Shown: piece by piece, positions 1 to 64,000 of the stretch | Numbering within the stretch: position 1 is the first letter of the stretch | Layout: every line of letters starts with the position of its first letter | Source of the DNA: Desulfobaculum xiamenense | Lineage (GTDB): Bacteria; Desulfobacterota; Desulfovibrionia; Desulfovibrionales; Desulfovibrionaceae | DNA length: 64,000 bases | Assembly: GCF_011927665.1 (NCBI RefSeq) | Contig: NZ_JAATJA010000001.1 | Span: 663,019 to 727,018 of the forward strand | Reading direction: 5' to 3' | The notes under the pieces: generated by a model | Seen by the model: the letters and a program-made list of their open reading frames with translations, nothing else | Told to the model about the DNA's origin: nothing | Database searches by the model: none | Program-made: the position numbers and the translations under genes

Positions 1-177
1 CACGAGCTTGCCCTGCACAATCTCACCCTCGGGCGGGAGTATCAGGTGCAGGGGCGCTTCGAACTGGCTCGGCAGACCTTCCTGCAAGGCCTCGCCACCG
101 CGCAGAACGACGACATGCGCGCCGTTCTGTCGCAGGAGATCGAAAACACGGACCGGCTCATCCGCACCAAACGGTAG
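1..177 (+). CDS. C-terminal fragment of a TPR-like protein
   Basis: The window opens inside a reading frame that ends at the TAG at 175-177. The 58 visible residues form a helical hairpin of TPR type (pattern LGREYQVQGRFELARQTF...A) followed by a short basic tail. The gene begins outside the window, so neither size nor function can be given. It ends 10 bases before the FlgO-type gene and is probably in the same operon. A tetratricopeptide scaffold is the best reading, but a single hairpin is thin evidence. Confidence 0.5.
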   Translation, partial: HELALHNLTLGREYQVQGRFELARQTFLQGLATAQNDDMRAVLSQEIENTDRLIRTKR

Positions 178-187
178 GATTCACAGC

Positions 188-859
188 ATGACAGGAAAGA
201 TCATCACAACGCTCGCCCTTCTGGTCCTCGTACCCTTCTGCGCCATCGCGGGGGGAGTGCCGGACATGGCGGACAGCATCGCCGCGAGCCTCGACGCGCA
301 ACTCGTTGAACGGCTGGGGCTCGACGAAGGCCCCGCGCGCGGAACCACGCTCATCGTGACCACGCCCGCCAGCCTCGACGATCTCGAACAAAGTTCTCCA
401 CTCGCGCGGCTGCTCGGCGAAGAAATGGCGGGCTGGTTCGTCCGGTCCGGCTACAGCGTGCAGGACGTCCGCAAGGGCAAGAACATCCTGCTCAAGCCCG
501 GACGCGGCGAGCTGCTCCTCACGCGGGACGTGCAATTGGCGGACAACCGCTTCGTGAAGAGCGCCGTGCTCCTCACCGGCACCTACACGCAGACCAGCCG
601 CAATGTGCGCTTCAACATCCGCCTGATCCACGCGCCCTCGAACGAGGTGTTGGCAATGGCCAGCGCCACCCTGCCTCTTACCTCCGAGGTGACGGAACTC
701 CTCGACGAAAAATCCCGCGACGAGATGACGCGCATCCGTCCCTCCGTGCGCACAGGCATCCTGCGCAGCGCCAACTCCATGCCGTGGCAGCGCCCAACGC
801 CCCTCATTCCACCTGGACCGGTGGCGCAGGGACCTGACACCATCGATCTCACGCAATAA
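188..859 (+). CDS. FlgO-family outer membrane/periplasmic protein
   Basis: A 223-residue protein with an N-terminal signal peptide (MTGKIITTLALLVLVPFCAIA). A FlgO-type domain follows at about residues 25-185: an early segment on a protein that switches on all copies (GTTLIVTTPASLDDLEQSSPLARLLGEEMAGWF) and a later beta-rich part (VLLTGTYTQTSRNVRFNIRLI, a TGTY motif typical of FlgO/TolB-like proteins). FlgO proteins in Vibrio are outer-membrane components needed for stable flagella. I chose the ATG at 188 because it begins the signal peptide; an in-frame ATG further upstream would overlap the preceding gene. The C-terminus is proline-rich. The role in this organism is inferred from the domain; the main flagellar cluster is 24 kb away. 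Two terminators follow. Confidence 0.6.
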   Translation: MTGKIITTLALLVLVPFCAIAGGVPDMADSIAASLDAQLVERLGLDEGPARGTTLIVTTPASLDDLEQSSPLARLLGEEMAGWFVRSGYSVQDVRKGKNILLKPGRGELLLTRDVQLADNRFVKSAVLLTGTYTQTSRNVRFNIRLIHAPSNEVLAMASATLPLTSEVTELLDEKSRDEMTRIRPSVRTGILRSANSMPWQRPTPLIPPGPVAQGPDTIDLTQ

Positions 860-863
860 CAAG

Positions 864-885
864 GCGTTGCGAACAACGCATTTTT
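864..885 (+). terminator. First of two tandem intrinsic terminators
   Basis: Six-base-pair stem GCGTTG / CAACGC with a CGAA tetraloop, then A and five T. It lies 5 bases after the FlgO-type stop codon. The stem is short, and a second, much stronger hairpin follows at 894. Confidence 0.5.
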
Positions 886-893
886 CGCGTACC

Positions 894-937
894 AAGCCCT
901 TCCCGACTCTTTCGTCGGGAAGGGCTTTTTCTTTTCC
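894..937 (+). terminator. Strong intrinsic terminator
   Basis: Perfect 14-bp stem (894-907 with 914-927), six-base loop TCTTTC, then a T-rich run from 926 to 936. It closes the FlgO-type transcript and separates it from the TRIC-family gene whose start is 29 bases on. Confidence 0.85.
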
Positions 938-965
938 AACACCGATATACCGGGGCAGGCGGACC

Positions 966-1598
966 ATGCTCTATTTCCTGGACATCTTCGGTACACTGAT
1001 ATTCGCCATATCCGGCGCATTCAAAGCATCACGCCGCGAGTTAGACATCCTCGGCGCGCTGGTTCTCGCCACGGCTACGGGCGTCGGCGGCGGCATCATC
1101 CGCGACATGGTCCTCGGGGCCACACCGCCCGCCGCATTCCACGATGAATCCTACCTTTTCGTCTGCCTCGCAGGCGGCGTCACCGTCATTTTCATCGCCC
1201 CCCGCATCGCTCGCCGCTGGAACATGGTCATGGCGGCGGACGCCCTCGGCCTCGGCGTATTCTCGGCCATTGGCGCAGCAAAGGCCGCCGCGTACGGTCT
1301 TGGCCCCATGGGCACCATCATGATGGCCGCGCTGACCGCCGTGGGCGGCGGCGTCATCCGCGACGTGCTTGTCTGCGAAGTGCCCGCCGTCATCCGCACG
1401 GATTTCTACGCCACGGCGGCCATCCTCGGCGGCGCGACCTTCGTGGCCCTGCACGCATGTGGCGTCGGCCAGTCGTGGCTACTTTTCGCGACCACCATCA
1501 CCGCCACGGGCCTGCGACTTCTCGCCATGCGCTTTCACCTGCGCCTGCCCAAGGTCCGACGGCTGGACGAATCGGCAATCCCAAACGAACGGGATTGA
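966..1598 (+). CDS. TRIC/YicG-family (UPF0126) membrane channel
   Basis: A 210-residue integral membrane protein made of two homologous three-helix halves, each with the family's signature loop: GVGGGIIRDMVLG near residue 40 and GGGVIRDVLV near residue 125. Prokaryotic TRIC proteins are trimeric cation channels of the inner membrane; the physiological ion in bacteria is not settled. The ATG at 966 is chosen because it opens the first helix (MLYFLDIFGTLIFAISGAF) and has GGGCAGGCGG just upstream; longer upstream extensions run through the terminator. The short C-terminal tail is basic. It appears to be a single-gene transcript, with a hairpin 36 bases after the stop. Confidence 0.85.
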   Translation: MLYFLDIFGTLIFAISGAFKASRRELDILGALVLATATGVGGGIIRDMVLGATPPAAFHDESYLFVCLAGGVTVIFIAPRIARRWNMVMAADALGLGVFSAIGAAKAAAYGLGPMGTIMMAALTAVGGGVIRDVLVCEVPAVIRTDFYATAAILGGATFVALHACGVGQSWLLFATTITATGLRLLAMRFHLRLPKVRRLDESAIPNERD

Positions 1599-1634
1599 CC
1601 GCCGACAAGCGGCAACAAAATTCCGACACAGCAA

Positions 1635-1675
1635 CGCGAAACGGGCGGGGAATCCACTTCCCCGCCCGTTTCGCG
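1635..1675 (+). terminator. Very stable hairpin after the TRIC gene (no clear U-tract)
   Basis: Perfect 18-bp inverted repeat (1635-1652 with 1658-1675) around the five-base loop TCCAC. It sits where a terminator for the TRIC gene is expected, but it is not followed by a T run, so it may instead stabilise the 3' end or act with Rho. Confidence 0.55.
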
Positions 1676-1896
1676 TATGCGGTCCGACAACGACCGCGTG
1701 CGTCCGCGTCCACTCGCACGGCTACAAAACCGTGCCATCTCGCCCCGCTACCACATAGACACCGCCTACAGACCTCACCAAAGGCACAGGACTGCGTGGC
1801 AAACCGAAACGATGCTCCGAACATTGCCGATCTTCGCGCCCCACCGTACGGGATATGCGCTTCGGTCCCACCGCGTCACAACCGATTCAAAAACAT
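1676..1896. other. Non-coding gap between convergent genes
   Basis: About 220 bases between the TRIC hairpin and the lon terminator. I see no convincing coding frame, promoter or RNA here. It lies between converging transcripts. Confidence 0.5.
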
Positions 1897-1932
1897 AAGA
1901 AAAGGGCCGAAGCATGAAGCTCCGGCCCTTTG
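1897..1932 (-). terminator. Intrinsic terminator of lon
   Basis: Read on the minus strand: a nine-base-pair stem AAAGGGCCG / CGGCCCTTT with partly paired interior, then TTTTCTT. It lies about 20 bases after the lon stop codon. Confidence 0.8.
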
Positions 1933-1953
1933 TGACGTCATTGGTGCCGCGCG

Positions 1954-4434
1954 CTAGTGCGTACGGCTATTCTGACAGTGCTCCTTGAGCAGCGTCTGCG
2001 AGATGTGCACCACATTGTCGCCTCGGCCGCTGAATATCTGGTCTGGGCTGGGGCAGATGAGCGCATGCTCCAGCACCTCGTCCATGTTCTCGACCTCGAT
2101 GATCTTGAGGTCGCGCAGGATGCTGCCGGGAACCTCCTTGAGGTCCTTGGCGTTCTCCTTGGGGATGAGCACGGTCTTGATCAGGCCACGGTGTGCGGCA
2201 AGCAGCTTCTCGCGCAGGCCGCCGATTGGCAGCACGCGTCCGCGCAGCGTGATTTCGCCGGTCATGGCCACCTCGTTGGAAACGGGCAGGTTCAGCAGGG
2301 CCGAAACCAACGACGTCGCCAGCGTGATGCCCGCCGACGGACCGTCCTTGGGGATGGCACCCTCGGGCACGTGGACGTGAATGTCGATGCTCTTGTAGAA
2401 GTCCGGCTTCAGGCCGAACAGTTCGGAGCGAGAGCGGATGTAGGACACAGCCGCCTTGGCGGATTCCTGCATCACATCGCCGAGCTTGCCGGTGATGGAC
2501 ACCTGTCCGGTACCGGCCATGAGCGCGGTTTCAACAACCAGCAACTCACCGCCAAGCTCCGTGTAGGCAAGGCCGGTGGACACGCCCACCTGCGACAGCT
2601 CTTCCTTCTCGCCGTAGCGGAACTGGGCCACGCCAAGGGTGTTGGGCAGATTCTGGACAGTGATGCGCACGGCCTTGTCCAGATCGTTCTCCTCCACGAG
2701 CTTCATGGCCGTCTTGCGGCAGACGGTGGCAATCTCGCGTTCGAGGTTGCGCACGCCAGCCTCACGGGTGTAGCGGCGGATGATTTCGAGCACAGCATTG
2801 TCGGAGAACACCACGTTCTCCTCATTCAGACCGTGCTCCTTGATCTGCTTGGGCACGAGGAACTGCTTGGCGATCTTGGTCTTCTCGGTTTCAAGATAGC
2901 CGGGAAGGCGGATGATCTCCATGCGATCCTGCAGGGGCAGCGGAATGGAATGCAGGCTGTTGGCCGTGGTGATGAAGAACACCTTGGACAGGTCGTAGTC
3001 CATGTCCAGATAGTGATCGTTGAACGTGTAATTCTGTTCGGGATCGAGAACCTCAAGCAACGCGGCGGACGGATCGCCCCGGAAATCGGTGCTCATCTTG
3101 TCCACTTCGTCCAGACAGAACACGGGGTTGTTGAACTTCACCCGCTTGAGGGCCTGAATGATCTTGCCGGGCAGCGCGCCGACGTAGGTGCGGCGGTGTC
3201 CACGGATTTCAGCCTCGTCGCGCACGCCGCCAAGCGACAGCCGCACGAACTCGCGGCCCGTGGCGCGGGCGATGGACTTGGAAAGCGAGGTTTTGCCGAC
3301 TCCGGGAGGGCCGACGAGGCAGAGGATGGGGCCTTTCATGGTGCCCACCAGCTTCTGCACGGCGAGGTATTCGAGGATGCGCTCCTTGGGCTTCTTGAGC
3401 CCGTAGTGGTCGGCCTCAAGGATGTCGCGGGCCTTCTCGATGTCGAGGTCGGTCTCCTTGCAGACGTTCCACGGCAGGTCGAGAATCCAGTCCACGTAGT
3501 TGCGCACGACGGTATACTCGGCGGAGGACGGCGGAATCTGGCGCAGCTTCTTGATCTCGCGCAGGGCCTTCTCGCGGTTCTCGTCGGGCATCACCTTTTC
3601 GGCGAGGCGCTTCTCGATGTCCGCCACCTCGGCCATGGGGTCTTCTTCGCGCCCCATTTCCTTGTTGATGGCCTTGAGCTGCTCGTTCAGGTAGTACTCG
3701 CGCTGGTTGCCCTCCATCTGGGACTTCACGCGGGACTTGATCTTCTTTTCGAGGAAGGCGATCTCGATCTCACCCTGAAGCAGAGTGTAGGCGTCTTCGA
3801 GGCGCTTGATGGGGTCCTCTTCCTCCAGCAGAGCCTGCTTGCGGACGTAGTCCGCCTTGAGGTGGGGCATCAGCGCGTCGGCGAGCCGACCGGGATCGGT
3901 CAGCGAGGAGATGGCCATGATGGTTTCGGAGGCCAGCTTCTTGTTGACCTTGCCGTACTCCTCAAGGGACTCGTGCGTTGCGCGAACCAGCGCCTCGCCA
4001 TCCGAGGATTCGAGGGTACGCTCGTCCACGCGGGCGACGGTCACGAGAGGAAATTCGACGTTCTCGTCGACGAGATCCTCGGGAATCGGCTCGAAACCCT
4101 TTTCCTGCGACCAACGCGCCCGGTACAGGCCCTCGAAGAGAACCTTGATGGTGCCGTCAGGCAGGCGGAGCAGCTGGAGAATCTTGCTGACCGTACCGAC
4201 CTCGAAGAGGTCCTGCGGCTCGGGCTTCTCCTTTTCCGGAGACCGCTGCGCCACAAGAAATATCTTCTTGTTGAAGTCGGACAGGGCGGTTTCTATGGCC
4301 TTGACCGAGGCCTCGCGGCCGACGAACAAGGGCACGATCGACCGGGGGAACATGACCACCTCTCGGAGTGACATGAGAGGCAGCAGTATATCGGCAGAAT
4401 GGGGATCGTTATCCACCATCAGGAAATCGGACAT
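1954..4434 (-). CDS. lon: ATP-dependent protease La (Lon)
   Basis: An 826-residue cytoplasmic AAA+ serine protease that degrades misfolded and regulatory proteins. Domains in order: N-terminal substrate-binding LAN domain (about 15-215), coiled-coil linker, AAA+ domain with Walker A GPPGVGKT and sensor motifs (about 300-560), and a C-terminal protease domain with the Ser-Lys dyad (serine in KDGPSAG, lysine in the [10 protein letters not shown] region). Length is normal for LonA. GGAGG lies 6-10 bases before the ATG at 4434. It is the last gene of the tig-clpP-clpX-lon block but is separated from clpX by a terminator, so it probably also has its own promoter. Confidence 0.98.
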
Positions 4435-4538
4435 GCATTCCTCCGTTAGGGCAACAGGATCACGCCCCGCCCGAAACTGGGCGGCAACACATCACTACCT
4501 AAATCCGCTCCATGGATTGTCAATTCCCCACCGCGTGG

Positions 4539-4577
4539 AAAAAACCGCGCCCCGCCCGGCACCACCGAACGGGGCGC
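4539..4577 (-). terminator. Intrinsic terminator after clpX
   Basis: On the minus strand, the stem GCGCCCCG / CGGGGCGC with a roughly 15-base loop is followed by GG and six T. It lies between clpX and lon and would uncouple lon from the clp transcript. Confidence 0.7.
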
Positions 4578-4593
4578 AGCATGTGCGCGGTGG

Positions 4594-5844
<1,251 letters not shown>

Positions 5845-5850
5845 AGGCTC

Positions 5851-6459
5851 CTACTCCTTGCTATCTTCCAGAATATCCTTGCGGGAGACAAGGATCTTGT
5901 CGATCAGGCCATACTCCTTGGCCTCCTCGGCTCCCATGAAATAGTCACGGTCCGTATCCTTGGCAATGCGGGCGAGCTTCTGGCCGGTGTGCTGAGCGAG
6001 GATTCCGTTGAGCTTCTGCTTCAGCCGAAGGATTTCGGCCGCATGGATCTCGATGTCGGAAGCCTGTCCCTGCATGCCGCCCAGGGGCTGATGGATGAGT
6101 ATACGCGAATTGGGAAGTGCATATCTCATGCCAGCCTGACCGGCGCACAGCAGAAGAGCGCCCATGCTGGCGGCCTGTCCCATGCACAGTGTGGCAACGG
6201 GCGAAGAGATGTACTGCATGGTATCATAGATGGCCATGCCCGCAGTGACGGAACCGCCGGGAGAGTTGATGTACAGGTAGATTTCCTTTTCGGGATTCTC
6301 CGACTCCAGAAACAGCAGCTGCGCGCAGATGAGGCTTGCCACATGATCGTCGATGGGCGTGCCAAGGAGAATGATGCGGTCCTTGAGCAGCCTCGAATAG
6401 ATGTCATAGGCGCGTTCGGTGCGTCCCGTGGTTTCAACTACAATGGGTATGGTTCCCAT
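5851..6459 (-). CDS. clpP: ATP-dependent Clp protease proteolytic subunit ClpP
   Basis: A 202-residue serine protease that forms the tetradecameric chamber used by ClpX. The catalytic triad is visible: Ser in GQAASMGA, His in LIHQPLGG and Asp in KDTDRDYF. I start it at the ATG at 6459 ([13 protein letters not shown]) rather than at the upstream in-frame ATG at 6492, because AAGGGAG sits about 10 bases before it and this matches the family's usual N-terminus. Directly upstream of clpX. Confidence 0.97.
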
Positions 6460-6679
6460 GGATGTCGCTCTCCCTTGTGTGCAGTTCTTCAAACCCTAAA
6501 GAATGTGTCTCGAAAAATGATACGCCAAAAGGACTTGGCAAGTCCACTGCCAAATCCGGGCGAATGGCCGGTAAAGCGATTCTTGACGGGGGGTTGCGTC
6601 CGGTTCCCGTCGCGAGTGAGGAGGGAACGCCGGTACGGCCGCCGGCAGATGGCCGAGCCGCCCGGATGGCGGGAGGGGG

Positions 6680-6711
6680 AAGAAACGGCGGGGAGGCATG
6701 CTCCCCGCCGT
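6680..6711 (-). terminator. Intrinsic terminator after tig
   Basis: On the minus strand, a nine-base-pair stem CGGCGGGGA / TCCCCGCCG with the loop GCATGCC, followed by TTTCTT. It lies 14 bases after the tig stop and suggests that clpP has its own promoter in the 220 bases before its start. Confidence 0.75.
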
Positions 6712-6724
6712 GGGACAATCGTGC

Positions 6725-8035
6725 CTAGTTTTCCTTCTTCAGGTCGGCGGCGGGAACTTCCTTCACGTCGGCCTGAGCGTAGATCAGCTCCATGGCCTTG
6801 TCGGCCATCAGGCGGTCACGCAGGGCGAACATGAGGTTGTTCTCCTCGTAGGCGTGGCGCAGAGCCTCGGGGTCCATACGCTGGCGCATGGCTTCCTGGA
6901 AGATGTGGGCGTCCACTTCCTTAGGATCGACGCTGAGGTTCTCCTTGGCGGCGACGGCCAGCAGGAACAGCTGGGTGCGCACGAGCTCCTCGGACTTCTC
7001 CTTCTGCTCGGCGCGCAGTTCCTCGGGGGTCTTGCCGAGGGACTCGAGACGACGGCCGGAACGCTCCATGCGGTCCTTGAGGTCGAGAACGAGGCGGTCG
7101 ATGTTCTCCTCGACCAGCGCCGGCGGCAGAGCGAAGTCCACCTTGGAGAGCAGGTCGTCGAGGATCTTCTTCTCTGCGGCGGCCTTCACGAGGTTCTTGC
7201 GGGAGGTCAGGTAGGACTGCTCGATGGCTTCGCGCATCTTCTCGACGCTGGCGAAACCGCCGGCCTTCTTGGCGAACTCGTCGTCCAGCTCGGGCTTCAC
7301 GCGCTCCTTGATGGCGTTCAGGGTCACGCGCATGGTCACGGTCTGACCGGCGAAGTCCTTGTTGATGAAGTCTTCGGGGAAGGTGATGTCCTCTTCGCCC
7401 TTCTCGCCCTTCTTGAGCTTCTTCACGATGTTCTCGAAGGCTTCGAGGGCCTGTCCGTCACCGAGGGGCAGCTCGAAATTCTGAGCCTTGATCTCGTCGA
7501 GCTCCTTGCCGTCGCTCCATGCGTTGAAGCTGATGACGGCCACGTCGCCGTCCTGGGCGAGGCGGTCTTCCTCGATGTCCTTCAGCTCGCTCATGTTGGT
7601 GCGGATGCGCTCCACGACCTCGTCGATCTCGGAGGGCTCGACCACGGCGATTTCCTGCTCGACGGCGAGGCCGGCGTAGGAGGGAATCTCAAAGGTGGGA
7701 GCGACCTCGAAGCTGACGGAGTACTTGAATTCCTCGTCACGCACGAGTTCCTTGGCATCAACATCCAGGCGGGACAGAGGCTGGAGCTTGGACTCTCCGA
7801 GGATCTGGTTCAGCTGGAGGTTGATGAGGTCGGTGGTGGCTTCCTGATAAATCTGATTGCGGAAGCGGGACTCGACGATGGAAGCGGGCACCTTGCCCTT
7901 GCGGAAACCCTTGATGTCGGTGGACGTCTTGTACATGGCGATGGTGGCGGTAATGGCCGCATTCGCCTCTTCTGCGGGAATGGTGACGTTCACCTTGCGC
8001 TCAACCGGGGAAATTTCCTCGATAGTATATTCCAT
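6725..8035 (-). CDS. tig: Trigger factor (ribosome-associated chaperone, peptidyl-prolyl isomerase)
   Basis: A 436-residue chaperone that binds the ribosomal exit tunnel and shields nascent chains. Domain order: ribosome-binding N-domain with the GFRKGKVP signature (about residues 43-50; the family consensus is GFRxGKxP), FKBP-type PPIase domain (about 150-245), then a long helical C-terminal chaperone domain. The ATG at 8035 is chosen because AAGGAGGAG precedes it; a longer frame would run into the tRNA-Leu gene. Upstream of clpP as in many proteobacteria. Confidence 0.97.
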   Translation of the reverse strand: MEYTIEEISPVERKVNVTIPAEEANAAITATIAMYKTSTDIKGFRKGKVPASIVESRFRNQIYQEATTDLINLQLNQILGESKLQPLSRLDVDAKELVRDEEFKYSVSFEVAPTFEIPSYAGLAVEQEIAVVEPSEIDEVVERIRTNMSELKDIEEDRLAQDGDVAVISFNAWSDGKELDEIKAQNFELPLGDGQALEAFENIVKKLKKGEKGEEDITFPEDFINKDFAGQTVTMRVTLNAIKERVKPELDDEFAKKAGGFASVEKMREAIEQSYLTSRKNLVKAAAEKKILDDLLSKVDFALPPALVEENIDRLVLDLKDRMERSGRRLESLGKTPEELRAEQKEKSEELVRTQLFLLAVAAKENLSVDPKEVDAHIFQEAMRQRMDPEALRHAYEENNLMFALRDRLMADKAMELIYAQADVKEVPAADLKKEN

Positions 8036-8164
8036 TGGGGCACTCCTCCTTAAGCCTGTACGGCGTTCCCTTTTGATTCCGATAATGGCGGCTCCGCCCA
8101 GCGGCGCGCGCCGTTCAAACATGTTCCGAGCATGAAAGAGGCATGCCTGCCTATGTGGTTTCTC

Positions 8165-8249
8165 TGGTGCGGCGGGCGGGACTTGAACCCGCATACCTTG
8201 CGGTACTGGCTCCTAAGACCAGCGTGTCTACCAATTTCACCACCGCCGC
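8165..8249 (-). tRNA. tRNA-Leu (anticodon UAG)
   Basis: Cloverleaf read on the minus strand: acceptor GCGGCGG pairing with CCGCCGC, discriminator A and encoded CCA; anticodon loop CTTAGGA giving UAG; long variable arm of class II type (TACCGCAAGGTA); T-loop GGTTCAAGTCC. 85 nt including CCA. It lies 130 bases upstream of tig on the same strand. Confidence 0.97.
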
Positions 8250-8342
8250 ATACTGTCACGGCAGGCCTGTGCCCAGCGAAAAGGGGCGTTCAACGCGTCA
8301 TTCCTGCCTCATCGCAGCGCCGTTGTCCATCGCCGAAACGAC

Positions 8343-8375
8343 AAAAAAACGGCACTCGGCCGGAATCCGGCCGAG
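8343..8375 (-). terminator. Probable terminator after thiDN
   Basis: Nine-base-pair palindrome CTCGGCCGG / CCGGCCGAG with a three-base loop. On the minus strand it is followed after five bases by seven T. It lies between the thiDN stop and tRNA-Leu. The gap between stem and T run makes it less than ideal. Confidence 0.55.
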
Positions 8376-8481
8376 GCAGGTCTTTTCACTGTCTCACAAA
8401 AGTGGGAAACCCTAATACCAGGCGGCTTATCTGTCAATCCCTACAGACATCGCCATATTGCGGACGCCGAGCGCTTTCGGT

Positions 8482-9843
8482 TCAGTCGAGCGCGTCGGCA
8501 ACGGCTTCCAGACGATCAAGCACCTCGTCGGCTTCGGCACCGAGAATTCGCACCGCGCCAACCGAACCGTTGCCGCCAAAATCGCACACCGCGCCGATGC
8601 CCTGCGGTGCAGGTGACGACGAAAGCACCTGCCGCACGCCCCAAGCAGCAAGCGACTCGGCATTGCCGCGCTCCGCCTCGGGGGCGTCGGCCCTATCGAA
8701 CCACGCCACACCAAGGCCGGAGCGACCCAGCGCCGCCGTTACGGCCTCGGTCAGCGGCAGCACAGCCGCGAAGCGCAGTTCGGCTCGCACGGCGGATGCG
8801 GCTAGCACGGTTCCCGCGCCGTCGCCGCTTGCGCCAAATTCAGGACACCCCGCAACAAGCGGACGCCCATGCGCATCGCAAGACACGCCGCCGGAAAGCG
8901 AAGCGACATCCTCTCCCCCGCTCGCCCACGGCAGCGCGGCGACGAGGTGCATCACCCCTTCCGGCAGCAGACGACGCATGCCGTCGAAATGCTCAAGCCT
9001 GCGCACCGCCGCGCCCATGTCCTCGCGGATGCGCTCGCGCTCCTGCAAGCGGAGCAGTACGACACTATGATTGGCCGGTCCGGCTCCGCGCCCCGGCCCG
9101 AAACCGGCGCGCAGGGCGAGATTCAGATACTTCTGCGCGGCCACCACGGCCTCGCGAACGCCATATCCACGCCCAAGCCATGTGGCGATAGCCGAGGACA
9201 GCGTACACCCGGTACCGTGGGTATGGACCGTGTCGATGCGCGGCTGCTCCAGTGCAATCGGTTCCGCACCCGGCAGCGCCAGCCAGTCGATCATCCGATC
9301 CCCGTCGAAGTGGCCGCCCTTGAGCAGCACGGCCTTGGCACCCATGGCCTGAAGGCGCGCCGTAGCGGTGCGCACGTCGGCGGGCGTGTCGATCTTCAGG
9401 CCCGTGAGCACCTCGGCCTCCGGGCGGTTGGGCGTGAACACGTCGGCAAGGGGAACGAGTCGTTCCACCAGCATCGCGATGGCATCGTCCTTCAGGAGCT
9501 GATGCCCGGTCTGGCTCACGCTCACCGGGTCCACCACGAGGGGAAAGGTCTTTGCTGCCAGCCTGTCACACACGGCGGCAATGATGGGGCCAGAGAAAAG
9601 CATCCCGGTCTTGGCCGCAGCGAGCGGAAAATCGTCGAGCACCGCACGCAGCTGCCACGCGACGAACTCCGGGTCCGGGGCGTGAATGCCGGTGATACCC
9701 ATGGAATTCTGGGCCGTCAGCGCCGTGATGACGGACATGGCGTATCCACCGTTCATGGCGATGGTCTTGATGTCCGCCTGAATGCCTGCCCCACCGCCGG
9801 AGTCGGACCCCGCAATCGTCAGGATGCATGGCAGCGTATTCAT
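8482..9843 (-). CDS. thiD: Fused hydroxymethylpyrimidine kinase / ThiN-type thiamine-phosphate synthase
   Basis: A 453-residue bifunctional thiamine enzyme. Residues 1 to about 260 are ThiD (HMP and HMP-P kinase): TIAGSDSGGGAGIQADIKT at the N-terminus, the VLLKGGH and HGTGCTLSSAIA motifs of the ribokinase fold. Residues about 275-453 match a ThiN domain (RLEHFDGMRRLLPEGVMHLVAALPWA ... AVCDFGGNGSVGAVRILG), which in archaea and some bacteria replaces ThiE and joins HMP-PP to thiazole phosphate. The start ATG at 9843 overlaps the stop of the upstream membrane-protein gene by one base, so translation is likely coupled. No TPP riboswitch is visible upstream. Confidence 0.88.
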   Translation of the reverse strand: MNTLPCILTIAGSDSGGGAGIQADIKTIAMNGGYAMSVITALTAQNSMGITGIHAPDPEFVAWQLRAVLDDFPLAAAKTGMLFSGPIIAAVCDRLAAKTFPLVVDPVSVSQTGHQLLKDDAIAMLVERLVPLADVFTPNRPEAEVLTGLKIDTPADVRTATARLQAMGAKAVLLKGGHFDGDRMIDWLALPGAEPIALEQPRIDTVHTHGTGCTLSSAIATWLGRGYGVREAVVAAQKYLNLALRAGFGPGRGAGPANHSVVLLRLQERERIREDMGAAVRRLEHFDGMRRLLPEGVMHLVAALPWASGGEDVASLSGGVSCDAHGRPLVAGCPEFGASGDGAGTVLAASAVRAELRFAAVLPLTEAVTAALGRSGLGVAWFDRADAPEAERGNAESLAAWGVRQVLSSSPAPQGIGAVCDFGGNGSVGAVRILGAEADEVLDRLEAVADALD

Positions 9844-10838
9844 CAGTTCTTCCCCCTGTCCGCAAGCGCGTGCGGCAGATTCGGAGTTTGCGGACCAGCG
9901 CCCGCCGAGTCGCGCAGCTCGCGCGCCTCCATCCCTGAAAAAGCCATGAGGCCTAGCGCATACAGCGCCAGCGGCCCCTGAAATGTCATATGGCAAACCA
10001 GCGCGATGGCCAGCGCCTCTTCTCGCGGCACACCGTAGAGCCCCAGCCCGGCGACCATCACCGCCTCGTAGACGCCGATGTTTCCCGGCGAGGACGGCAC
10101 GGCCAGCCCCCCGGCGCTCATGACGAATATGGCCAGCACCTGCACCGGGGTGAGATCGAGCCCCGCTCCCCACACCAGCAGCAGCCAGTGCTGGACCCAG
10201 TGCATGGTCCACGGCCACAGCGAGGCGAGAGCGAGCACCGCCAGAAAGCCCGGGGTCATCCGTTCGCGCAGTTGCCCCAGCACCTCCGCCGCAAACAGCC
10301 GCAGGCGCTCGAAAATGAGAAGCCGCAACAAAACGGCCTGCATGGCGGGGAACAGGCGCATGACGATCAGCGCCCCCCACACGCCCCCGGCGGCGATGGC
10401 CACCGGGGCGAGCGCCAGCGTCTGCCCGCTGGCCCCGGCCGCCGCGAGCGCGACGAAAAGAAGCATGTTCAGGTCCGCGAAGCGCTCCCAGAAGACCATC
10501 CCCATCCCGGCACCGGCGGGAATGCCGCAACGTCTGCGTAGGTGGACGACCTTCGCCACCTCGCCCATGCGGGCGGGGAGCACCACATTCAGGCCGTTGC
10601 AGAGCACAGAGGCGTTGATGGCGTCCAGCCACCCCACCCTGCGCCCACTCACGAGCATCAGCCGCGCCCCCATCCCCATGTAGTCGACACATGCCGCGCA
10701 CAGCGCAGCCGCCACCGCAGCCGGAGCCATGCGCAACATGGCCTCCCCAAGCGCGGCGAAATCCGTTCCGCGCACGACATACGCGATGCAGCCCGCAGTC
10801 AGCCCCAGTCTCAGCGCACGTCCAAGCCAGCGTTTCAT
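9843..10838 (-). CDS. YbhN/UPF0104-type membrane protein (lysylphosphatidylglycerol synthase TM-region family)
   Basis: A 331-residue polytopic protein with about eight hydrophobic segments. Family features: a pattern of Gly/Arg in the first helices, the NGLNVVLPARMGEVAKVVHLRR segment near residue 75 and the SPGNIGVYEAVMV motif near residue 255, both characteristic of the flippase-like COG0392 family. Members are linked to glycan or lipid modification, but the substrate here is unknown. GGAGG precedes the ATG at 10838. It is upstream of and coupled to thiDN; I see no obvious functional link between the two. Confidence 0.8.
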   Translation of the reverse strand: MKRWLGRALRLGLTAGCIAYVVRGTDFAALGEAMLRMAPAAVAAALCAACVDYMGMGARLMLVSGRRVGWLDAINASVLCNGLNVVLPARMGEVAKVVHLRRRCGIPAGAGMGMVFWERFADLNMLLFVALAAAGASGQTLALAPVAIAAGGVWGALIVMRLFPAMQAVLLRLLIFERLRLFAAEVLGQLRERMTPGFLAVLALASLWPWTMHWVQHWLLLVWGAGLDLTPVQVLAIFVMSAGGLAVPSSPGNIGVYEAVMVAGLGLYGVPREEALAIALVCHMTFQGPLALYALGLMAFSGMEARELRDSAGAGPQTPNLPHALADRGKN

Positions 10839-10867
10839 CGGCCCTCCTGCCGCTTCACGTCATCCCC

Positions 10868-10890
10868 GGAAAGCCGTCCTCGCGGACGGC
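10868..10890 (-). terminator. Weak intrinsic terminator after recD2
   Basis: On the minus strand, stem GCCGTCC / GGACGGC with tetraloop GCGA, then only TTT. It lies 46 bases beyond the recD2 stop. Confidence 0.5.
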
Positions 10891-10935
10891 ACTTCTTCAG
10901 GCATGCAGCAAAACTGACACAAAGGCCCGGCCGGT

Positions 10936-13119
10936 TCAAGTCGCCAGTTCGTTGAAGGCTTCCTGCAATCTGTACTGGAGGTGGGTATAGCGCTTGTTGC
11001 TGTCCTGCCGGGACACGCCGATGCTCACGGCCTTTCTGCCGCCGATGAGCACCGCCAGCCGCTTGGCGCGGGTTAGCGCGGTGTAGATGAGGTTGCGCTG
11101 CAAGAGCATGTAATGCTGTGTGACCACGGGCATGATGATGGCAGGGTACTCGCTACCCTGCGACTTGTGCACGCTGATGGCGTAGGCGGGCACCAGTTCG
11201 TCCATCTCCTGCAATTCGTAGTTCACCATGTGCCCCTCGAAGTCGACCAGCATCTCGCCGCGCACGGGCTCGATGTCGCGCACCCAGCCAAGGTCGCCGT
11301 TGAAGACGTCCTTGTCGTAATTGTTGCGCATCTGGAGCACCCGGTCGCCCTTACGGAAGGTGTGATTGCCGCGACGGATGCCGCCCTTTCCGGGATTCAC
11401 GCGCTCCTGCAGGAGCTGATTGAGCGTCTGCGTGCCAAGGTCGCCCTTATGCATGGGGGTGAGCACCTGAATATCGCGGCGCGGGTCGAGTCCGTACATC
11501 TCGGGGATGCGATCGGTGACGAGTTGCAGGATGAGGCGCTGGATGCGCTCCGGGTCCTCCTGCTGGACCCAGAAGAAATCGTTGTCCGGCGCGGGACGCG
11601 GAGAGCATTCCGGCAACTGGCCAGCGTTGACCAAGTGCGCGTTGGTGACGATGAGGCTTTCCTGCGCCTGCCTGTAGATGTGGGTGAGGCGGGCGCTCGG
11701 CACCGCCTGACTGTTCAGGATGTCCGCCAGTACGTTGCCGGGACCGACGGACGGCAACTGGTTCACATCGCCGATGAGCACGAGACGGCAGGTCATGGGC
11801 AGCGCGCGAAGCAGCGCAAGGCACAGCGAGGTATCGAGCATGGACACCTCGTCGATGATGACGGCCTGTGCCTTGAGCTTCTTCTCCTCGTCGTGGGCAA
11901 AGCTACCGTCCGGCTGGTACTGGAGCAGACGGTGCAGGGTGGACGCGGGATAGCCCGTGGCCTCGGCCATGCGCTTGGCGGCGCGGCCCGTGGGCGCGGC
12001 GAGCTTGATCTTGAAGCCCATCTTGTCCATCACGCGGACCATGACGCGCGTGATGGTGGTCTTGCCGGTACCGGGTCCGCCGGTGACCACGAAAACCTTG
12101 TTCTCGCAGCCGCCCAGCACGGCCTCGCGCTGTTCCGAGGACAGCTGAATCTCCTCGTCCAATTCCAACTGCGGCAGCAGGCGGCGAATCTTCTCCAGAT
12201 CCATGGGCGTGGGATGCTCGCACAGGGCCAAGAGGCGCGAGGCGATTTCCCGCTCGTGCCGATAGAAATGCATGAGGTACACGGCACGCTCGATGTCCTG
12301 CGCAGGCAGCGGCTCCACCATCAGGCGCTTGCGGACGGCGAGGGCGTTGACCGCGTCCTCAACCCGCTCGGGGTCCACCTCACCGAGGAGCTTGTCCACG
12401 GCGTCGATAAGCTTGTCCACAGGCAGGAAAAGATGCCCGCGCTCGCTGGCGGAAAACAGCGCGTAGATGACGGCGGCCTCAATACGCTGGGGCGCGTCCT
12501 CAGCGAAACCGAGCTTGAGGGCCATGCTGTCGGCGGTCTTGAAGCCGACGCCGTGGATCTCGTAGGCCAGCTCGTAGGGATTCTCGCGCAGCTTGTTCAC
12601 CGCGCCGTTGCCGTAGCGCTTGAAAATGCGCGCGGCGAAGGTGGGCGGGACATCATGGCTTTGCAGGAAGATCATGAGGTTTCGCACCTCGTGCTGCGCA
12701 TCCCACGATTCCTTGATGGAATCGAGCTTCTTGCGGCCGAGGCCCTCGACGGAAAGCAGACGGTCCGGATCGTTCTCAAGGATGTCGAGAACCTCGGTAC
12801 CAAAGGCGTCCACAAGTCGCGTGGCCAGCACCGGGCCGACGCCCTTAACCATGCCGGACCCCAGATAGCGGCGGATGCCGTTTAAGGTGGCGGGCATCAC
12901 CTGCTCCCACAATTCCACCTGGAACTGCCGCCCAAACTTGGGGTGTTCCTTCCATGTACCGGTCAACTGGAGCATTTCGCCGGGGCGCGGCTCCGGCATG
13001 TTGCCGACGATGGTCACGGGACCGGGCTGCGCCTCCACGGAAACGCGCGCCACCAGATACCCGTTGGCGGGGTTGTGGAAGACGATATTCTTGATTTCGG
13101 CCTTGAGCGTTTCGGCCAT
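10936..13119 (-). CDS. recD2: RecD2-type ATP-dependent 5'-3' DNA helicase
   Basis: A 727-residue SF1B helicase acting outside RecBCD in replication and repair. An N-terminal OB-like and helix-hairpin-helix region (about 1-200) is followed by the helicase core with Walker A GGPGTGKTT, motif II VIIDEVSMLD, motif III LIGDVNQLPSVGPG, and a C-terminal UvrD-like part (YAISVHKSQGSEYPAII, YTALTRAKRLAVLIGG). I start it at the ATG at 13119 (MAETLKAEIKNIVFHN) because GAGGAG precedes it and the upstream frame runs through the recR terminator. It stands alone between terminators. Confidence 0.93.
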   Translation of the reverse strand: MAETLKAEIKNIVFHNPANGYLVARVSVEAQPGPVTIVGNMPEPRPGEMLQLTGTWKEHPKFGRQFQVELWEQVMPATLNGIRRYLGSGMVKGVGPVLATRLVDAFGTEVLDILENDPDRLLSVEGLGRKKLDSIKESWDAQHEVRNLMIFLQSHDVPPTFAARIFKRYGNGAVNKLRENPYELAYEIHGVGFKTADSMALKLGFAEDAPQRIEAAVIYALFSASERGHLFLPVDKLIDAVDKLLGEVDPERVEDAVNALAVRKRLMVEPLPAQDIERAVYLMHFYRHEREIASRLLALCEHPTPMDLEKIRRLLPQLELDEEIQLSSEQREAVLGGCENKVFVVTGGPGTGKTTITRVMVRVMDKMGFKIKLAAPTGRAAKRMAEATGYPASTLHRLLQYQPDGSFAHDEEKKLKAQAVIIDEVSMLDTSLCLALLRALPMTCRLVLIGDVNQLPSVGPGNVLADILNSQAVPSARLTHIYRQAQESLIVTNAHLVNAGQLPECSPRPAPDNDFFWVQQEDPERIQRLILQLVTDRIPEMYGLDPRRDIQVLTPMHKGDLGTQTLNQLLQERVNPGKGGIRRGNHTFRKGDRVLQMRNNYDKDVFNGDLGWVRDIEPVRGEMLVDFEGHMVNYELQEMDELVPAYAISVHKSQGSEYPAIIMPVVTQHYMLLQRNLIYTALTRAKRLAVLIGGRKAVSIGVSRQDSNKRYTHLQYRLQEAFNELAT

Positions 13120-13143
13120 GGACGCAAGTCTCCTCGAATCATG

Positions 13144-13179
13144 AAAAAAAACGGGTGGACTCCCCAAGGAGTCCACCCG
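13144..13179 (-). terminator. Strong intrinsic terminator after recR
   Basis: Twelve-base-pair stem CGGGTGGACTCC / GGAGTCCACCCG with a four-base loop, followed on the minus strand by eight T. It closes the dnaX-ybaB-recR operon. Confidence 0.9.
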
Positions 13180-13224
13180 GCTTCGTCTCATGCCATGCGG
13201 GGGCGCGTCAAGGTTTGACGCCCA

Positions 13225-13833
13225 CTACGCGAGCTTCTGTCGATATTCGAGGGACTGGCGCAGGGTCTCGCGGTCGATGTACTTGACCTCGGAACCGAGA
13301 GGAATGCCCTGCGCAAGGCGTGACACGCGCACCCCGGGGTACTGGCGCTCCACCATGTCGCGAATGAAGGTCGCCGTGGCTTCGGCGTCGAGCGTCGTGC
13401 CGAGCGCGAGGATCACCTCGCTCACCCGGCCTTCCGCCAGACGCTGACGAAACCTGCCGATTTCGAGCTGCTGGGAGCCAACGTTGTCCAGCGGGGCAAG
13501 CAGGCCGCCCAGCACCAGATAACGCCCCCGGTAGAAACCGCCGTCCTCGATGGTGATGAGGCTGTCCCACTCCGCGACGACCATGAGCTGGTCGTCACTG
13601 CGCGCGGGGTCCGAGCAGATGCGGCAAGGGTTGCAGTCCGAGAGGCTGGCGCACTTCTCGCAGAAGAACAGCTTCTCGCGCAGGTCCAGAATGCTCTGCC
13701 CCATGGCCGCCGCGCGAGGCATGGGCCACTTGAGGATAGCCAGCGCCGCCCGCAGGGCGGACTTGGGACCAAGCCCCGGAAGCTGCGCCAGCTGGTCCAC
13801 AACCGCTTTCAGCGGTTCCGGTAGCTGCTGCAC
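13225..13833 (-). CDS. recR: Recombination mediator RecR
   Basis: A 202-residue ring-forming protein that works with RecO (and RecF) to load RecA on gapped DNA. Helix-hairpin-helix LPGLGPKSALRAAL near residue 18, a four-cysteine zinc finger (FFCEKCASLSDCNPCRIC, residues about 57-73) and a TOPRIM domain (VVAEWDSLITIE ... LALGTTLDAEAT). The start is GTG at 13833, with GGGGG just upstream overlapping the end of ybaB. Third gene of the common dnaX-ybaB-recR operon. Confidence 0.96.
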   Translation of the reverse strand: MQQLPEPLKAVVDQLAQLPGLGPKSALRAALAILKWPMPRAAAMGQSILDLREKLFFCEKCASLSDCNPCRICSDPARSDDQLMVVAEWDSLITIEDGGFYRGRYLVLGGLLAPLDNVGSQQLEIGRFRQRLAEGRVSEVILALGTTLDAEATATFIRDMVERQYPGVRVSRLAQGIPLGSEVKYIDRETLRQSLEYRQKLA

Positions 13834-13842
13834 GAAGGCCCC

Positions 13843-14154
13843 CTAGATCAGACCGGGGATGTTGATGCCGCCGGTCAGGCCCTTCATCTCGGACTGCGCG
13901 GTGTCCTTGCCCTTCTTCACAGCCTCGTTAATGGCGGCGAGGATGAGGTCCTGCAGCATCTCGACGTCCTGCGGATCAACGGCAGCGGGATCGATCTTCA
14001 GCGCGGTGATCTTGCCGGAGCAGGTCGCGGTCACGGTCACCATGCCGCCGCCCGAGGTCGCCTCGACCGTGCGCTCGTCCATTTCTTCCTGAAGCTTGCT
14101 CATCTTGCGCTGCATCATCTGCGCCTGACGAACCAGATCGTTCATGCCTCTCAT
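13843..14154 (-). CDS. ybaB: YbaB/EbfC nucleoid-associated protein
   Basis: A 103-residue small DNA-binding protein that forms pincer-like dimers. It shows the family pattern: N-terminal amphipathic helix (MNDLVRQAQMMQRKMSKLQEEM), the strand TVEATSGGGMVTVTATCSG and the DVEMLQDLILAAINEAVKK helix. AAGGAG lies 7 bases before the ATG at 14154; a second in-frame ATG three codons later is also possible. Between dnaX and recR, nine bases from the latter. Confidence 0.94.
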   Translation of the reverse strand: MRGMNDLVRQAQMMQRKMSKLQEEMDERTVEATSGGGMVTVTATCSGKITALKIDPAAVDPQDVEMLQDLILAAINEAVKKGKDTAQSEMKGLTGGINIPGLI

Positions 14155-14187
14155 TTCGATACTCCTTATAGAACAGGGGATTATTGT

Positions 14188-16089
14188 CTATTGCCGGTTG
14201 AACTGCTCATCATGGGGACGATCCGTACGCGGCCCGGCACTGACCACCTGGGCATCCAAATCGCGCATCAGACCGGCCACCACGGGATGGCGGCTCACCT
14301 CGTCCTTGATCTGCTGACGGTTCTTGCGCTGCTTCTGCTGGAACCGAAAGTCGATGACGCACTCCGGGCCGAAATAGGCGCGCACAAGTTCCTGCAGAAA
14401 CGAGAAGGAACTGTCGGCCTTGATCTGTTCGCAGTGGAACGCGTTGGCGCATTCAAGGGTCAACCGACCCGCGCCGACGCTGGCCCGCACATGCAAAAGC
14501 CCGGTGATGCTCCGCCCCGTGGCCTCCTTGCAGGCCGTGGCGTACTCGATGAACGAGTCCCACGTCTTGGGACCGGCGGGAACGGGCGGAAAATTCGAAT
14601 CGTTCCCCCCACGGGACGCGCCATACGCCCGTGACGGCGCGGGAGCGGCGCTCTCGGGCCGGGGCGCGGAAAACTGCGGCGCTGCGGGCGCGACATCGGC
14701 AGCGGGAGCCTGCACGCTGGCTGTTGCGGCCTCGCGGACCGGCGCTGCCGCCTGTGGCATGGAGCGCTCGGGCATGGCGGGGCGTTCCGGGCTAGCGGAG
14801 CGTTCCGCCATGTCTGGTGCGGCGACGGACGGCGCATGCGCAGTGGAACGAGCCGGTGCCGCGCTGGCCGATGCGGACGCGGGACGTCCGGGAGCGACGC
14901 CGCCATGACCCATGGGCCGCGCGCCACCAGAGGGCGCGCCACCGGCGGGCGGCATGGACGTTCCACCGCCCTGCCCGGCTCCTTCGAGGCCGACGAGCTC
15001 GGGCAGGTACGCGAGGTTGAGCAACAAGAGTTCAAGGGCGAGAGCCGGTTCGAGGCTCTGGCGCACCCGCTGCTGTCCCTCCAGCGTCAACTGCCAACAG
15101 GCATGGATGTGCGCCACGGAAAACCGGGGCACCCACGTGAGCCACTGCCGGGCCTCCTCCTCGGGGATATCGAGAATGGGCAATGCGCGTTCGCCCGCCT
15201 GTGCGAGCAGGAACAGCGTGCGCCACACCTCGGTGAGTTCGCGCAGGAAGAAGCCGAGGTCGAGTCCCTGATCGAGAATTTCGGAAAGAATGGTGCTGAC
15301 GGCCACGCAGTCGCGGCCATGAATAGCCTCCATGAGCCGGAACATGATGTCGCGCCCGGCAAGGCCGAGCACGGTTCGCACGTCGGCCGAGGTCAGGCTG
15401 TCGCTGCCAAGAGCCAACACCTGACCAAGCAGGGACATGGAATCACGCACGCTACCCGCCCCACGCCGCGCCAGAAGCGCCACGGCCTCGTGCTCGTAGC
15501 CGAGGCTTTCAGCGTCGAGCACGCGCACAAGGTGCGTCTCCAGCTCCTTCTGCGTCAGCCGCTGAAAGGTGTAGTGCTGGCAGCGGCTGATGATGGTGGG
15601 CGGGAACTTGTGCGGCTCCGTGGTGGCCATGATGAAGGTGACATGCGCCGGCGGCTCCTCCAGCGTCTTCAGCAAGGCGTTGAAGGCGCTCTTGGAGAGC
15701 ATGTGCGCCTCGTCGATGATGAAGACCTTGTAGCGGCAGTCGATGGGCGCGAAACCCACGTCCTCCTTCAGGCTACGCACATCGTCGACGCCGGTGTTGG
15801 ACGCGCCGTCGATTTCGGCGACGTCCACGGCCGCACCTGCGGCAATCTGGCGGCAGTGCACGCATTCGTTGCACGGCTCGGCGGCGGGGCCGCGCTCGCA
15901 GTTGATGGCCTTGGCGAAGATGCGGGCGATGGTCGTCTTGCCGACGCCACGGGTGCCGGAAAACATGTAGGCCGGGGCGATGCGCCCGGTGGACGCGGCC
16001 CGGGAAAGGATGGCCTTGATCGTCTCCTGCCCTGCCACTTCGGCGAACGTCTGGGGGCGGTACTTGTGCGTAAGATGGGACTGGCTCAT
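14188..16089 (-). CDS. dnaX: DNA polymerase III gamma/tau subunit
   Basis: A 633-residue clamp-loader ATPase of the replisome. The AAA+ core has Walker A GTRGVGKTT near residue 45, a zinc module (NCERGPAAEPCNECVHC, about 68-84), Walker B IIDEAHMLS and the SRC sensor (ISRCQHYTF). Residues about 375-500 are a low-complexity Ala/Pro/Ser linker, then a C-terminal domain as in tau. I did not find an obvious slippery heptamer for a short gamma form. AAGGA precedes the ATG at 16089. A hairpin (16106-16113 with 16126-16133, no T run) lies in the gap between ilvE and dnaX. First gene of dnaX-ybaB-recR. Confidence 0.96.
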   Translation of the reverse strand: MSQSHLTHKYRPQTFAEVAGQETIKAILSRAASTGRIAPAYMFSGTRGVGKTTIARIFAKAINCERGPAAEPCNECVHCRQIAAGAAVDVAEIDGASNTGVDDVRSLKEDVGFAPIDCRYKVFIIDEAHMLSKSAFNALLKTLEEPPAHVTFIMATTEPHKFPPTIISRCQHYTFQRLTQKELETHLVRVLDAESLGYEHEAVALLARRGAGSVRDSMSLLGQVLALGSDSLTSADVRTVLGLAGRDIMFRLMEAIHGRDCVAVSTILSEILDQGLDLGFFLRELTEVWRTLFLLAQAGERALPILDIPEEEARQWLTWVPRFSVAHIHACWQLTLEGQQRVRQSLEPALALELLLLNLAYLPELVGLEGAGQGGGTSMPPAGGAPSGGARPMGHGGVAPGRPASASASAAPARSTAHAPSVAAPDMAERSASPERPAMPERSMPQAAAPVREAATASVQAPAADVAPAAPQFSAPRPESAAPAPSRAYGASRGGNDSNFPPVPAGPKTWDSFIEYATACKEATGRSITGLLHVRASVGAGRLTLECANAFHCEQIKADSSFSFLQELVRAYFGPECVIDFRFQQKQRKNRQQIKDEVSRHPVVAGLMRDLDAQVVSAGPRTDRPHDEQFNRQ

Positions 16090-16173
16090 GGATTCCTTGC
16101 GGGATGCGCCGCGCCCCCGAGGGAACGCGGCGCGTGTTCGATCATGTCATCCGTTCCCGACCAGTGCCGGGAA

Positions 16174-17097
16174 CTACAGGGTATAGCGGTCGAGCCACTT
16201 GGCGTAGGCCGGGTTCTCGCCCTTCACAACCTTGAAGTATTCCTTCTGGAGATGCAGGCCCACTTCGCCCGCTTTGCCCGCGCCGATGGCGCGGCGGTCC
16301 ACCTCGCGGATGGGCGTGACCTCGGCGGCGGTGCCGCAGAAGAACGCCTCGTCGGCGGAATAGAGCTCATCGCGGGTGAAGCGCTGCTCCACCACCTCGT
16401 AGCCCAGATCGCGGGCAAGGGTGATGAGGCTGTTGCGCGTAAGTCCGTCGAGCACGGACGTCAGCGGCGTGGTCTTGATGACGCCGCCGCGCACGATGAA
16501 AATGTTCTCGCCCGTCGCCTCGGACACGTACCCCTCCGTGTCGAGCATGAGCGCCTCGTCGTAGCCGTCGGCAATGGCCTCGCGCTTGGCGAGGACGGAA
16601 TTGACGTAGTTGCCGCAGGTCTTGGCCTTGGTCATCATCACGTTGACGTGATGCCGGGTGAAGGTGGACGTCTTTACGCGGATGCCCTTGGCAAGGGCGT
16701 CCTCGCCGAGATACGCGCCCCACGGCCACGTAGCGATGATGGTCTGAATGGGGTTGTTGCCCGGATGCACGCCCATCACGCCCGCGCCGATAAAGGACAG
16801 GGGGCGGATGTAGCCCTCGGCCATGCGGTTGGCCTTGAGGGTTTCGATGACGGCGGCGCAGATGTCCTCCTCCGAGAAGGGAATCTGCATTTCGAGAATC
16901 TTCGCCGAATTGAAATGCCGATGGATGTGCTCCTTCAGGCGGAACACGGCGGAGCCGCCATCCGCGAGGCGATAGGCGCGGATGCCTTCGAACACGCCGC
17001 ACCCGTAGTGCAGCGTGTGGGTCAGCACATGAACCTGCGCCTCGTCCCACGGCACGAGCTTTCCGTCAAACCAGATGCTGTCGACTTTCTGGACCAT
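16174..17097 (-). CDS. ilvE: Branched-chain amino acid aminotransferase
   Basis: A 307-residue PLP-dependent fold-type IV aminotransferase for the last step of Leu, Ile and Val synthesis. Family marks: [23 protein letters not shown] at the N-terminus, FEGIRAY, the lysine-containing [15 protein letters not shown] region for PLP attachment, and the [13 protein letters not shown] phosphate-binding segment. I chose the ATG at 17097 ([12 protein letters not shown]) because AGGGAG precedes it; a longer frame to 17178 is possible but lacks a ribosome site. A TTGACA at 17143-17148 on the minus strand may be part of its promoter, but no good -10 follows. Confidence 0.95.
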
Positions 17098-17261
17098 GGA
17101 TTTCTCCCTATGCGAATCATGAAGTTGCCGCCCCCCGCGCACTGTCAAGACGAGCGGGGGCCGGGCATGGCGGACCATGCAATCCGCGAACGGTATGAAA
17201 TTCCCCCGGCACGGTCAAGGCGGGGCGACCGCGCCGGAGGGTCCAACACGCCGGAGTCCGG

Positions 17262-18590
17262 CTATTTCTTGTTGTGACTCGAACGGAAGTACACCTGCAT
17301 GGGGGCCATCTTCAGTCCGAAGGATTTGCGCAGCTGGTTTTCGAGGTAGCGCGAGTAGGACGACTTCACCAGTTCCGGATCGTTCACGAAGAAGACGAAG
17401 GTCGGCGGTTTGATGTCCGTCTGCGTCAGGTAGTAGAACTTGGCGCGGCGACGCTTGATGACCGGCGGCTGGTGCCGGGTGATCGCGTCCTGCAGGGTGC
17501 GGTTGAGCACGCCCGTGGTCACGCGGATCTGGCACTCGGCCCATATCTTCTCGGCCAGCGGCAGCAGACCGCCCAGTCCGGCGCTGGTCATCGTGGACGT
17601 ATAGATGACCGGAACGTGCGGACAGATGCGCAACTGCTCGGCGAAGTAGCGCTTGATCTCCTCCAGCTTGCCCTTGGGCGCGAGATCGATCTTGTTCACC
17701 GCCACGATGAAGGGCGTCTTCTCGCGGTCGAGGATGGACACGAGCTTCTTGTCCTGCACGGTCAGCCCTTCCATGGCGTCCAGCACGAGCACGGCAATCT
17801 GCGCCTGCTTGGTGGCCTTGAGGGAACGCAGCACGGAGAAGCGTTCGAGATCGTCGGAGATCTTGGTCTTGCGGCGCAGACCGGCGGTATCCACGAAGGT
17901 GTAGCGGTGGCCCTGACGCTCGAAGGTCACGTCCACGCTATCGCGGGTGGTGCCAGCCACGTCGCTGACGATGAAACGGCGCTCGCCAAGGATGGCGTTG
18001 CACATGGACGACTTGCCCGCGTTGGGGCGGCCGATCATGGCCACGCGCAGGCCGGTGCGGTCCTCTTCCTCCTCCTCGTCGCCGTACTCGAAGCCGAGCT
18101 CGTCGATGATGGCGGAGACGCGCTCCAGCAGCTCGGGCACGTTGTAGCCGTGCGCGGCGCTCACGGGAACAAGCTCCAGCCCGAGGGCATGGAATTCGGA
18201 CGCGAGGTCTTCCTTCTCGTAGCCGTCAACCTTGTTGACGACCACCAGCACGGGCTTGTGGCTCTCGCGCAGATCGCGGGCGACCTGCTCGTCCACGGGG
18301 TTCAGACCGCCCTTGCCGTCCACCACGAGGAGAATGGCGTGGGACTCCTGAATGGCCTCGTGGGCCTGCTCCAGGATTTCCTTCTCGAAATTCTGATCCT
18401 CATCCAGAACGAGACCACCCGTGTCCACGAGCGCGAACGGACGTTCCGACTGGCGAACCTCGCCGTAGATGCGGTCCCTGGTCACGCCGGGCAGGTCGTG
18501 GGTCAGGGCCTTCTGGCGGCGGATAAGCCGGTTGAAGAGCGTTGACTTGCCCACGTTGGGGCGGCCGATAAGTGCTATTGTCGGTAACAT
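17262..18590 (-). CDS. der: Ribosome-assembly GTPase Der (EngA)
   Basis: A 442-residue GTPase with two G domains in tandem, needed for 50S maturation. First G domain: GRPNVGKST near residue 9, DTGGL, NKVDG. Second: GRPNAGKSS near residue 187, DTAGL, NKIDL. A KH-like C-terminal domain binds rRNA (about 350-442). The acidic GDEEEEED linker between the two G domains is typical. The ribosome-binding site before the ATG at 18590 is weak. A hairpin without T run (18636-18646 with 18663-18673) separates it from mtnA upstream. Confidence 0.97.
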   Translation of the reverse strand: MLPTIALIGRPNVGKSTLFNRLIRRQKALTHDLPGVTRDRIYGEVRQSERPFALVDTGGLVLDEDQNFEKEILEQAHEAIQESHAILLVVDGKGGLNPVDEQVARDLRESHKPVLVVVNKVDGYEKEDLASEFHALGLELVPVSAAHGYNVPELLERVSAIIDELGFEYGDEEEEEDRTGLRVAMIGRPNAGKSSMCNAILGERRFIVSDVAGTTRDSVDVTFERQGHRYTFVDTAGLRRKTKISDDLERFSVLRSLKATKQAQIAVLVLDAMEGLTVQDKKLVSILDREKTPFIVAVNKIDLAPKGKLEEIKRYFAEQLRICPHVPVIYTSTMTSAGLGGLLPLAEKIWAECQIRVTTGVLNRTLQDAITRHQPPVIKRRRAKFYYLTQTDIKPPTFVFFVNDPELVKSSYSRYLENQLRKSFGLKMAPMQVYFRSSHNKK

Positions 18591-18720
18591 GATAATACCG
18601 TCATACTCGAATTTTACATGATTTCAAACACGGAGGCGGGCCGGGACCGGGTTTTTCCACCCTCCCGGCCCGCGCGTATGTCTCGCTGGACCGCGCCCTG
18701 CATCGGTGGCGCGGGGAAAA

Positions 18721-19779
18721 CTACCGGGCGGACTCCTCGGCCTCGCGCTCGGCAAAAGCGCGGGCGATGGATTCCGAATATGGCGGCAGGAGCACGCCGC
18801 GCTCGGTGACGATGCCGGTGATGAACTCGGCGGGCGTCACGTCGAAGGCAAAGTTGAACACGCCCACGCCATCGGGAGTGATCTGGTGGTCGCCCACGTG
18901 GGTCACCTCGCGGGGGGTACGGTCCTCGATGGGAATGGCGTCGCCGTCGGGCGTCTCGCGGTCGATGGTGGACAGCGGAGCCGCCACGTAGAACGGAATG
19001 CCGTAGTGCCGGGCCAAAATCGCCACACCGCTGGTGCCGATCTTGTTGGCCGCGTCGCCGTTGGCGGCGATGCGGTCCGCGCCGACCACGACCTTGTCAA
19101 CCATACCACGCTTCATGAGCAGCGAGCACGCGTTGTCGCAGGCGACCTTCACCGGGATGCCGTCCTTGTGCAGTTCGTAGGCGGTGAGCCGTGCGCCCTG
19201 CAGGAACGGCCGGGTCTCGTTGGCGATGACCTCCACCCGCTTTCCGGCGTCCACCGCGCCACGGATAACGCCGAGGGCCGTGCCGTAATCGGCCGTGGCC
19301 AAAGCGCCCGCGTTGCAGTGGGTCATCACGGTGTCACCGTCGTCGATAACGGTGGCGCCATGCGTGCCGATGAGACGGCACAACCGCTTGTCCTCCTCGT
19401 GAATCTCCTTGGCCAGTTCAAGCCAAAAGGCGCACAGGGCCTCGTGATCGAGACCGGGGCGGGCATCGCGAGCGGCACGCATGCGCCGCACGGCCCAGCG
19501 CAGATTCACGGCGGTGGGACGGGCATTTTCGAGGTCGGTCAATAGCGTCTCCAGACGCTTCTCCCAGCCCTCGCCCGCGGCCTCGCGCGCGGCGAGCCAG
19601 CAGCCGTAGGCCGCAGTCACGCCGATGGCGGGCGCTCCGCGCACGACCATGGTCTGGAGCGCGTAGATGGTGCTCGCGGTGTCCGTGCACTCGAACCAGT
19701 CCTCCCGGTTGGGGAGAAAACGCTGGTCCAAAAGCAGCAGACAGCCCTTCTCGTCGGAAAAACGGATGTGCCAGTCCAT
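18721..19779 (-). CDS. mtnA: S-methyl-5-thioribose-1-phosphate isomerase
   Basis: A 352-residue isomerase of the methionine salvage pathway (MTR-1-P to MTRu-1-P), related to eIF2B alpha. Signature segments: [14 protein letters not shown] near residue 46, the catalytic-cysteine motif [10 protein letters not shown] near residue 155, and [17 protein letters not shown] near residue 240 carrying the catalytic Asp. GGAGGGA precedes the ATG at 19779. Other salvage genes are not visible here. It follows gatB by 13 bases and is probably in the mltA-DUF4254-gatB-mtnA unit. Confidence 0.94.
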
Positions 19780-19792
19780 GGAAGTCCCTCCG

Positions 19793-21223
19793 CTAGCTGA
19801 GCTTGCTGATGAGAATCTCGTTGATGAGCTTGGGATTGCCCTGTCCCTTGGTCCGGCGCATCACCTGACCGACGAAGAAGCCCATGAGCTTGGTCTTGCC
19901 GCCACGGAAGGCCTCGGCCTCCTCGGGGTTGGCGGCGATGACCTCATCCACTGCGGCTTCGAGGGCGCTGGTGTCGGAAATCTGCACCAGTCCCTTCTCG
20001 CGGACATGCGCCTCGGGATCGCCACCCTCGGCGAAGAGGTCCGCGAAGACCTGCTTGCCGACCTTCTGGTTGATCGCGCCCTCGTCCACCATGCGCACCA
20101 GCGCGGCGAACTGCGCGGGAGCCATGCCGCATGCGGCGATGGTGCCGCCGTTCTCATTCAGCATGCGCAGCATCTCGGTCATCATCCAGTTGCCGACCTT
20201 GCGCGGCTCGGCGTAGGCGACCACGGCGGCCTCGTAGTAGTCCGCGAGGGCGCGGTCGCCCGTCAAGGCTTCGGCGTCGCTACGGGGCAGGTCGTACTGT
20301 TCCATGAACCGAGCCAGACGCGCGGCGGGAAGCTCGGGCAGACCGGCGCGCAGTCCCTCGATCCAGTCATGGTCGAGAACCAGCGGCACGAGGTCCGGGT
20401 CCGGGAAATAGCGGTAGTCGTGGGCCTCTTCCTTGCCGCGCATGGTCTGGGTCACGCCACGGTCAGCGTCGAAGAGGCGGGTTTCCTGCACCACTTCCTC
20501 GCCATCCTCAAGCAGGTCCTCCTGCCGGGTGATCTCGTAGGCGATGGCACGCTGCACGTTGCGGAACGAGTTCATATTCTTCAGCTCTGCGCGGGTACCG
20601 AATTCCTTCTGCCCACGGGGACGGATGGACACGTTGGCGTCGCAGCGGAAGCTCCCCTCCTCCATGTTGCCATCGCAGATGCCGAGGTACAGCAGGATGG
20701 AATGCAGGGACTTGAGGTAGGCCACGGCCTCCTCGGGGGAGCGCATGTCCGGATCGGAGACGATCTCGATGAGCGGGGTTCCCGCGCGGTTGAGATCGAC
20801 GAAGCTCGCATTCTCGGCGTGGGAGTGGATGCTCTTGCCCGCGTCATTCTCCATGTGGATGCGGGTGACGCCGATGGTCTTCAGCTCGCCATCCACCTCG
20901 ATGTCCACTCGGCCATGCTCGGCCACGGGCAGATCGAACTGCGAAATCTGGTAACCCATGGGCAGGTCCGGGTAGAAATAGTTCTTGCGCGCAAACACGG
21001 AGCGCTCGTTCACCGTGCAGCCGATGGCGAGCGCCATCTTCACGGCGTACTCCACGGCGCGGGCGTTGAGCACCGGCAGGCTTCCCGGCTGGCCCGTGCA
21101 CACGGGGCAGACGTTGGTATTGGGCTCCTGGCCGAACTCGGTGGAGCAGGAACAGAAGAGCTTGGACTTCGTCTTGAGCTGGGCATGAACCTCAAGCCCG
21201 ATGACGGCTTCATAGTCGGCCAT
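19793..21223 (-). CDS. gatB: Asp/Glu-tRNA amidotransferase subunit B
   Basis: A 476-residue subunit of GatCAB, which converts mischarged Glu-tRNA(Gln) or Asp-tRNA(Asn) to the amides. The N-terminal catalytic domain has the usual [16 protein letters not shown] start, a zinc-type cysteine set ([17 protein letters not shown]) and the [17 protein letters not shown] motif. The C-terminal YqeY-like tRNA-binding domain (about 330-476) includes [27 protein letters not shown] precedes the ATG. gatA and gatC are not in the window. Confidence 0.97.
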
Positions 21224-21235
21224 GGAAAACCTCCC

Positions 21236-21892
21236 CTACTTGGACGCGGCCCGCGCGGCACCGTACAGCGCCGGGTTCAGGCTGGGATCGTTGTACATCT
21301 TGAACTGGTAGTAGACCTTGGGGCGCTTGGTACCAGCGGCGTATTCGTCGACGAGTTCCACAACGCTGCGCATGAGGTCCTCGCGCTGCTCACGCAGGAC
21401 GGCGAGCTTGCGCTCGCAGGAGGTGACATGCTCGGCGTTCACGTCGGAACGCAGGGTCTGCTCGCGCATGTGAAAAATCTTGAGGCTGATGATGGACAGC
21501 CTGTCGAGCGCCGCGCCGATGGTTTCGGTATTGTAGCGCTCGGCGGCGTCCTGCGGCAGCAGCCCGGACACAAGCTCGACGACGCAGGCGTCCACGCGCT
21601 CCATGTGGTCGTTGCGCGACTGGTTCAGGCCGTCGATCTCCCTCTTGCAGCGGGCGATGACTTCGGCGTCGACATCCTTGCGGCGCGCCTCGTCCTCGAC
21701 ATGCCAAAGGCGATAGTTACGCAGGTGCTCGCGGGCGACCAGCGCACGAAGCGTTGCGGGAGTGGCCTCCCCTTCGGGAACGGCGATATCGTCAGGCTCG
21801 GCCTCGTGCCATGCGGCCACAAAGGCGGCCTGCTCGGCGAAGCACTGTTCGAGGCATTCCTTCAACTCGGCGATGCCGGGCTTCCTATTCAC
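21236..21892 (-). CDS. DUF4254 family protein
   Basis: A 218-residue, mostly helical soluble protein. The recognised family stretch is REHLRNYRLWHVEDEARRKD near residue 53 and the KREIDGLNQSRNDHMERVD segment near 84; the function of DUF4254 proteins is unknown to me. The ATG at 21892 overlaps the mltA stop by four bases and gatB follows after 12 bases, so it is translated within one operon. Its helical content and conserved NQSRND motif could suit a nucleotide- or protein-binding role, but this is a guess. Confidence 0.7.
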   Translation of the reverse strand: MNRKPGIAELKECLEQCFAEQAAFVAAWHEAEPDDIAVPEGEATPATLRALVAREHLRNYRLWHVEDEARRKDVDAEVIARCKREIDGLNQSRNDHMERVDACVVELVSGLLPQDAAERYNTETIGAALDRLSIISLKIFHMREQTLRSDVNAEHVTSCERKLAVLREQREDLMRSVVELVDEYAAGTKRPKVYYQFKMYNDPSLNPALYGAARAASK

Positions 21893-23076
21893 TTGAGAAC
21901 CTCTTTGCTTACAAGCAGATGTATGGACGCCGGATTCTTGATGTGTCCGGCGAAGAATTCGACTTCGGGCCCACTGCCGCAGAACCAGTCCACGCGGGCA
22001 CCCGTGATGGCGCCGCCGGTATCCTGCGCCAATCCGAGACCGGCCACGTGCGAGTCATCCTCGCCCGGAGCCTCGGGTGGCAGATCGGCCTCGAAGGCCA
22101 GAAGCGATCCAAGCGGCAGAAACTTAGGGTCTGTAGCCATGCTGACCTTCGGCGTCAACATTTTCCCCATCGCGCCGACCGGCCCATCCTCGCCGAGACG
22201 GAAGAACACGTAGCTCGGATTGGTGGACAGAAGCGCTGGCACTTCCTCGGGATGCGCGGCGAGATATTCGCGAATGGACTTCATGCTGACATGCTCGAGG
22301 TCCATGAGGCCACGGCGCACGAGCACCCGGCCAAGGCTCACGTAGCGGTGCCCGTTCTTACCCGCGTAGCCCACGAGATGGCGGCTGCCGTCTGGAAAGT
22401 GCAACAGCCCCGATCCCTGAATCTGAAGGAAGAAGACATCCACCAGATCCCTCGCCCACGCGATTTCCAGCCCGCGCCCGCTCAACGCGCCCTCGAAGTC
22501 GATTTCGGCGCGTTCGGGATAGGGCACAGCCTCGCCGTGCTCGACGCGGTAGATGAGCCGCTGCCCCTTCCAACGCGGATGAAACTCCCCGAGGTCGAGC
22601 TTTCGCAAGTCATCGGGCAGGCCATAGATCGGATAGCGGTATTCCGCCGTGCGCACGGAGCTGGCCTCGACATAGGGCACATAGTACCCGGTCATCAGCA
22701 CGCCCTGCGTCAGGCGAAACCATGCGAAATTCTCGGTGAGAAGCTCCGGCTCCGCGTCCAGCCGCGGCAGGATTTCAAGGAGCTTCGCGATGCTGTCGTG
22801 AAGCTGGCCCCATGTCAGCGTGAGTCCGTCGCCTTCGAGCGCCACGCCAGCGCGCGGCTTCACCGCCGTGAACGCAAGGCTTCGCTCCAGCGCCGGTGCC
22901 AGCTCCTGCCACGAGGACAAGGACTGCCCACGGGGCGAAAGGCGTTTGACCATATCCTTTGCATCGACATCGGACTGGACGAACGTGAGCGGCGGAACCG
23001 GCGGAACAGAAGGCCTTGCGCATCCGATGAGCGCAAGCGCGAACAACACGGCGACGAGCCGGACAAAACGAAGCAT
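21889..23076 (-). CDS. mltA: Membrane-bound lytic murein transglycosylase A
   Basis: A 395-residue lipoprotein that cleaves the glycan strands of peptidoglycan to 1,6-anhydro products. A signal peptide ends in the lipobox LIGC at residue 19, so it should be lipid-anchored. The MltA domain (about 110-270) is followed by a 3D double-psi barrel (about 275-380) with DTGGAITGARVDWFCGSG, which holds the catalytic Asp. Length matches the family. It lies 36 bases after nadK on the same strand and overlaps the DUF4254 start by four bases. Confidence 0.92.
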   Translation of the reverse strand: MLRFVRLVAVLFALALIGCARPSVPPVPPLTFVQSDVDAKDMVKRLSPRGQSLSSWQELAPALERSLAFTAVKPRAGVALEGDGLTLTWGQLHDSIAKLLEILPRLDAEPELLTENFAWFRLTQGVLMTGYYVPYVEASSVRTAEYRYPIYGLPDDLRKLDLGEFHPRWKGQRLIYRVEHGEAVPYPERAEIDFEGALSGRGLEIAWARDLVDVFFLQIQGSGLLHFPDGSRHLVGYAGKNGHRYVSLGRVLVRRGLMDLEHVSMKSIREYLAAHPEEVPALLSTNPSYVFFRLGEDGPVGAMGKMLTPKVSMATDPKFLPLGSLLAFEADLPPEAPGEDDSHVAGLGLAQDTGGAITGARVDWFCGSGPEVEFFAGHIKNPASIHLLVSKEVLK

Positions 23077-23112
23077 GATCCTCCCTGATTGATGATTTCC
23101 GGTTGGCGAGGG

Positions 23113-23952
23113 CTACTCGATGACGCCCTTGGTGCGCAGCCGGGACAGATAGGTCGATTCCTCCGGCTCCACGAGCAGAAGTCCGCCGTCCACCGCGTCG
23201 ATGGCGATGACGTCGCCAAGCGCGAGGGGCACGCATTCCTGCCCGTCCAGCGTGAGGAAGACCTCCGAGGCGGGCTCCTCCACCTCGATTTCGAGATGGC
23301 AGTCACCCGGCAGGACCATGGGGCGAAAGTCGTTCATGAACGGGCAGATGGGCGTCACGGCGACGGCTGCGATGTCCGGGTGCACGATGGGACCGCCGGA
23401 GGATATGGAATAGGCGGTGGACCCGGTGGGCGTAGAAACGACCATGCCGTCGGCCCGGATGCTTCCAAGCCACTCCCCCGCAATGGCCACGCGCAGGCGG
23501 ATGAGCCGGGCCAGACTGCCCCGGTTGACCACGATGTCGTTGACGACCCGCCCCTCGTGAACGCGGACGCCGTCGCGTAGCACAGCGTAGGCCAGCGTCA
23601 GTCTGCGGCGGACGACCATCCTACCGTCGAGAAGGTCCGAAAGGCACTGCTGCCAGTCATCGGCCGGGACTTCGGTCAAAAAGCCCACTCGTCCGAGGTT
23701 GACGCCCAGCATGGGGGACTGCCCCCCCACCTCTCGGGCCACGCCGATCATGGTTCCGTCGCCGCCGAGCACGAGCACGAGGTCGCAGGTCGTCATGGAG
23801 CACGGGAAGTTGCCCATGCCGCAATGATGGGGCACGGTAAGACTGTCTATCCCCCGCGAGGCAAGCCATGTGGCCACCTCGGAGGCAAGCGCGGCGGCGC
23901 GCGGCTCGCCGGCCTTGGTCACGATGAATATTTTTCTGATATCCTTGAGCAT
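23113..23952 (-). CDS. nadK: NAD kinase
   Basis: A 279-residue ATP/polyphosphate-dependent kinase making NADP. Visible motifs: LVLGGDGTMIG (GGDGT, near residue 58), the ND motif VVNDIVVNRG near residue 143, and the glycine-rich STPTGSTAYSISSGGPIVHP near residue 180. Length is normal. The ATG at 23952 has no clear GGAGG; instead it is embedded in an inverted repeat (TAGGT N6 ACCTA). Divergent from the flgM pair, with a 147-base gap. Confidence 0.95.
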   Translation of the reverse strand: MLKDIRKIFIVTKAGEPRAAALASEVATWLASRGIDSLTVPHHCGMGNFPCSMTTCDLVLVLGGDGTMIGVAREVGGQSPMLGVNLGRVGFLTEVPADDWQQCLSDLLDGRMVVRRRLTLAYAVLRDGVRVHEGRVVNDIVVNRGSLARLIRLRVAIAGEWLGSIRADGMVVSTPTGSTAYSISSGGPIVHPDIAAVAVTPICPFMNDFRPMVLPGDCHLEIEVEEPASEVFLTLDGQECVPLALGDVIAIDAVDGGLLLVEPEESTYLSRLRTKGVIE

Positions 23953-23967
23953 AGGTGTACATACCTA
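23952..23967. promoter_or_regulatory. Inverted repeat at the nadK start codon
   Basis: TAGGT (23952-23956) and ACCTA (23963-23967) form a five-base inverted repeat with a six-base spacer, directly over the translation start of nadK. It could be an operator or a small RNA hairpin that limits ribosome access. Short repeats of this size occur by chance, so confidence is low. Confidence 0.2.
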
Positions 23968-24048
23968 GACAAAAGTGGCGCGGTATTCAAGGATTGCGCG
24001 ACATTTCACCCGCCATGGCCCCAATGGAAAAAAAATTCACGCGGGGTG

Positions 24049-24076
24049 TAAAGGTTCTGAACCTCATGACCGATAA
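24049..24076 (+). promoter_or_regulatory. Sigma-28 (FliA)-like promoter of the flgM pair
   Basis: TAAAGGTT at 24049-24056 and ACCGATAA at 24069-24076 resemble the sigma-28 consensus TAAAGTTT N11 GCCGATAA; the spacing is one base longer than ideal. Transcription would begin about 17 bases before the GTG at 24100. A sigma-28 promoter before flgM is a known feedback layout in other flagellated bacteria. Confidence 0.55.
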
Positions 24077-24099
24077 GGGTGACAAGAGGGACCAACCAA

Positions 24100-24516
24100 G
24101 TGACTGCACGCTCATACCAGATCAAGACCATGCTTCGGACATACGGGCGGCAGTTGAACTGTGCCCGTCGTCTCGCCCGGTTCAAGCGTACGCTTGCCGC
24201 GGCCGAAGCGGAAGACGAGGTGGAAATCTCCCGCCTCGCGAGACGAAGGGTACTGGTTGAGCAGGTGGCAAGGGAAATCGTCGAGAATCTAATGGCTTCG
24301 GGCAGCACGAATCAGACCGTGCAGGAAATCCGCTCCGCGCTCGAATCCGAATTCGGCGACACGCTCGAACTGACCTACCCGCCCGCAGAGGCGGACATGC
24401 GCATCTACAGACAGACGAACGAAGGCCCCATCGAGGTCTCCATCGAGGAACGCAACGCCATCATCAAGAGACTCTGGGAAATCACGCTTGAGAAGGTCGA
24501 CGACACCATGCTCTAG
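24100..24516 (+). CDS. FlgM-associated protein (DVU0524-like)
   Basis: A 138-residue soluble helical protein, strongly basic at the N-terminus (RTYGRQLNCARRLARFKRTL) and ending in a helical segment NAIIKRLWEITLEKVDDTML. It is recognised mainly from position: a gene of this size and composition precedes flgM in Desulfovibrio (DVU0524 in D. vulgaris). I start it at GTG 24100 because GAGGGA is 8 bases upstream; an earlier in-frame GTG at 24079 would overlap the promoter. It is followed 23 bases later by flgM. Its role is unknown; a FlgM partner or secretion chaperone is a reasonable guess. Confidence 0.7.
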   Translation: MTARSYQIKTMLRTYGRQLNCARRLARFKRTLAAAEAEDEVEISRLARRRVLVEQVAREIVENLMASGSTNQTVQEIRSALESEFGDTLELTYPPAEADMRIYRQTNEGPIEVSIEERNAIIKRLWEITLEKVDDTML

Positions 24517-24539
24517 TTGCAGACTCAGGGGGAGGGACA

Positions 24540-24839
24540 ATGAAGGTTCTAGGACCGCTGACCGGACTCAAGAGCTATGAGCGGCTCGAAAAGCCCGGAG
24601 GCACAAACGGCAGAAGCCGCGCAGGCAGCACGACCGGCACCAGCCGGGGCGACTCGGTGCAGTTGTCCAACGAGGGCAGGCTCTTCAGCAGTGCCCTGCG
24701 CGAGGCGCAGGCGGCACCCGAAGTGCGCCGCGCAAAGGTGAACGCCATCAAGGCACAGGTGGAATCGGGCGAGTACGTCCCCGACTCCCGAAAGACCGCG
24801 CAGAAGCTGGTGGAAGAGGATCTTGATCAAATCATCTGA
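24540..24839 (+). CDS. flgM: Anti-sigma-28 factor FlgM
   Basis: A 99-residue, N-terminally disordered protein that holds sigma-28 (FliA) inactive until the hook is finished and FlgM is exported. The conserved C-terminal half is visible: DSVQLSNEGRLFSSALREAQ, then VRRAKVNAIKAQVESGEYVPDSRKTAQKLVEEDL, the helices that bind sigma. GGGGGAGGGACA precedes the ATG. It runs convergently with fliW (21 bases between stops), linking both checkpoint systems at one locus. Confidence 0.92.
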   Translation: MKVLGPLTGLKSYERLEKPGGTNGRSRAGSTTGTSRGDSVQLSNEGRLFSSALREAQAAPEVRRAKVNAIKAQVESGEYVPDSRKTAQKLVEEDLDQII

Positions 24840-24860
24840 CCATGGGGCCAGACAACGGGA

Positions 24861-25379
24861 TCAGGACTCCTCTTCCCTGTCCTTTCCTTCCGCACCGGCG
24901 GGCCGTGGCGCGCCGGGTTTCGGCATTTCTCCATTTTCACCGTGAATGTAGTACCGACTGGGGTACTTGGTGTCGACCTGCGGCACCTGCAAGCCGATGC
25001 GGGCCTGATAGTTGACCATGATCGGGCCGGTGAGGTTGAGCGCCGTCAGTTCAGGACGTCCCTGCGGGATGTTGACCGTGACGAGCACGGCCACCTGCTC
25101 GGCGCTTTCGAGCTGGAGAATCTTCTGTTCCGCGTTGCCGAGCTTCACGTTGTAATCGCGCATGAACGAGAACGGGTCGGCCACGAGAAGTCCAAGCTCC
25201 GGATGCGTGATGCTCTGAAGGATCAGAAACGGCGAATCCTCGCGCAACTGCACGAGGCTGAACTGCTTGCAGTCCTCGAAGCCGATGAGCCCACGCGGGA
25301 AGGTGATCACCCGCTCCATGTCCACGGCCAGCGTTCCCAGCCGCGTCTGGATTACTTTTTCTTCTTTTCTGTCTGCCAT
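24861..25379 (-). CDS. fliW: Flagellar assembly factor FliW
   Basis: A 172-residue protein that binds CsrA and flagellin and frees flagellin mRNA from CsrA when flagellin is exported. Family motifs: [32 protein letters not shown] at the N-terminus and the [14 protein letters not shown] region. The C-terminal about 25 residues are a charged, probably disordered tail. Its ATG lies inside the 3' end of csrA, overlapping by 28 bases, so the two partners are translationally linked. Confidence 0.94.
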
Positions 25380-25594
25380 AACTGTGTAGCGGCGAACAAA
25401 TCCTGATCTGACAGTTGAAGGGCGAGCCTGTTCTGCTCCTGAACCCGCAAATAAACTTCCTCGCGATAGACAGGCAGATCGTCGGGCACTTCAAGCCCGA
25501 TTTTGATCTGCTTGCCCTGCACGCTGAGGACCGTGATCTTGATGTCGTCCCCGAGGTAGATGCTTTCGCCGGGGCGTCTGGTTAAGATGAGCAT
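25352..25594 (-). CDS. csrA: Carbon storage regulator CsrA
   Basis: An 80-residue RNA-binding dimer that blocks or stabilises mRNAs at GGA motifs. The canonical N-terminus [17 protein letters not shown] and the RNA-contact strand [18 protein letters not shown] are intact; residues about 58-80 form the longer C-terminal extension typical of FliW-dependent CsrA proteins. No good Shine-Dalgarno precedes the ATG at 25594; the nearest GGA in the leader is about 26 bases upstream. Last but one in the flagellar operon, 78 bases after flgL. Confidence 0.96.
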
Positions 25595-25672
25595 GCCATA
25601 CCGAAGGCCTGAAGGTTTGTCCTGCGCGGCCAGCCGGACGATCGAAGGATCGCCGCCATGGCCGGGAAGGAA

Positions 25673-27229
25673 CTAGAGGAAATTCGCCAGGTTCATCCGC
25701 ATGATCATCGAGGATGACCGCAGAACGGTTTCGTAGATGATCTGCTGGTTGGCCAGCTCCGTCATGAGTTCGCTCACGTCCGCGTCCTCGACAGCCGAGA
25801 GACGCGTCTCCTCGTTGTGTTCGAGCGTACCCAGAATGTTCTCTGTGACGGCGAGGCGATTCTCGCTGGCGCCGACGCGGGCGGCATTGTCCATGATGTG
25901 GATGGAAACGTCGTTCAGATTGGCCAGACATTCCTGACAGCCGTTCTGATTGTTGGTTTCCATGTAGCCCACCAGTCGTCCCACGACGTCGAAGAGATTC
26001 TTCTCGTTCGACAGGCCGGGAGCGAGGCTCACGGAGCCGTCGTCTGGTGACGCATATACACCGCCAAGTACGTCTTTGCCAATGTTATTTATCTGGATCG
26101 ACTCGTTAGGCCCGATCTGGAGCTCGATTCTGCCCGTGCGGGGGTGGATGTTGAACTGCGAACCGGAGGTGACGGTGTCGCCCGCGTTTCCGGCAAGGTC
26201 GAGATGCCCGCCCGGCACCACGATGGAGACTTCCCCGTCCGCCGGAACCGTGGCCGACTGCCCGGTGGTCCAGCTCGCGCCGCCATCCATGGAATAGGAG
26301 TACGTGAAGGACTGCCCCGCCGTCAGCGTGGCGTCGCCATCGAGACGCACGGCGATGTTGCCGCTGAAAAGGCCCTGCGCCGTGGAAGTGACCGTGGCGG
26401 GGATGTTGCCGAACTGGTCCACGCCCACGGTATCCACGTCGTCACCCTTGTAGCGCGCCGTGGGGCGCACCCACATCCACGTACCGTTATTCGTGCTTGA
26501 ATCCACATTGGGATCCTTTGCCGTCACGGTCACGCCTGCGTCGAGTGTCAACTGCGCACCGCCGATGGTGATGGTCTTATCGCCCGCTACAGCGGGGATG
26601 GTGCCCGTGTCGAAGGTCCGCCCACCATCGAGGGAATATTCGTAAGTCAGGGCGTCCGTTCCCACCGTTCCGGCAGACGTAAAGCGGATGAGCGCGGAGC
26701 GCTCCATGTCTCCCGTGAGGGAGAAACGCGGCGAGCCGTCGGCGTTGGTGGTGGAGCCATCGTTGTCGGTCACCCACAGGGCACGCTCGTAGGGCTGGGC
26801 GTCGGTCTTGTGGCCCGCGAAGATGTAGCTGCCTTCATATTCGGTGTTGGCCAGCGACACCAGTTCCTCGTAGAGCTGACGCGTCTGGTAGCTGGTCTGC
26901 TCGCGGTTGTCCGGGCTCATGGTGCCGGTGGCGGCCTGCTCCGCCAGCCCGCGCAACTGGATGAGAATGTCGTTTATGGTCGTGAGCTTGTTGTCCGCCA
27001 CGCCGAGCCAGCCCTTGGCCTCGGTGACGTTCTCCTGATACTTGTCGATGGAGTTCAGGGTATTGCGGTGGTCCAGAATGCGAACCATGCCCGAGGAATT
27101 GTCGGACGGCTTGTTGATCTTCTTTTGCGTTGCAGCCTGCGTGTTCAGATCCATGAGATCGGCAAGCGAAGAATTCATGTTGCCGATGAAGAACGTGAAG
27201 CGGCTGCGATGGGAAACTCGTATTGGCAT
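25673..27229 (-). CDS. flgL: Hook-filament junction protein FlgL (HAP3) with a large insertion
   Basis: A 518-residue junction protein linking hook and filament; E. coli FlgL is about 317. Flagellin-like N-helices (about 1-140: MPIRVSHRSRFTFFIGNMNSS, NKPSDNSSGMVRILDHRN) and C-helices (about 400-518, ending LANFL) frame a roughly 250-residue insertion. The insertion holds two similar beta modules with Asp-box-like motifs, SLDGGRTF (199-206) and SMDGGASW (313-320). Exposed insertions of this kind lie on the outside of the junction. The ATG at 27229 has GGAAGG upstream. Thirteen bases after flgK. Confidence 0.93.
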   Translation of the reverse strand: MPIRVSHRSRFTFFIGNMNSSLADLMDLNTQAATQKKINKPSDNSSGMVRILDHRNTLNSIDKYQENVTEAKGWLGVADNKLTTINDILIQLRGLAEQAATGTMSPDNREQTSYQTRQLYEELVSLANTEYEGSYIFAGHKTDAQPYERALWVTDNDGSTTNADGSPRFSLTGDMERSALIRFTSAGTVGTDALTYEYSLDGGRTFDTGTIPAVAGDKTITIGGAQLTLDAGVTVTAKDPNVDSSTNNGTWMWVRPTARYKGDDVDTVGVDQFGNIPATVTSTAQGLFSGNIAVRLDGDATLTAGQSFTYSYSMDGGASWTTGQSATVPADGEVSIVVPGGHLDLAGNAGDTVTSGSQFNIHPRTGRIELQIGPNESIQINNIGKDVLGGVYASPDDGSVSLAPGLSNEKNLFDVVGRLVGYMETNNQNGCQECLANLNDVSIHIMDNAARVGASENRLAVTENILGTLEHNEETRLSAVEDADVSELMTELANQQIIYETVLRSSSMIMRMNLANFL

Positions 27230-27241
27230 GGTCCGACCTTC

Positions 27242-29362
27242 CTAGTTCTTGAGCGACATCACCGTCTGGAGCATCTTGTCCGCCGTGGAGATGAGCTTGG
27301 CCGCGGCGGTGTACGAATGCTGGAACTTGATGAGATTGCCCATTTCCTCGTCCAGATTCACTCCGGAGACCTCTTCCTGACGGTCCTCCAGATTCTGGGC
27401 CAGCGTATTGTGGAACTTGTAATTGTACTCGGCGGCGGCAGTGTCCGCGCCCACCGTTCCCACGATGTTGTTGAAATAGCCGCTGAGCGTCTGGCTCGTC
27501 GCGCCTTCACGGGCGGTGCTCAGGGTCACCTTGCGGTCCTTGAGCTCGGCGATGGCCTTGGCGGTGGTGTTATCGCCGTGGTTGGTCTCGCCCGCACCGT
27601 TGACGTGGCTGGTGGCGATGAAATCCGGGTCCTGAACCACGTTGGCATTCAGTTCGAGGCTTGAGGCGTCGCTGCCCTGAAAGAACGTATTGACTCCAAG
27701 CCCGGCCAGCAGGCCCGACGTATCCGTGCCGAAGGCGAATTCGTTGTTCGGATCGTTGGACTTGATGCGCAGCCGCCCGCTGGCGACCTCGGCGGTGAGA
27801 GTTCCGGCGAATTTCGTGTTGATGGCGTTGACCACGTCGTCGAGGCTGTGCACTTCGGGATCGAAGTTCGCGCCGCCGCCAAAGTCGAGAGAGCCGTTGG
27901 AAACCATCTGCCCGCTCGCCGCGTCGTAGACGTAGATTTGCAGGTTTCCGGCCTGAAGCTTGTCCGCGAAGGCAAGACCGGACGAATTGCTGCCGAGCGG
28001 CGCGCTCGTGGAGTCCACGGCGTAGGTGCCGGTGAGGTCCGAGTACTTCTGCTCGCCCGTGCCCTGACTGTGCAGCCGGTTGACCTCCCACGCGAGGCTC
28101 TTGGCGAAGGCGTCGAGGCGGTCCTGATAGCGGCCCACGTTGTAGTCGCGGAAGTGGAAATAGCCGGTCAGGCTACCGCCGGTGAGCCTGCGCGTGTCGT
28201 CCGCGCCGTTGCTGTAAATCTGCGGAGTGATGTTCACACGCGAGGACGTGGTCTCGTACCAGTACAGCCCTTCCTTGGGCACGATGGTGAACGTGTCGCC
28301 CTGGCGTAGCGTGCCGGTGGCCACGCCGCCGGAATCCGTCTCGCTGCCGAACCAGATCTTGAGATCGCCGATGGAGACCTTCTCGCCCTCGGGCCGGGCG
28401 GAAAAATGCTTCTCGTTGCCGTCCTCGTCGGTCATCCACGTGCGCCCGCCGTCGAGGGAGACCCTGAACAGGGCCGCGCCGCCGCCGGCGTTACTGGTGA
28501 CACTGCCGTCCTGCACCACTTCGACGGTGTACTCGAAGTCGTCACTGCCATCGAAGTAGACGTCCCCAGCAAAATTCGAACCGGCGGTCAGATCCTTGGT
28601 GGAGCTTGGTCCCTCGAACTTGATCTCGAAGGTCTCCTGCCCATCCACGAGGGTCTGCCCGGCCTTGGTCAGGACCGTGAAATTCCCGCTGCCGTTGTCG
28701 ATGGTGTCGATGTCCATGCGCTGGGCCAGTTCGCGCACGAGAACGGTGCGGCGGTCCAGCAGCGCATTGGCGTTGTTCTGGCCGGGAATGTCATGCGAAT
28801 TGATCTGCCGGTTGATCTCGGCAATGTCGTGCAGAAGGCCATTGACCTCCTCCACTTCCTGCTCAATGAAGCCGTTCATCTGCGACTGCATGCGGGCCAT
28901 GTCGGCCTGCGTGGAGTGGATGGCGTTAAGCAGCGTACGCGTATTGCCCAAAAGCGCCTCGCGCTTGGCCGTGGACACGCCGGGGCTGGTGAGGTCCTGC
29001 CAGTCATTCCAAAACTGATCCATGGCGGAACTGATGCCGCGAGACGAGGACTCGTTAAACAGACCATCGACGCTGCGCAGGTTCTGCCACAGGGCGTCCC
29101 AGCGATTGCGGTCGGCCACCTTGACGGTGAACTGCTCTTCCACGAACTCGTCGAAATAGCGGAACACCTCCGTCGCCTTCACACCCGTTCCAAGCTGGCC
29201 GGGCGCGTAGTCGATGCTGATCGACTCTTCGAGATTCACCCGCTGCCGGCTGTATCCGGGCGTGTTGACGTTGGAGATGTTGTTGCCGGTAACCTCGATT
29301 GCCGACTGCGAGGCGAACAGCGCCAGCTTGCCGATGTCGAGAATCGAGTTGACGCCGGGCAT
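27242..29362 (-). CDS. flgK: Hook-filament junction protein FlgK (HAP1), enlarged
   Basis: A 706-residue junction protein (about 550 in E. coli). The N-terminal rod-type motif NNISNVNTPGYSRQRVNLEE is at residues 27-46 and the C-terminal GVNLDEEMGNLIKFQHSYTAAAKLISTADKM is typical. The middle includes a module with an Asp-box-like VSLDGGRTWM (about 301-310), matching those in FlgL, and a flagellin-hook-IN-like stretch near residue 500. The ATG shares one base with the flgN stop (TAATG), so translation is coupled to its chaperone. Confidence 0.95.
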   Translation of the reverse strand: MPGVNSILDIGKLALFASQSAIEVTGNNISNVNTPGYSRQRVNLEESISIDYAPGQLGTGVKATEVFRYFDEFVEEQFTVKVADRNRWDALWQNLRSVDGLFNESSSRGISSAMDQFWNDWQDLTSPGVSTAKREALLGNTRTLLNAIHSTQADMARMQSQMNGFIEQEVEEVNGLLHDIAEINRQINSHDIPGQNNANALLDRRTVLVRELAQRMDIDTIDNGSGNFTVLTKAGQTLVDGQETFEIKFEGPSSTKDLTAGSNFAGDVYFDGSDDFEYTVEVVQDGSVTSNAGGGAALFRVSLDGGRTWMTDEDGNEKHFSARPEGEKVSIGDLKIWFGSETDSGGVATGTLRQGDTFTIVPKEGLYWYETTSSRVNITPQIYSNGADDTRRLTGGSLTGYFHFRDYNVGRYQDRLDAFAKSLAWEVNRLHSQGTGEQKYSDLTGTYAVDSTSAPLGSNSSGLAFADKLQAGNLQIYVYDAASGQMVSNGSLDFGGGANFDPEVHSLDDVVNAINTKFAGTLTAEVASGRLRIKSNDPNNEFAFGTDTSGLLAGLGVNTFFQGSDASSLELNANVVQDPDFIATSHVNGAGETNHGDNTTAKAIAELKDRKVTLSTAREGATSQTLSGYFNNIVGTVGADTAAAEYNYKFHNTLAQNLEDRQEEVSGVNLDEEMGNLIKFQHSYTAAAKLISTADKMLQTVMSLKN

Positions 29363-29868
29363 TACAGCCTCCCTCTAAGAAGAGCGGCCTGCGGGTGGTG
29401 CTGGGCGTAGCGGCCGGAGCGGCCGTAGGTCGTGGTATCCTTGGGCTGAATCTGCCTATGCATGAAATCGAGCATGCCCCTGCTCTGCTCCACCAGCGCG
29501 TAGGCGAGCTGGGCATTCTTTTCCGCCTGCACGGCGCACGCCTGCTCACGTTCGTCGGCCTCGCGCAGAAGCCGCTCGAATTCGCCACGATCCTCCTGCG
29601 GCAGCGTCGCCACGAAGTCCGCCATGTTCTGTGCGCCGGGAACAGTGGCCACGACCAGCTTACGAAGCGCCACGCGCTCCATGGCCACCTGACGCAGCAG
29701 TTCCTGCACGGACAGTTCGATGCCCGTCACGGCCTGCGGGTCACGCCCGGTAAGACAGGCAAATTCTTCCTCAAGAAGCCCAAAGAGAACCTTCAGAGCT
29801 CCCGCCTGCCTATGCATGTTGTCCCTGATGCGGCTTTGCATCTGCGTGCTCCATTTAAGCGTTGTCAT
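29362..29868 (-). CDS. flgN: FlgN-type export chaperone for FlgK/FlgL
   Basis: A 168-residue, predominantly alpha-helical protein with the FlgN pattern (long coiled helix around LKVLFGLLEEEFACLTGRDPQAVTGIELSVQELLRQV). FlgN holds FlgK and FlgL for type III export. Assignment rests on helix pattern, size and position just before flgK. It overlaps flgJ by 14 bases and flgK by one base. The last about 20 residues (YGRSGRYAQHHPQAALLRGRL) are basic. Confidence 0.82.
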   Translation of the reverse strand: MTTLKWSTQMQSRIRDNMHRQAGALKVLFGLLEEEFACLTGRDPQAVTGIELSVQELLRQVAMERVALRKLVVATVPGAQNMADFVATLPQEDRGEFERLLREADEREQACAVQAEKNAQLAYALVEQSRGMLDFMHRQIQPKDTTTYGRSGRYAQHHPQAALLRGRL

Positions 29869-31030
29869 CGTCGGGGAGCTTGGCCTGCATGGTTTCCCGG
29901 ACCTTTTCGGGATTCATGGCCTGCTCGCCCTGTCGCAATTCGAAGTGGAGAATCGTGCCGGGTGCGTCCCCGGTACTGCCCATCTCTGCAATTTTCTCGC
30001 CAGCCTTCACGATCTGACCCTCGCGGACCAGATTGCGGCTGTTGTGGGCATACATGCTGTGCCATCCGTCGGGATGCTCCACCACGACGGCATTGCCGTA
30101 CCGTCCGCGCTCTCCGGCGAAGACCACCGTCCCGCCCCAGCACGACGCGACGGGGTCCCCCTCGCGTCCGGCAATGTCGAGGCCGGGATGCCACTCGCGC
30201 GCGCCGGTCACGGGGTCCGTCCGCCAGCCGAATTCGCTGGTCACCGTCCCGAGGGCGGGCCACGACAGGGTTCCGCGCTCCACACCCGCGCCATCGGCGG
30301 CGGCGATACGGCCCGCGCTCTGCGCGCTTTGCCCGGCCGCAGTGCGGACATGGTCGTACTCGATGCGCGCGGCAAGCGACATGGCGCGGGCCATGATGGC
30401 CGGATCAGCCATGACCGGCGAAGCGGGCTTTGCCGCGTCGGGTGCCGCATGAACAGGCTTCGGGGCGAGTTGCGCCTCGGCCCGGTCCACTGTGACACCC
30501 TCCGTCTCCGGTCCGGCGACGAGCGGCGCGCTCTCCGTAGCGGGGGCGGACTCCACGACCAGCGGCGGCTTGCGCCGAAGCGGGATACCTTCGCCTGCGG
30601 AAAGCGGATTCGTCGGCGTCCGCTCGGGGTGCAGCGGCTTCAGTTCGCTAGGGTCCTTGGGAACGGCCCGCGAAGAGCGGCTCCCTTCCAGCAGCTGTTC
30701 GTGCAACTGGTTGAACATGAGATCGGCAAGGCCAATGCCGCCGGACGTGGCGAGCTTCTCGGACAGGTTCTTATCGAACATGCCCACGTAGAACTTCTCT
30801 TCCTTGCTGTGCAGGTAACCTTCCTGCGGCACGTTGGAGCGCATCTGCTGCCAGAGCTTGTCAATGAACACGGCCTCGAAGCCCTCGCACGCCTCACGCA
30901 GCTTCTTCTCCTCGTTCTTCCCCGAGGTGAGATCGCGCCGCAGGCGGTCGAGGCCGAGCTTGCGCTTGAGATCCTCGGACTGGCTGGCGTTGATGGCCGC
31001 CATTTCCGCGTCGAGCTTCGGGCCGATCAT
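29855..31030 (-). CDS. flgJ: FlgJ-type rod-capping protein fused to an M23 peptidase domain
   Basis: A 391-residue protein. Residues about 40-115 are the rod-binding domain (REACEGFEAVFIDKLWQQMR ... GGIGLADLMFNQL). A Pro/Ala-rich linker follows (about 120-245). Residues about 255-385 are an M23/LytM metallopeptidase domain in place of the E. coli glucosaminidase; it would open peptidoglycan for the rod. Zinc ligands H281, D285 (HPGLD) and H362 and the catalytic H329 (YAHN) are present, but the first His of the HxH motif is Ile (I360 in TILHFE). The ATG follows the flgI stop with no gap. Confidence 0.9.
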   Translation of the reverse strand: MIGPKLDAEMAAINASQSEDLKRKLGLDRLRRDLTSGKNEEKKLREACEGFEAVFIDKLWQQMRSNVPQEGYLHSKEEKFYVGMFDKNLSEKLATSGGIGLADLMFNQLHEQLLEGSRSSRAVPKDPSELKPLHPERTPTNPLSAGEGIPLRRKPPLVVESAPATESAPLVAGPETEGVTVDRAEAQLAPKPVHAAPDAAKPASPVMADPAIMARAMSLAARIEYDHVRTAAGQSAQSAGRIAAADGAGVERGTLSWPALGTVTSEFGWRTDPVTGAREWHPGLDIAGREGDPVASCWGGTVVFAGERGRYGNAVVVEHPDGWHSMYAHNSRNLVREGQIVKAGEKIAEMGSTGDAPGTILHFELRQGEQAMNPEKVRETMQAKLPDDDNA

Positions 31031-32182
31031 CTAGATGACCTCCAGTTCCGCGTGCAGTGCGCCAGCGGACTTGAGCGTGCGCAGGATGGAGATGAGGTCG
31101 CGCGGGGTTGCGCCGATGGAGTTCAATCCATCCACCAGTTCCTGCAATGTCGCGCCTTCCATCAGCATCAGCCTGCGGTTCTCCTCCTGCACGCCGATGT
31201 CGGTGGTGGGAGTGGCAACGGTCTGCCCGCCGCCGAAGGGTGCCGTGGGCTGCGACACCTGCGCGCCCTCACGCACCACGATCTGCAAGCTGCCATGCGC
31301 CACCGCGACCTTGGACAGGCGCACGTTGCGGCCGAGGACCACGGTTCCGGTCTTCTCGTCCACGACAATCTTCGCCTTGCCCTGCGGGCTGATTTCGAGA
31401 TTTTCGATGGAGGCCATGAGCGGGACCAGATTACCCTGGAACTCGCGGGGGATGGACAGCCGCACGGTGGCGATGTCGTCCGCGCGGGCGTACTCCTGCC
31501 CCATGGTCTCGTTGATCTTGTTCACCACGTTCATGGTCGTGGAAAAATCCGGGTCGTCCATGTGCAGGACCATCTCCTGCTGGTTGTTGAATCTGAACGG
31601 AACCCCGCGCTCCACCGTCGCACCGTTGGGGATGCTGCCCACGGTGGTGATGTTCTTCTGCGCGCTTGCGGCCTCGCCGTTGACCGACACACCGCCCAGC
31701 GCCAGCGGCCCCTGCGCAAGGGCGTAGACGTTGCCGTCGATACCCTTGAGAGGTGTAAGCAGCAGCACCCCGCCAAGCAGGCTCGTCGCATCGCCGAGGG
31801 AGGAGACGGTAACGTCCAGTCGCGAACCGGGCACTGCGGAGACGGGCATCTTCGCCGTGACCATGACGGCGGCCACGTTCTTGGGCTGCATGCTGGCGGC
31901 GTCCACGGCCACCCCCATCTTCTCCAGCATGTTGACCATGGACTGGATGGTGAACTGGGACTTCTTCTTGTCTCCGGTACCGCTCAGGCCGACCACGAGG
32001 CCGTAGCCCACCAACTGGTTCGAGCGCACGCCCGCGAAGCTCGCGATGTCCTTGATGCGCACGGCTTCGGCCGTCGACGGCCACGTCATCCCCGCAAGGG
32101 CGATGGCAAGGCCGAGCGCCGCTGCCAGCGCGCGCAAGGCGAAACGGTTCCGTTGACGTGTCGCGATGGTGCCTCGATTCAT
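31031..32182 (-). CDS. flgI: Flagellar P-ring protein FlgI
   Basis: A 383-residue periplasmic protein that polymerises into the P ring around the rod. A signal peptide ends near AEA (residue 39), then the family start [31 protein letters not shown]. Further marks are [12 protein letters not shown] and the C-terminal [39 protein letters not shown]. Length matches FlgI. GGAG lies 9 bases before the ATG. Confidence 0.97.
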
Positions 32183-32216
32183 GTTCGTTCTCCGATGTGC
32201 CCTATTCCCGCGGCCG

Positions 32217-32912
32217 CTAGAACGGCCACGCGTTGTCCAGAATTCTCGTCAGCCAGCCGGGGCGCTGCTTGTCCGCCAAAACGCCCTGGCCGTAGTATTC
32301 GATCTGCGCGTTGGCGAGCTGGTTCGACGTGACGGAGTTGTCCGGCCGAACGTCCTTGGAGCGGACAAGGCCACGCACCACGAGAATCTGCGTCTCGTTG
32401 TTGACCTTGACCTGTCGCGCGCCCTCCACCTGCATCACGCCGCCGGGCAGCACCTGCACCACCCGCGCCGCCACAGTGGCGGACACGTTGGACGACCGGG
32501 ACGTCTCGCCCGTGCCCTCGAAGGTGTTGGCCACGCCTGCCTTGAGCAGCGGCGTGGTGCCCGTGTCACCGATGCTGCCCACGAGGGGCAGCTTGGCCTT
32601 GCCGCGCCCGAAGAAATTCTCGATGCCCATATTCATGTTCGCGGTGCGGTCGGACGTGGTGTCGGCCTTGTGCTTGCCGCTTGATGTCTCCACGATGTTG
32701 ACCAGCACGATGTCGCCGACGCGCCGGGCCCTGTTGTCCGTGAACAGAAAATCCGCCTCGCCGGGGGAATACAGCGAGCCGGGGTTGTCCTGCGGCGGCG
32801 CGGGCTGCTCCACCGGCTGGGTGAGCACCGGCATCGGCTCGGGCATCTTCTGGGCGGGCGTACACGCCGCAAGGCCCAGTGTCGCGAGAAGAAATATTGC
32901 GTATCCTTTCAT
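32217..32912 (-). CDS. flgH: Flagellar L-ring lipoprotein FlgH
   Basis: A 231-residue outer-membrane lipoprotein that forms the L ring. Lipobox LAAC at residues 14-17 after [13 protein letters not shown]. The FlgH core includes [57 protein letters not shown]-like segments and the C-terminal [15 protein letters not shown] start at the ATG at 32912 because it gives the lipobox and has AGGA upstream; the longer frame overlaps flgA. Confidence 0.96.
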
Positions 32913-32937
32913 GATTCCTGTCCTGCGTTTCGGGTGT

Positions 32938-33963
32938 CTAGCGGACGACCACCGTCGATCCGTCGCGCACTGTTCCCGACACGTCACGATTGCTTTGCAG
33001 GTTTCGCACCACGATGCTCTCTCCGAAGCGTCCATCCTCCATGGCGCGGGCCAAAACGGCCAATTGGATGTGCTGGCCCTCGTAGACGAGGCTCACCTTG
33101 TCGCCGCGCGAAATGAGCGGCACATCATCGAGGATGTCGGCGTAGATCACCTGTCCCGCCCCCACCGTGCGCATCACGCGCATGCCGAAGGTCCGCCCAT
33201 CCCATACCTCGCCGCGCAGATAGGCCACGTTCTTGCGTTCGAAGGAAACGGCGTCCGGCGTGAGGGTTTCGCGCATGTTGAGCGGGCGCTGGGCGCAGGC
33301 CACGGTACGCCACGAATCCAGAAAGGCCGTGCCCGTGAACTTGCGGCGCACGCCGCCCTCCGGGCCGACCTCGCGGATGAGAAGCGAAAGCCGCCCCGGC
33401 GCGAATTCGCCGGAAACCTCGCACTCCAGATAATTCTGGCTGTCACCCAAAAACACGTATTCGGGCAGACGAAAATCTCGCAGGGAGTTCTCGCCGGGCA
33501 TGTTTCGCATCTGCGGCGTCAAAGTTTCGACGATCATGGACACGATCCGGTCGCGCTGGACCAGACTTCCGCCACGCTGCACCACCAGCCGTCCGGGAAC
33601 GATGCACAACTGCGCGAGGTCTTCGAGATAGTACGCGAGCAGTTCGTTCAGCTTCTCGCGCGGGATGCTCGTCTGTTCTCCGGGTGTGGCGGGCGCGCGC
33701 CAAAGTTCCGTTGCGGCCAGTGTCTGCCAATGAGGCGCGGACAGCTTGCCGACAACGGAGGCGATGTCGCCAAGCCGAACCACATCGCCCTCCACGACGG
33801 CGGCGGGACGCACCGCAATGCGCCACGAGGCCTTGACCTCGCCCGCCTGCGCAATGGCCGCCATCAGGCAGACCAGCATGACGGCCAGCGCCGTCAGCAC
33901 CGCCAAAGCCGGAGCGAATCCGGTAAGTTTCCTCATGCCCATAGTGTTGCGTATCGTTCTCAT
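32938..33963 (-). CDS. flgA: Flagellar P-ring assembly chaperone FlgA
   Basis: A 341-residue periplasmic protein that assists FlgI assembly. An N-terminal signal anchor (about 10-40) is followed by an N-terminal SAF-like region and the FlgA core: LRDFRLPEYVFLGD, RRKFTGTAFLDSWRTVACAQRPLNMRETLTPDAVSFERKNV, and the C-terminal SLVYEGQHIQLAVLARAMEDGRFGESIVVRN. This is longer than E. coli FlgA (about 220) by an N-terminal extension. GAAGGAG lies upstream of the ATG at 33963. Between flgG and flgH. Confidence 0.94.
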   Translation of the reverse strand: MRTIRNTMGMRKLTGFAPALAVLTALAVMLVCLMAAIAQAGEVKASWRIAVRPAAVVEGDVVRLGDIASVVGKLSAPHWQTLAATELWRAPATPGEQTSIPREKLNELLAYYLEDLAQLCIVPGRLVVQRGGSLVQRDRIVSMIVETLTPQMRNMPGENSLRDFRLPEYVFLGDSQNYLECEVSGEFAPGRLSLLIREVGPEGGVRRKFTGTAFLDSWRTVACAQRPLNMRETLTPDAVSFERKNVAYLRGEVWDGRTFGMRVMRTVGAGQVIYADILDDVPLISRGDKVSLVYEGQHIQLAVLARAMEDGRFGESIVVRNLQSNRDVSGTVRDGSTVVVR

Positions 33964-33983
33964 GCTTCGTCTCCTTCGCCGGG

Positions 33984-34766
33984 CTACCTCTTGAGCTGAT
34001 TGGCGATCTGGAGCATCTGGTCCGAGGTCGTCACGGCCTTGGAATTGATCTCGTAGGCGCGCTGGCCCACGATCATCGCCACCATCTCGTCCACAATCTC
34101 GACGTTGGACATTTCGATGAAGCCCTGCGCGATGGTGCCCGTGTTGTCCTCGCCGGGAGTCCCTTCGTTGGCGTCGCCGGAGGCCTCGGTGGGAATGTAG
34201 AGGTTCTTGCCGACGCTCTTCATGCCCGCGGGATTGATGAAGTTGAACAAGGTGATGTCTGTGGCGGCCAGTTCCTCGCCGTTCTTGTCCAGCGCGGCCA
34301 TGTGGCCGTTCTCGGTGACGACGATATTCGCGGTCTCCACGGGCACGGTGAATTCGGGCTGGAGCACGTAGCCGTTGGCGGTGACCACGCGGCCCTCGTT
34401 GTCCAGCTTGAAGGCTCCTGCGCGGGTGTAGGCAGACTCGCCATTCACATCCACCTGGAAGAAGCCATCACCCTCGATGACCATGTCCAACGGGTTGTTG
34501 GTGTTCTGGAAATCGCCCTGCGTGAAGAACTTGTGCACCGTCGTCGGCTTGACGCCCATACCGACCTGCATGCCGGTGGGAATGCGACCTCCGGCCTCGG
34601 TCGGAGAACCGGCGATCTTGAGGTTCTGGTACATCAGATCCTCGAACTCGGCCCGGCTCTTCTTGAAGCCGATGGTGTTCACGTTGGCGAGGTTGTTTGA
34701 AATGACATCGATGTTGAGCTGCTGGGCGACCATGCCCGTGGCGGCTGTCCACAGTGAGCGCATCAT
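33984..34766 (-). CDS. flgG: Flagellar distal rod protein FlgG
   Basis: A 260-residue axial protein forming the distal rod. The N-terminus MMRSLWTAATGMVAQQLNIDVISNNLANVNTIGFKKSRAEFEDL and the C-terminal VDEMVAMIVGQRAYEINSKAVTTSDQMLQIANQLKR are near-consensus; the central G-specific NPLDMVIEGDGFFQV is present. GGAGGG precedes the ATG. Eighteen bases after flgF. Confidence 0.98.
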   Translation of the reverse strand: MMRSLWTAATGMVAQQLNIDVISNNLANVNTIGFKKSRAEFEDLMYQNLKIAGSPTEAGGRIPTGMQVGMGVKPTTVHKFFTQGDFQNTNNPLDMVIEGDGFFQVDVNGESAYTRAGAFKLDNEGRVVTANGYVLQPEFTVPVETANIVVTENGHMAALDKNGEELAATDITLFNFINPAGMKSVGKNLYIPTEASGDANEGTPGEDNTGTIAQGFIEMSNVEIVDEMVAMIVGQRAYEINSKAVTTSDQMLQIANQLKR

Positions 34767-34784
34767 GGCTTACGACCCTCCAGG

Positions 34785-35561
34785 TCAGACCTTTCCGACC
34801 TCGTTTACCGCCTTGGAATCAGTTTCCTTGGACGTCATTATGGCCTTCTGGTAGGCCTCGAACGAGCGCTGCGTCTCGATCATGTTCACCATCTCGGTGA
34901 CGACCTCGACATTTGGCGCCTCAAGGAACCCCTGCTGAACGACGACGTCCGTCGCCGCCTCCTCGGTGGCTCCGCTGTCCGGATGAATCTCGAAATTATT
35001 CTGCCCCACCTTGCGCAGGCCGGTGAGGTCGCTCACCGTCACCACCTGAATGGTGTCCACGGCCTCGCCGTTGGCAAAGAGCTGCCCCTCGGGAGAGATG
35101 TCTATGCGCGCGTTCCCTTCAATGGTGATGGGACCGCCCTCGCCAAGGAGCTGATGCCCCGAGGCATTGACCACCGTTCCGTCGGCGGACACGGTGAAAT
35201 GACCGTTTCTAGTGTAATAGTCGCCAGTATCGGTGCGCACCTTGAAGAAGCCCTCGCCCGAGATGGCGATGTCCAGCGGGTTGTCGGAGCGTTTGAGACT
35301 TCCCTGACTGAAATCGATACGGGATTCGGCGATGCGCACCTTGGACATGTAGTCCGGTTCGGGGAAAAGCCCCTTGTCGCGAAGGTGAAGGATGGGCTCG
35401 CGAATGGTGTCGTGCGCGAAGCGGACGAAGACGTCCTTGAAGGCCGTCCGGTCCTGCTTGAAGCCTGTCGTGTTCACGTTCGCCAAATTATTGGCGATGA
35501 TGTTCATGCGGTGTTCCTGCGTCAAAGCCCCGAACAGCGCTGTATACATACCGTCCTGCAT
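34785..35561 (-). CDS. flgF: Flagellar proximal rod protein FlgF
   Basis: A 258-residue axial rod protein related to FlgG: EHRMNIIANNLANVNTTGFKQDRTAFKDV, NPLDIAISGEGFFKV and the C-terminal VEVVTEMVNMIETQRSFEAYQKAIM. I start at the ATG at 35561 because AAGGAGG lies 9 bases upstream; a longer frame to 35624 would pass through the sigma-54 promoter. It is the first gene of the operon that runs through flgG-A-H-I-J-N-K-L-csrA-fliW. Confidence 0.96.
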   Translation of the reverse strand: MQDGMYTALFGALTQEHRMNIIANNLANVNTTGFKQDRTAFKDVFVRFAHDTIREPILHLRDKGLFPEPDYMSKVRIAESRIDFSQGSLKRSDNPLDIAISGEGFFKVRTDTGDYYTRNGHFTVSADGTVVNASGHQLLGEGGPITIEGNARIDISPEGQLFANGEAVDTIQVVTVSDLTGLRKVGQNNFEIHPDSGATEEAATDVVVQQGFLEAPNVEVVTEMVNMIETQRSFEAYQKAIMTSKETDSKAVNEVGKV

Positions 35562-35601
35562 GGTTTCCGCCTCCTTGGCGCGAGTTTCCTTGCCCACACC
35601 A

Positions 35602-35618
35602 AGCAAGTACCGGGCCAA
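35602..35618 (-). promoter_or_regulatory. Sigma-54 (RpoN) promoter of the flgF operon
   Basis: Read on the minus strand: TTGGCCCGGTACTTGCT, one mismatch from the consensus TTGGCACG N4 TTGCT, with the obligatory ten bases between GG (-24) and GC (-12). Transcription would start about 12 bases later, leaving a leader of about 30 bases with the flgF ribosome site. Such a promoter needs a bacterial enhancer-binding protein; one is encoded at 55003-56013. Confidence 0.85.
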
Positions 35619-35804
35619 AGGCACAGCCTCACCCCGGCGGGTCCACCCTAACGAAAAGGCCTTTCTTTCGCGTGGGGGCTTTTACACGGCGCATAGTTAT
35701 GGTAATTGATGGCAGGTCATCCTGTGGTGACAGCCCGGTTCGGGACCGCCCTGGAGAACGCGCGAGGCGAACTCCAAAAAATATCCGGATTTTAGACCGA
35801 AGGC

Positions 35805-35833
35805 TTGACAATGAGGGCGTTTCTGGTATTTGG
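35805..35833 (+). promoter_or_regulatory. Sigma-70 promoter of tRNA-Gly / rimP operon
   Basis: Perfect TTGACA at 35805-35810, a 17-base spacer, then TATTTG at 35828-35833. Transcription would start close to 35840, about nine bases before the tRNA. The -10 is a partial match. Confidence 0.6.
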
Positions 35834-35848
35834 TCTCGTTCCGAGGCG

Positions 35849-35923
35849 CGGGTGTAACTCAGTTGGTAGAGTACTAGCTTCCCAAGCTTGGAGTCGCGAG
35901 TTCGAACCTCGTCACCCGCTCCA
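35849..35923 (+). tRNA. tRNA-Gly (anticodon CCC)
   Basis: Acceptor GCGGGTG / CACCCGC, discriminator T, encoded CCA; D-stem ACTC / GAGT; anticodon loop TTCCCAA; T-arm GCGAG TTCGAAC CTCGT. The anticodon stem CTAGC / GCTTG has a U-U mismatch at the second pair (28-42). Confidence 0.96.
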
Positions 35924-35960
35924 AAACCTCTAACCCCTCGGATCTTTATCTAATGAGACG

Positions 35961-35988
35961 AGTGGACCTCGCGGTCCACTTTTTTTTT
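35961..35988 (+). terminator. Intrinsic terminator between tRNA-Gly and rimP
   Basis: Eight-base-pair stem AGTGGACC / GGTCCACT with tetraloop TCGC and a run of nine T starting at 35980. The T run ends 14 bases before the rimP start, so the operon downstream must depend on read-through or on a promoter hidden in the hairpin. Confidence 0.9.
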
Positions 35989-36002
35989 CAGGCAGATCAC
36001 CT

Positions 36003-36491
36003 ATGAACGCACAACTGATCCAGGAACTCGAAGACCTGATCAGGCCCATGGCCGAAGCGCTGGGCCTCGATTTGTGGGGGCTCGATTTCGCCACCGGCGG
36101 CAACAGCTCCATCCTTCGTGTCTATGTCGACACAGAGGACGGCGTGACCATCGACGAATGCGCCCGCCTGTCCCGCGATGTGAGCGTTGCGCTCGACGTG
36201 GAGGATATCATTTCCACGCGCTACACGCTGGAAGTCTCCTCCCCGGGGCTGGATCGGAAGTTCTTCGACCCGGCCCAGATGGTCCCGTACATTGGCCAGA
36301 ACGTTTCCGTAGCCCTCATCGAGGCCCTTGATGGCCGCAAGGGGTACTCCGGAAAGCTCGTCGCCGTCGAGGCGCAGACCATCACCATCGAAGATGGGGA
36401 AGGCACCGTCACGTGCAACTGGGACGAGATCAAGAAGGCCAACCTCCGCTACGCGTTCCCGGTACCCGGAACCAAGGGGAAGAAAGGCTAG
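36003..36491 (+). CDS. rimP: Ribosome maturation factor RimP
   Basis: A 162-residue 30S assembly factor. Family features: N-terminal alpha/beta domain (EDLIRPMAEALGLDLWGLDFATGGNSSILRVYVD), ITIDECARLSRDVS, the SSPGLDRKFF motif and a C-terminal SH3-like Sm fold. No strong Shine-Dalgarno precedes the ATG at 36003, which lies just after the terminator. First protein gene of the rimP-nusA-ylxR-infB operon. Confidence 0.95.
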   Translation: MNAQLIQELEDLIRPMAEALGLDLWGLDFATGGNSSILRVYVDTEDGVTIDECARLSRDVSVALDVEDIISTRYTLEVSSPGLDRKFFDPAQMVPYIGQNVSVALIEALDGRKGYSGKLVAVEAQTITIEDGEGTVTCNWDEIKKANLRYAFPVPGTKGKKG

Positions 36492-36559
36492 GACTTCAAT
36501 CGCCGCAAGCCGAGCTGTGCCGGACAACAAACCGGGCATAGCGCTTTGGAGGTTTTTCC

Positions 36560-37915
36560 ATGAGCATGGAACTCAAGAAGGCCATCGAACAGATCAGCAA
36601 GGACAAGGGTATTGACCGCGACATGCTCGTCGATACCCTTGAAGAAGCCGTACGCTCCTCCGTCATCCGCAAGTATGGCGACGATATCGACGTTGAAGTA
36701 AGCTTCAACGAGGAGACCGGCGAAATCGAGGTTTACCAGTTCAAGGCCGTCGTCGAGGAAGTCGATGACGAAGCCACTGAAATCAACCTCGAAGACGCGC
36801 GGGAACACGATCCCGGCGCGCAGATTGACGACGAACTCGGCTTCCGCCTCAAGGTGGAAGACCTTGGACGCATCGCGGCCCAGTCCGCCAAGCAGGTGAT
36901 CATCCAGCGCATGCGTGACGCAGAGCAGGAAATCATCTACGAGGAATACAAGGACCGCATTGGCGAAATTATCAGCGGCATCGTGCAGCGCCGCGACAAG
37001 GCTGGCTGGATCATCAACCTCGGTCGTACCGAGGCGCTTCTGCCCAAGGAGCACCAGATCCCCCGCGAGCGCTACAAGCGCGGCGACCGGGTACAGGCCT
37101 ACCTCGTTGACGTGCGCCGCGAAGGCCGCGGACCGCAGGTCATCGTGTCCCGCTCGCACAACGAATACATGATTGCCCTCTTCAAGCGCGAAGTGCCTGA
37201 AGTTGGCGACGGTACCGTGCGCATTCTCGGCGTCGCCCGCGACGCTGGCAGCCGCGCCAAGGTTGCCGTCCAGTCCAGCGATCGCGACGTCGATCCCGTG
37301 GGCGCGTGTGTCGGCATCCGTGGCTCCCGCATCCAGAACATTGTGCAGGAGCTGCGCGGCGAGCGCATCGACATCGTGGTCTGGAGCCCCGATGTCGCCA
37401 CCTACGCGGTCAACGCCCTCTCCCCCGCCGTGATCAGCCGCATCACCGTGGACGAGGAAGACAACATGCTCGAAGTGGTCGTCCCGGACGATCAGCTCAC
37501 GCTGGCCATTGGCCGCAAGGGCCAAAACGTCAAGCTGGCCGCCAAGCTGCTCGGCTGGAAGATCGACATCTTCACCGAGTCCCGCTACGGCGACCTGCAT
37601 GCCGAGCTTCAGCATCTGGAACAGATCGCCAGCGTTGCCGAAATCCCGGTCGAGGAATTCCTCGCCGCGGGCTTCGACAGCGTCGAGAAGCTCGATGAGG
37701 CCGACGACGAAGATCTCATGGCCATTGGCGTTCTTACCGAGACCCAGATCGACGACATCCGCTCCGCCATCAACCTCCTGCGGTCCTTCCGCACCGAGGA
37801 AGAGGAAGGAGAAGGCTTCGACGACGAGGACGAGGACGAAATCGCCGACATGTCGGAAGTCTACTCCGCAGAAGACGACGAAACCGACGAAGAGGAAGCT
37901 CCCCGAGGGGAGTAA
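36560..37915 (+). CDS. nusA: Transcription termination/antitermination factor NusA
   Basis: A 451-residue RNA-polymerase-binding protein. Domains in order: N-terminal RNAP-binding domain (about 1-125), S1 (about 132-200: GEIISGIVQRRDKAGWIINLGRTEALLP), KH1 (about 205-275 with GACVGIRGSRIQNIVQEL) and KH2 (about 280-345 with LAIGRKGQNVKLAAKLLGW). The C-terminal part has one helix-hairpin-helix-type repeat and ends in a strongly acidic tail (about 415-451). GGAGG precedes the ATG. In E. coli NusA autoregulates its operon through leader terminators; the terminator before rimP could serve this here. Confidence 0.97.
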   Translation: MSMELKKAIEQISKDKGIDRDMLVDTLEEAVRSSVIRKYGDDIDVEVSFNEETGEIEVYQFKAVVEEVDDEATEINLEDAREHDPGAQIDDELGFRLKVEDLGRIAAQSAKQVIIQRMRDAEQEIIYEEYKDRIGEIISGIVQRRDKAGWIINLGRTEALLPKEHQIPRERYKRGDRVQAYLVDVRREGRGPQVIVSRSHNEYMIALFKREVPEVGDGTVRILGVARDAGSRAKVAVQSSDRDVDPVGACVGIRGSRIQNIVQELRGERIDIVVWSPDVATYAVNALSPAVISRITVDEEDNMLEVVVPDDQLTLAIGRKGQNVKLAAKLLGWKIDIFTESRYGDLHAELQHLEQIASVAEIPVEEFLAAGFDSVEKLDEADDEDLMAIGVLTETQIDDIRSAINLLRSFRTEEEEGEGFDDEDEDEIADMSEVYSAEDDETDEEEAPRGE

Positions 37916-37954
37916 GCGGGACGTCCGCCTCGCGCGGACGTCCACCACAAGAAT

Positions 37955-38197
37955 ATGGAAACACGGAGCAGGCATGTCCCCGTACGCCGGTGCGTCATTT
38001 GCGGCCGGCGCTTCCCCAAGCGCGAACTTCAAAGATTCGTCTGCACGGGTGGGGACGAGCCGCAACTGGTCCGGGACGAAAAGGGCACGATGCCGGGCCG
38101 GGGCTTTTATCTCTGCTCCGATGAAGACTGCGGCAAACGGTTTCCGAAATACAAGGGCTGGCGAAGGAAAGGCCAGGGGGTAAAGCATGGCAGATAA
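37955..38197 (+). CDS. ylxR: YlxR/RnpM family RNA-binding protein
   Basis: An 80-residue basic protein with the family signature [20 protein letters not shown] and [15 protein letters not shown] (Cys pairs that may bind metal). YlxR-type proteins bind RNase P RNA and modulate it in Gram-positive bacteria. It sits in its usual place between nusA and infB and overlaps the infB start by 11 bases. Confidence 0.85.
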
Positions 38198-41100
38198 GCT
38201 TCGGGTAAAGGATATCTCGACAGAACTTGGGGTAACGAACAAGGATCTGATACAGGCCTGCCGCGAAATCGGCATTCCTGTCAAAAGCCACATGAGCACG
38301 CTCTCGACCGAGGAGGCAGACACCCTGCGCTCCAAGATCCGTGAAGCCTCCGCGTCCACCGAGGTGGTCCGCAAGGAGGTTCAGCCCGGTATGGTCGTGC
38401 GCAGGCGCAGAAAGCCGGTCAAGAAGACCGAATCCGCCAGAGTCCCCGAAAAAGTCTCCGAGACTCCCGAAGACATCACCGCCGCCCCCGCAAACGCCGA
38501 CTTCGAGCCCGAAGTCGCAGCCGTTGCCGAACAGCCCGCAGTGGAACCGGAGCCGAAGCCTGCGCCGAAAGACGCAGAGGAAGCCAAGCCCGTCACGAAG
38601 ACCGCGCCCAAGGTCAGAATCATCAAGCCCAAGACCGTAACAACCCCTGAGCCCGAAGTGATCGCAGAAGAAAAGAAGCCTGTAGCCGAAGCCGTCATTG
38701 TTCCCGAAGCCGTAAAGGCCGAACCCCCCGTTGCAACCGAAGCCCCTGCCGCCCCCAAGGCACAGGAAGCGCCCATCAAGTCGGAGGAGAAGCCCGCCGA
38801 AATCGAGATCGAAGTGAGAAAGACTTCCCACGAGACGGCCAAGCAGCCTGAAGAAGCCGCACAGGCGGCCGAACAGGACAAGGCCGAATCCGACGACGAT
38901 CGTCGTGCCAAGAGGAAGAAGAAGGTCAAGAAGAAGGAAGTCCCCGTGGCTCCCAAGGTCAGGATCATTTCCCGGCCCGATCCGAACGCGGCACCTGCCG
39001 CGCCCGCACCGGCTGCCGAAACCCGCCGTCCCGCTCCGGGCGGACGGCCTGCCGGCGAGCGCTCCTACGGTGATCGCCCCTCCGGCGAAAGGACTTATGG
39101 CGATCGTCCCTCCGGCGATCGCGGTTATGGTGACCGCCCCTCCGGCGATCGCAGCTATGGCGACCGTCCCGCTGGCGGCCGTCCGGCTGGCGCTCGCCCT
39201 GCCGGTCCCCGCCCCACTGGTGGTCGTCCCGGTCCCACTGGTGGTCGTCCCGGTCCCGCTGGCGGCGCTCCTCGCCCCGCAGGACCGCGCCCGGCTGGCG
39301 GTCGTCCCGGTGCGCCCTCCTTCACTCCGGACTCCGAAGTGCCCGGTGGTGGCGAAGCCCGCCGCAGGAAGAAGAAGGACAAGCGCGTCGTCGATTTTTC
39401 GCGCAAGGTCAATGAAGACCAGCAGGGCTTCCAGAAGACCGGCCGCAAGAAGGGCAAGGGCCGCGGGATGGAACAGATGGTTCAGCCCGCCAACACCCAG
39501 CCCCTCAAGGCTGCCAAGCGTAAGGTGAAGATGGAAGAGGCCATGCGCCTCGCCGATTTCGCCAAGCAGCTCGGCGTCAAGGCCCAGGCTCTCATCAAGG
39601 TGCTCTTCGGTCTCGGCGTGATGGCGACCATCAACCAGTCCATCGACTTCGAGACCGCCGTGCTGGTGGCCGCCGAATTCGGATACGAGGTCGAGAAAGT
39701 CGGCTTCTCCGAGAACGACTACCTCCTGCCCGAGCACGAGGATACGCCTGAAACGCTGAAGTCCCGCGCCCCCGTCGTGACCATCATGGGTCACGTCGAC
39801 CACGGCAAGACGTCTCTTCTGGACGCCATCCGCAAGTCGAAGATCACCTCCGGCGAAGCAGGCGGCATCACCCAGCACATCGGCGCCTACGACGTGGAGA
39901 CCGACCGCGGCAAGGTCGTGTTCCTCGACACCCCCGGTCACGAAGCGTTCACCGCCATGCGTGCCCGTGGTGCGCAGGTCACCGACATCGTCATTCTCGT
40001 TGTCGCAGCCGATGACGGCGTCATGGAGCAGACCCGAGAGGCCATCAACCACTCCAAGGCCGCTGGTGTTCCGATCATCGTGGCCGTGAACAAGATGGAC
40101 AAGCCCGAGGCCAACCCCGACCGCGTCATGCGCGAACTGGCCGACCACGGTCTGGTTCCGGAAGACTGGGGCGGAGAAACCATCTTCTGCTACGTGTCCG
40201 CCAAGACCGGCGAGAACCTCGACCAGCTGCTGGAAATGGTTCTGCTGCAGGCCGAAGTGCTCGAACTGAAGGCCAACCCGGACAAGCGCGCCGTCGGCCA
40301 CATCGTCGAAGCGCGTCTGGACAAGGGCCGTGGCGCTGTCGCCACCGTGCTCATCCAGGCCGGTACCCTGCGCCAGGGCGACAACTTCGTGTGCGGCACC
40401 CACAATGGTCGTGTCCGCGCCATGCACAACGACAAGGGCAAGAAGGTCAAGGAAGCCGGACCGGCGACTCCGGTCGAAGTCCAGGGCTTTGACGGCGTGC
40501 CCGAGGCCGGTGACGAGTTCATCTGCGTCGAGGACGAAAAGGTCGCACGCCGCATCGCCGGTGATCGCCAGATCAAGCAGCGCGAGCGCGCTCTGGCTCG
40601 CGAAAGCAAGGTGACGCTGGAAAGCTTCCTCGCCTCCCGCCCCGAAGCCGAAAGCCAGACCCTCAACCTCGTGCTCAAGGCCGACGTGCAGGGTTCGCTG
40701 GAAGCCATCACCGAGGCGCTGCGCAAGCTCTCGACGGACAAGATCAAGGTGGACATCGTGCACAGCGGTGCCGGTGCCATCACCGAGTCCGACATCCTGC
40801 TGGCCGCCGCGTCGCAGGCGATCATCATCGGCTTCAACGTCCGCCCGACCGCGAAGATCAAGGAAGTCGCCGAGCAGGAAAGCGTCGAAATCCGCTTCTA
40901 CGACATCATCTACAAGCTCGTGGGCGAGATCAAGGACGCCATGGCTGGCATGCTGGCTCCGGTCATCTCCGAGAAGTATCTCGGTCAGGCCGAAGTCCGC
41001 GACACCTTCTCCATCCCGAAGGTCGGCACGGTTGCAGGCTGCTTCGTGGTGGATGGCGAGCTTCGCCGCAACGCTGGCATCCGCCTGCTGCGCGACGGTG

Positions 41101-41270
41101 TGGTCATCTACACCGGCAAGATGAACTCCCTGAAGCGCTTCAAGGACGACGTCAAGGAAGTCCGCAAGGGCTACGAATGTGGTGGCGGCCTTGAGAACTT
41201 CAACGACATCAAGGTCGGGGACATCATCGAAGCCTTCGAGGTTGTCGAAACCGCCGCAACCCTCGACTAG
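38187..41270 (+). CDS. infB: Translation initiation factor IF-2
   Basis: A 1027-residue initiation GTPase that delivers fMet-tRNA to the 30S subunit. The N-terminal IF2_N module (about 1-50) is followed by a long disordered region rich in Ala, Pro, Glu and Lys (about 60-290), then tandem YGDRPSGDR repeats and PAGGRP-type repeats (about 293-378). The conserved core has G1 GHVDHGKTS near residue 536, DTPGHEAF and [10 protein letters not shown], then domains II-IV including the fMet-tRNA-binding C-terminus. The overlap with ylxR implies coupled translation. Confidence 0.97.
39063..39182 (+). repeat. Four 30-bp tandem repeats inside infB
   Basis: Four imperfect 30-base units encode [30 protein letters not shown] and [10 protein letters not shown] (residues about 293-332). 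A second, shorter Pro/Gly/Arg repeat series continues to about 39320. The units differ mainly at third positions, so the repeat is kept at protein level. Confidence 0.9.
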
Positions 41271-41303
41271 CGCCAGCCACGGCTGGGCAACGACGCACAG
41301 CAC

Positions 41304-41612
41304 GTGATCATCGGCACACTGACATTACGCTTCAGGCTGCACGCAGTCCGGTCCCTCAAGGGAAAACGCCAGATTGCGAGCAGCCTGAAGCAGAAACTCA
41401 GAAACCGATTCAATGTTTCCGTAAGTGAAATCTGCGCCCAGGACAGCCACGACAGGCTTGTCCTGGGCGTGGTCACTGTTTCCAACGACACGCGCCACGC
41501 GCAGAGCACGCTGTCCAAGGCTCTCGACTTCGTCCAATCATCGACGAGCGAGGAACTCATGGACACCAGCGTGGAAATTTTCAGCGCCGACGACCCGTCG
41601 GACACCCTTTAG
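41304..41612 (+). CDS. DUF503 (YlxP-like) family protein
   Basis: A 102-residue ferredoxin-fold-like protein: MIIGTLTLRFRLHAVRSLKGKRQIASSLKQKLRNRFNVSVSEI is a clear match to DUF503/YlxP, which often sits between infB and rbfA. The start is GTG at 41304. The function is not established; the location suggests ribosome assembly. Eleven bases before rbfA. Confidence 0.85.
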   Translation: MIIGTLTLRFRLHAVRSLKGKRQIASSLKQKLRNRFNVSVSEICAQDSHDRLVLGVVTVSNDTRHAQSTLSKALDFVQSSTSEELMDTSVEIFSADDPSDTL

Positions 41613-41623
41613 GAACGACTCCA

Positions 41624-41965
41624 ATGCAACGCTCAGATTCCCGCAGGTCCCACAGGCTTGGCGACCAGGTCATGCGCGAAGTGGCATCCATGCTCTTCAA
41701 GGAGGTCTCGGACCCCCGCGTGGAGATGGTCACTGTCAGTGGTGTGCGCATGAACAAGGACCTCTCCATCGCCGAGATTCTCTACACCGTGCCCGGCGGT
41801 CCGGAACAGCGCGAGGACGCGGCAAAGGGCCTTGCCAAGGCGGCTGGCTTCATGCGCTCGCTTCTGGGCAAGCGCCTCAAGAGCAAGTCCATTCCCCTGC
41901 TTCGCTTCGTTTACGACGACTACCTTGAGGATATGGTCTATGACCACCCCCAGGCAGAAGATTAA
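41624..41965 (+). CDS. rbfA: Ribosome-binding factor A
   Basis: A 113-residue KH-type protein that helps mature the 5' end of 16S rRNA in the 30S subunit. Family marks: RSHRLGDQVMREVASMLFKEVSDPRVEMVTVSGV, and AAGFMRSLLGKRLKSKSIPLLRFVYDD near the C-terminus. Its end overlaps the nrnA start by 26 bases. Confidence 0.95.
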   Translation: MQRSDSRRSHRLGDQVMREVASMLFKEVSDPRVEMVTVSGVRMNKDLSIAEILYTVPGGPEQREDAAKGLAKAAGFMRSLLGKRLKSKSIPLLRFVYDDYLEDMVYDHPQAED

Positions 41966-42908
41966 GGAAATCCTCCGCGAAGGGCAGAGCTTCCTCGTTG
42001 CGGCGCATGCAAGCCCGGACGGCGACGCCCTCGGCTCCACCGCCGCCCTCGGCCACCTGCTCGTCCAGCTTGGCAAAGAGGTCACGCTCTACAACCCTTC
42101 GGGCGTGCCGAACCAGTTCGACTGGATCGACCTGCCCTGCCCACTGGTGTCGGAACTTCCCGACGAGTTGCCGCAGTGGCTCATCGCCCTCGACTGCGGC
42201 GATGTCCGCCGCCTCGGAGATGCGCTCGCCGCGCGCTTCGGTACCACCTCCACCGTCAACATCGACCATCATCTGGGCAATCCCGGATATGCCGACGTGA
42301 ACTGGGTTGATCCCAATTTCTCCTCGGTCGGCGAAATGGTGGCCACGCTGGCTCGCGATCTCGACATTCCGCTCAGCGGTGCGCTCGGCGAAGGCGTCTA
42401 TCTCGCTCTCGTGTCCGACACCGGCTACTTCAGCTACGGCAACACGCATCCGGAAACCCTCATCCTCGCGGCGGAGCTTCTGCGCGAAGGTCTGGACCCC
42501 GAATTCTTCAACGCCCGCTTCCTGAACCAGTGGACGATGGGTCGCCTGAAGCTGTGGTCCCGCGTGCTGAGCGGGGCGAAACTGCATCTCGACGGCAGGG
42601 TCGGCACCATCCGCATCACGCAGGACATGCTCGACGAAACGGGCACCACCTCCGAGGATACGGACGGCATCGTCAACTACATCCGTCGCGTCAAGGGCGT
42701 GAAAGCCGCCGTCAGCCTGCGCGAGGACGGTCCGGACAGGACCAAGGTCAGCCTGCGCTCGTCCGGCGAAATGAACGTGCAGGCCATCGCCAGCAGACTC
42801 GGCGGCGGCGGGCACAAGAACGCGGCGGGCATCCTGCTCACGGTTCCGCTCGACGAGGCGGAACGTCTGATCCTTGAAGCGGCGGCAGGCCACTTCGACA
42901 GCAACTGA
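41940..42908 (+). CDS. nrnA: DHH-family oligoribonuclease/pAp phosphatase (NrnA-like)
   Basis: A 322-residue bifunctional DHH phosphoesterase that degrades nanoRNAs and hydrolyses pAp. Motifs: SPDGDALGSTAAL (residues about 25-37), ALDCGD, the NIDHHLGN DHH signature near residue 100, and the DHHA1 motif GGGGHKNAAG near 295. I start at the ATG at 41940, preceded by TTGAGG, overlapping rbfA. This rbfA-nrnA-truB order is common. Confidence 0.9.
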   Translation: MTTPRQKIKEILREGQSFLVAAHASPDGDALGSTAALGHLLVQLGKEVTLYNPSGVPNQFDWIDLPCPLVSELPDELPQWLIALDCGDVRRLGDALAARFGTTSTVNIDHHLGNPGYADVNWVDPNFSSVGEMVATLARDLDIPLSGALGEGVYLALVSDTGYFSYGNTHPETLILAAELLREGLDPEFFNARFLNQWTMGRLKLWSRVLSGAKLHLDGRVGTIRITQDMLDETGTTSEDTDGIVNYIRRVKGVKAAVSLREDGPDRTKVSLRSSGEMNVQAIASRLGGGGHKNAAGILLTVPLDEAERLILEAAAGHFDSN

Positions 42909-42918
42909 CTGGATAGGC

Positions 42919-43851
42919 ATGGGAAAGAAAAGAAAACGCAGCGTCAGCCAGCTCGACGGCATCCTCGTGCTGGACAAGCCCACCGGCCCCTCTTCGGCTC
43001 AATGTCTGAACACCATCCGCCGCGCCCTTGATCAGGGGCGCATAGGCCATGCCGGAACCCTCGATCCCATGGCCAAGGGCGTTTTGCTGGTCCTCCTCGG
43101 ACACGGCACCAAACTCGCCCCATACTTGACAAGCGGACGAAAAACATATTCTGGACAGTTTCGGATCGGTCAGACGACCGACACTTACGACGCCGAAGGC
43201 ACGGTCACCGATGAAAAGCCATTTGACCATCTCTCGCCTGAAGCGGTAGAAAGAGAAGTCCTGTTTTGGAAGGAACTGGAGACGCAGACCGTTCCTCCGG
43301 TCTCTGCGGCCAAGCACGAGGGCAAGCCCCTGTACGCGTTGGCCCGTGCCGGACGCGAAGTTCCGGTCAAAACGAAGTCTATTGAAATTTTCCACGCGGA
43401 GGTCCTCGAAATGGACCTCCCGTGGGTACGCTTCCGGGTCGGTTGTTCCGCCGGAACCTATGTGCGGTCCCTGGTCCACAGCTTGGGGATTCGACTTGGT
43501 TGCGGTGCGGTGCTCACGGAACTGATCCGAGAAGACTGCCATCCCTTCGGGCTTGAGCGAGCCGTCGGTCTCGACGAGCTTCTCGCCTCGCCCGAGCGTT
43601 TGCCCGAGCTGGTCGTCCCCCTGCGGGATGCCCTGCCCCACTGGCCAGCCATCGTCCTCGACGAAGAGCAGGCCGGTCAGGTGCGCAACGGCACATGGCT
43701 TCCGGTAGCGGATTTCCCCGCCACCGAGCCGGTGACCGAAGCCGGAGCGAACGCCATGCTTATCGGCCCGGACGAGGTCCCCCTCGCACTGGTCGAATCC
43801 GCAGAGCGGGATGGCGTTCTGTTATGGTCCATACTGCGCGGCCTCTGGTAG
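42919..43851 (+). CDS. truB: tRNA pseudouridine-55 synthase TruB
   Basis: A 310-residue enzyme that makes pseudouridine 55 in the T-loop of tRNAs. The catalytic motif [19 protein letters not shown] (Asp near residue 47), [22 protein letters not shown] and the [15 protein letters not shown] motif are intact. The ATG at 42919 is preceded by GGATAGG; an earlier frame overlaps nrnA. The N-terminus has a short basic extension, MGKKRKRS. Confidence 0.96.
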
Positions 43852-43912
43852 CACCGCGGCGCCGCACACTCCGCATGACGCGGAAACACACCTATCCATG
43901 GAGGATACCGCT

Positions 43913-44182
43913 GTGGTTATGACTCCCGAAGCCAAGGCCAAGATCATCGAAGAGTACAAGCAGCACGAAGGCGATACCGGATCCCCCGAGGTCCAGGTCG
44001 CGCTGCTCACCTCCCGCATCGAGTACCTCACCGAGCACTTCAAGACCCACAAGAAGGACTTCCACTCCCGCCAGGGTCTTCTGAAGCTGGTCGGTCAGCG
44101 TCGTATGCTGCTGAACTACCTGAAGAACAAGGACGTTCAGCGCTACAGGGACCTGATCGCTCGTCTGGGCCTGCGCAAGTAG
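43913..44182 (+). CDS. rpsO: Small ribosomal subunit protein S15
   Basis: An 89-residue four-helix protein that binds 16S rRNA helices 20-22. Canonical [40 protein letters not shown] and the C-terminal LIARLGLRK. The start is GTG at 43913, eight bases after GGAGG; this gives the usual length of 89. Followed by pnp as in E. coli. Confidence 0.98.
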
Positions 44183-44194
44183 CATTCCTCGGCT

Positions 44195-44216
44195 GGGAGG
44201 CCCCGATGGGCCTCCC
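44195..44216 (+). terminator. Hairpin after rpsO without U-tract
   Basis: Nine-base-pair stem GGGAGGCCC / GGGCCTCCC with tetraloop CGAT, 12 bases after the rpsO stop. It lacks a T run; it may partially terminate or protect the rpsO 3' end. Confidence 0.5.
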
Positions 44217-44239
44217 GCCCACCCCGACTGGAGTGTGAC

Positions 44240-44305
44240 AAGCTGCGAGGTTGCGACAATGGGGCGCACGCAAGGTGGCGTCCCATCCTTACAACTTTGC
44301 AGCTT
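44240..44305 (+). promoter_or_regulatory. Nested stem-loop in the pnp leader (likely RNase III/PNPase control element)
   Basis: An outer 14-bp stem (44240-44253 with 44292-44305, two G-U pairs) and an inner 9-bp stem (44259-44267 with 44278-44286, one G-U) are separated by a symmetric 5x5 internal loop. In E. coli the pnp leader holds a long double-stranded hairpin cut by RNase III, after which PNPase destabilises its own mRNA. This structure lies in the equivalent place. Function is inferred from the analogy. Confidence 0.65.
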
Positions 44306-44324
44306 AGATCGTTTGTCGGGGGAA

Positions 44325-44349
44325 TCGGTCCGGTGTCCACCGGGACCGA
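44325..44349 (+). promoter_or_regulatory. Second pnp-leader hairpin
   Basis: Imperfect hairpin TCGGTCCGGTG / CACCGGGACCGA with one bulged base, ending 27 bases before the pnp ATG and just upstream of its AAGAGG ribosome site. It may modulate ribosome access. Confidence 0.45.
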
Positions 44350-44376
44350 CATTTCTCACTAAGAGGTATCACATTG

Positions 44377-46644
44377 ATGAATTCTCTCACCTTTTCCCCC
44401 TTCCGCAAGACCGCGCTGATCGGTGATCGCGAGATCACCATCGAAACCGGCAAGCTGGCAAAGCAGGCTCACGGCGCGGTGTGGATCCAGTGCGGCGGCA
44501 CCGTCGTGATGGTGACCGTGGTCACCCAGCCGCTGCCCGTCGACAAGGGCTTCTTCCCCCTCACCGTTGAGTACAAGGAACTTGCCTACGCCGCCGGTCG
44601 CATTCCCGGCAGCTTCTTCCGCCGCGAAGTGGGCCGTCCCAGCGAGCGCGAAGTCCTCGTCTGCCGCCTGATCGACCGCCCCTGCCGTCCGCTGTTCCCC
44701 GCGGGCTTCCGGGATGAAGTCCAGATCATCGCGCAGGTCCACTCCGCCGACGATCAGAACGATCCCGACGTGCTCGCCATCTGCGGCGCGTCCACTGCCC
44801 TCGGCATTTCCAAGATTCCGTTCATGGGCCCCATCGCTGGTGCGCGCATCGGCTACCTGGACAAGAAGTTCGTCTTCAACCCCACCTACGCCCAGATCGC
44901 CGAGAGCGAGCTGAACCTCGTGATGGCTGGCAGCCGCGAGGCCGTCGTCATGGTTGAGGGTTCCGCCCAGTTTGCGCCCGAATCCCTCATCGCCGACGCC
45001 ATCGAATGGGGACATCAGCAGATGCAGCCCCTTCTGGACGCTCAGGAAGCCCTGCGCGCCGAGTGCGGCCAGCCCAAGATGGAAGTCGCCGAGGCTCCCG
45101 TGGACGAGGAAGTCAAGGCCGCCGTCGAGGAGATCGCCACTCCCAAGCTGCGCGAGGCTCTGGCCATCCCCGAGAAGCTCGCCCGCTACGCCGCCAAGGA
45201 CGCCGTGAAGAGCGAAGTCATGGCTTCCCTGACCGAGCGTTTCGCTGAAGAGCCCGCACGCCTCGCCCCCGTGGGCGAAATCCTCAAGGACATCACCAAG
45301 AGCATCGTGCGTGGCCGCATCAAGAACGAGCGCACCCGCATCGACGGCCGCGACCTGACCACCGTCCGCCCGCTGGGCATCGAGGTCGGCCTGCTGCCGC
45401 GCACCCACGGTTCCGCCCTGTTCGCACGTGGCGAAACCATGGCCGTGGTCACCGCCACCATGGGCAGCACCCGCGACGAGCAGCGCACCGACTCCCTCGT
45501 GGGCGACTGCGTGAAGCGCTTCATGCTGCACTACAACTTCCCGCCCTACTGCGTCGGTGAAGTCCGCATGATGCGCGGACCGTCCCGCCGCGAAATCGGC
45601 CATGGCGCTCTCGCCGAGCGCGCCATCAGCCCCATTCTGCCCTCCATTGAGGAGTTCCCCTTCACCGTGCGCGTCGTGTCCGAGATCATGGAGTCCAACG
45701 GCTCCTCCTCCATGGCGACGGTGTGCGGCTCCTCCCTTGCGCTCATGGACGCCGGCATCCCGGTGAAGTGCTCCATCGCGGGCGTGGCCATGGGTCTCAT
45801 CAAGGAAGACGACGAGTACCTCGTGCTCACCGACATCCTTGGCGATGAGGACGCTCTGGGCGATATGGACTTCAAGGTTGCCGGTTCCAGCGAAGGCGTC
45901 ACCGCCATCCAGATGGATATCAAGATCACCGGCATCCCGTCCGAGGTGCTGCGTTCCGCCCTGGCTCAGGCCAAGGAAGGCCGCCTGCACATCCTCGAAA
46001 ACATGGAGGCCGTCATCGCCGCGCCGCGTCCGGAACTTTCCGAGTACGCTCCGCAGCTCGAAGTGGTCACCGTGCATCCGGACAAGATCCGCTCCGTCAT
46101 CGGACCCGGCGGCAAAAACATCAAGGCGATCACCAGCGACACCGGTGCCGACATCGACATCGAGGACGATGGCCGCGTGTTCATCTTCGCCCCGACCAGA
46201 GAGTCTCTGGAGCGCGCGAAGGAACTGGTGCTCTACCATGACCAGACCGCCGAAGTCGGCCGGAACTACGAGGGCCGCGTGACCCGCGTCATCGACTGCG
46301 GCGTGGTCGTCGAGATCCTGCCCGGCGTCGATGGCCTGGTGCACGTCTCCCAGCTCGACATCAACCGCGTCGAGCAGCCCGGCGACGTTGCCAAGCTCGG
46401 CGACACCATGAAGGTCAAGGTTCTCGAAGTCGAGCCGACCGGCCGTGTGCGCCTGTCGCGCAAGGCAGTCCTCATGGAGGACGCCGGTCAGACCGTCGAC
46501 CTCGCCGACTTCGCCAAGACCGGCGGCGGCAAGCCGCGCGGTGGTGACCGCGGCGGCGAGCGCGGCGGCGAACGTCGCGGTGGCGATCGTCCCCGTGGCG
46601 GCGATCGCGGTGGCGACCGTCGTGGTGGCGGCGGACGCCGCTAG
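44377..46644 (+). CDS. pnp: Polyribonucleotide nucleotidyltransferase (PNPase)
   Basis: A 755-residue phosphorolytic 3'-5' exoribonuclease. Two RNase PH-like domains (about 10-220 and about 305-540) flank a helical linker; the second has [31 protein letters not shown] and the [18 protein letters not shown] catalytic region. KH (about 555-610, [13 protein letters not shown]) and S1 (about 620-690) follow. The C-terminus is an Arg/Gly-rich tail of about 40 residues ([10 protein letters not shown] type repeats). The ATG at 44377 is chosen over the TTG at 44374 with AAGAGG upstream. Last gene of the operon, closed by a strong terminator. Confidence 0.97.
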
Positions 46645-46665
46645 TCCCGACCTAGTCATTACACT

Positions 46666-46698
46666 GGCCGCCTGCGGAATACCGCAGGCGGCCTTTTT
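46666..46698 (+). terminator. Strong intrinsic terminator after pnp
   Basis: Twelve-base-pair stem GGCCGCCTGCGG / CCGCAGGCGGCC with loop AATA and five T. It ends the rimP-pnp operon. Confidence 0.92.
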
Positions 46699-47158
46699 CA
46701 TAGCCATTTCGAACAGCGCGAACCAAGCGGACCCGAGTCCCTCGGCAGTCTTCGCATCTGCCCGCCCGCTCCCACGTCCCCATGCCGTCCGCGCACCCCG
46801 CCAGCGCATCAGGCTCTCCCTTCACCCGCCCAAATCCGCAAAGCCTTCGACCATCCCATGCTGGCCTCACATGTCAGCTTCCGGACACGACGCGCTTGAC
46901 TAATATCCACCGCATGGCACGAAAGACTGCCCACGCCAAAATCCACAACGATCCATCCTGCACCGAAAAATCCCCGCAACCCCCTTGGTGCAAGGGGAAA
47001 CATGAACCCCGTTGACGGATTTGCCAAAAGCGATTACTCACTGTGATCGCAACATTCCCCAATACCATTATCGGCATAGGTGATTGATTTTTTATTCCGG
47101 GGGGTTAATATCCATCCCCCTTTCGGACTCGGACTCACAATCTTCAAATGGAGCTGTC
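46699..47158. other. 460-bp non-coding region before the glutamate-synthase-like gene
   Basis: No convincing gene. A perfect hairpin CCCCTTG / CAAGGGG lies at 46981-46997. A weak promoter-like pair, TTGACG at 47012-47017 and TACTCA at 47035-47040 (17-base spacer), precedes an AT-rich stretch near 47080-47110. The long leader suggests regulation, but I see no known riboswitch. Confidence 0.4.
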
Positions 47159-48793
47159 ATGTCGCAGTGGTCGAAAAATAACGACGTCCTTGGCACCACC
47201 AACCGTGGTAACGCCATCGAATCCGGCCTGTGCACCCTTTGCCGGGCCGACTGCAAGGGTAAATGCGAAACCTGGCTTTCCAGCCTGCGCGGCCGTCAGG
47301 TTCTCTATCCCCGCGATTTCGGTCTGGTCACCGCCGGTAGCGGCAACACCAGCCACGTCGGCGTGTCCTACAACTCCCTGCGTATTCAGGGTTCGAACTA
47401 CGGCGCCATCGGCGGCGGCGAAAAGGCCGCCTGCGGCGACTGTCTGTTCACGGACGTGTCCCTCGAAACGACCTTCGGCGCAGAGGAAAAGACCACCTGC
47501 CGCGTGCCCTTCATGACCGGCGCTCTGGGCTCCACCTTCATCGCCGCCAAATACTGGGACAGCTTCGCCGTGGGCGGCGCTCTCGTCGGCATCCCGATTG
47601 TCGTGGGTGAAAACGTCGTGGGCGTGGACCGCAAGTCCCAGCTCGAGAACGGCCGCATCTCCAGCGCTCCGGAACTTGAGCGCCGCATCGACACCTACCT
47701 GCGCTATCAGGACGGCTACGGTGCTATCATCGTGCAGCTCAACGTCGAGGACACCCGCAACGGCGTGGCCGAGTACATCGCCGAGAAGTACGGCGACAAG
47801 GTCATCATCGAGCTTAAGTGGGGTCAGGGCGCGAAGAACATCGGCGGCGAGATCGAGGTCAAGAGCCTCGAATACGCCAAGTTCCTCAAGGAGCGCGGCT
47901 ACCTCGTCGATCCCGATCCCGAGCGTCCCGAAGTGCAGGAAGCCTTCAAGACCGGCGCCATCCACTCCTTCGCGCGCCACAGCCGCCTCGGCTACACGAA
48001 CCTGCATTCCTACGATCAGGTTCACGAGAACTTCATGCAGGCCATTGCCTACCTGCGCAAGCTCGGCTTCAAGCGCATCACGCTGAAGACCGGCTCCTAC
48101 GGCATGGAAGCGCTGGCCATGGCCATCAAGTTCGCCACCGAGGCCAAGCTCGACCTGCTGACCATGGACGGCTCTGGCGGCGGCACCGGCATGAGCCCGT
48201 GGAACATGATGGAGAGCTGGGGCGTTCCGTCCATCCTCCTGCATTCCAAGGCTCACGAGTACGCCTCCATTCTGGCCGCCAATGGCCACAAGGTCGTGGA
48301 CATGAGCTTCGCGGGCGGCTTTGCCAAGTGTTCCAACATCTTCAAGGCCCTCGCCCTCGGCGCGCCCTACACCAAGATGATCTGCATGGGCCGCGCCATG
48401 ATGATTCCGGGCTTCCTCGGTTCCAACATCGAAGGCGTGCTGCGCCCCGAGCGCCGCGAGAAGGTCTGCGGCAACTGGGACAGCCTGCCCGCCACCGTCA
48501 GCGAGCTCGGCACCACCGCCGAGGAAATCTTCGCCGGTTACCACGATGTGGAGAAGAAGGTCGGCAAGGACGAGATGAAGAACATCCCCTACGGTGCCAT
48601 CGCCATCTGCACCCTCGTGGACAAGCTGTCCGCCGGACTTCAGCAGCTTCTGGCCGGTGCGCGCAAGTTCTCCATCAACGACATCCGTCGCGAGGACATT
48701 GCCTCCGCCAACCGCGAAACCGAGCGCGAGACCAAGATTCCCTTCATCACCGACATTCAGGACGAAACCGCGAAGCGCATCCTCAACAGCTAG
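47159..48793 (+). CDS. FMN-binding glutamate synthase-family protein (stand-alone GltB-like)
   Basis: A 544-residue protein built on the FMN-binding synthase domain of glutamate synthase. Clear TIM-barrel marks: LKTGSYGMEALAMAIKFATEAKLDLLTMDGSGGGTGMSPWNMMESWG and the FAGGFAKCSNIFKALALGAPYTKMICMGRAMM segment. An N-terminal four-cysteine cluster CTLCRADCKGKC (residues 25-36) and ACGDC near residue 98 suggest iron-sulfur binding. There is no glutaminase domain and no GltD beside it, so ammonia-dependent activity or a different substrate must be considered. GGAG lies a few bases before the ATG. Confidence 0.85.
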   Translation: MSQWSKNNDVLGTTNRGNAIESGLCTLCRADCKGKCETWLSSLRGRQVLYPRDFGLVTAGSGNTSHVGVSYNSLRIQGSNYGAIGGGEKAACGDCLFTDVSLETTFGAEEKTTCRVPFMTGALGSTFIAAKYWDSFAVGGALVGIPIVVGENVVGVDRKSQLENGRISSAPELERRIDTYLRYQDGYGAIIVQLNVEDTRNGVAEYIAEKYGDKVIIELKWGQGAKNIGGEIEVKSLEYAKFLKERGYLVDPDPERPEVQEAFKTGAIHSFARHSRLGYTNLHSYDQVHENFMQAIAYLRKLGFKRITLKTGSYGMEALAMAIKFATEAKLDLLTMDGSGGGTGMSPWNMMESWGVPSILLHSKAHEYASILAANGHKVVDMSFAGGFAKCSNIFKALALGAPYTKMICMGRAMMIPGFLGSNIEGVLRPERREKVCGNWDSLPATVSELGTTAEEIFAGYHDVEKKVGKDEMKNIPYGAIAICTLVDKLSAGLQQLLAGARKFSINDIRREDIASANRETERETKIPFITDIQDETAKRILNS

Positions 48794-48822
48794 TCCGGTT
48801 CCCCGTCCCTCATTGAGGACAA

Positions 48823-48854
48823 AAAGGCCCACCGACATACGTCGGTGGGCCTTT
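48823..48854. terminator. Bidirectional terminator between converging genes
   Basis: Fourteen-base-pair perfect stem AAAGGCCCACCGAC / GTCGGTGGGCCTTT with loop ATAC. T-rich runs flank it on both strands, so it serves the + strand synthase gene and the - strand pilin-like gene. Confidence 0.88.
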
Positions 48855-48895
48855 CCTTATTCAAGCCGTTGCGGGATGGGCAACAGATGTGCGCT

Positions 48896-49651
48896 CTAGT
48901 CCAGCGTCACGGCGATGGTGCACCAGCGCGGCGCACTGCCGGATTCCGGCCAGTCCGCCAGCGAAACGGTCTCGACCACACTGTTCTCCCAGTTGACGAG
49001 ATTCCAAGCCGCGTCGGTATCGATCTTATCGCTTTCGTGCACGAACACGCACACGAGGCTTCCGTTTCGCCCATCGGCGACGCCATCGGTCGAGGTATCG
49101 AGCGTACGCGCCAAATCGCTCGGCACGTTGCAGAAAATCACGCAGTTGCGCACAGGAGAGCTCGGCCCGCCGAGCTTCAGCCCCCAGAACCCGACACACA
49201 TGGTGGACGGACCGGTAAACTCGCCATACACGGTGCGCCCGAAGGGATCGTAGTCGTTGGCGCAGCCCACAGCCCGCTCGTAGTCGTTGAGGTCGGACTT
49301 CACGAGCGTGCAGGGATCAATCCCCGCGTCCATGAGCGCCGTATACACGCCCTCGGCATGGCTGTGCCACTTCTTGGGAAATACCATTCCGTCCATAATG
49401 CCGTCGGAAATGGCGTTGTGCGAGCGCTCGCCGCCGTTGCCAGTGCCATCGAACAGCACCTGACCGGTCTTGTCGCGATAGGTCTGCGCAATCGTCACCC
49501 ACTTATTGACGAATCCCTGCGCATACTGCTTTGCCTGAGCGCTTCGGACAAGGTCGCGCCCCTTCATGACACCCGCGAGAATGAAACCAATCACCACGAG
49601 CACCACAGCCATTTCCACAAGTGTAAAACCACTCTTACGCACAGTCTTCAA
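48896..49651 (-). CDS. Type IV pilin-like protein with prepilin leader
   Basis: A 251-residue protein with a class III signal: MKTVRKSG then FTLVEMAVVLVVIGFILAG, cleavage expected after G8 and the conserved Glu at +5. The rest is a roughly 220-residue exported domain with several cysteines (DPCTLV, AVGC, MCVGFWG, RNCVIFC, LVCVF, RWCT), probably disulfide-bonded. No pilus assembly genes are nearby, so it is an orphan minor pilin or pseudopilin. The start is TTG at 49651, with GGAG 8 bases upstream. Confidence 0.8.
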   Translation of the reverse strand: MKTVRKSGFTLVEMAVVLVVIGFILAGVMKGRDLVRSAQAKQYAQGFVNKWVTIAQTYRDKTGQVLFDGTGNGGERSHNAISDGIMDGMVFPKKWHSHAEGVYTALMDAGIDPCTLVKSDLNDYERAVGCANDYDPFGRTVYGEFTGPSTMCVGFWGLKLGGPSSPVRNCVIFCNVPSDLARTLDTSTDGVADGRNGSLVCVFVHESDKIDTDAAWNLVNWENSVVETVSLADWPESGSAPRWCTIAVTLD

Positions 49652-49997
49652 CTCTTCATCTCCAAAACATCACCATTCGCGTTGCCCAACAGCGGCACAC
49701 CAGAACATATGCGAGCGAACTCGCTTTCAACCTTCACGACACGCACGCCGAAACCGTGCGTATGACACATACCGTAGCGACATTGCCATACACATCGCGA
49801 AGTTCTACAACGCATCAGGCATTGAAATTTCCACCTTTCATCGCGCCGCGCATAGCCAGCCCATGCCGCCCAGACGCCGAAAAGCCGCTCTGGTTACGCA
49901 ATTCGCGCTGGAATGTCCACCACTGAATACACACGGCGACCCGTTGCATGCCGACACACGCATGAGAATCCGCTTCGTCCAGCCGCTCAACGGAGCA
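49652..49997. other. Non-coding region upstream of the pilin-like gene
   Basis: About 345 bases between the upstream lipoprotein terminator and the TTG start of the pilin-like gene. It is slightly more AT-rich than its surroundings and presumably holds the pilin promoter. I find no sigma-54 element with correct GG-N10-GC spacing and no coding frame I would accept. Confidence 0.4.
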
Positions 49998-50027
49998 CAA
50001 AAAAGGGAGAGGCACTTGCCTCTCCCC
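49998..50027 (-). terminator. Intrinsic terminator after the lipoprotein gene
   Basis: On the minus strand, stem GGGAGAGGCA / TGCCTCTCCC with a three-base loop and six T. It closes the transcript of the genes at 50072 and upstream. Confidence 0.88.
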
Positions 50028-50071
50028 GAAAATACATAACGAAACGCCGGGCCACACCCGGGTGTCGCGCT

Positions 50072-50821
50072 TTACTTGTCTGTCTTTGCGGCCGGATTGG
50101 CCACAGGCACCTTGTAGGACAAAATCTCGCCGCCCACGCGCACGACAAGGCTGACGGACGAAACGCCGCGATCAGCGGGGAAATAGAGATAGCCCACGCG
50201 CGTGTAGTCGGACGGCAGCGGCTCATCGTTCCAGCCGTACTGCGTGAGTTCGCGGCGGATGACCTGCTTGAGGTCGCGCTCGGACGAGCCATACGCTCCG
50301 GCCGCACCGCCAGCCAATGCGCCTCCGGCGGCACCGATGGCCGCACCCTTCCAGATGTTGTCACCACCGCCGATGGTGCCGATCAACGCGCCAAGCCCCG
50401 CGCCGAGGAACGACCCCAGAGCGGCGCTGCGCCCGGCATTGTACGCGGTATTGCGGAAGGACTCGGAAGCGAAGACAAGGCTGGTCGCCTCCTCAAGGCT
50501 GTAGGCGAGATATTCGCCATCGACGCCCTGCCCGCGCACTTCCTCGACCTGCACCACGGGGGCCTGCAGGCTCTTGTTGCGAAAAACGAGGAACACAGGC
50601 GCGAGCCCGGCCTCGGCGTAATCCATTCCCTGTCCAAAATGCTCGTAGGCCACGGCGGCGATGTCCCAGCGCGGAGTGACCACCGCGCCGTCCACCGTGG
50701 ACGGATCGACAACCCTGCGCGGCTGGGGCAACGGCCTCGTCGGCTGACACCCAAGCGCCGCAAGCATGGAAACGAGCACCACCAGAACAACGGCCAATCG
50801 TGTACGCCTTGCGGCAGTCAT
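50072..50821 (-). CDS. Glycine-zipper lipoprotein of unknown function
   Basis: A 249-residue protein. The signal peptide ends in a lipobox ALGC, so lipid anchoring is expected. The middle (about 125-175) is a glycine zipper, GSFLGAGLGALIGTIGGG and GAAIGAAGGALAGGAAGAYG, which usually inserts into or oligomerises at membranes. The C-terminal part is a beta-rich domain. I start at the ATG at 50821 because GAGGA lies 8 bases upstream; the ATG at 50836 is the alternative. Downstream of the MEMO gene by 30 bases. Function unknown. Confidence 0.75.
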   Translation of the reverse strand: MTAARRTRLAVVLVVLVSMLAALGCQPTRPLPQPRRVVDPSTVDGAVVTPRWDIAAVAYEHFGQGMDYAEAGLAPVFLVFRNKSLQAPVVQVEEVRGQGVDGEYLAYSLEEATSLVFASESFRNTAYNAGRSAALGSFLGAGLGALIGTIGGGDNIWKGAAIGAAGGALAGGAAGAYGSSERDLKQVIRRELTQYGWNDEPLPSDYTRVGYLYFPADRGVSSVSLVVRVGGEILSYKVPVANPAAKTDK

Positions 50822-50851
50822 GTCTTCATTCCTCACATGTTCGTTGGCGGA

Positions 50852-51667
50852 CTAATGGACGAGCACGCCCGCATAGCCCACCACCTGTTCCTGATCGCCC
50901 GTCACATCTCCCGAGGTGGCGTACGCCGCCAACCGCCCCTCCCGCGCGCCAAGCCCCTTGGCGATCATGAGGCCAAGGGTCATGGGCAGCACCCCGCACA
51001 TGGTGATGCCGCGCTCGCGCACGACATCATACAACCCGCGCGGATCGAGGGCCACGGCGGCATCCAGCGCAGCCGTGTCGAGAGTGCGGGCCGTTTGTCT
51101 GGAAACATAATGGCTCATGTCCGAACTGACCACAATGGAAACGGGTGCCTCCGCCGCTGCGAGAATCGGCACTATGGCGGCGGCCACCTCTTCGAGCACT
51201 GTGAAACGGTGCTCCGAAACGGCCACCGGCACGATGCCGACGCCCGGATCGCGAAACGCGAGAAACGGCAGGATCACTTCAAGGGAATGTTCCATGGCGT
51301 GCGCGGCGGTATCAGCACTCACGGCAGGATGGCAGGACGCGATGCGTGAGGCCAGTTCCGACAGCACAGGCACGTCCGATCCGGGAATGAACCAGTGCCC
51401 GTCGGGCCATACGGCAATGGCCTGCCCGCGCCCGGTATGATTCGGCCCGAGCATAAGGATAGTCGAGGAGAGATTGGCGGATGCCAGCGTGCGCCCGCAG
51501 ACCCGCCCGGAAAACATGTATCCGGCGTGGGGCACCATGGCTAGAAGCGTCCGGGGCGCATCCGCTGGCGGAGCATCCACTCCGGACATGCAGGCCTCCA
51601 CCTCACGGCGCAGGCCGACGGGATTTCCCTGATAGAACTGACCGGCAACGACGGGATTTCTGTCCAT
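50852..51667 (-). CDS. MEMO-family protein (AmmeMemoRadiSam system protein B)
   Basis: A 271-residue cytoplasmic protein of the MEMO1/extradiol-dioxygenase-like fold. Motifs: NPVVAGQFYQGNP at the N-terminus, VPHAGYMFSGRVCG near residue 43, LGPNHTGRGQAIAVWP, AHAMEHSLEVILPFL and VSSDMSHYVS, giving the three-histidine site. In many genomes MEMO is encoded with an AMMECR1 protein and a radical SAM enzyme; neither is visible here. AAGGAGG precedes the ATG at 51667. Function in bacteria is unknown. Confidence 0.88.
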   Translation of the reverse strand: MDRNPVVAGQFYQGNPVGLRREVEACMSGVDAPPADAPRTLLAMVPHAGYMFSGRVCGRTLASANLSSTILMLGPNHTGRGQAIAVWPDGHWFIPGSDVPVLSELASRIASCHPAVSADTAAHAMEHSLEVILPFLAFRDPGVGIVPVAVSEHRFTVLEEVAAAIVPILAAAEAPVSIVVSSDMSHYVSRQTARTLDTAALDAAVALDPRGLYDVVRERGITMCGVLPMTLGLMIAKGLGAREGRLAAYATSGDVTGDQEQVVGYAGVLVH

Positions 51668-51702
51668 GCCCCCTCCTTGTCGCGCATGCCGCGCGTGCCG
51701 CG

Positions 51703-54700
51703 CTATTGCATGCGGGCGTCGGGCTGATAGGGCCGGGTCGCCTGCTCCAGACTGTCGAGCTGGAGATCCGAGGCGGCCATGCGCCCATAGAGCGAACCCG
51801 GCATGGCTTGCGAAAGCGCCTCCAAAATCTTGCGCCACTCGACGAGGTCGCCCAGCTTCTTGTGCAGACCGGCCATGCGGTAGCGAAGCGCCGGCCAGCT
51901 CGGGTCCGATGAATCGATGTTCTTCTCGTACTCCGCCGCCCACTTCAAGGCCTCGCCAGCGCGCCCGGTCCGCTCGGTCACATCCATGAGCATACGCAGG
52001 CTGTCGCGAATCTTGCCCTTGTCCTCACCCGTGCGCAGGAAGGTTTCCAGGGCCTCCTGCGCATAGTCGTACGCCTGCTTGAGTTGATTCGAATCCATGG
52101 CCCCAAGCGCCATGAAGTACAACGCGTAGGCATGCTGGCGTTCGTCGAGCTGGGTATCCATGCCCAGTTCCGCCCACAGGGGGCGGCTGTGCTCGAAGTC
52201 GCCAAGATTTTCGTAGGCGAGGGCTTGAGCATAGCGCAACTCGCGGCGATGGTCAGGCGAAAGTTCCCAATTGCGCACCGCCTGCGACACGTCGAGCACC
52301 TTGTCCCACGCCTGATTCTCCAGATACACGGACAGGGCGAGGCTCATGGCCATCTCGGAGACGTCGGGAATCTGCGGCTGACGCAGGAACGGCGTGACGA
52401 TGTCCAGCGCCTGCGCAGGTTCGCCGCGCTTCCAGAAGCTCAGGGCAAGGGCCATGCGTGCACCGGGGGAAAGCTCCTCAAGGCTGTCACGCAGGAAATC
52501 GTAATCCTTCCAGAGCTTGAGGATCATCGGATAGTTTTCCTCGCGCACAAGAGGTTCCACGACCATGCTAAAGGCCTGAAGGCCCACGTCGCGGGCGCGG
52601 GGCAAGAGCGGGCTGTCCGGATAGCGCGTGGCGAAATCGCGGGAAGCGGCGATGGCGTCGAAATACTTCTTGTTCCACAACTGCCAGATGCCCAGCTTGA
52701 GTTGCGCCAACGGAGCAAGTTCACTGTCAGGATAATCGGCGATGATCTCCTGATAAATCTGCGACGGCTTGAGATTGAGAGGCCTGTCGAAAATTGTGAA
52801 CATCTGCTCCACGCTCGGCTCGTCGTAGATGCCTTCCTCGGCGAGGCGCATCTTGGAGACGAGCCCACCCTCACGGTCCGGAAACTCGGCTATGGCCTTC
52901 TCGTACACTTCGCGCGCGGCGGCGGGCTTATCCGTATTGACGTAGATGTCGCCGAGGCGGGCGAGGATGACGTCCGCGTCGTCGCCCTGCGGGTCGATGT
53001 TGTAGTAGGCCCAGTAATAGTCCTTGGCGGCCTGATAATTCTTGACGGAGAAGGCCGCGTCGCCCTGCAGCTGGAGGAACGGCGGGAACTCGATGTAGTA
53101 GCGCGGCCAGCGCTTCTCGATGAAGTCCACGATCTGGAAGGCCTGCTTGTCGTAGCCAAGCTCGCGCAACGAACGCGCCAGACCGAGCGACGCCTCGCGC
53201 ACGAAGGGGCTGTCCGGATAGACCTGCACCAGATACTGGAATTCGTCGGCAGCGCGCTGGTAGTCCTTCTTCTTGAAGTGGTAGTCGCCCCAGTAGTAGT
53301 AGGTCAGCGGAACGTTGGGATCGTTCTTGTGCCTGTTGCGCAGCAGGTTGAAGAAGGCAGTGGCCTCGGGGACGTTCTCCACGTGCAGGTTCAGCACGCC
53401 ACGCTTGAGCAGTGCGGCCGGAACGCGCTTGGAATCGAGATTGAAATTCATGGCCGCTTCGTACGCGCCGTTGATCTCGTCGAAATGCTTGTCGAACTCG
53501 CCGGAGTATTTCGAATACAGGATGTCCGCCTTGAGATAGAGCGCCTCCTCCTTCAACTCGGCGGGGACGCGCGAATCGCGTGTCAGGATGTCGAGATGCT
53601 CAAGAGCCACGTCGTGCTCGCCCGTGCTCTGGGCGGTCTGCGCGGCCAGCATGACCTCGTCGAAATCGGGCGTCGTGGCGTTGGTGCCCTCCGCCGGAGC
53701 CTGTTCGGCCTCCTCGGCGGCGACCTCCTCGGTCGCATTCGCAGGCTCCGCCTCCACCAGCGGCTGCGGCAAATCCGGCGTACGCGGCGCAACGGGAGCC
53801 TCCTCGGCGACGCGGGGCGCGGGAACCTCCGCCGTGGGCGGCTGCGGCGCACCATCCTTGCCGAGCCGGGCGCGATAGACCCACGGCCCGGATTCCTCGC
53901 GAATGAAATCGGCGACATCCTGCGTCACGCGAGAGGCATTGTCCTCGCCCATCGGCTTCGAAACAGCTTCAGGCGCGGGCGCTTGTGCAGGTGCTGCGGG
54001 CACCTGCGCGACGGGAGCGGCAGGCGCAGGGGCAACCGGCTCGGCCAGCGGCACGGACTCGCGCGCCTCGGGAACCTCACCACCGCGCACCACCTTGCCA
54101 CGAAAGACATTGGCGGTCGCGGACGGCGGCTCCGGCTGCGACTGACGAGGGGCGGTCTGCGCAGGCGCTTCGTCCTGTCGGGCCGGTGCAGGTGCGGACT
54201 CTCCGGCGTCGCTCCCAGTAGCACCGGGGCGGGCGACCTTTCCGGAAACCACATGCCCATCGGTGCGCGACACTACGGGTGCCGCAGGGGTGGGCTGCGA
54301 AGCTGGGGCCACAGGCGGAATGTCGGCCTGCCGCGCGGTCGCGGCCGGAGGAGTCTGCACTTCGGGAGTGGATTGCGTGACAGGAGCTGCGCCCCGGTCC
54401 GTAGCCGCAGCCTTGTGCGCGGCGGGTTCGGGCTTGGCGACAGGAGTGGGCGCGGGGGCCTCTGCACGAGGGCGAGGCGTTGTCCCGTTGGGACGCCAAC
54501 GCGCACCAAGGGGATCGCGAAACACGTCAATAACGAGGCGTGATGGATTTTCGAGCGTAAAGGCGACGTAGCCGAAGGCGTCAGTTCCCATGCGCACATC
54601 AGCCCCTGAGGGGGCGACACGCACATCGCGGATGAGCGCAGCACCGCCGAAATCCGGACGCGGACCGCTCACGCCCCCCATCCCGGCGGGAATGGAGACG

Positions 54701-54918
54701 GAAAATTCGCGCCCGCCGGTGCGGGCCACATCATACTTCGGAAGAGTGCCGGGGAAGGTGAAAACAAGCCGCTCCCGATCCGGATGCAGGCCGAATGTAT
54801 AGGAAACGGCCCCGCCATCGGACGGGAGAAGGAGCCAGAAAAGGCTCAACAGGATGAGGATGCAGGAAGGCCTGCGGGTCGTACGCGCGTTCACGTCATC
54901 ACTTCTTGCAATAACCAT
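51703..54918 (-). CDS. Large exported AMIN-domain/TPR protein
   Basis: A protein of about 1071 residues. A signal peptide (RRPSCILILLSLFWLLLPSDGGA) leads to an AMIN-like beta domain of about 110 residues (VSYTFGLHPDRERLVFTFPG ... YVAFTLENPSRLVIDVF), a Pro/Ala-rich linker of about 300 residues, then about 650 residues of TPR-type helical repeats (for example LTYYYWGDYHFKKKDYQRAADEFQYLVQVYPDSPFV). AMIN domains localise proteins to the cell wall, so it is probably a periplasmic scaffold. The start is uncertain: ATG 54918 is used, GTG 54894 is the alternative. It follows the sigma-54 activator by 84 bases. Confidence 0.75.
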   Translation of the reverse strand: MVIARSDDVNARTTRRPSCILILLSLFWLLLPSDGGAVSYTFGLHPDRERLVFTFPGTLPKYDVARTGGREFSVSIPAGMGGVSGPRPDFGGAALIRDVRVAPSGADVRMGTDAFGYVAFTLENPSRLVIDVFRDPLGARWRPNGTTPRPRAEAPAPTPVAKPEPAAHKAAATDRGAAPVTQSTPEVQTPPAATARQADIPPVAPASQPTPAAPVVSRTDGHVVSGKVARPGATGSDAGESAPAPARQDEAPAQTAPRQSQPEPPSATANVFRGKVVRGGEVPEARESVPLAEPVAPAPAAPVAQVPAAPAQAPAPEAVSKPMGEDNASRVTQDVADFIREESGPWVYRARLGKDGAPQPPTAEVPAPRVAEEAPVAPRTPDLPQPLVEAEPANATEEVAAEEAEQAPAEGTNATTPDFDEVMLAAQTAQSTGEHDVALEHLDILTRDSRVPAELKEEALYLKADILYSKYSGEFDKHFDEINGAYEAAMNFNLDSKRVPAALLKRGVLNLHVENVPEATAFFNLLRNRHKNDPNVPLTYYYWGDYHFKKKDYQRAADEFQYLVQVYPDSPFVREASLGLARSLRELGYDKQAFQIVDFIEKRWPRYYIEFPPFLQLQGDAAFSVKNYQAAKDYYWAYYNIDPQGDDADVILARLGDIYVNTDKPAAAREVYEKAIAEFPDREGGLVSKMRLAEEGIYDEPSVEQMFTIFDRPLNLKPSQIYQEIIADYPDSELAPLAQLKLGIWQLWNKKYFDAIAASRDFATRYPDSPLLPRARDVGLQAFSMVVEPLVREENYPMILKLWKDYDFLRDSLEELSPGARMALALSFWKRGEPAQALDIVTPFLRQPQIPDVSEMAMSLALSVYLENQAWDKVLDVSQAVRNWELSPDHRRELRYAQALAYENLGDFEHSRPLWAELGMDTQLDERQHAYALYFMALGAMDSNQLKQAYDYAQEALETFLRTGEDKGKIRDSLRMLMDVTERTGRAGEALKWAAEYEKNIDSSDPSWPALRYRMAGLHKKLGDLVEWRKILEALSQAMPGSLYGRMAASDLQLDSLEQATRPYQPDARMQ

Positions 54919-55002
54919 GCAAAAACGCTCGTCAATGGACTCGCCTCCCCGTGCCCGCATGACAGGATGTCCGGCCCCCACGGCGCGAGGGCCGCACAAC
55001 GA

Positions 55003-56013
55003 TCACAGCCCCTTCTTCTTGAGCTTCTCGATGAGCGTGGTCCGCTTGATGCCAAGCACCTCCGCCGCCCGATTCTTGACGCCATCGGCCATGTCGAGGG
55101 CTTCGAGGAGCAACTTTTCCTCCACGGCGTCCAGAAAGGTCTTGAGGTCCATATCGTGATCGCGCAAGTCGCGAATCTGCGGCCATGCGAAGCCGACCTG
55201 AACCGGCTCTGCGGGCAAGGGCGCTTCGGGCAGCTCGCGCCCGGCGCTGGACCATATCTTCTCCGGAAGGTCCGTGGGCTGGATGATCTCTCCCTCGCAC
55301 AGGATGGAGAGACGCTCCATGAAATTCTCAAGCTCGCGAATGTTGCCCGGCCAGTCGTAGACCTGCAACATGGCCCGCGCCTCGGGGGCGAGGCGTAGCG
55401 GCGTGATGCCCTGCTCCTGCGCGAAACGCGAGAGGAAATAGTCCGCCAGCAGCAACACGTCCGCCCCGCGCTCGCGCAGGGGGGGCAGGTGCAGCGGAAT
55501 GACGTTCAGGCGGTAGAAAAGGTCCTCGCGAAAGTTGCCCCGGGCTACCTCCTGCTCAAGGTCGCGATTGGTGGCGGCCACGATGCGCACATCGACCTGC
55601 TGGGTCTTGGTGCCGCCCACCCGCTCAAATTCCTTTTCCTGCAACACGCGCAGAATCTTCACCTGTAGGGAGAGATCAAGCTCGCCGATTTCATCGAGAA
55701 AGATCGTACCGCCGTCCGCGAGTTCGAATCGCCCGGCCCGCGAGCGGATGGCGTGGGTAAAGGCTCCCTTCTCGTGGCCGAAGAGTTCGGATTCGAGCAG
55801 GTCGCGCGGAATGGCTCCGCAGTTGATGGGCACGAAGGGCTTGTCCGCCCGCTTGCTGTTGGTATGCAGTGCGCGGACCAGCAGTTCCTTGCCCGTGCCG
55901 GATTCGCCCGTCACAAGGACGGTGCTCTCCGTAGGCGCGACCTTGGCCAGCACGCCGAAGACCTTCCGCAGCGCCGGGCTTTGACCTATGATTCCGCTCT
56001 TGTCGATATCCAT
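55003..56013 (-). CDS. Sigma-54-dependent activator without receiver domain (FleQ/FlrA-like)
   Basis: A 336-residue bacterial enhancer-binding protein that starts directly with the AAA+ domain: Walker A GESGTGKE (36-43), Walker [11 protein letters not shown] (101-110), R-finger region [18 protein letters not shown]. The sigma-54 contact loop reads GAFTHA (83-88) instead of GAFTGA. The C-terminal Fis-type helix-turn-helix ([23 protein letters not shown]) resembles that of FleQ/FlrA. With no sensory N-terminus, activity may depend on abundance or a partner. It lies beside a flagellar-rod-like gene and could act on the flgF sigma-54 promoter; this is inference. Confidence 0.88.
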
Positions 56014-56200
56014 TCGTCCTCCACGATGAAGCCCGACGTCCGGCTCTCCCTTCCGAACGACAGGCAGTGCGCGCAGGTTCGCGCGCTATCTGGTCATTGC
56101 TGTCAATTTCATGACGCAAAGTCAAGAGTCTTTTGGATAAATGTCGCCGAGGATTGCGAAAACCGGAGGCTTCAACTCCGGCCCGGCGATGGAAAACGGG

Positions 56201-56518
56201 TCAGACCACGTGATCGAGGAAGGTGCCGAGCATCTCGTCCTGCGTGGCGACAACCGCTGCGGAAGCCTCGAAGGAGCGCTCGTTGACGATGAGGGACGTC
56301 ATCTCCACAGCGAGGTCGGTGCCCGAGGCACCGTCGGCCGCCGCGTCGGCGGTGACAATGTCGGACACGCCAACGCCCCCGTAGCCGAGGCGCTCCTCAA
56401 AGTCCACACGCGAAGGCGCGAAGCCCTCCGTGTTGACGTTGGCGATGTTGTTGGCGGTCACGGCCTGCGCCGTGGAAAAGGCGTCGAGTGCGGACTGCGC
56501 CGCGGCGAGCACGTTCAT
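56201..56518 (-). CDS. Short flagellar rod-like protein (FlgC/FlgG type)
   Basis: A 105-residue protein with the two termini of flagellar axial proteins and almost nothing between: N-terminal SALDAFSTAQAVTANNIANVNTEGFAPSRVDFEE (rod consensus NNIANVNTxGF) and C-terminal DLAVEMTSLIVNERSFEASAAVVATQDEMLGTFLDHV. It resembles FlgC most but is shorter. It lies apart from the main operon between folE2 and the sigma-54 activator. It may be a minor rod part or assembly factor. Confidence 0.75.
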   Translation of the reverse strand: MNVLAAAQSALDAFSTAQAVTANNIANVNTEGFAPSRVDFEERLGYGGVGVSDIVTADAAADGASGTDLAVEMTSLIVNERSFEASAAVVATQDEMLGTFLDHVV

Positions 56519-56582
56519 GACGTCATCCCGATGCGTGTGGAATGCGGGGGACCGGACAACGCATCCGGCCCCTCACAGAGTC

Positions 56583-57365
56583 TCACACATTCTTGTCCAA
56601 TTCAATGATGGCGTAAGCGCTGTGATTGTGAATGGATTCCTGGCTCTCCACCTCGACGCGGAACCACGACACCTGCTCCAGCCTGCGCAGTTCGTCGGCG
56701 GCGGAACGCACCACGTCCTCCACGAAGGCGGGCTTGGCAAACGCGTCCTCGGTCACGCGGCGCTCGTCCTCGCGCTTGAGCAACGCGTACACGGGCGAGG
56801 AACCGGCCTGCTCGGCAATGGCGATGAGATCCTCGATCCACACCATGCCCGTGGAGCGGGTCCGGATGCGGACGATGGCGCGCTGGCTGTGCGCTCCGCC
56901 ATTGCAGATGGCCAGCGAACAGGGGCACACCGTCATCACCGGCACGTCCACGCCAAGCTCGAAGGTGAGCTTGCCGCTCTCCAACTCGCCAAGCAGGGTG
57001 CACTGGTAATCCATGAGCGCGGGCGTTCCGGTCTCCGGAGCGAGCCGCTGGAGAAAATAGGGGAAACGGAAGATGAGGTGCGCGCGCTCGGCCTGCAGGC
57101 GCAGGCGCACATCCTCAAGCAGCCGCTTGAAGCTCGAATAATCGAGCTCCTCACTCCAGGCACGCAGCGCCTCGATGAAGCGGCTCATGTGAGTGCCCTT
57201 GAACCGGGCTGGCAGATCGACTGAAAGATCCACGCTGGCCACGGTATGCTGCACTTCACCCTTGTTGTCCCGGCTGCGAACCAGCACGGGCAGCCGCAGA
57301 TTTTTCACACCGACACGGTCGATGGGCATGGCCACTTCGGCCGGGCCGCTCTGAACATCCTTCAT
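56583..57365 (-). CDS. folE2: GTP cyclohydrolase FolE2 (type IB)
   Basis: A 260-residue enzyme making dihydroneopterin triphosphate from GTP, the entry to folate. Type IB marks: [38 protein letters not shown], the metal-binding cysteine in [21 protein letters not shown], and [18 protein letters not shown]. FolE2 uses other divalent metals and often substitutes for zinc-dependent FolE. It follows the NikR-like gene by five bases, which suggests metal-linked expression. No clear Shine-Dalgarno before the ATG at 57365; a second ATG 12 codons on is possible. Confidence 0.92.
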
Positions 57366-57370
57366 CGGTC

Positions 57371-57790
57371 TTATACCAAATCCTGTCCGGTGGTTGTGAG
57401 GCTGAGCTTCCCGTGCTTGACCCCCTTGGTCGAGACGAGTCTCTGCCCCAGATTGCGGATTCTATCCGCCGGTCCCTTGAGGACCAGAACTTCAAGACAA
57501 TTGTGATGATCCAGATGTACATGCAGCGAGGACAGAATCAAATCGTGGGCCTCGTGCTGCAATTCGGTCAGCCGCTGGGAGAGATTGCTCTGATGATGAT
57601 CATAGACCATGCTCAGGGTTCCCGCGACTTCGCGGTCCGACTCTTCCCATTCCTTCTTCACCAGCGTATTGCGGATGAGGTCGCGAATGGCCTCGGAACG
57701 CGTCTGATAACTGTTTTCCTCGCAATGACTGTCGAACTTGTCCAGCAGATCGGAATCAAGCGAAACACCGAAACGAATCGTCTTTCCCAT
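57371..57790 (-). CDS. nikR: NikR-type nickel-responsive regulator
   Basis: A 139-residue ribbon-helix-helix plus ACT-domain regulator. The RHH part is [16 protein letters not shown] ... [14 protein letters not shown]. The four nickel ligands of E. coli NikR are conserved with exact spacing: H79, H90, H92 and C98 ([12 protein letters not shown]). NikR binds operators when nickel is bound. GGAGG precedes the ATG. It sits directly before folE2; the nearest possible nickel/cobalt transport genes are the ECF pair at 59.3-60.8 kb. I found no GTATGA-type NikR operator nearby. Confidence 0.9.
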
Positions 57791-57837
57791 TGCGTCCTCC
57801 GGAAGTTGAGTGGTGTTTCATGCCTGCCCCGCGAGGG

Positions 57838-58524
57838 TCAAGGCCTTTTCGAAATTTCAAGGATGTGGACCGTAACAGAATGCCCCTCCCACTGGATGTG
57901 CTCGGTATGCACCCGCTCGCAGCCCCAGCCGAGTGCGGCCACGGCCTCGCCGAAGGGTCTGGCCACGGCGCGGTCAGGTTCGGCTATCCATGCCCGCCCG
58001 CCGGGGACGAGCACATGATCCAGAAACGACAGCACGGAGCCGATGAAACGCTTCTCGTAGATGACGTCCCCGGCCCAGACGAATTGAGCGCTGCCAGCAG
58101 CGATGGCCGCATTGCGCCAGTCCATCTGAATCCACAGAGGCTGCGCCACGCGGTTCAGGTCCGCGTTGCCGCGCGCGAAGAACAGCGGCTCGAATTCGTA
58201 ATCAAAGGCGATGACGCGCGCGCCGAAAAGCGAACCGGCCAAAGCCGTCAGCCCCAGCCCGCACCCCATGTCGACGCATACGCGCCCGGCGATGCGGGCA
58301 CGGTTCGCGCCCAGCCACGCCGACAGCACGACACTGGACGGCCACACCTCCGCCCAATAGGGCAGGCGCTCGTCCTCGGTGAATTCGTCCTCGCCGATGA
58401 GTTCCCACAGCGTTTCGAGGTCCGCGGTGCGCTCAATGAGCCACGACCGACCAGCGGCCACAACTTCGAGCCGCTGCCTGGGACCGTCCAGATCGACAAT
58501 GGTAGCGCCACGTTTCACGCCCAC
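57838..58524 (-). CDS. Class I SAM-dependent methyltransferase (methyltransferase-16-like)
   Basis: A 228-residue Rossmann methyltransferase. The SAM motif I reads CVDMGCGLGLTALAGSLFGARVIAFDYE, with LPYWAEVWPSSVVLSAWL before it, the pattern of the protein-lysine methyltransferase-16 group; post-motif region VWAGDVIYEKRFIGSVLSFLDHVL. The target is unknown. I choose the GTG at 58524 because GGAGG lies 7 bases upstream; the longer frame from a GTG at 58569 has no ribosome site. Forty-seven bases before nikR, probably one transcript. Confidence 0.78.
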   Translation of the reverse strand: MGVKRGATIVDLDGPRQRLEVVAAGRSWLIERTADLETLWELIGEDEFTEDERLPYWAEVWPSSVVLSAWLGANRARIAGRVCVDMGCGLGLTALAGSLFGARVIAFDYEFEPLFFARGNADLNRVAQPLWIQMDWRNAAIAAGSAQFVWAGDVIYEKRFIGSVLSFLDHVLVPGGRAWIAEPDRAVARPFGEAVAALGWGCERVHTEHIQWEGHSVTVHILEISKRP

Positions 58525-58764
58525 GGGTGTGCCTCCGCCATATGCGGCAACGCGCCGCCAGTTCTCCACTTCATTGGAGCGCGGTACACCCGTGGTAGCA
58601 CGATGTCAACTCCACAGGCACAAGCCATGGCATCCCTGCGGGAGCATGTTGCGAAATGGCGGGCACCAGACGGCAATCGGGTATGACGCGGCGGACAGTG
58701 CCGCAGTGAAAGGAATGCGTCGCAGCCGGATGCATCTCCGGGCTCGACCGATCAGGGCGGATTT

Positions 58765-59190
58765 TCAGAAGACGAACTCGACGAGCGCATGCCAGCCCGT
58801 GAACACCTGCCCCATCGCCAGCGTGACGAGGACGACATTGCACAGGCCATGCAGCACGGGCAAAAGCACCCGGCGGCCGCGCCGACGGTCCATGTACACC
58901 CCGGAAGCGAGGCCCACGAACAGAAGCGGTGCCATGAACCCTGCGGCGTTGACGAAATGCCACCCGGTTGCGCCCACGCGCTCCCAGAAGTGCCACGTAA
59001 TGGCCATCGCGCCAGCCATGCCAAGCCCCCAGCCGCAAAGCACAACCAGCCCGAGCGTCACGTGTCTACGCCACGCGAAGCGCACCGGTTGGCCGAAATG
59101 GGCCATTCGGAAACGCCGCGCGCCAAGGTGCAGCACATAGAGCGATAGCAGATTGACCACCACCATGGATACGGGATGAAACAGGAGCAT
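58765..59190 (-). CDS. Four-helix integral membrane protein (DUF4079-like)
   Basis: A 141-residue membrane protein with four hydrophobic helices and conserved-looking histidines at helix ends (LLFHPVSM at the start, AITWHFW, GWHFVNAAG, LLPVLHGLCN). Paired histidines of this type can bind haem, and the layout recalls DUF4079. GGAGG lies before the ATG at 59190. It is divergent from the ECF ATPase gene with a shared 152-base control region. A role as a partner of that transporter is possible but unproven. Confidence 0.6.
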   Translation of the reverse strand: MLLFHPVSMVVVNLLSLYVLHLGARRFRMAHFGQPVRFAWRRHVTLGLVVLCGWGLGMAGAMAITWHFWERVGATGWHFVNAAGFMAPLLFVGLASGVYMDRRRGRRVLLPVLHGLCNVVLVTLAMGQVFTGWHALVEFVF

Positions 59191-59342
59191 ATCACCTCCA
59201 TTCAGCAGGTCGCGCGGGACAGACCGCGTCGCAAGCGCCGTTGTCGCGCCAATCCCCGGAACACGCCGGTAGGCGCGGCTCTGGACGCATCGCCCGGCAT
59301 GTGCGAATCTTTTTCCCCAAACATCACTTTACACGAAAAACA

Positions 59343-60074
59343 ATGATTCGCATCGACCAACTCAGCCATTCCTATCCGGGCGGCACGACCGTGCTTTCCG
59401 ACATCAACCTATCCATAACGCGCGGAACCCTACTGGCCCTCGTGGGAACCAACGGCTCGGGCAAATCCACGCTGCTCTCGCTTCTGGCGGGCATTCTACG
59501 GCCCACGCGGGGCACAATCTCTCGCGGCGGGTTCACCTCTCCCGGAGACGAAGCCGCCATGCGCCGCAGTTCGGGCCTGCTCCTTCAGGACGCGGACCTG
59601 CAAATCCTCGGTGCCACCGTGGAGGAGGACATCCTGCTCGGCTTCGCCACGGACGACAACGTAGCCCGGACCAAGGCGCTGGACATGGCCCAACGCTTCG
59701 GTCTCGCCGACCAGTGGCACACGCCCGTCCAGCATCTCTCGTGGGGGCAGAAGCGCAAACTGTGCCTCGCGGCCGCCCTGCTCCGCCAGCCCGACTGCCT
59801 GCTGCTGGACGAACCCTTCAGCGGGCTCGACTATCCAGGCATGATCGAAATGCGCGAGATGCTCATCGCAAGCCGCTCCGCGGGCCTCACGCAGGTGGTG
59901 ACCTCGCACGATCTGGAGCCGCTGGCCGACATCGTGGACGTCATGGCCGTGATGCATGCGGGACGCATCGCCCTCTCGGGCGCACCGCGCGACATCCTCG
60001 ACCATGTGCGCGAATTCGGAGTCCGCCCGCCCAGCTCGTGGACCGCCAACCGCACCTTGCAGCCATGGGACTGA
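59343..60074 (+). CDS. ECF-type ABC transporter ATPase (CbiO/EcfA-like)
   Basis: A 243-residue ATPase energising metal or vitamin uptake. Walker A GTNGSGKST (residues about 40-48), Q-loop LLLQDADLQI with the VEEDILLG pattern typical of CbiO/EcfA, signature LSWGQKRKL in place of LSGGQ, Walker B CLLLDEPFSGLD, switch TSHD. Start ATG 59343 has no strong ribosome site. Overlaps the T-component start by ten bases. Confidence 0.88.
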   Translation: MIRIDQLSHSYPGGTTVLSDINLSITRGTLLALVGTNGSGKSTLLSLLAGILRPTRGTISRGGFTSPGDEAAMRRSSGLLLQDADLQILGATVEEDILLGFATDDNVARTKALDMAQRFGLADQWHTPVQHLSWGQKRKLCLAAALLRQPDCLLLDEPFSGLDYPGMIEMREMLIASRSAGLTQVVTSHDLEPLADIVDVMAVMHAGRIALSGAPRDILDHVREFGVRPPSSWTANRTLQPWD

Positions 60075-60817
60075 CCGGCATGGCGCACGAAAGCACGCCA
60101 CACGCGCAAAGTCCGGCACCCGGACGCGAACGTCCCACCCTCGACCCACGCGTGCGGGTACTGCTGGCCTTCAGCTATGGTCTGGTGGTGCTCCACTCGG
60201 GCACGCTGGGGCTGGCGGTCATACTCGGCGCGCTGTGCGCGGTCGCTCTGGCGGTAACGCGCACGCATCCGACGGACCGAAGCGTTTTCAAGGCCTGCGC
60301 GGCCTTCGTCGGCCTCTGGGTGGGAATCAAGACGGGGGTGGATATGTGGTCGGGCATCGCGCCCACGCAGGCGCTCATGGGCGGCGGCATCCTCGGCATG
60401 CGCCTGTTCGCGCTCATGCTTATCGGCCTGTGCCTCGCCCTGTCGGCATCGCCACGCACGATGGGCACTGCGCTGGCGTGGATGCTGCGCCCGATTCTGC
60501 GGGGGAAGGCATGGATCGTCGCCCTCGCAATGGCGCTCATGATCCACTTTCTACCGTTGACGTGGCAGGTCTTCACCCGCGTCCGGCACACCATGGCCCT
60601 ACGCGCATCCAACCTCCCACTGCGTTCGCGAATCATGCTCTTCCCGCAGGCGGCGATGCGCGCGCTCTCCCTCAAGACATGGAATCAGACCGTGGCCATC
60701 GCGGCCCGTGGGCTGGACAGGGAAAGCGCATGGCAGACGCGCTTTCCCCTCAACGCCGCCCACTGGGCGCTAGGTGCTCTTCTCATCCTCGTCGGTTGCG
60801 TCCTTGCGCGGCTCTGA
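60065..60817 (+). CDS. ECF transporter T component (CbiQ/EcfT-like)
   Basis: A 250-residue membrane protein with about five helices: LDPRVRVLLAFSYGLVVLHSGTLGLAVILGAL at the start, the cytoplasmic coupling-helix region with Ala-Arg-Gly-type motifs (KTWNQTVAIAARGLDRESAWQ). It couples the ATPase to a substrate-binding S component. No CbiM, CbiN or clear S component is adjacent. The ATG at 60065 overlaps the ATPase; the ATG at 60080 is an alternative. Its 3' end overlaps the opposite MauE-like gene by 48 bases. Confidence 0.82.
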   Translation: MGLTGMAHESTPHAQSPAPGRERPTLDPRVRVLLAFSYGLVVLHSGTLGLAVILGALCAVALAVTRTHPTDRSVFKACAAFVGLWVGIKTGVDMWSGIAPTQALMGGGILGMRLFALMLIGLCLALSASPRTMGTALAWMLRPILRGKAWIVALAMALMIHFLPLTWQVFTRVRHTMALRASNLPLRSRIMLFPQAAMRALSLKTWNQTVAIAARGLDRESAWQTRFPLNAAHWALGALLILVGCVLARL

Positions 60818-61618
60818 AGCCGCGTCATCCGTAGCGAACGAATCCTCAAGCTCCCACTGCATCGGCGTGGTCGCTTCAACCTCAGCACCTTCCGCAGCAT
60901 CAGCCGCTAACGCCGCGTCCGGCTCCTGCGCGAGCAGGGACCGATACTCCTCGGATTGCCCGTCAGGTTCGGCAAAACCAGCCTCCGCAAAACCAGCCTC
61001 CTCAGACGCCTGCGGTGTCCACTCCAGCCCAGATGGAGCCGCCCAGTCGGCGGCCTCGGCATGAACATCGGGCGTCGTGAGGGCCTCGGTGGCCAGCCCG
61101 AACGCCGCACCGGCCGCAGGCACGGAAACGGGCACCGACGCGGGGGCAGGCCGTAAACGTCCCAAACGGATATCACGCTGCAAGCGGGCCGAGGCACGCT
61201 CCGCCGCATGATCGGCAAAGGCCCGCCAGCACGAGATGACGGCGAGGGAGAACAGGACCGTATCGCGCCACACGGAGATCATCATGTCCCCGCGTGCGCC
61301 GGGGCGAACGGAAAAACAACCGCAACTGATGTCCAGCCCGCGCGAGATGTTGTACCACATGAGGCCGATGAACACGGCCAGCATGCCCGTAATGATGACG
61401 GACGCGCCGCGCCGCATCACGCCGCACGCCAGCGCCGCGCCACACGCGAATTCCAGCCACGGCAGAACCATTGCCACCGGATTGATGAGCACCGGCGGCA
61501 AAATCTGGTAATTGACCACGACCTGTGCGAACAGGGCCGGATGCAGCACCTTGTCCACTGCGGCGGCGATGAACACCAGCCCGAGGATGACGCTGCACGC
61601 CTCGTAGAAACGATTCAT
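60770..61618 (-). CDS. MauE/DoxX-family membrane protein with acidic tail
   Basis: A 282-residue protein. Residues about 1-135 hold four membrane helices in the MauE/DoxX style (FYEACSVILGLVFIAAAVDKVLHPALFAQVVVNYQILP), including a CGCF motif after ISRGLDIS, as in redox-linked family members. The remainder (about 150-282) is a soluble, Ala/Glu-rich low-complexity tail without a recognised domain. Upstream rhodanese overlaps its start by four bases. The tail's coding end overlaps the convergent ECF T gene. Likely role in thiol/disulfide or sulfur redox at the membrane. Confidence 0.78.
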   Translation of the reverse strand: MNRFYEACSVILGLVFIAAAVDKVLHPALFAQVVVNYQILPPVLINPVAMVLPWLEFACGAALACGVMRRGASVIITGMLAVFIGLMWYNISRGLDISCGCFSVRPGARGDMMISVWRDTVLFSLAVISCWRAFADHAAERASARLQRDIRLGRLRPAPASVPVSVPAAGAAFGLATEALTTPDVHAEAADWAAPSGLEWTPQASEEAGFAEAGFAEPDGQSEEYRSLLAQEPDAALAADAAEGAEVEATTPMQWELEDSFATDDAASEPRKDATDEDEKST

Positions 61619-62202
61619 CGCGTCCCCTCCCCTGCGGCTTCGGATTCAGGTGCCGCCCCGGTAGCGTCATCCGAATCGGCAGGAACATCCCCGGAACCGA
61701 CCTCCACCGCGCCGCCAGCGGCCAGCCAGCCGGCGAAGCCCTCGCCGTACACGAAAAGATTCCCGTAACCGAGCATGTCGAGGCTTTCGGCCAGTTCGGC
61801 GCTCATATGGCAGGTGATGGAACTGCAATAGATGATGATCCGCCGCCCCGCGTCGGGCGCGCCGATAAGGCGCTGCGCGTCCTCGGCAAACATGCCGGGC
61901 GGAATGTTGACGGCACCGGGCACATGCCCTTCCTCGAAATCCTCCACAAAACGGGCATCAATGAACAGTGCCCCACCCTCGGTGAAGGCCTGCAGAGCTT
62001 CCGGCGTGTCGATTCCCTGCGCGGCGGATGCGCCGGGCAGGGTTTCTGCCGCTGCGGGCAGCATGCTCTGGCGCAGCGGCGCGCGCTCCCACGTCAGTCC
62101 CTCGGGATGATGGATATTGAAGAAATGCGCACAGGCGACCGATACGGCCACCAGAAATGCCATCTCGTACAGCACGGTAAGACGGGGGGAAAGAAGTCGC
62201 AT
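61615..62202 (-). CDS. Membrane-anchored rhodanese
   Basis: A 195-residue protein with an N-terminal membrane helix (LTVLYEMAFLVAVSVACAHFF) and a periplasmic rhodanese domain (about 65-170): LFIDARFVEDFEEGHVPGAVNIP and the active-site loop IIYCSSITCHMSAELAESL, which contains two cysteines. A Gly/Asp-rich tail follows. The ATG at 62202 (MRLLSPRL) is chosen with GAGG upstream. It overlaps the MauE-like gene by four bases, a sulfur-redox pair. Confidence 0.85.
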   Translation of the reverse strand: MRLLSPRLTVLYEMAFLVAVSVACAHFFNIHHPEGLTWERAPLRQSMLPAAAETLPGASAAQGIDTPEALQAFTEGGALFIDARFVEDFEEGHVPGAVNIPPGMFAEDAQRLIGAPDAGRRIIIYCSSITCHMSAELAESLDMLGYGNLFVYGEGFAGWLAAGGAVEVGSGDVPADSDDATGAAPESEAAGEGTR

Positions 62203-62316
62203 TGCACCTCGCTTTTCCGGACCGATGCCCGGCAGTGGTCGAACCGGGAAATTCTGCGACAGCGGGCGGTTATCATCAAGCCTTTTTTGGGCGCGAAACG
62301 GACAGCACACCTCGCT

Positions 62317-62331
62317 TGCCAAATATTGGCA
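62317..62331. promoter_or_regulatory. Perfect palindromic operator candidate
   Basis: TGCCAA (62317-62322), ATA, TTGGCA (62326-62331): six-base half-sites with a three-base spacer in the 182-base region between the two divergent rhodanese genes. The right half-site is also the proposed -35 box of the + strand gene, so a bound protein would block it. Regulator unknown. Confidence 0.5.
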
Positions 62332-62355
62332 CGAAATGCACGCCCATGCTATGTT
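62326..62355 (+). promoter_or_regulatory. Sigma-70-like promoter of the rhodanese-rubrerythrin gene
   Basis: TTGGCA at 62326-62331 (five of six to consensus), an 18-base spacer and TATGTT at 62350-62355 (four of six). It would give a leader of about 20-25 bases before the ATG at 62385. Confidence 0.45.
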
Positions 62356-62384
62356 TCACCATGCTCATCAAACTTCTGAACGGA

Positions 62385-63230
62385 ATGCGTAAAATGAGAA
62401 CCGGATACAGGGACCTGACCGCCGACGAAGTTCGCGCGTTCATCAAGTCGCGCAGGCAAGGCACCTATACCCTGCTCGATGTCCGGCAGGACTGGGAATA
62501 CGAGGAGGAACACATCCCCGGTTCCTTTCACATCCCTCTGCCGGAACTTTCCGACCGTCTGCACGAAATTCCCCGCGACAAGCCCGCCATCGCCTACTGC
62601 CGCTCCGGCGGGCGCAGCTCCGCCGCGGCGGCCATGCTGCGCGACAACAAGGTGGCCGAGGTCTACAACCTCACGGATGGCATGTCCGGATGGCGTGGGG
62701 AGGCGGCCGTCGGCCCGGGATCGGCCGGGTTGCTCGCCTTTTCGGGGGACGAATCGACGGCGGAAGTCGTGGCGCTGGCCTGCCGCATGGAGGTGCAGCT
62801 GGGCGACTTCTACCGAACCATGGCCAAGACGGCCACGGTGGACGATGTGCGGGATTTGCTCGAAAAACTGGCCGATTTTGAGGACAGGCACCAGACGTGG
62901 CTCTTGACGATCTACCAGAAGCTGACGGGCGAAGCGCTCGACCCGGCGCTACTGACCGCCAGCGCGCAGGATGAAGGCGCCGCCATGCTCGAAGGCGGCC
63001 TGACTGCGGAGGAATTCATACGGCGCAACACACCGGCCCTCGACACGCCCACGGGTGTGATCGAGGCGGGGATGATGTTCGAGGCACAGGCGCTGGACCT
63101 CTACACGCGCTATGCGGCGCGCTCCGCAAACGAAGCCTCGCGCGCCCTGCTCTACAAGATGGCCGACGAGGAAAAACGCCACCTCAAGGCGCTGGGAACG
63201 CTGCTCGACAAGGTTGCGCGCAAAGACTGA
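62385..63230 (+). CDS. Rhodanese / rubrerythrin-like ferritin fusion
   Basis: A 281-residue cytoplasmic two-domain protein. Rhodanese domain (about 5-115): LLDVRQDWEYEEEHIPGSFHIP and active loop AYCRSGGRSSAAA. Ferritin-like helical domain (about 125-280) with two ExxH iron motifs, DFEDRHQ and DEEKRHL, and additional Glu in EAGMMFEAQALDLYTRY, matching a di-iron site. There is no rubredoxin knuckle. The fusion joins sulfur transfer and possible peroxide or oxygen defence. The start could be 62361, 62385 or 62394; none has a strong ribosome site. Confidence 0.82.
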   Translation: MRKMRTGYRDLTADEVRAFIKSRRQGTYTLLDVRQDWEYEEEHIPGSFHIPLPELSDRLHEIPRDKPAIAYCRSGGRSSAAAAMLRDNKVAEVYNLTDGMSGWRGEAAVGPGSAGLLAFSGDESTAEVVALACRMEVQLGDFYRTMAKTATVDDVRDLLEKLADFEDRHQTWLLTIYQKLTGEALDPALLTASAQDEGAAMLEGGLTAEEFIRRNTPALDTPTGVIEAGMMFEAQALDLYTRYAARSANEASRALLYKMADEEKRHLKALGTLLDKVARKD

Positions 63231-63251
63231 AACCGGCGCGACGACGCGGGA

Positions 63252-63752
63252 TCAGGCGGTCGCCACCGCTCCGGCCATTGCCATCTGCCGCACGACGACA
63301 TGATGGAACGGACGGATAAGATTGAAATAGATAGGCCCCGTCCAATTCCGGTAGCGAATGAACGTGGCGACGTGGAATCTGTTGCGACCATTCCCCAGCG
63401 GTTCCATGGCGACGGCGAGATATGCGGTCAGAGGCTTGTCCGTCACTTCCCCGATCCAGAACAGCCCGGACTGCGCGGCGACCGTCGTGAAGAACATCAG
63501 CTTATCCCCGGGCAGAAGCGTGAGATCCTCGGCGCGGAAGACGGTGCCGTCGAAGCCGGAATGCCCCATCCCGAGCGCACGGGCGAACACGCCGCGCACG
63601 GCGTACAGGCTACGGAGCCACCCCGGGGAATACGACATCATTCCCGCGATGAATTCCGCCAGCTCCACCTCGCCCTCAACGACCTTCACGTCTACATGAT
63701 CGGCCTGTTTAAAGAGGTGATCAATCTCGGAGACGCCACGCAGATGTTCCAT
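63252..63752 (-). CDS. DUF2867 domain protein
   Basis: A 166-residue soluble protein. The recognisable DUF2867 pattern includes the SPGWLRSLYAVRGVFARALGM helix, the strand pair KLMFFTTVAAQSGLFWIGEVTDKPLTAYLAVAME, and RFHVATFIRYRNWTGPIYFNLIRPFHHVVVRQM. The function is unknown; the fold is probably START-like. GGGAGG lies before the ATG. It follows tlyA by 22 bases and converges on the rhodanese-rubrerythrin gene. Confidence 0.78.
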   Translation of the reverse strand: MEHLRGVSEIDHLFKQADHVDVKVVEGEVELAEFIAGMMSYSPGWLRSLYAVRGVFARALGMGHSGFDGTVFRAEDLTLLPGDKLMFFTTVAAQSGLFWIGEVTDKPLTAYLAVAMEPLGNGRNRFHVATFIRYRNWTGPIYFNLIRPFHHVVVRQMAMAGAVATA

Positions 63753-63774
63753 CTCGCCCTCCCGGATTCGAATT

Positions 63775-64000
63775 TCAGGACCTCTGTTCCTCCGGACGCC
63801 GCAAATAGATGATGTATTCCTGATTGCCCTTGGGCCCCTTGATGCGCGAGGGGATGACGCCGATAAACTCCATGCCGTGCTCGTTCACGAGATAGTGAAC
63901 CACCATGTCCACGGTCTGCTGACGCAGATTTTCGTCGCGCACGACACCTTTGTCCGTCTGCCCCGGAGCGACCTCGAACTGCGGCTTGACCAGCGCGGCG
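63775..64000 (-). CDS. tlyA: C-terminal part of TlyA-family rRNA methyltransferase (partial)
   Basis: The last 75 codons of a gene that continues beyond the window. The visible AALVKPQFEVAPGQTDKGVVRDENLRQQTVDMVVHYL matches the C-terminal part of the Rossmann domain of TlyA/RrmJ-like 2'-O-methyltransferases, including the LVKPQFE catalytic-lysine motif. TlyA has an N-terminal S4 domain, which would lie outside. Upstream of the DUF2867 gene in the same direction. Confidence 0.85.
   Translation of the reverse strand, partial: AALVKPQFEVAPGQTDKGVVRDENLRQQTVDMVVHYLVNEHGMEFIGVIPSRIKGPKGNQEYIIYLRRPEEQRS

Follow-up and report, generated by a model that had tools for sequence, protein, structure and literature searches.

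A tRNA-Gly(CCC) gene and a rimP-leader-type terminator at the head of the rimP-nusA-infB operon in Desulfobaculum xiamenense and its relatives: a probable attenuator with a candidate antiterminator

Among transcription attenuators the rimP-leader has been described as the most ubiquitous; in the accessible sections of its description its stem is specific to rimP, an antiterminator is visible only in some gammaproteobacteria, and NusA is named as the best candidate for its reader (Naville & Gautheret 2010, PMC2965389). In S. agalactiae, short and long transcripts that share a common start were assigned to the rimP terminator, and NusA feedback was suggested for the two forms (PMC4448216, available sections). 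E. coli NusA controls its own operon, and in the metY leader of that operon RNase III excises the tRNA (PMC6511841, likewise from the sections at hand). A search of the literature, covering mostly open papers and in part titles and the beginnings of abstracts, returned no account of rimP combined with tRNA-Gly in Desulfovibrio, and the portions of PMC8060035 and PMC9514032 that were available held nothing on a tRNA-rimP head.

The window, i.e. the whole 64,000-nucleotide stretch of D. xiamenense DNA that was analysed, carries a tRNA gene, a terminator and rimP-nusA-infB on one strand (+), as in a metY-type operon head. The promoter of the tRNA (35805–35832) was read from the sequence as a −35 element TTGACA (35805–35810) and a −10 element TATTTG (35827–35832) with a spacer of 16 bases. 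It is followed by tRNA-Gly(CCC) with an encoded CCA end (35848–35923; ARAGORN, and Rfam tRNA at 63 bits), whose sequence has a single match in the genome, and whose upstream neighbour, flgF, is divergent. A 3' trailer of 36 bases (35924–35959) leads to the terminator hairpin GAGUGGACC-UCGC-GGUCCACUU (35960–35981, −14.2 kcal/mol), with nine pairs (35960–35968 with 35973–35981), a loop at 35969–35972 and the stem core GUGGACC/GGUCCAC. The U-tract of nine T (35980–35988) ends 14 bases (35989–36002) before the rimP ATG at 36003. Downstream genes were named with NCBIfam models: rimP (36003–36491; RimP models with a top score of 156 bits, no match among the 25 listed exceeding its own cut-off), nusA (36560–37915; TIGR01953, 417 bits), a ylxR/rnpM-like gene of the RNase P modulator family (37955–38197; NF047356, E 1.5e-12, 47 bits and thus below the cut-off of 80), infB for IF2 (38187–41270; TIGR00487, 865 bits), and then rbfA (41624–41965; TIGR00082), truB (42874–43851; TIGR00431) and pnp (44374–46644; TIGR03591). 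The tRNA-headed operon thereby also encodes an RnpM/YlxR relative, TruB and PNPase, all of which are tied to tRNA or RNA processing.

The original prediction had proposed this metY-like order of promoter, tRNA-Gly(CCC) and terminator, with a T run ending 14 bases from the rimP ATG and an unclear ribosome site, and each of these elements was recovered. The ribosome site indeed looks weak, AGG at 35990–35992 being all that is visible. The eight bases immediately 5' of the ATG (35995–36002) read GATCACCT, which resembles the 3' end of 16S rRNA and is thus more like an anti-Shine-Dalgarno than a Shine-Dalgarno sequence. The promoter recurs as TTGAC at 65–20 bases 5' of the tRNA in 110 of the 116 tRNA-bearing loci of the order described below (1/116 in a control window further upstream), and as TTGAC combined with TA at a spacing of 15–19 in 87/116. 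A scan for consensus promoters missed it on account of the poor −10 element. The same scan gave no + strand candidate between the terminator and rimP, which is weak evidence since it missed the tRNA promoter too and is insensitive here. Read-through had been named as the likely control point, and six loci of genus g10 (L020, L036, L042, L111, L115, L130) point in the same direction: a T9 tract stops 3 bases short of the rimP ATG, so that a separate rimP leader has little room. No Shine-Dalgarno sequence is seen between T9 and ATG in these six loci, where the U-tract or the hairpin may serve rimP translation instead.

The arrangement is not confined to the window. A rimP match was obtained in 37 of 39 relatives and, across the order, in 244 of 247 genomes, and 154 upstream regions drawn from these overlapping match sets were examined; genus g42, with rimP in 53 of its 55 genomes, lies outside these 154 loci, as do genera g38, g49 and g51. 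tRNA-Gly(CCC) was found upstream of rimP in 116/154 loci, and no other tRNA was found upstream of rimP in any of the 154. Elsewhere in the phylum, among the best 30 of 114 matches in 118 genomes, 19 loci carry tRNA-Gly(CCC) and none a different tRNA before rimP; the tRNA-less remainder (n = 11) includes L164 and L177, for which the upstream stretch comprises only 425 and 150 bases. Similarly, 20 of 80 NusA-named loci have a same-strand upstream tRNA, in every case tRNA-Gly(CCC) (e.g. Desulfacinum hydrothermale), under titles naming Desulfovibrio, Desulfovibrionaceae, Desulfacinum, other Desulfo- taxa, Deltaproteobacteria or Proteobacteria. ARAGORN called no tRNA in the stretches of up to 2.5 kb examined upstream of nusA in the sampled loci titled Alphaproteobacteria, Myxococcota or Geobacteraceae. 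At L013, where no tRNA was called, the sequence CCGCTCCACTCC, about 215–200 bases 5' of the rimP match and ahead of the hairpin, looks like the remnant of a tRNA 3' end. The head had been suggested to be convergent or ancient. It is ancient inside the phylum, where it is widespread. The tRNA-Gly(CCC) head is probably independent of E. coli metY, because the tRNA differs and no tRNA was called in the stretches examined upstream of nusA in the other groups sampled. This suggests repeated selection for a coupling of tRNA output to the nusA-infB operon.

The terminator is even more persistent than the tRNA. With one mismatch allowed, a hairpin with T run was found in 116/116 loci with the tRNA and in 36/38 without it, compared to 3/154 shuffled regions and 6/116 regions upstream of the tRNA. 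The two misses are L156 and L157, where the rimP match starts inside the protein; a stricter hairpin search found none in L106, L112, L119 and L157. As it is present in 36 of the 38 tRNA-less loci, the hairpin appears to predate the tRNA-hairpin arrangement. A genome-wide terminator family was rejected, as the exact stem-loop pattern has a single genomic occurrence and just three further sites match it with one mismatch. Among 150 hairpins of the order the stem forms included GGGC (77), GAGC (26), GGAC (23) and GGCC (16); the window has the GGAC/GUCC form, and the published rimP-leader stem reads GGGc(...)gCCC. In the 30 phylum loci outside the order the hairpin is mostly AAGUGGGC...GCCCACUUUU, with or without the tRNA (27/30 by a variant-tolerant search expression, 28 by eye, the exceptions being L165 and L173), and hairpins of this type were also seen in some loci titled Alphaproteobacteria. 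Two further elements were observed in this region. In genus g5 (L008, L044, L050, L052, L061, L108) an extra hairpin of the CGCAGGG...CCCUGCG type, with changes that look compensatory by eye, lies between the tRNA and the terminator. Furthermore, 25 loci, of which 9 have a nearby tRNA and 16 do not, carry a CATCCTG block up to 60 bases 5' of the hairpin that can pair with the arm sequence CGGGGUG (e.g. L004, L007, L026, L029, L066, L075, L086, L096, L127, L154, L158).

These properties fit the published rimP-leader attenuator and a terminator that does not depend on the tRNA, a relationship overlooked in the original prediction. Like the window, the rimP-leader is a short U-tract terminator with a conserved G-rich 5' arm, located 4–130 nt before rimP; the accessible sections of its description mention no tRNA, whereas the window has a tRNA head (PMC2965389). 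The GUGGACC stem of the window also differs from the GGGC commonest in the order. The Rfam model RF01770, which is gammaproteobacterial and scores 102 bits in E. coli (L219), gave no match in the window at its gathering score and none in L001, L014, L021, L159 and L174 at E up to 1.

A terminator behind a tRNA gene is usual in itself, and the tRNA has its own promoter. It could be proposed on these grounds that an ordinary tRNA and its terminator happen to lie ahead of an operon driven by its own, unseen promoter, which the insensitive promoter scan might have missed. However, the terminator is unlike those of other tRNAs. Twenty-three other tRNA genes of this genome (from the best 30 of 66 tRNA loci) have a terminator, which follows the CCA after 8–12 bases in 22 of them; the one exception, at a gap of 42, has a nearer hairpin visible in its trailer. 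The energies of these terminators range from −16.9 to −30.8 kcal/mol with a median of about −21, and 17 tRNA terminators of three relatives (from the best-scoring of 153 tRNA loci) have a median gap of 9 and −20.1 kcal/mol. Conversely, the rimP terminator of the window stands at a gap of 36 bases with −14.2 kcal/mol, and across the 116 loci its median gap is 38 (minimum 15) and its median energy −13.6 kcal/mol (n = 113). Its position, its strength and its presence in tRNA-less loci thus disfavour an ordinary tRNA terminator. Together with the T9 tract 3 bases from the ATG in six relatives and the joint occurrence of tRNA and rimP in 116/154 loci of the order and 19/30 (best of 114) outside it, they make a chance neighbourhood quite improbable.

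The sequence between the tRNA and the terminator was further studied for complementarity to the terminator arm. In three other families of the order, f2, f3 and f4, represented by 22 distinct loci from nine genera, the UCCA tail of the tRNA and the CUCC opening its trailer are complementary over 8 bases to the 5' arm GGRGUGGR. CUCC directly 3' of CCA is kept in 30 loci. Trailers starting with CT, CA or CG were found in 32 loci, 25 of them distinct; 22 were used, with L017, L024 and L125 left out for a bulged helix (the former two with another trailer) and L016 and L113 re-anchored. A MAFFT alignment of 23 trailers was set aside because it misplaced the arm. In the alignment used instead, anchored at both ends, the arm-side anchor (TGG, A or G, C) imposes the four UCCA pairs, and the free test comprises the four CUCC pairs only; these were present in 88/88 cells, falling to 63, 54 and 37 of 88 when the trailer was slid by 1–3. 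The next pair (+5) forms in 17/22 loci versus 10.3 for shuffled sequences (p 0.004), but largely within two groups of related loci. When no anchor was imposed, 29 of the 30 CTCC loci reached 8/8 tail and trailer pairs, the exception being the bulged L125, as did 5 of 83 rimP loci without CTCC. None of 17 control tRNAs did so (one reached 7, two reached 6), and a CTCC trailer occurred in 0/49 other tRNAs of three such genomes, both sets being taken from the best-scoring of 153 loci. In L125 trailer and arm share a longer complementarity, CUCCGAA:UUCGGAG, interrupted by one bulge. The tail/trailer helix of the CUCC type would be a cis antiterminator, which as a sequence-based assignment is well supported in f2, f3 and f4; the complementarity of a tRNA tail and trailer to the 5' arm of the terminator is new here.

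Across the wider set of loci the evidence for such pairing is mixed. In a swap test on 44 representatives, native trailer-arm pairs were better than swapped ones by −1.06 kcal/mol, compared to a mean of −0.09 (sd 0.25, lowest of 30 −0.52) with shuffled trailers and to −0.37 and +0.21 for control stretches upstream of the tRNA and in rimP. The difference reached significance when the NCCA tail was added or when the arm was restricted to its outer 9 bases, the latter chosen post hoc with the data already seen, and did not reach it when the trailer by itself was set against all 14 bases of the arm (p 0.16–0.28). Because the representatives were picked by sequence similarity, relatedness was reduced and not removed; L148 and L156 were dropped from the swap and folding tests for a bad rimP anchor. 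Duplex energies did not exceed those of dinucleotide-shuffled trailers (mean z 0.04, 1/59 at p 0.05), and a general energy excess of the trailer-arm duplex was rejected. In folding simulations, RNA ending with the 5' arm combined an intact acceptor stem with at least 4 arm:trailer pairs in 35/42 loci, compared to 8/23 control tRNAs (from the best 30 of 66 loci) with at least 4 such pairs, and the full RNA formed the terminator in 35/42. The UGG of the arm is retained in loci without a tRNA, and its conservation can consequently not be attributed to the CCA end. In the window itself the predicted antiterminator consists of six pairs between CCCUCG of the trailer (35935–35940) and 35959–35965, with U35963 bulged, and the latter segment overlaps the 5' arm of the terminator. 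Trailer pairing alone was computed at −10.3 kcal/mol, versus −17.1 with the terminator. A block similar to CCCUCG was seen by eye in L002, L003, L031 and L034. Since this modelled helix has six pairs and leaves the CCA end uninvolved, an antiterminator is only plausible in the window.

In combination, these observations make it reasonably probable that the head is an attenuator of rimP-nusA-infB, in which the tRNA promoter feeds the operon, read-through is the point of control, NusA would provide feedback and an antiterminator would add a further layer. RNA polymerase would start at the tRNA-Gly promoter, complete the tRNA and meet a moderate, late terminator of the rimP-leader type. Some transcripts would stop there and yield tRNA-Gly(CCC), and the remainder would read through to provide what we infer to be the main mRNA for rimP-nusA-rnpM-infB and the later genes. 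By analogy with E. coli, NusA probably promotes stopping, lowering read-through and thus limiting its own synthesis and setting the level of the operon. The antiterminator helix, in which RNA just 3' of the tRNA pairs with the 5' arm, would compete with the terminator, and in families f2, f3 and f4 the UCCA end of the tRNA itself would join it. The candidate antiterminator strand would then be the conserved 3' end of a tRNA, in a type of attenuator mostly lacking a visible antiterminator according to the accessible sections of PMC2965389.

Alternatively, only the hairpin could matter: a protein, most likely NusA, would read the stem, as Naville & Gautheret proposed (PMC2965389, accessible sections), and the trailer complementarity would then be a by-product of the G-rich arm. 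Loci that lack the tRNA keep the stem sequence, both within the phylum and among some Alphaproteobacteria-titled records, the trailer-arm energies are no better than those of shuffled trailers, and the five non-CTCC loci pair equally well, all of which agrees with a hairpin acting alone. However, neither the retention of CUCC next to CCA in 30 loci (22 distinct counted, nine genera) nor its absence from the 49 other tRNA trailers (from the best-scoring of 153 loci) would be expected of a by-product, and the swap test favours native pairs; on balance we regard a role of the hairpin only as a real but somewhat less probable possibility. The helix could also be a processing stem, with a role in releasing the tRNA and in the decay of the mRNA instead of in termination. 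The metY tail/trailer CACUUUCC folds with GGAAAGUG into a candidate RNase III helix, in line with the excision of metY tRNA by this enzyme (PMC6511841, accessible sections). Still, the E. coli partner is separate from the terminators, whereas here it is the 5' arm of the terminator itself, so that the helix and the terminator cannot both form. Helices of 8–9 pairs are moreover short for RNase III, and a pure processing role is considered unlikely. Read-through control is retained as the preferred reading, with the antiterminator as an added layer to which the processing stem and the protein-read hairpin are the rivals. A more far-reaching version, which we regard as doubtful, would make the tRNA a sensor in cis: an unprocessed CCA tail and trailer would hold the arm open and the operon on, and once the tail was trimmed or bound the terminator would form and only the tRNA be made. 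As the operon encodes an RNase P modulator relative, TruB and PNPase besides NusA and IF2, it would, if this is true, read and adjust tRNA-maturation capacity, through a T-box-like choice made by the nascent tRNA of its own leader.

In T-boxes a UGGN element faces the NCCA end of a tRNA, which decides whether the terminator or the antiterminator forms. The likeness in the relatives lies in the same UGGN facing an NCCA tRNA end, a pairing that is possible in 29 of the 30 CTCC loci of the other families and absent from the predicted fold of the window. The differences are that the tRNA is here in cis and nascent, and that the pairing partner is the 5' arm of the terminator. No Rfam T-box match was obtained in the window or in L001, L014, L021, L159 and L174, and the interval from promoter to terminator holds only a short leader, the tRNA and 36 bases, without a Stem I or specifier loop; a true T-box was thus ruled out. 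The metY head of E. coli is closer, likewise consisting of a tRNA with its own promoter, terminator(s) and then rimP-nusA-infB. It differs in carrying tRNA-fMet and two terminators (in K-12 metY, then AAAGCCCCGAUUUAUCGGGGUUUUUU and CUGGGCUUUAGGCCCUUUUUUU, then rimP) where the window has tRNA-Gly(CCC) and one, and in having an internal promoter P2 and a longer spacer (PMC6511841, accessible sections). Its tail and trailer pair, in a computed fold, with a downstream segment apart from the terminators, whereas in the relatives the predicted 8-pair tail/trailer helix, weaker in the window, would engage the terminator arm. The E. coli and tRNA-Gly heads thus look like separate solutions built from the same parts.
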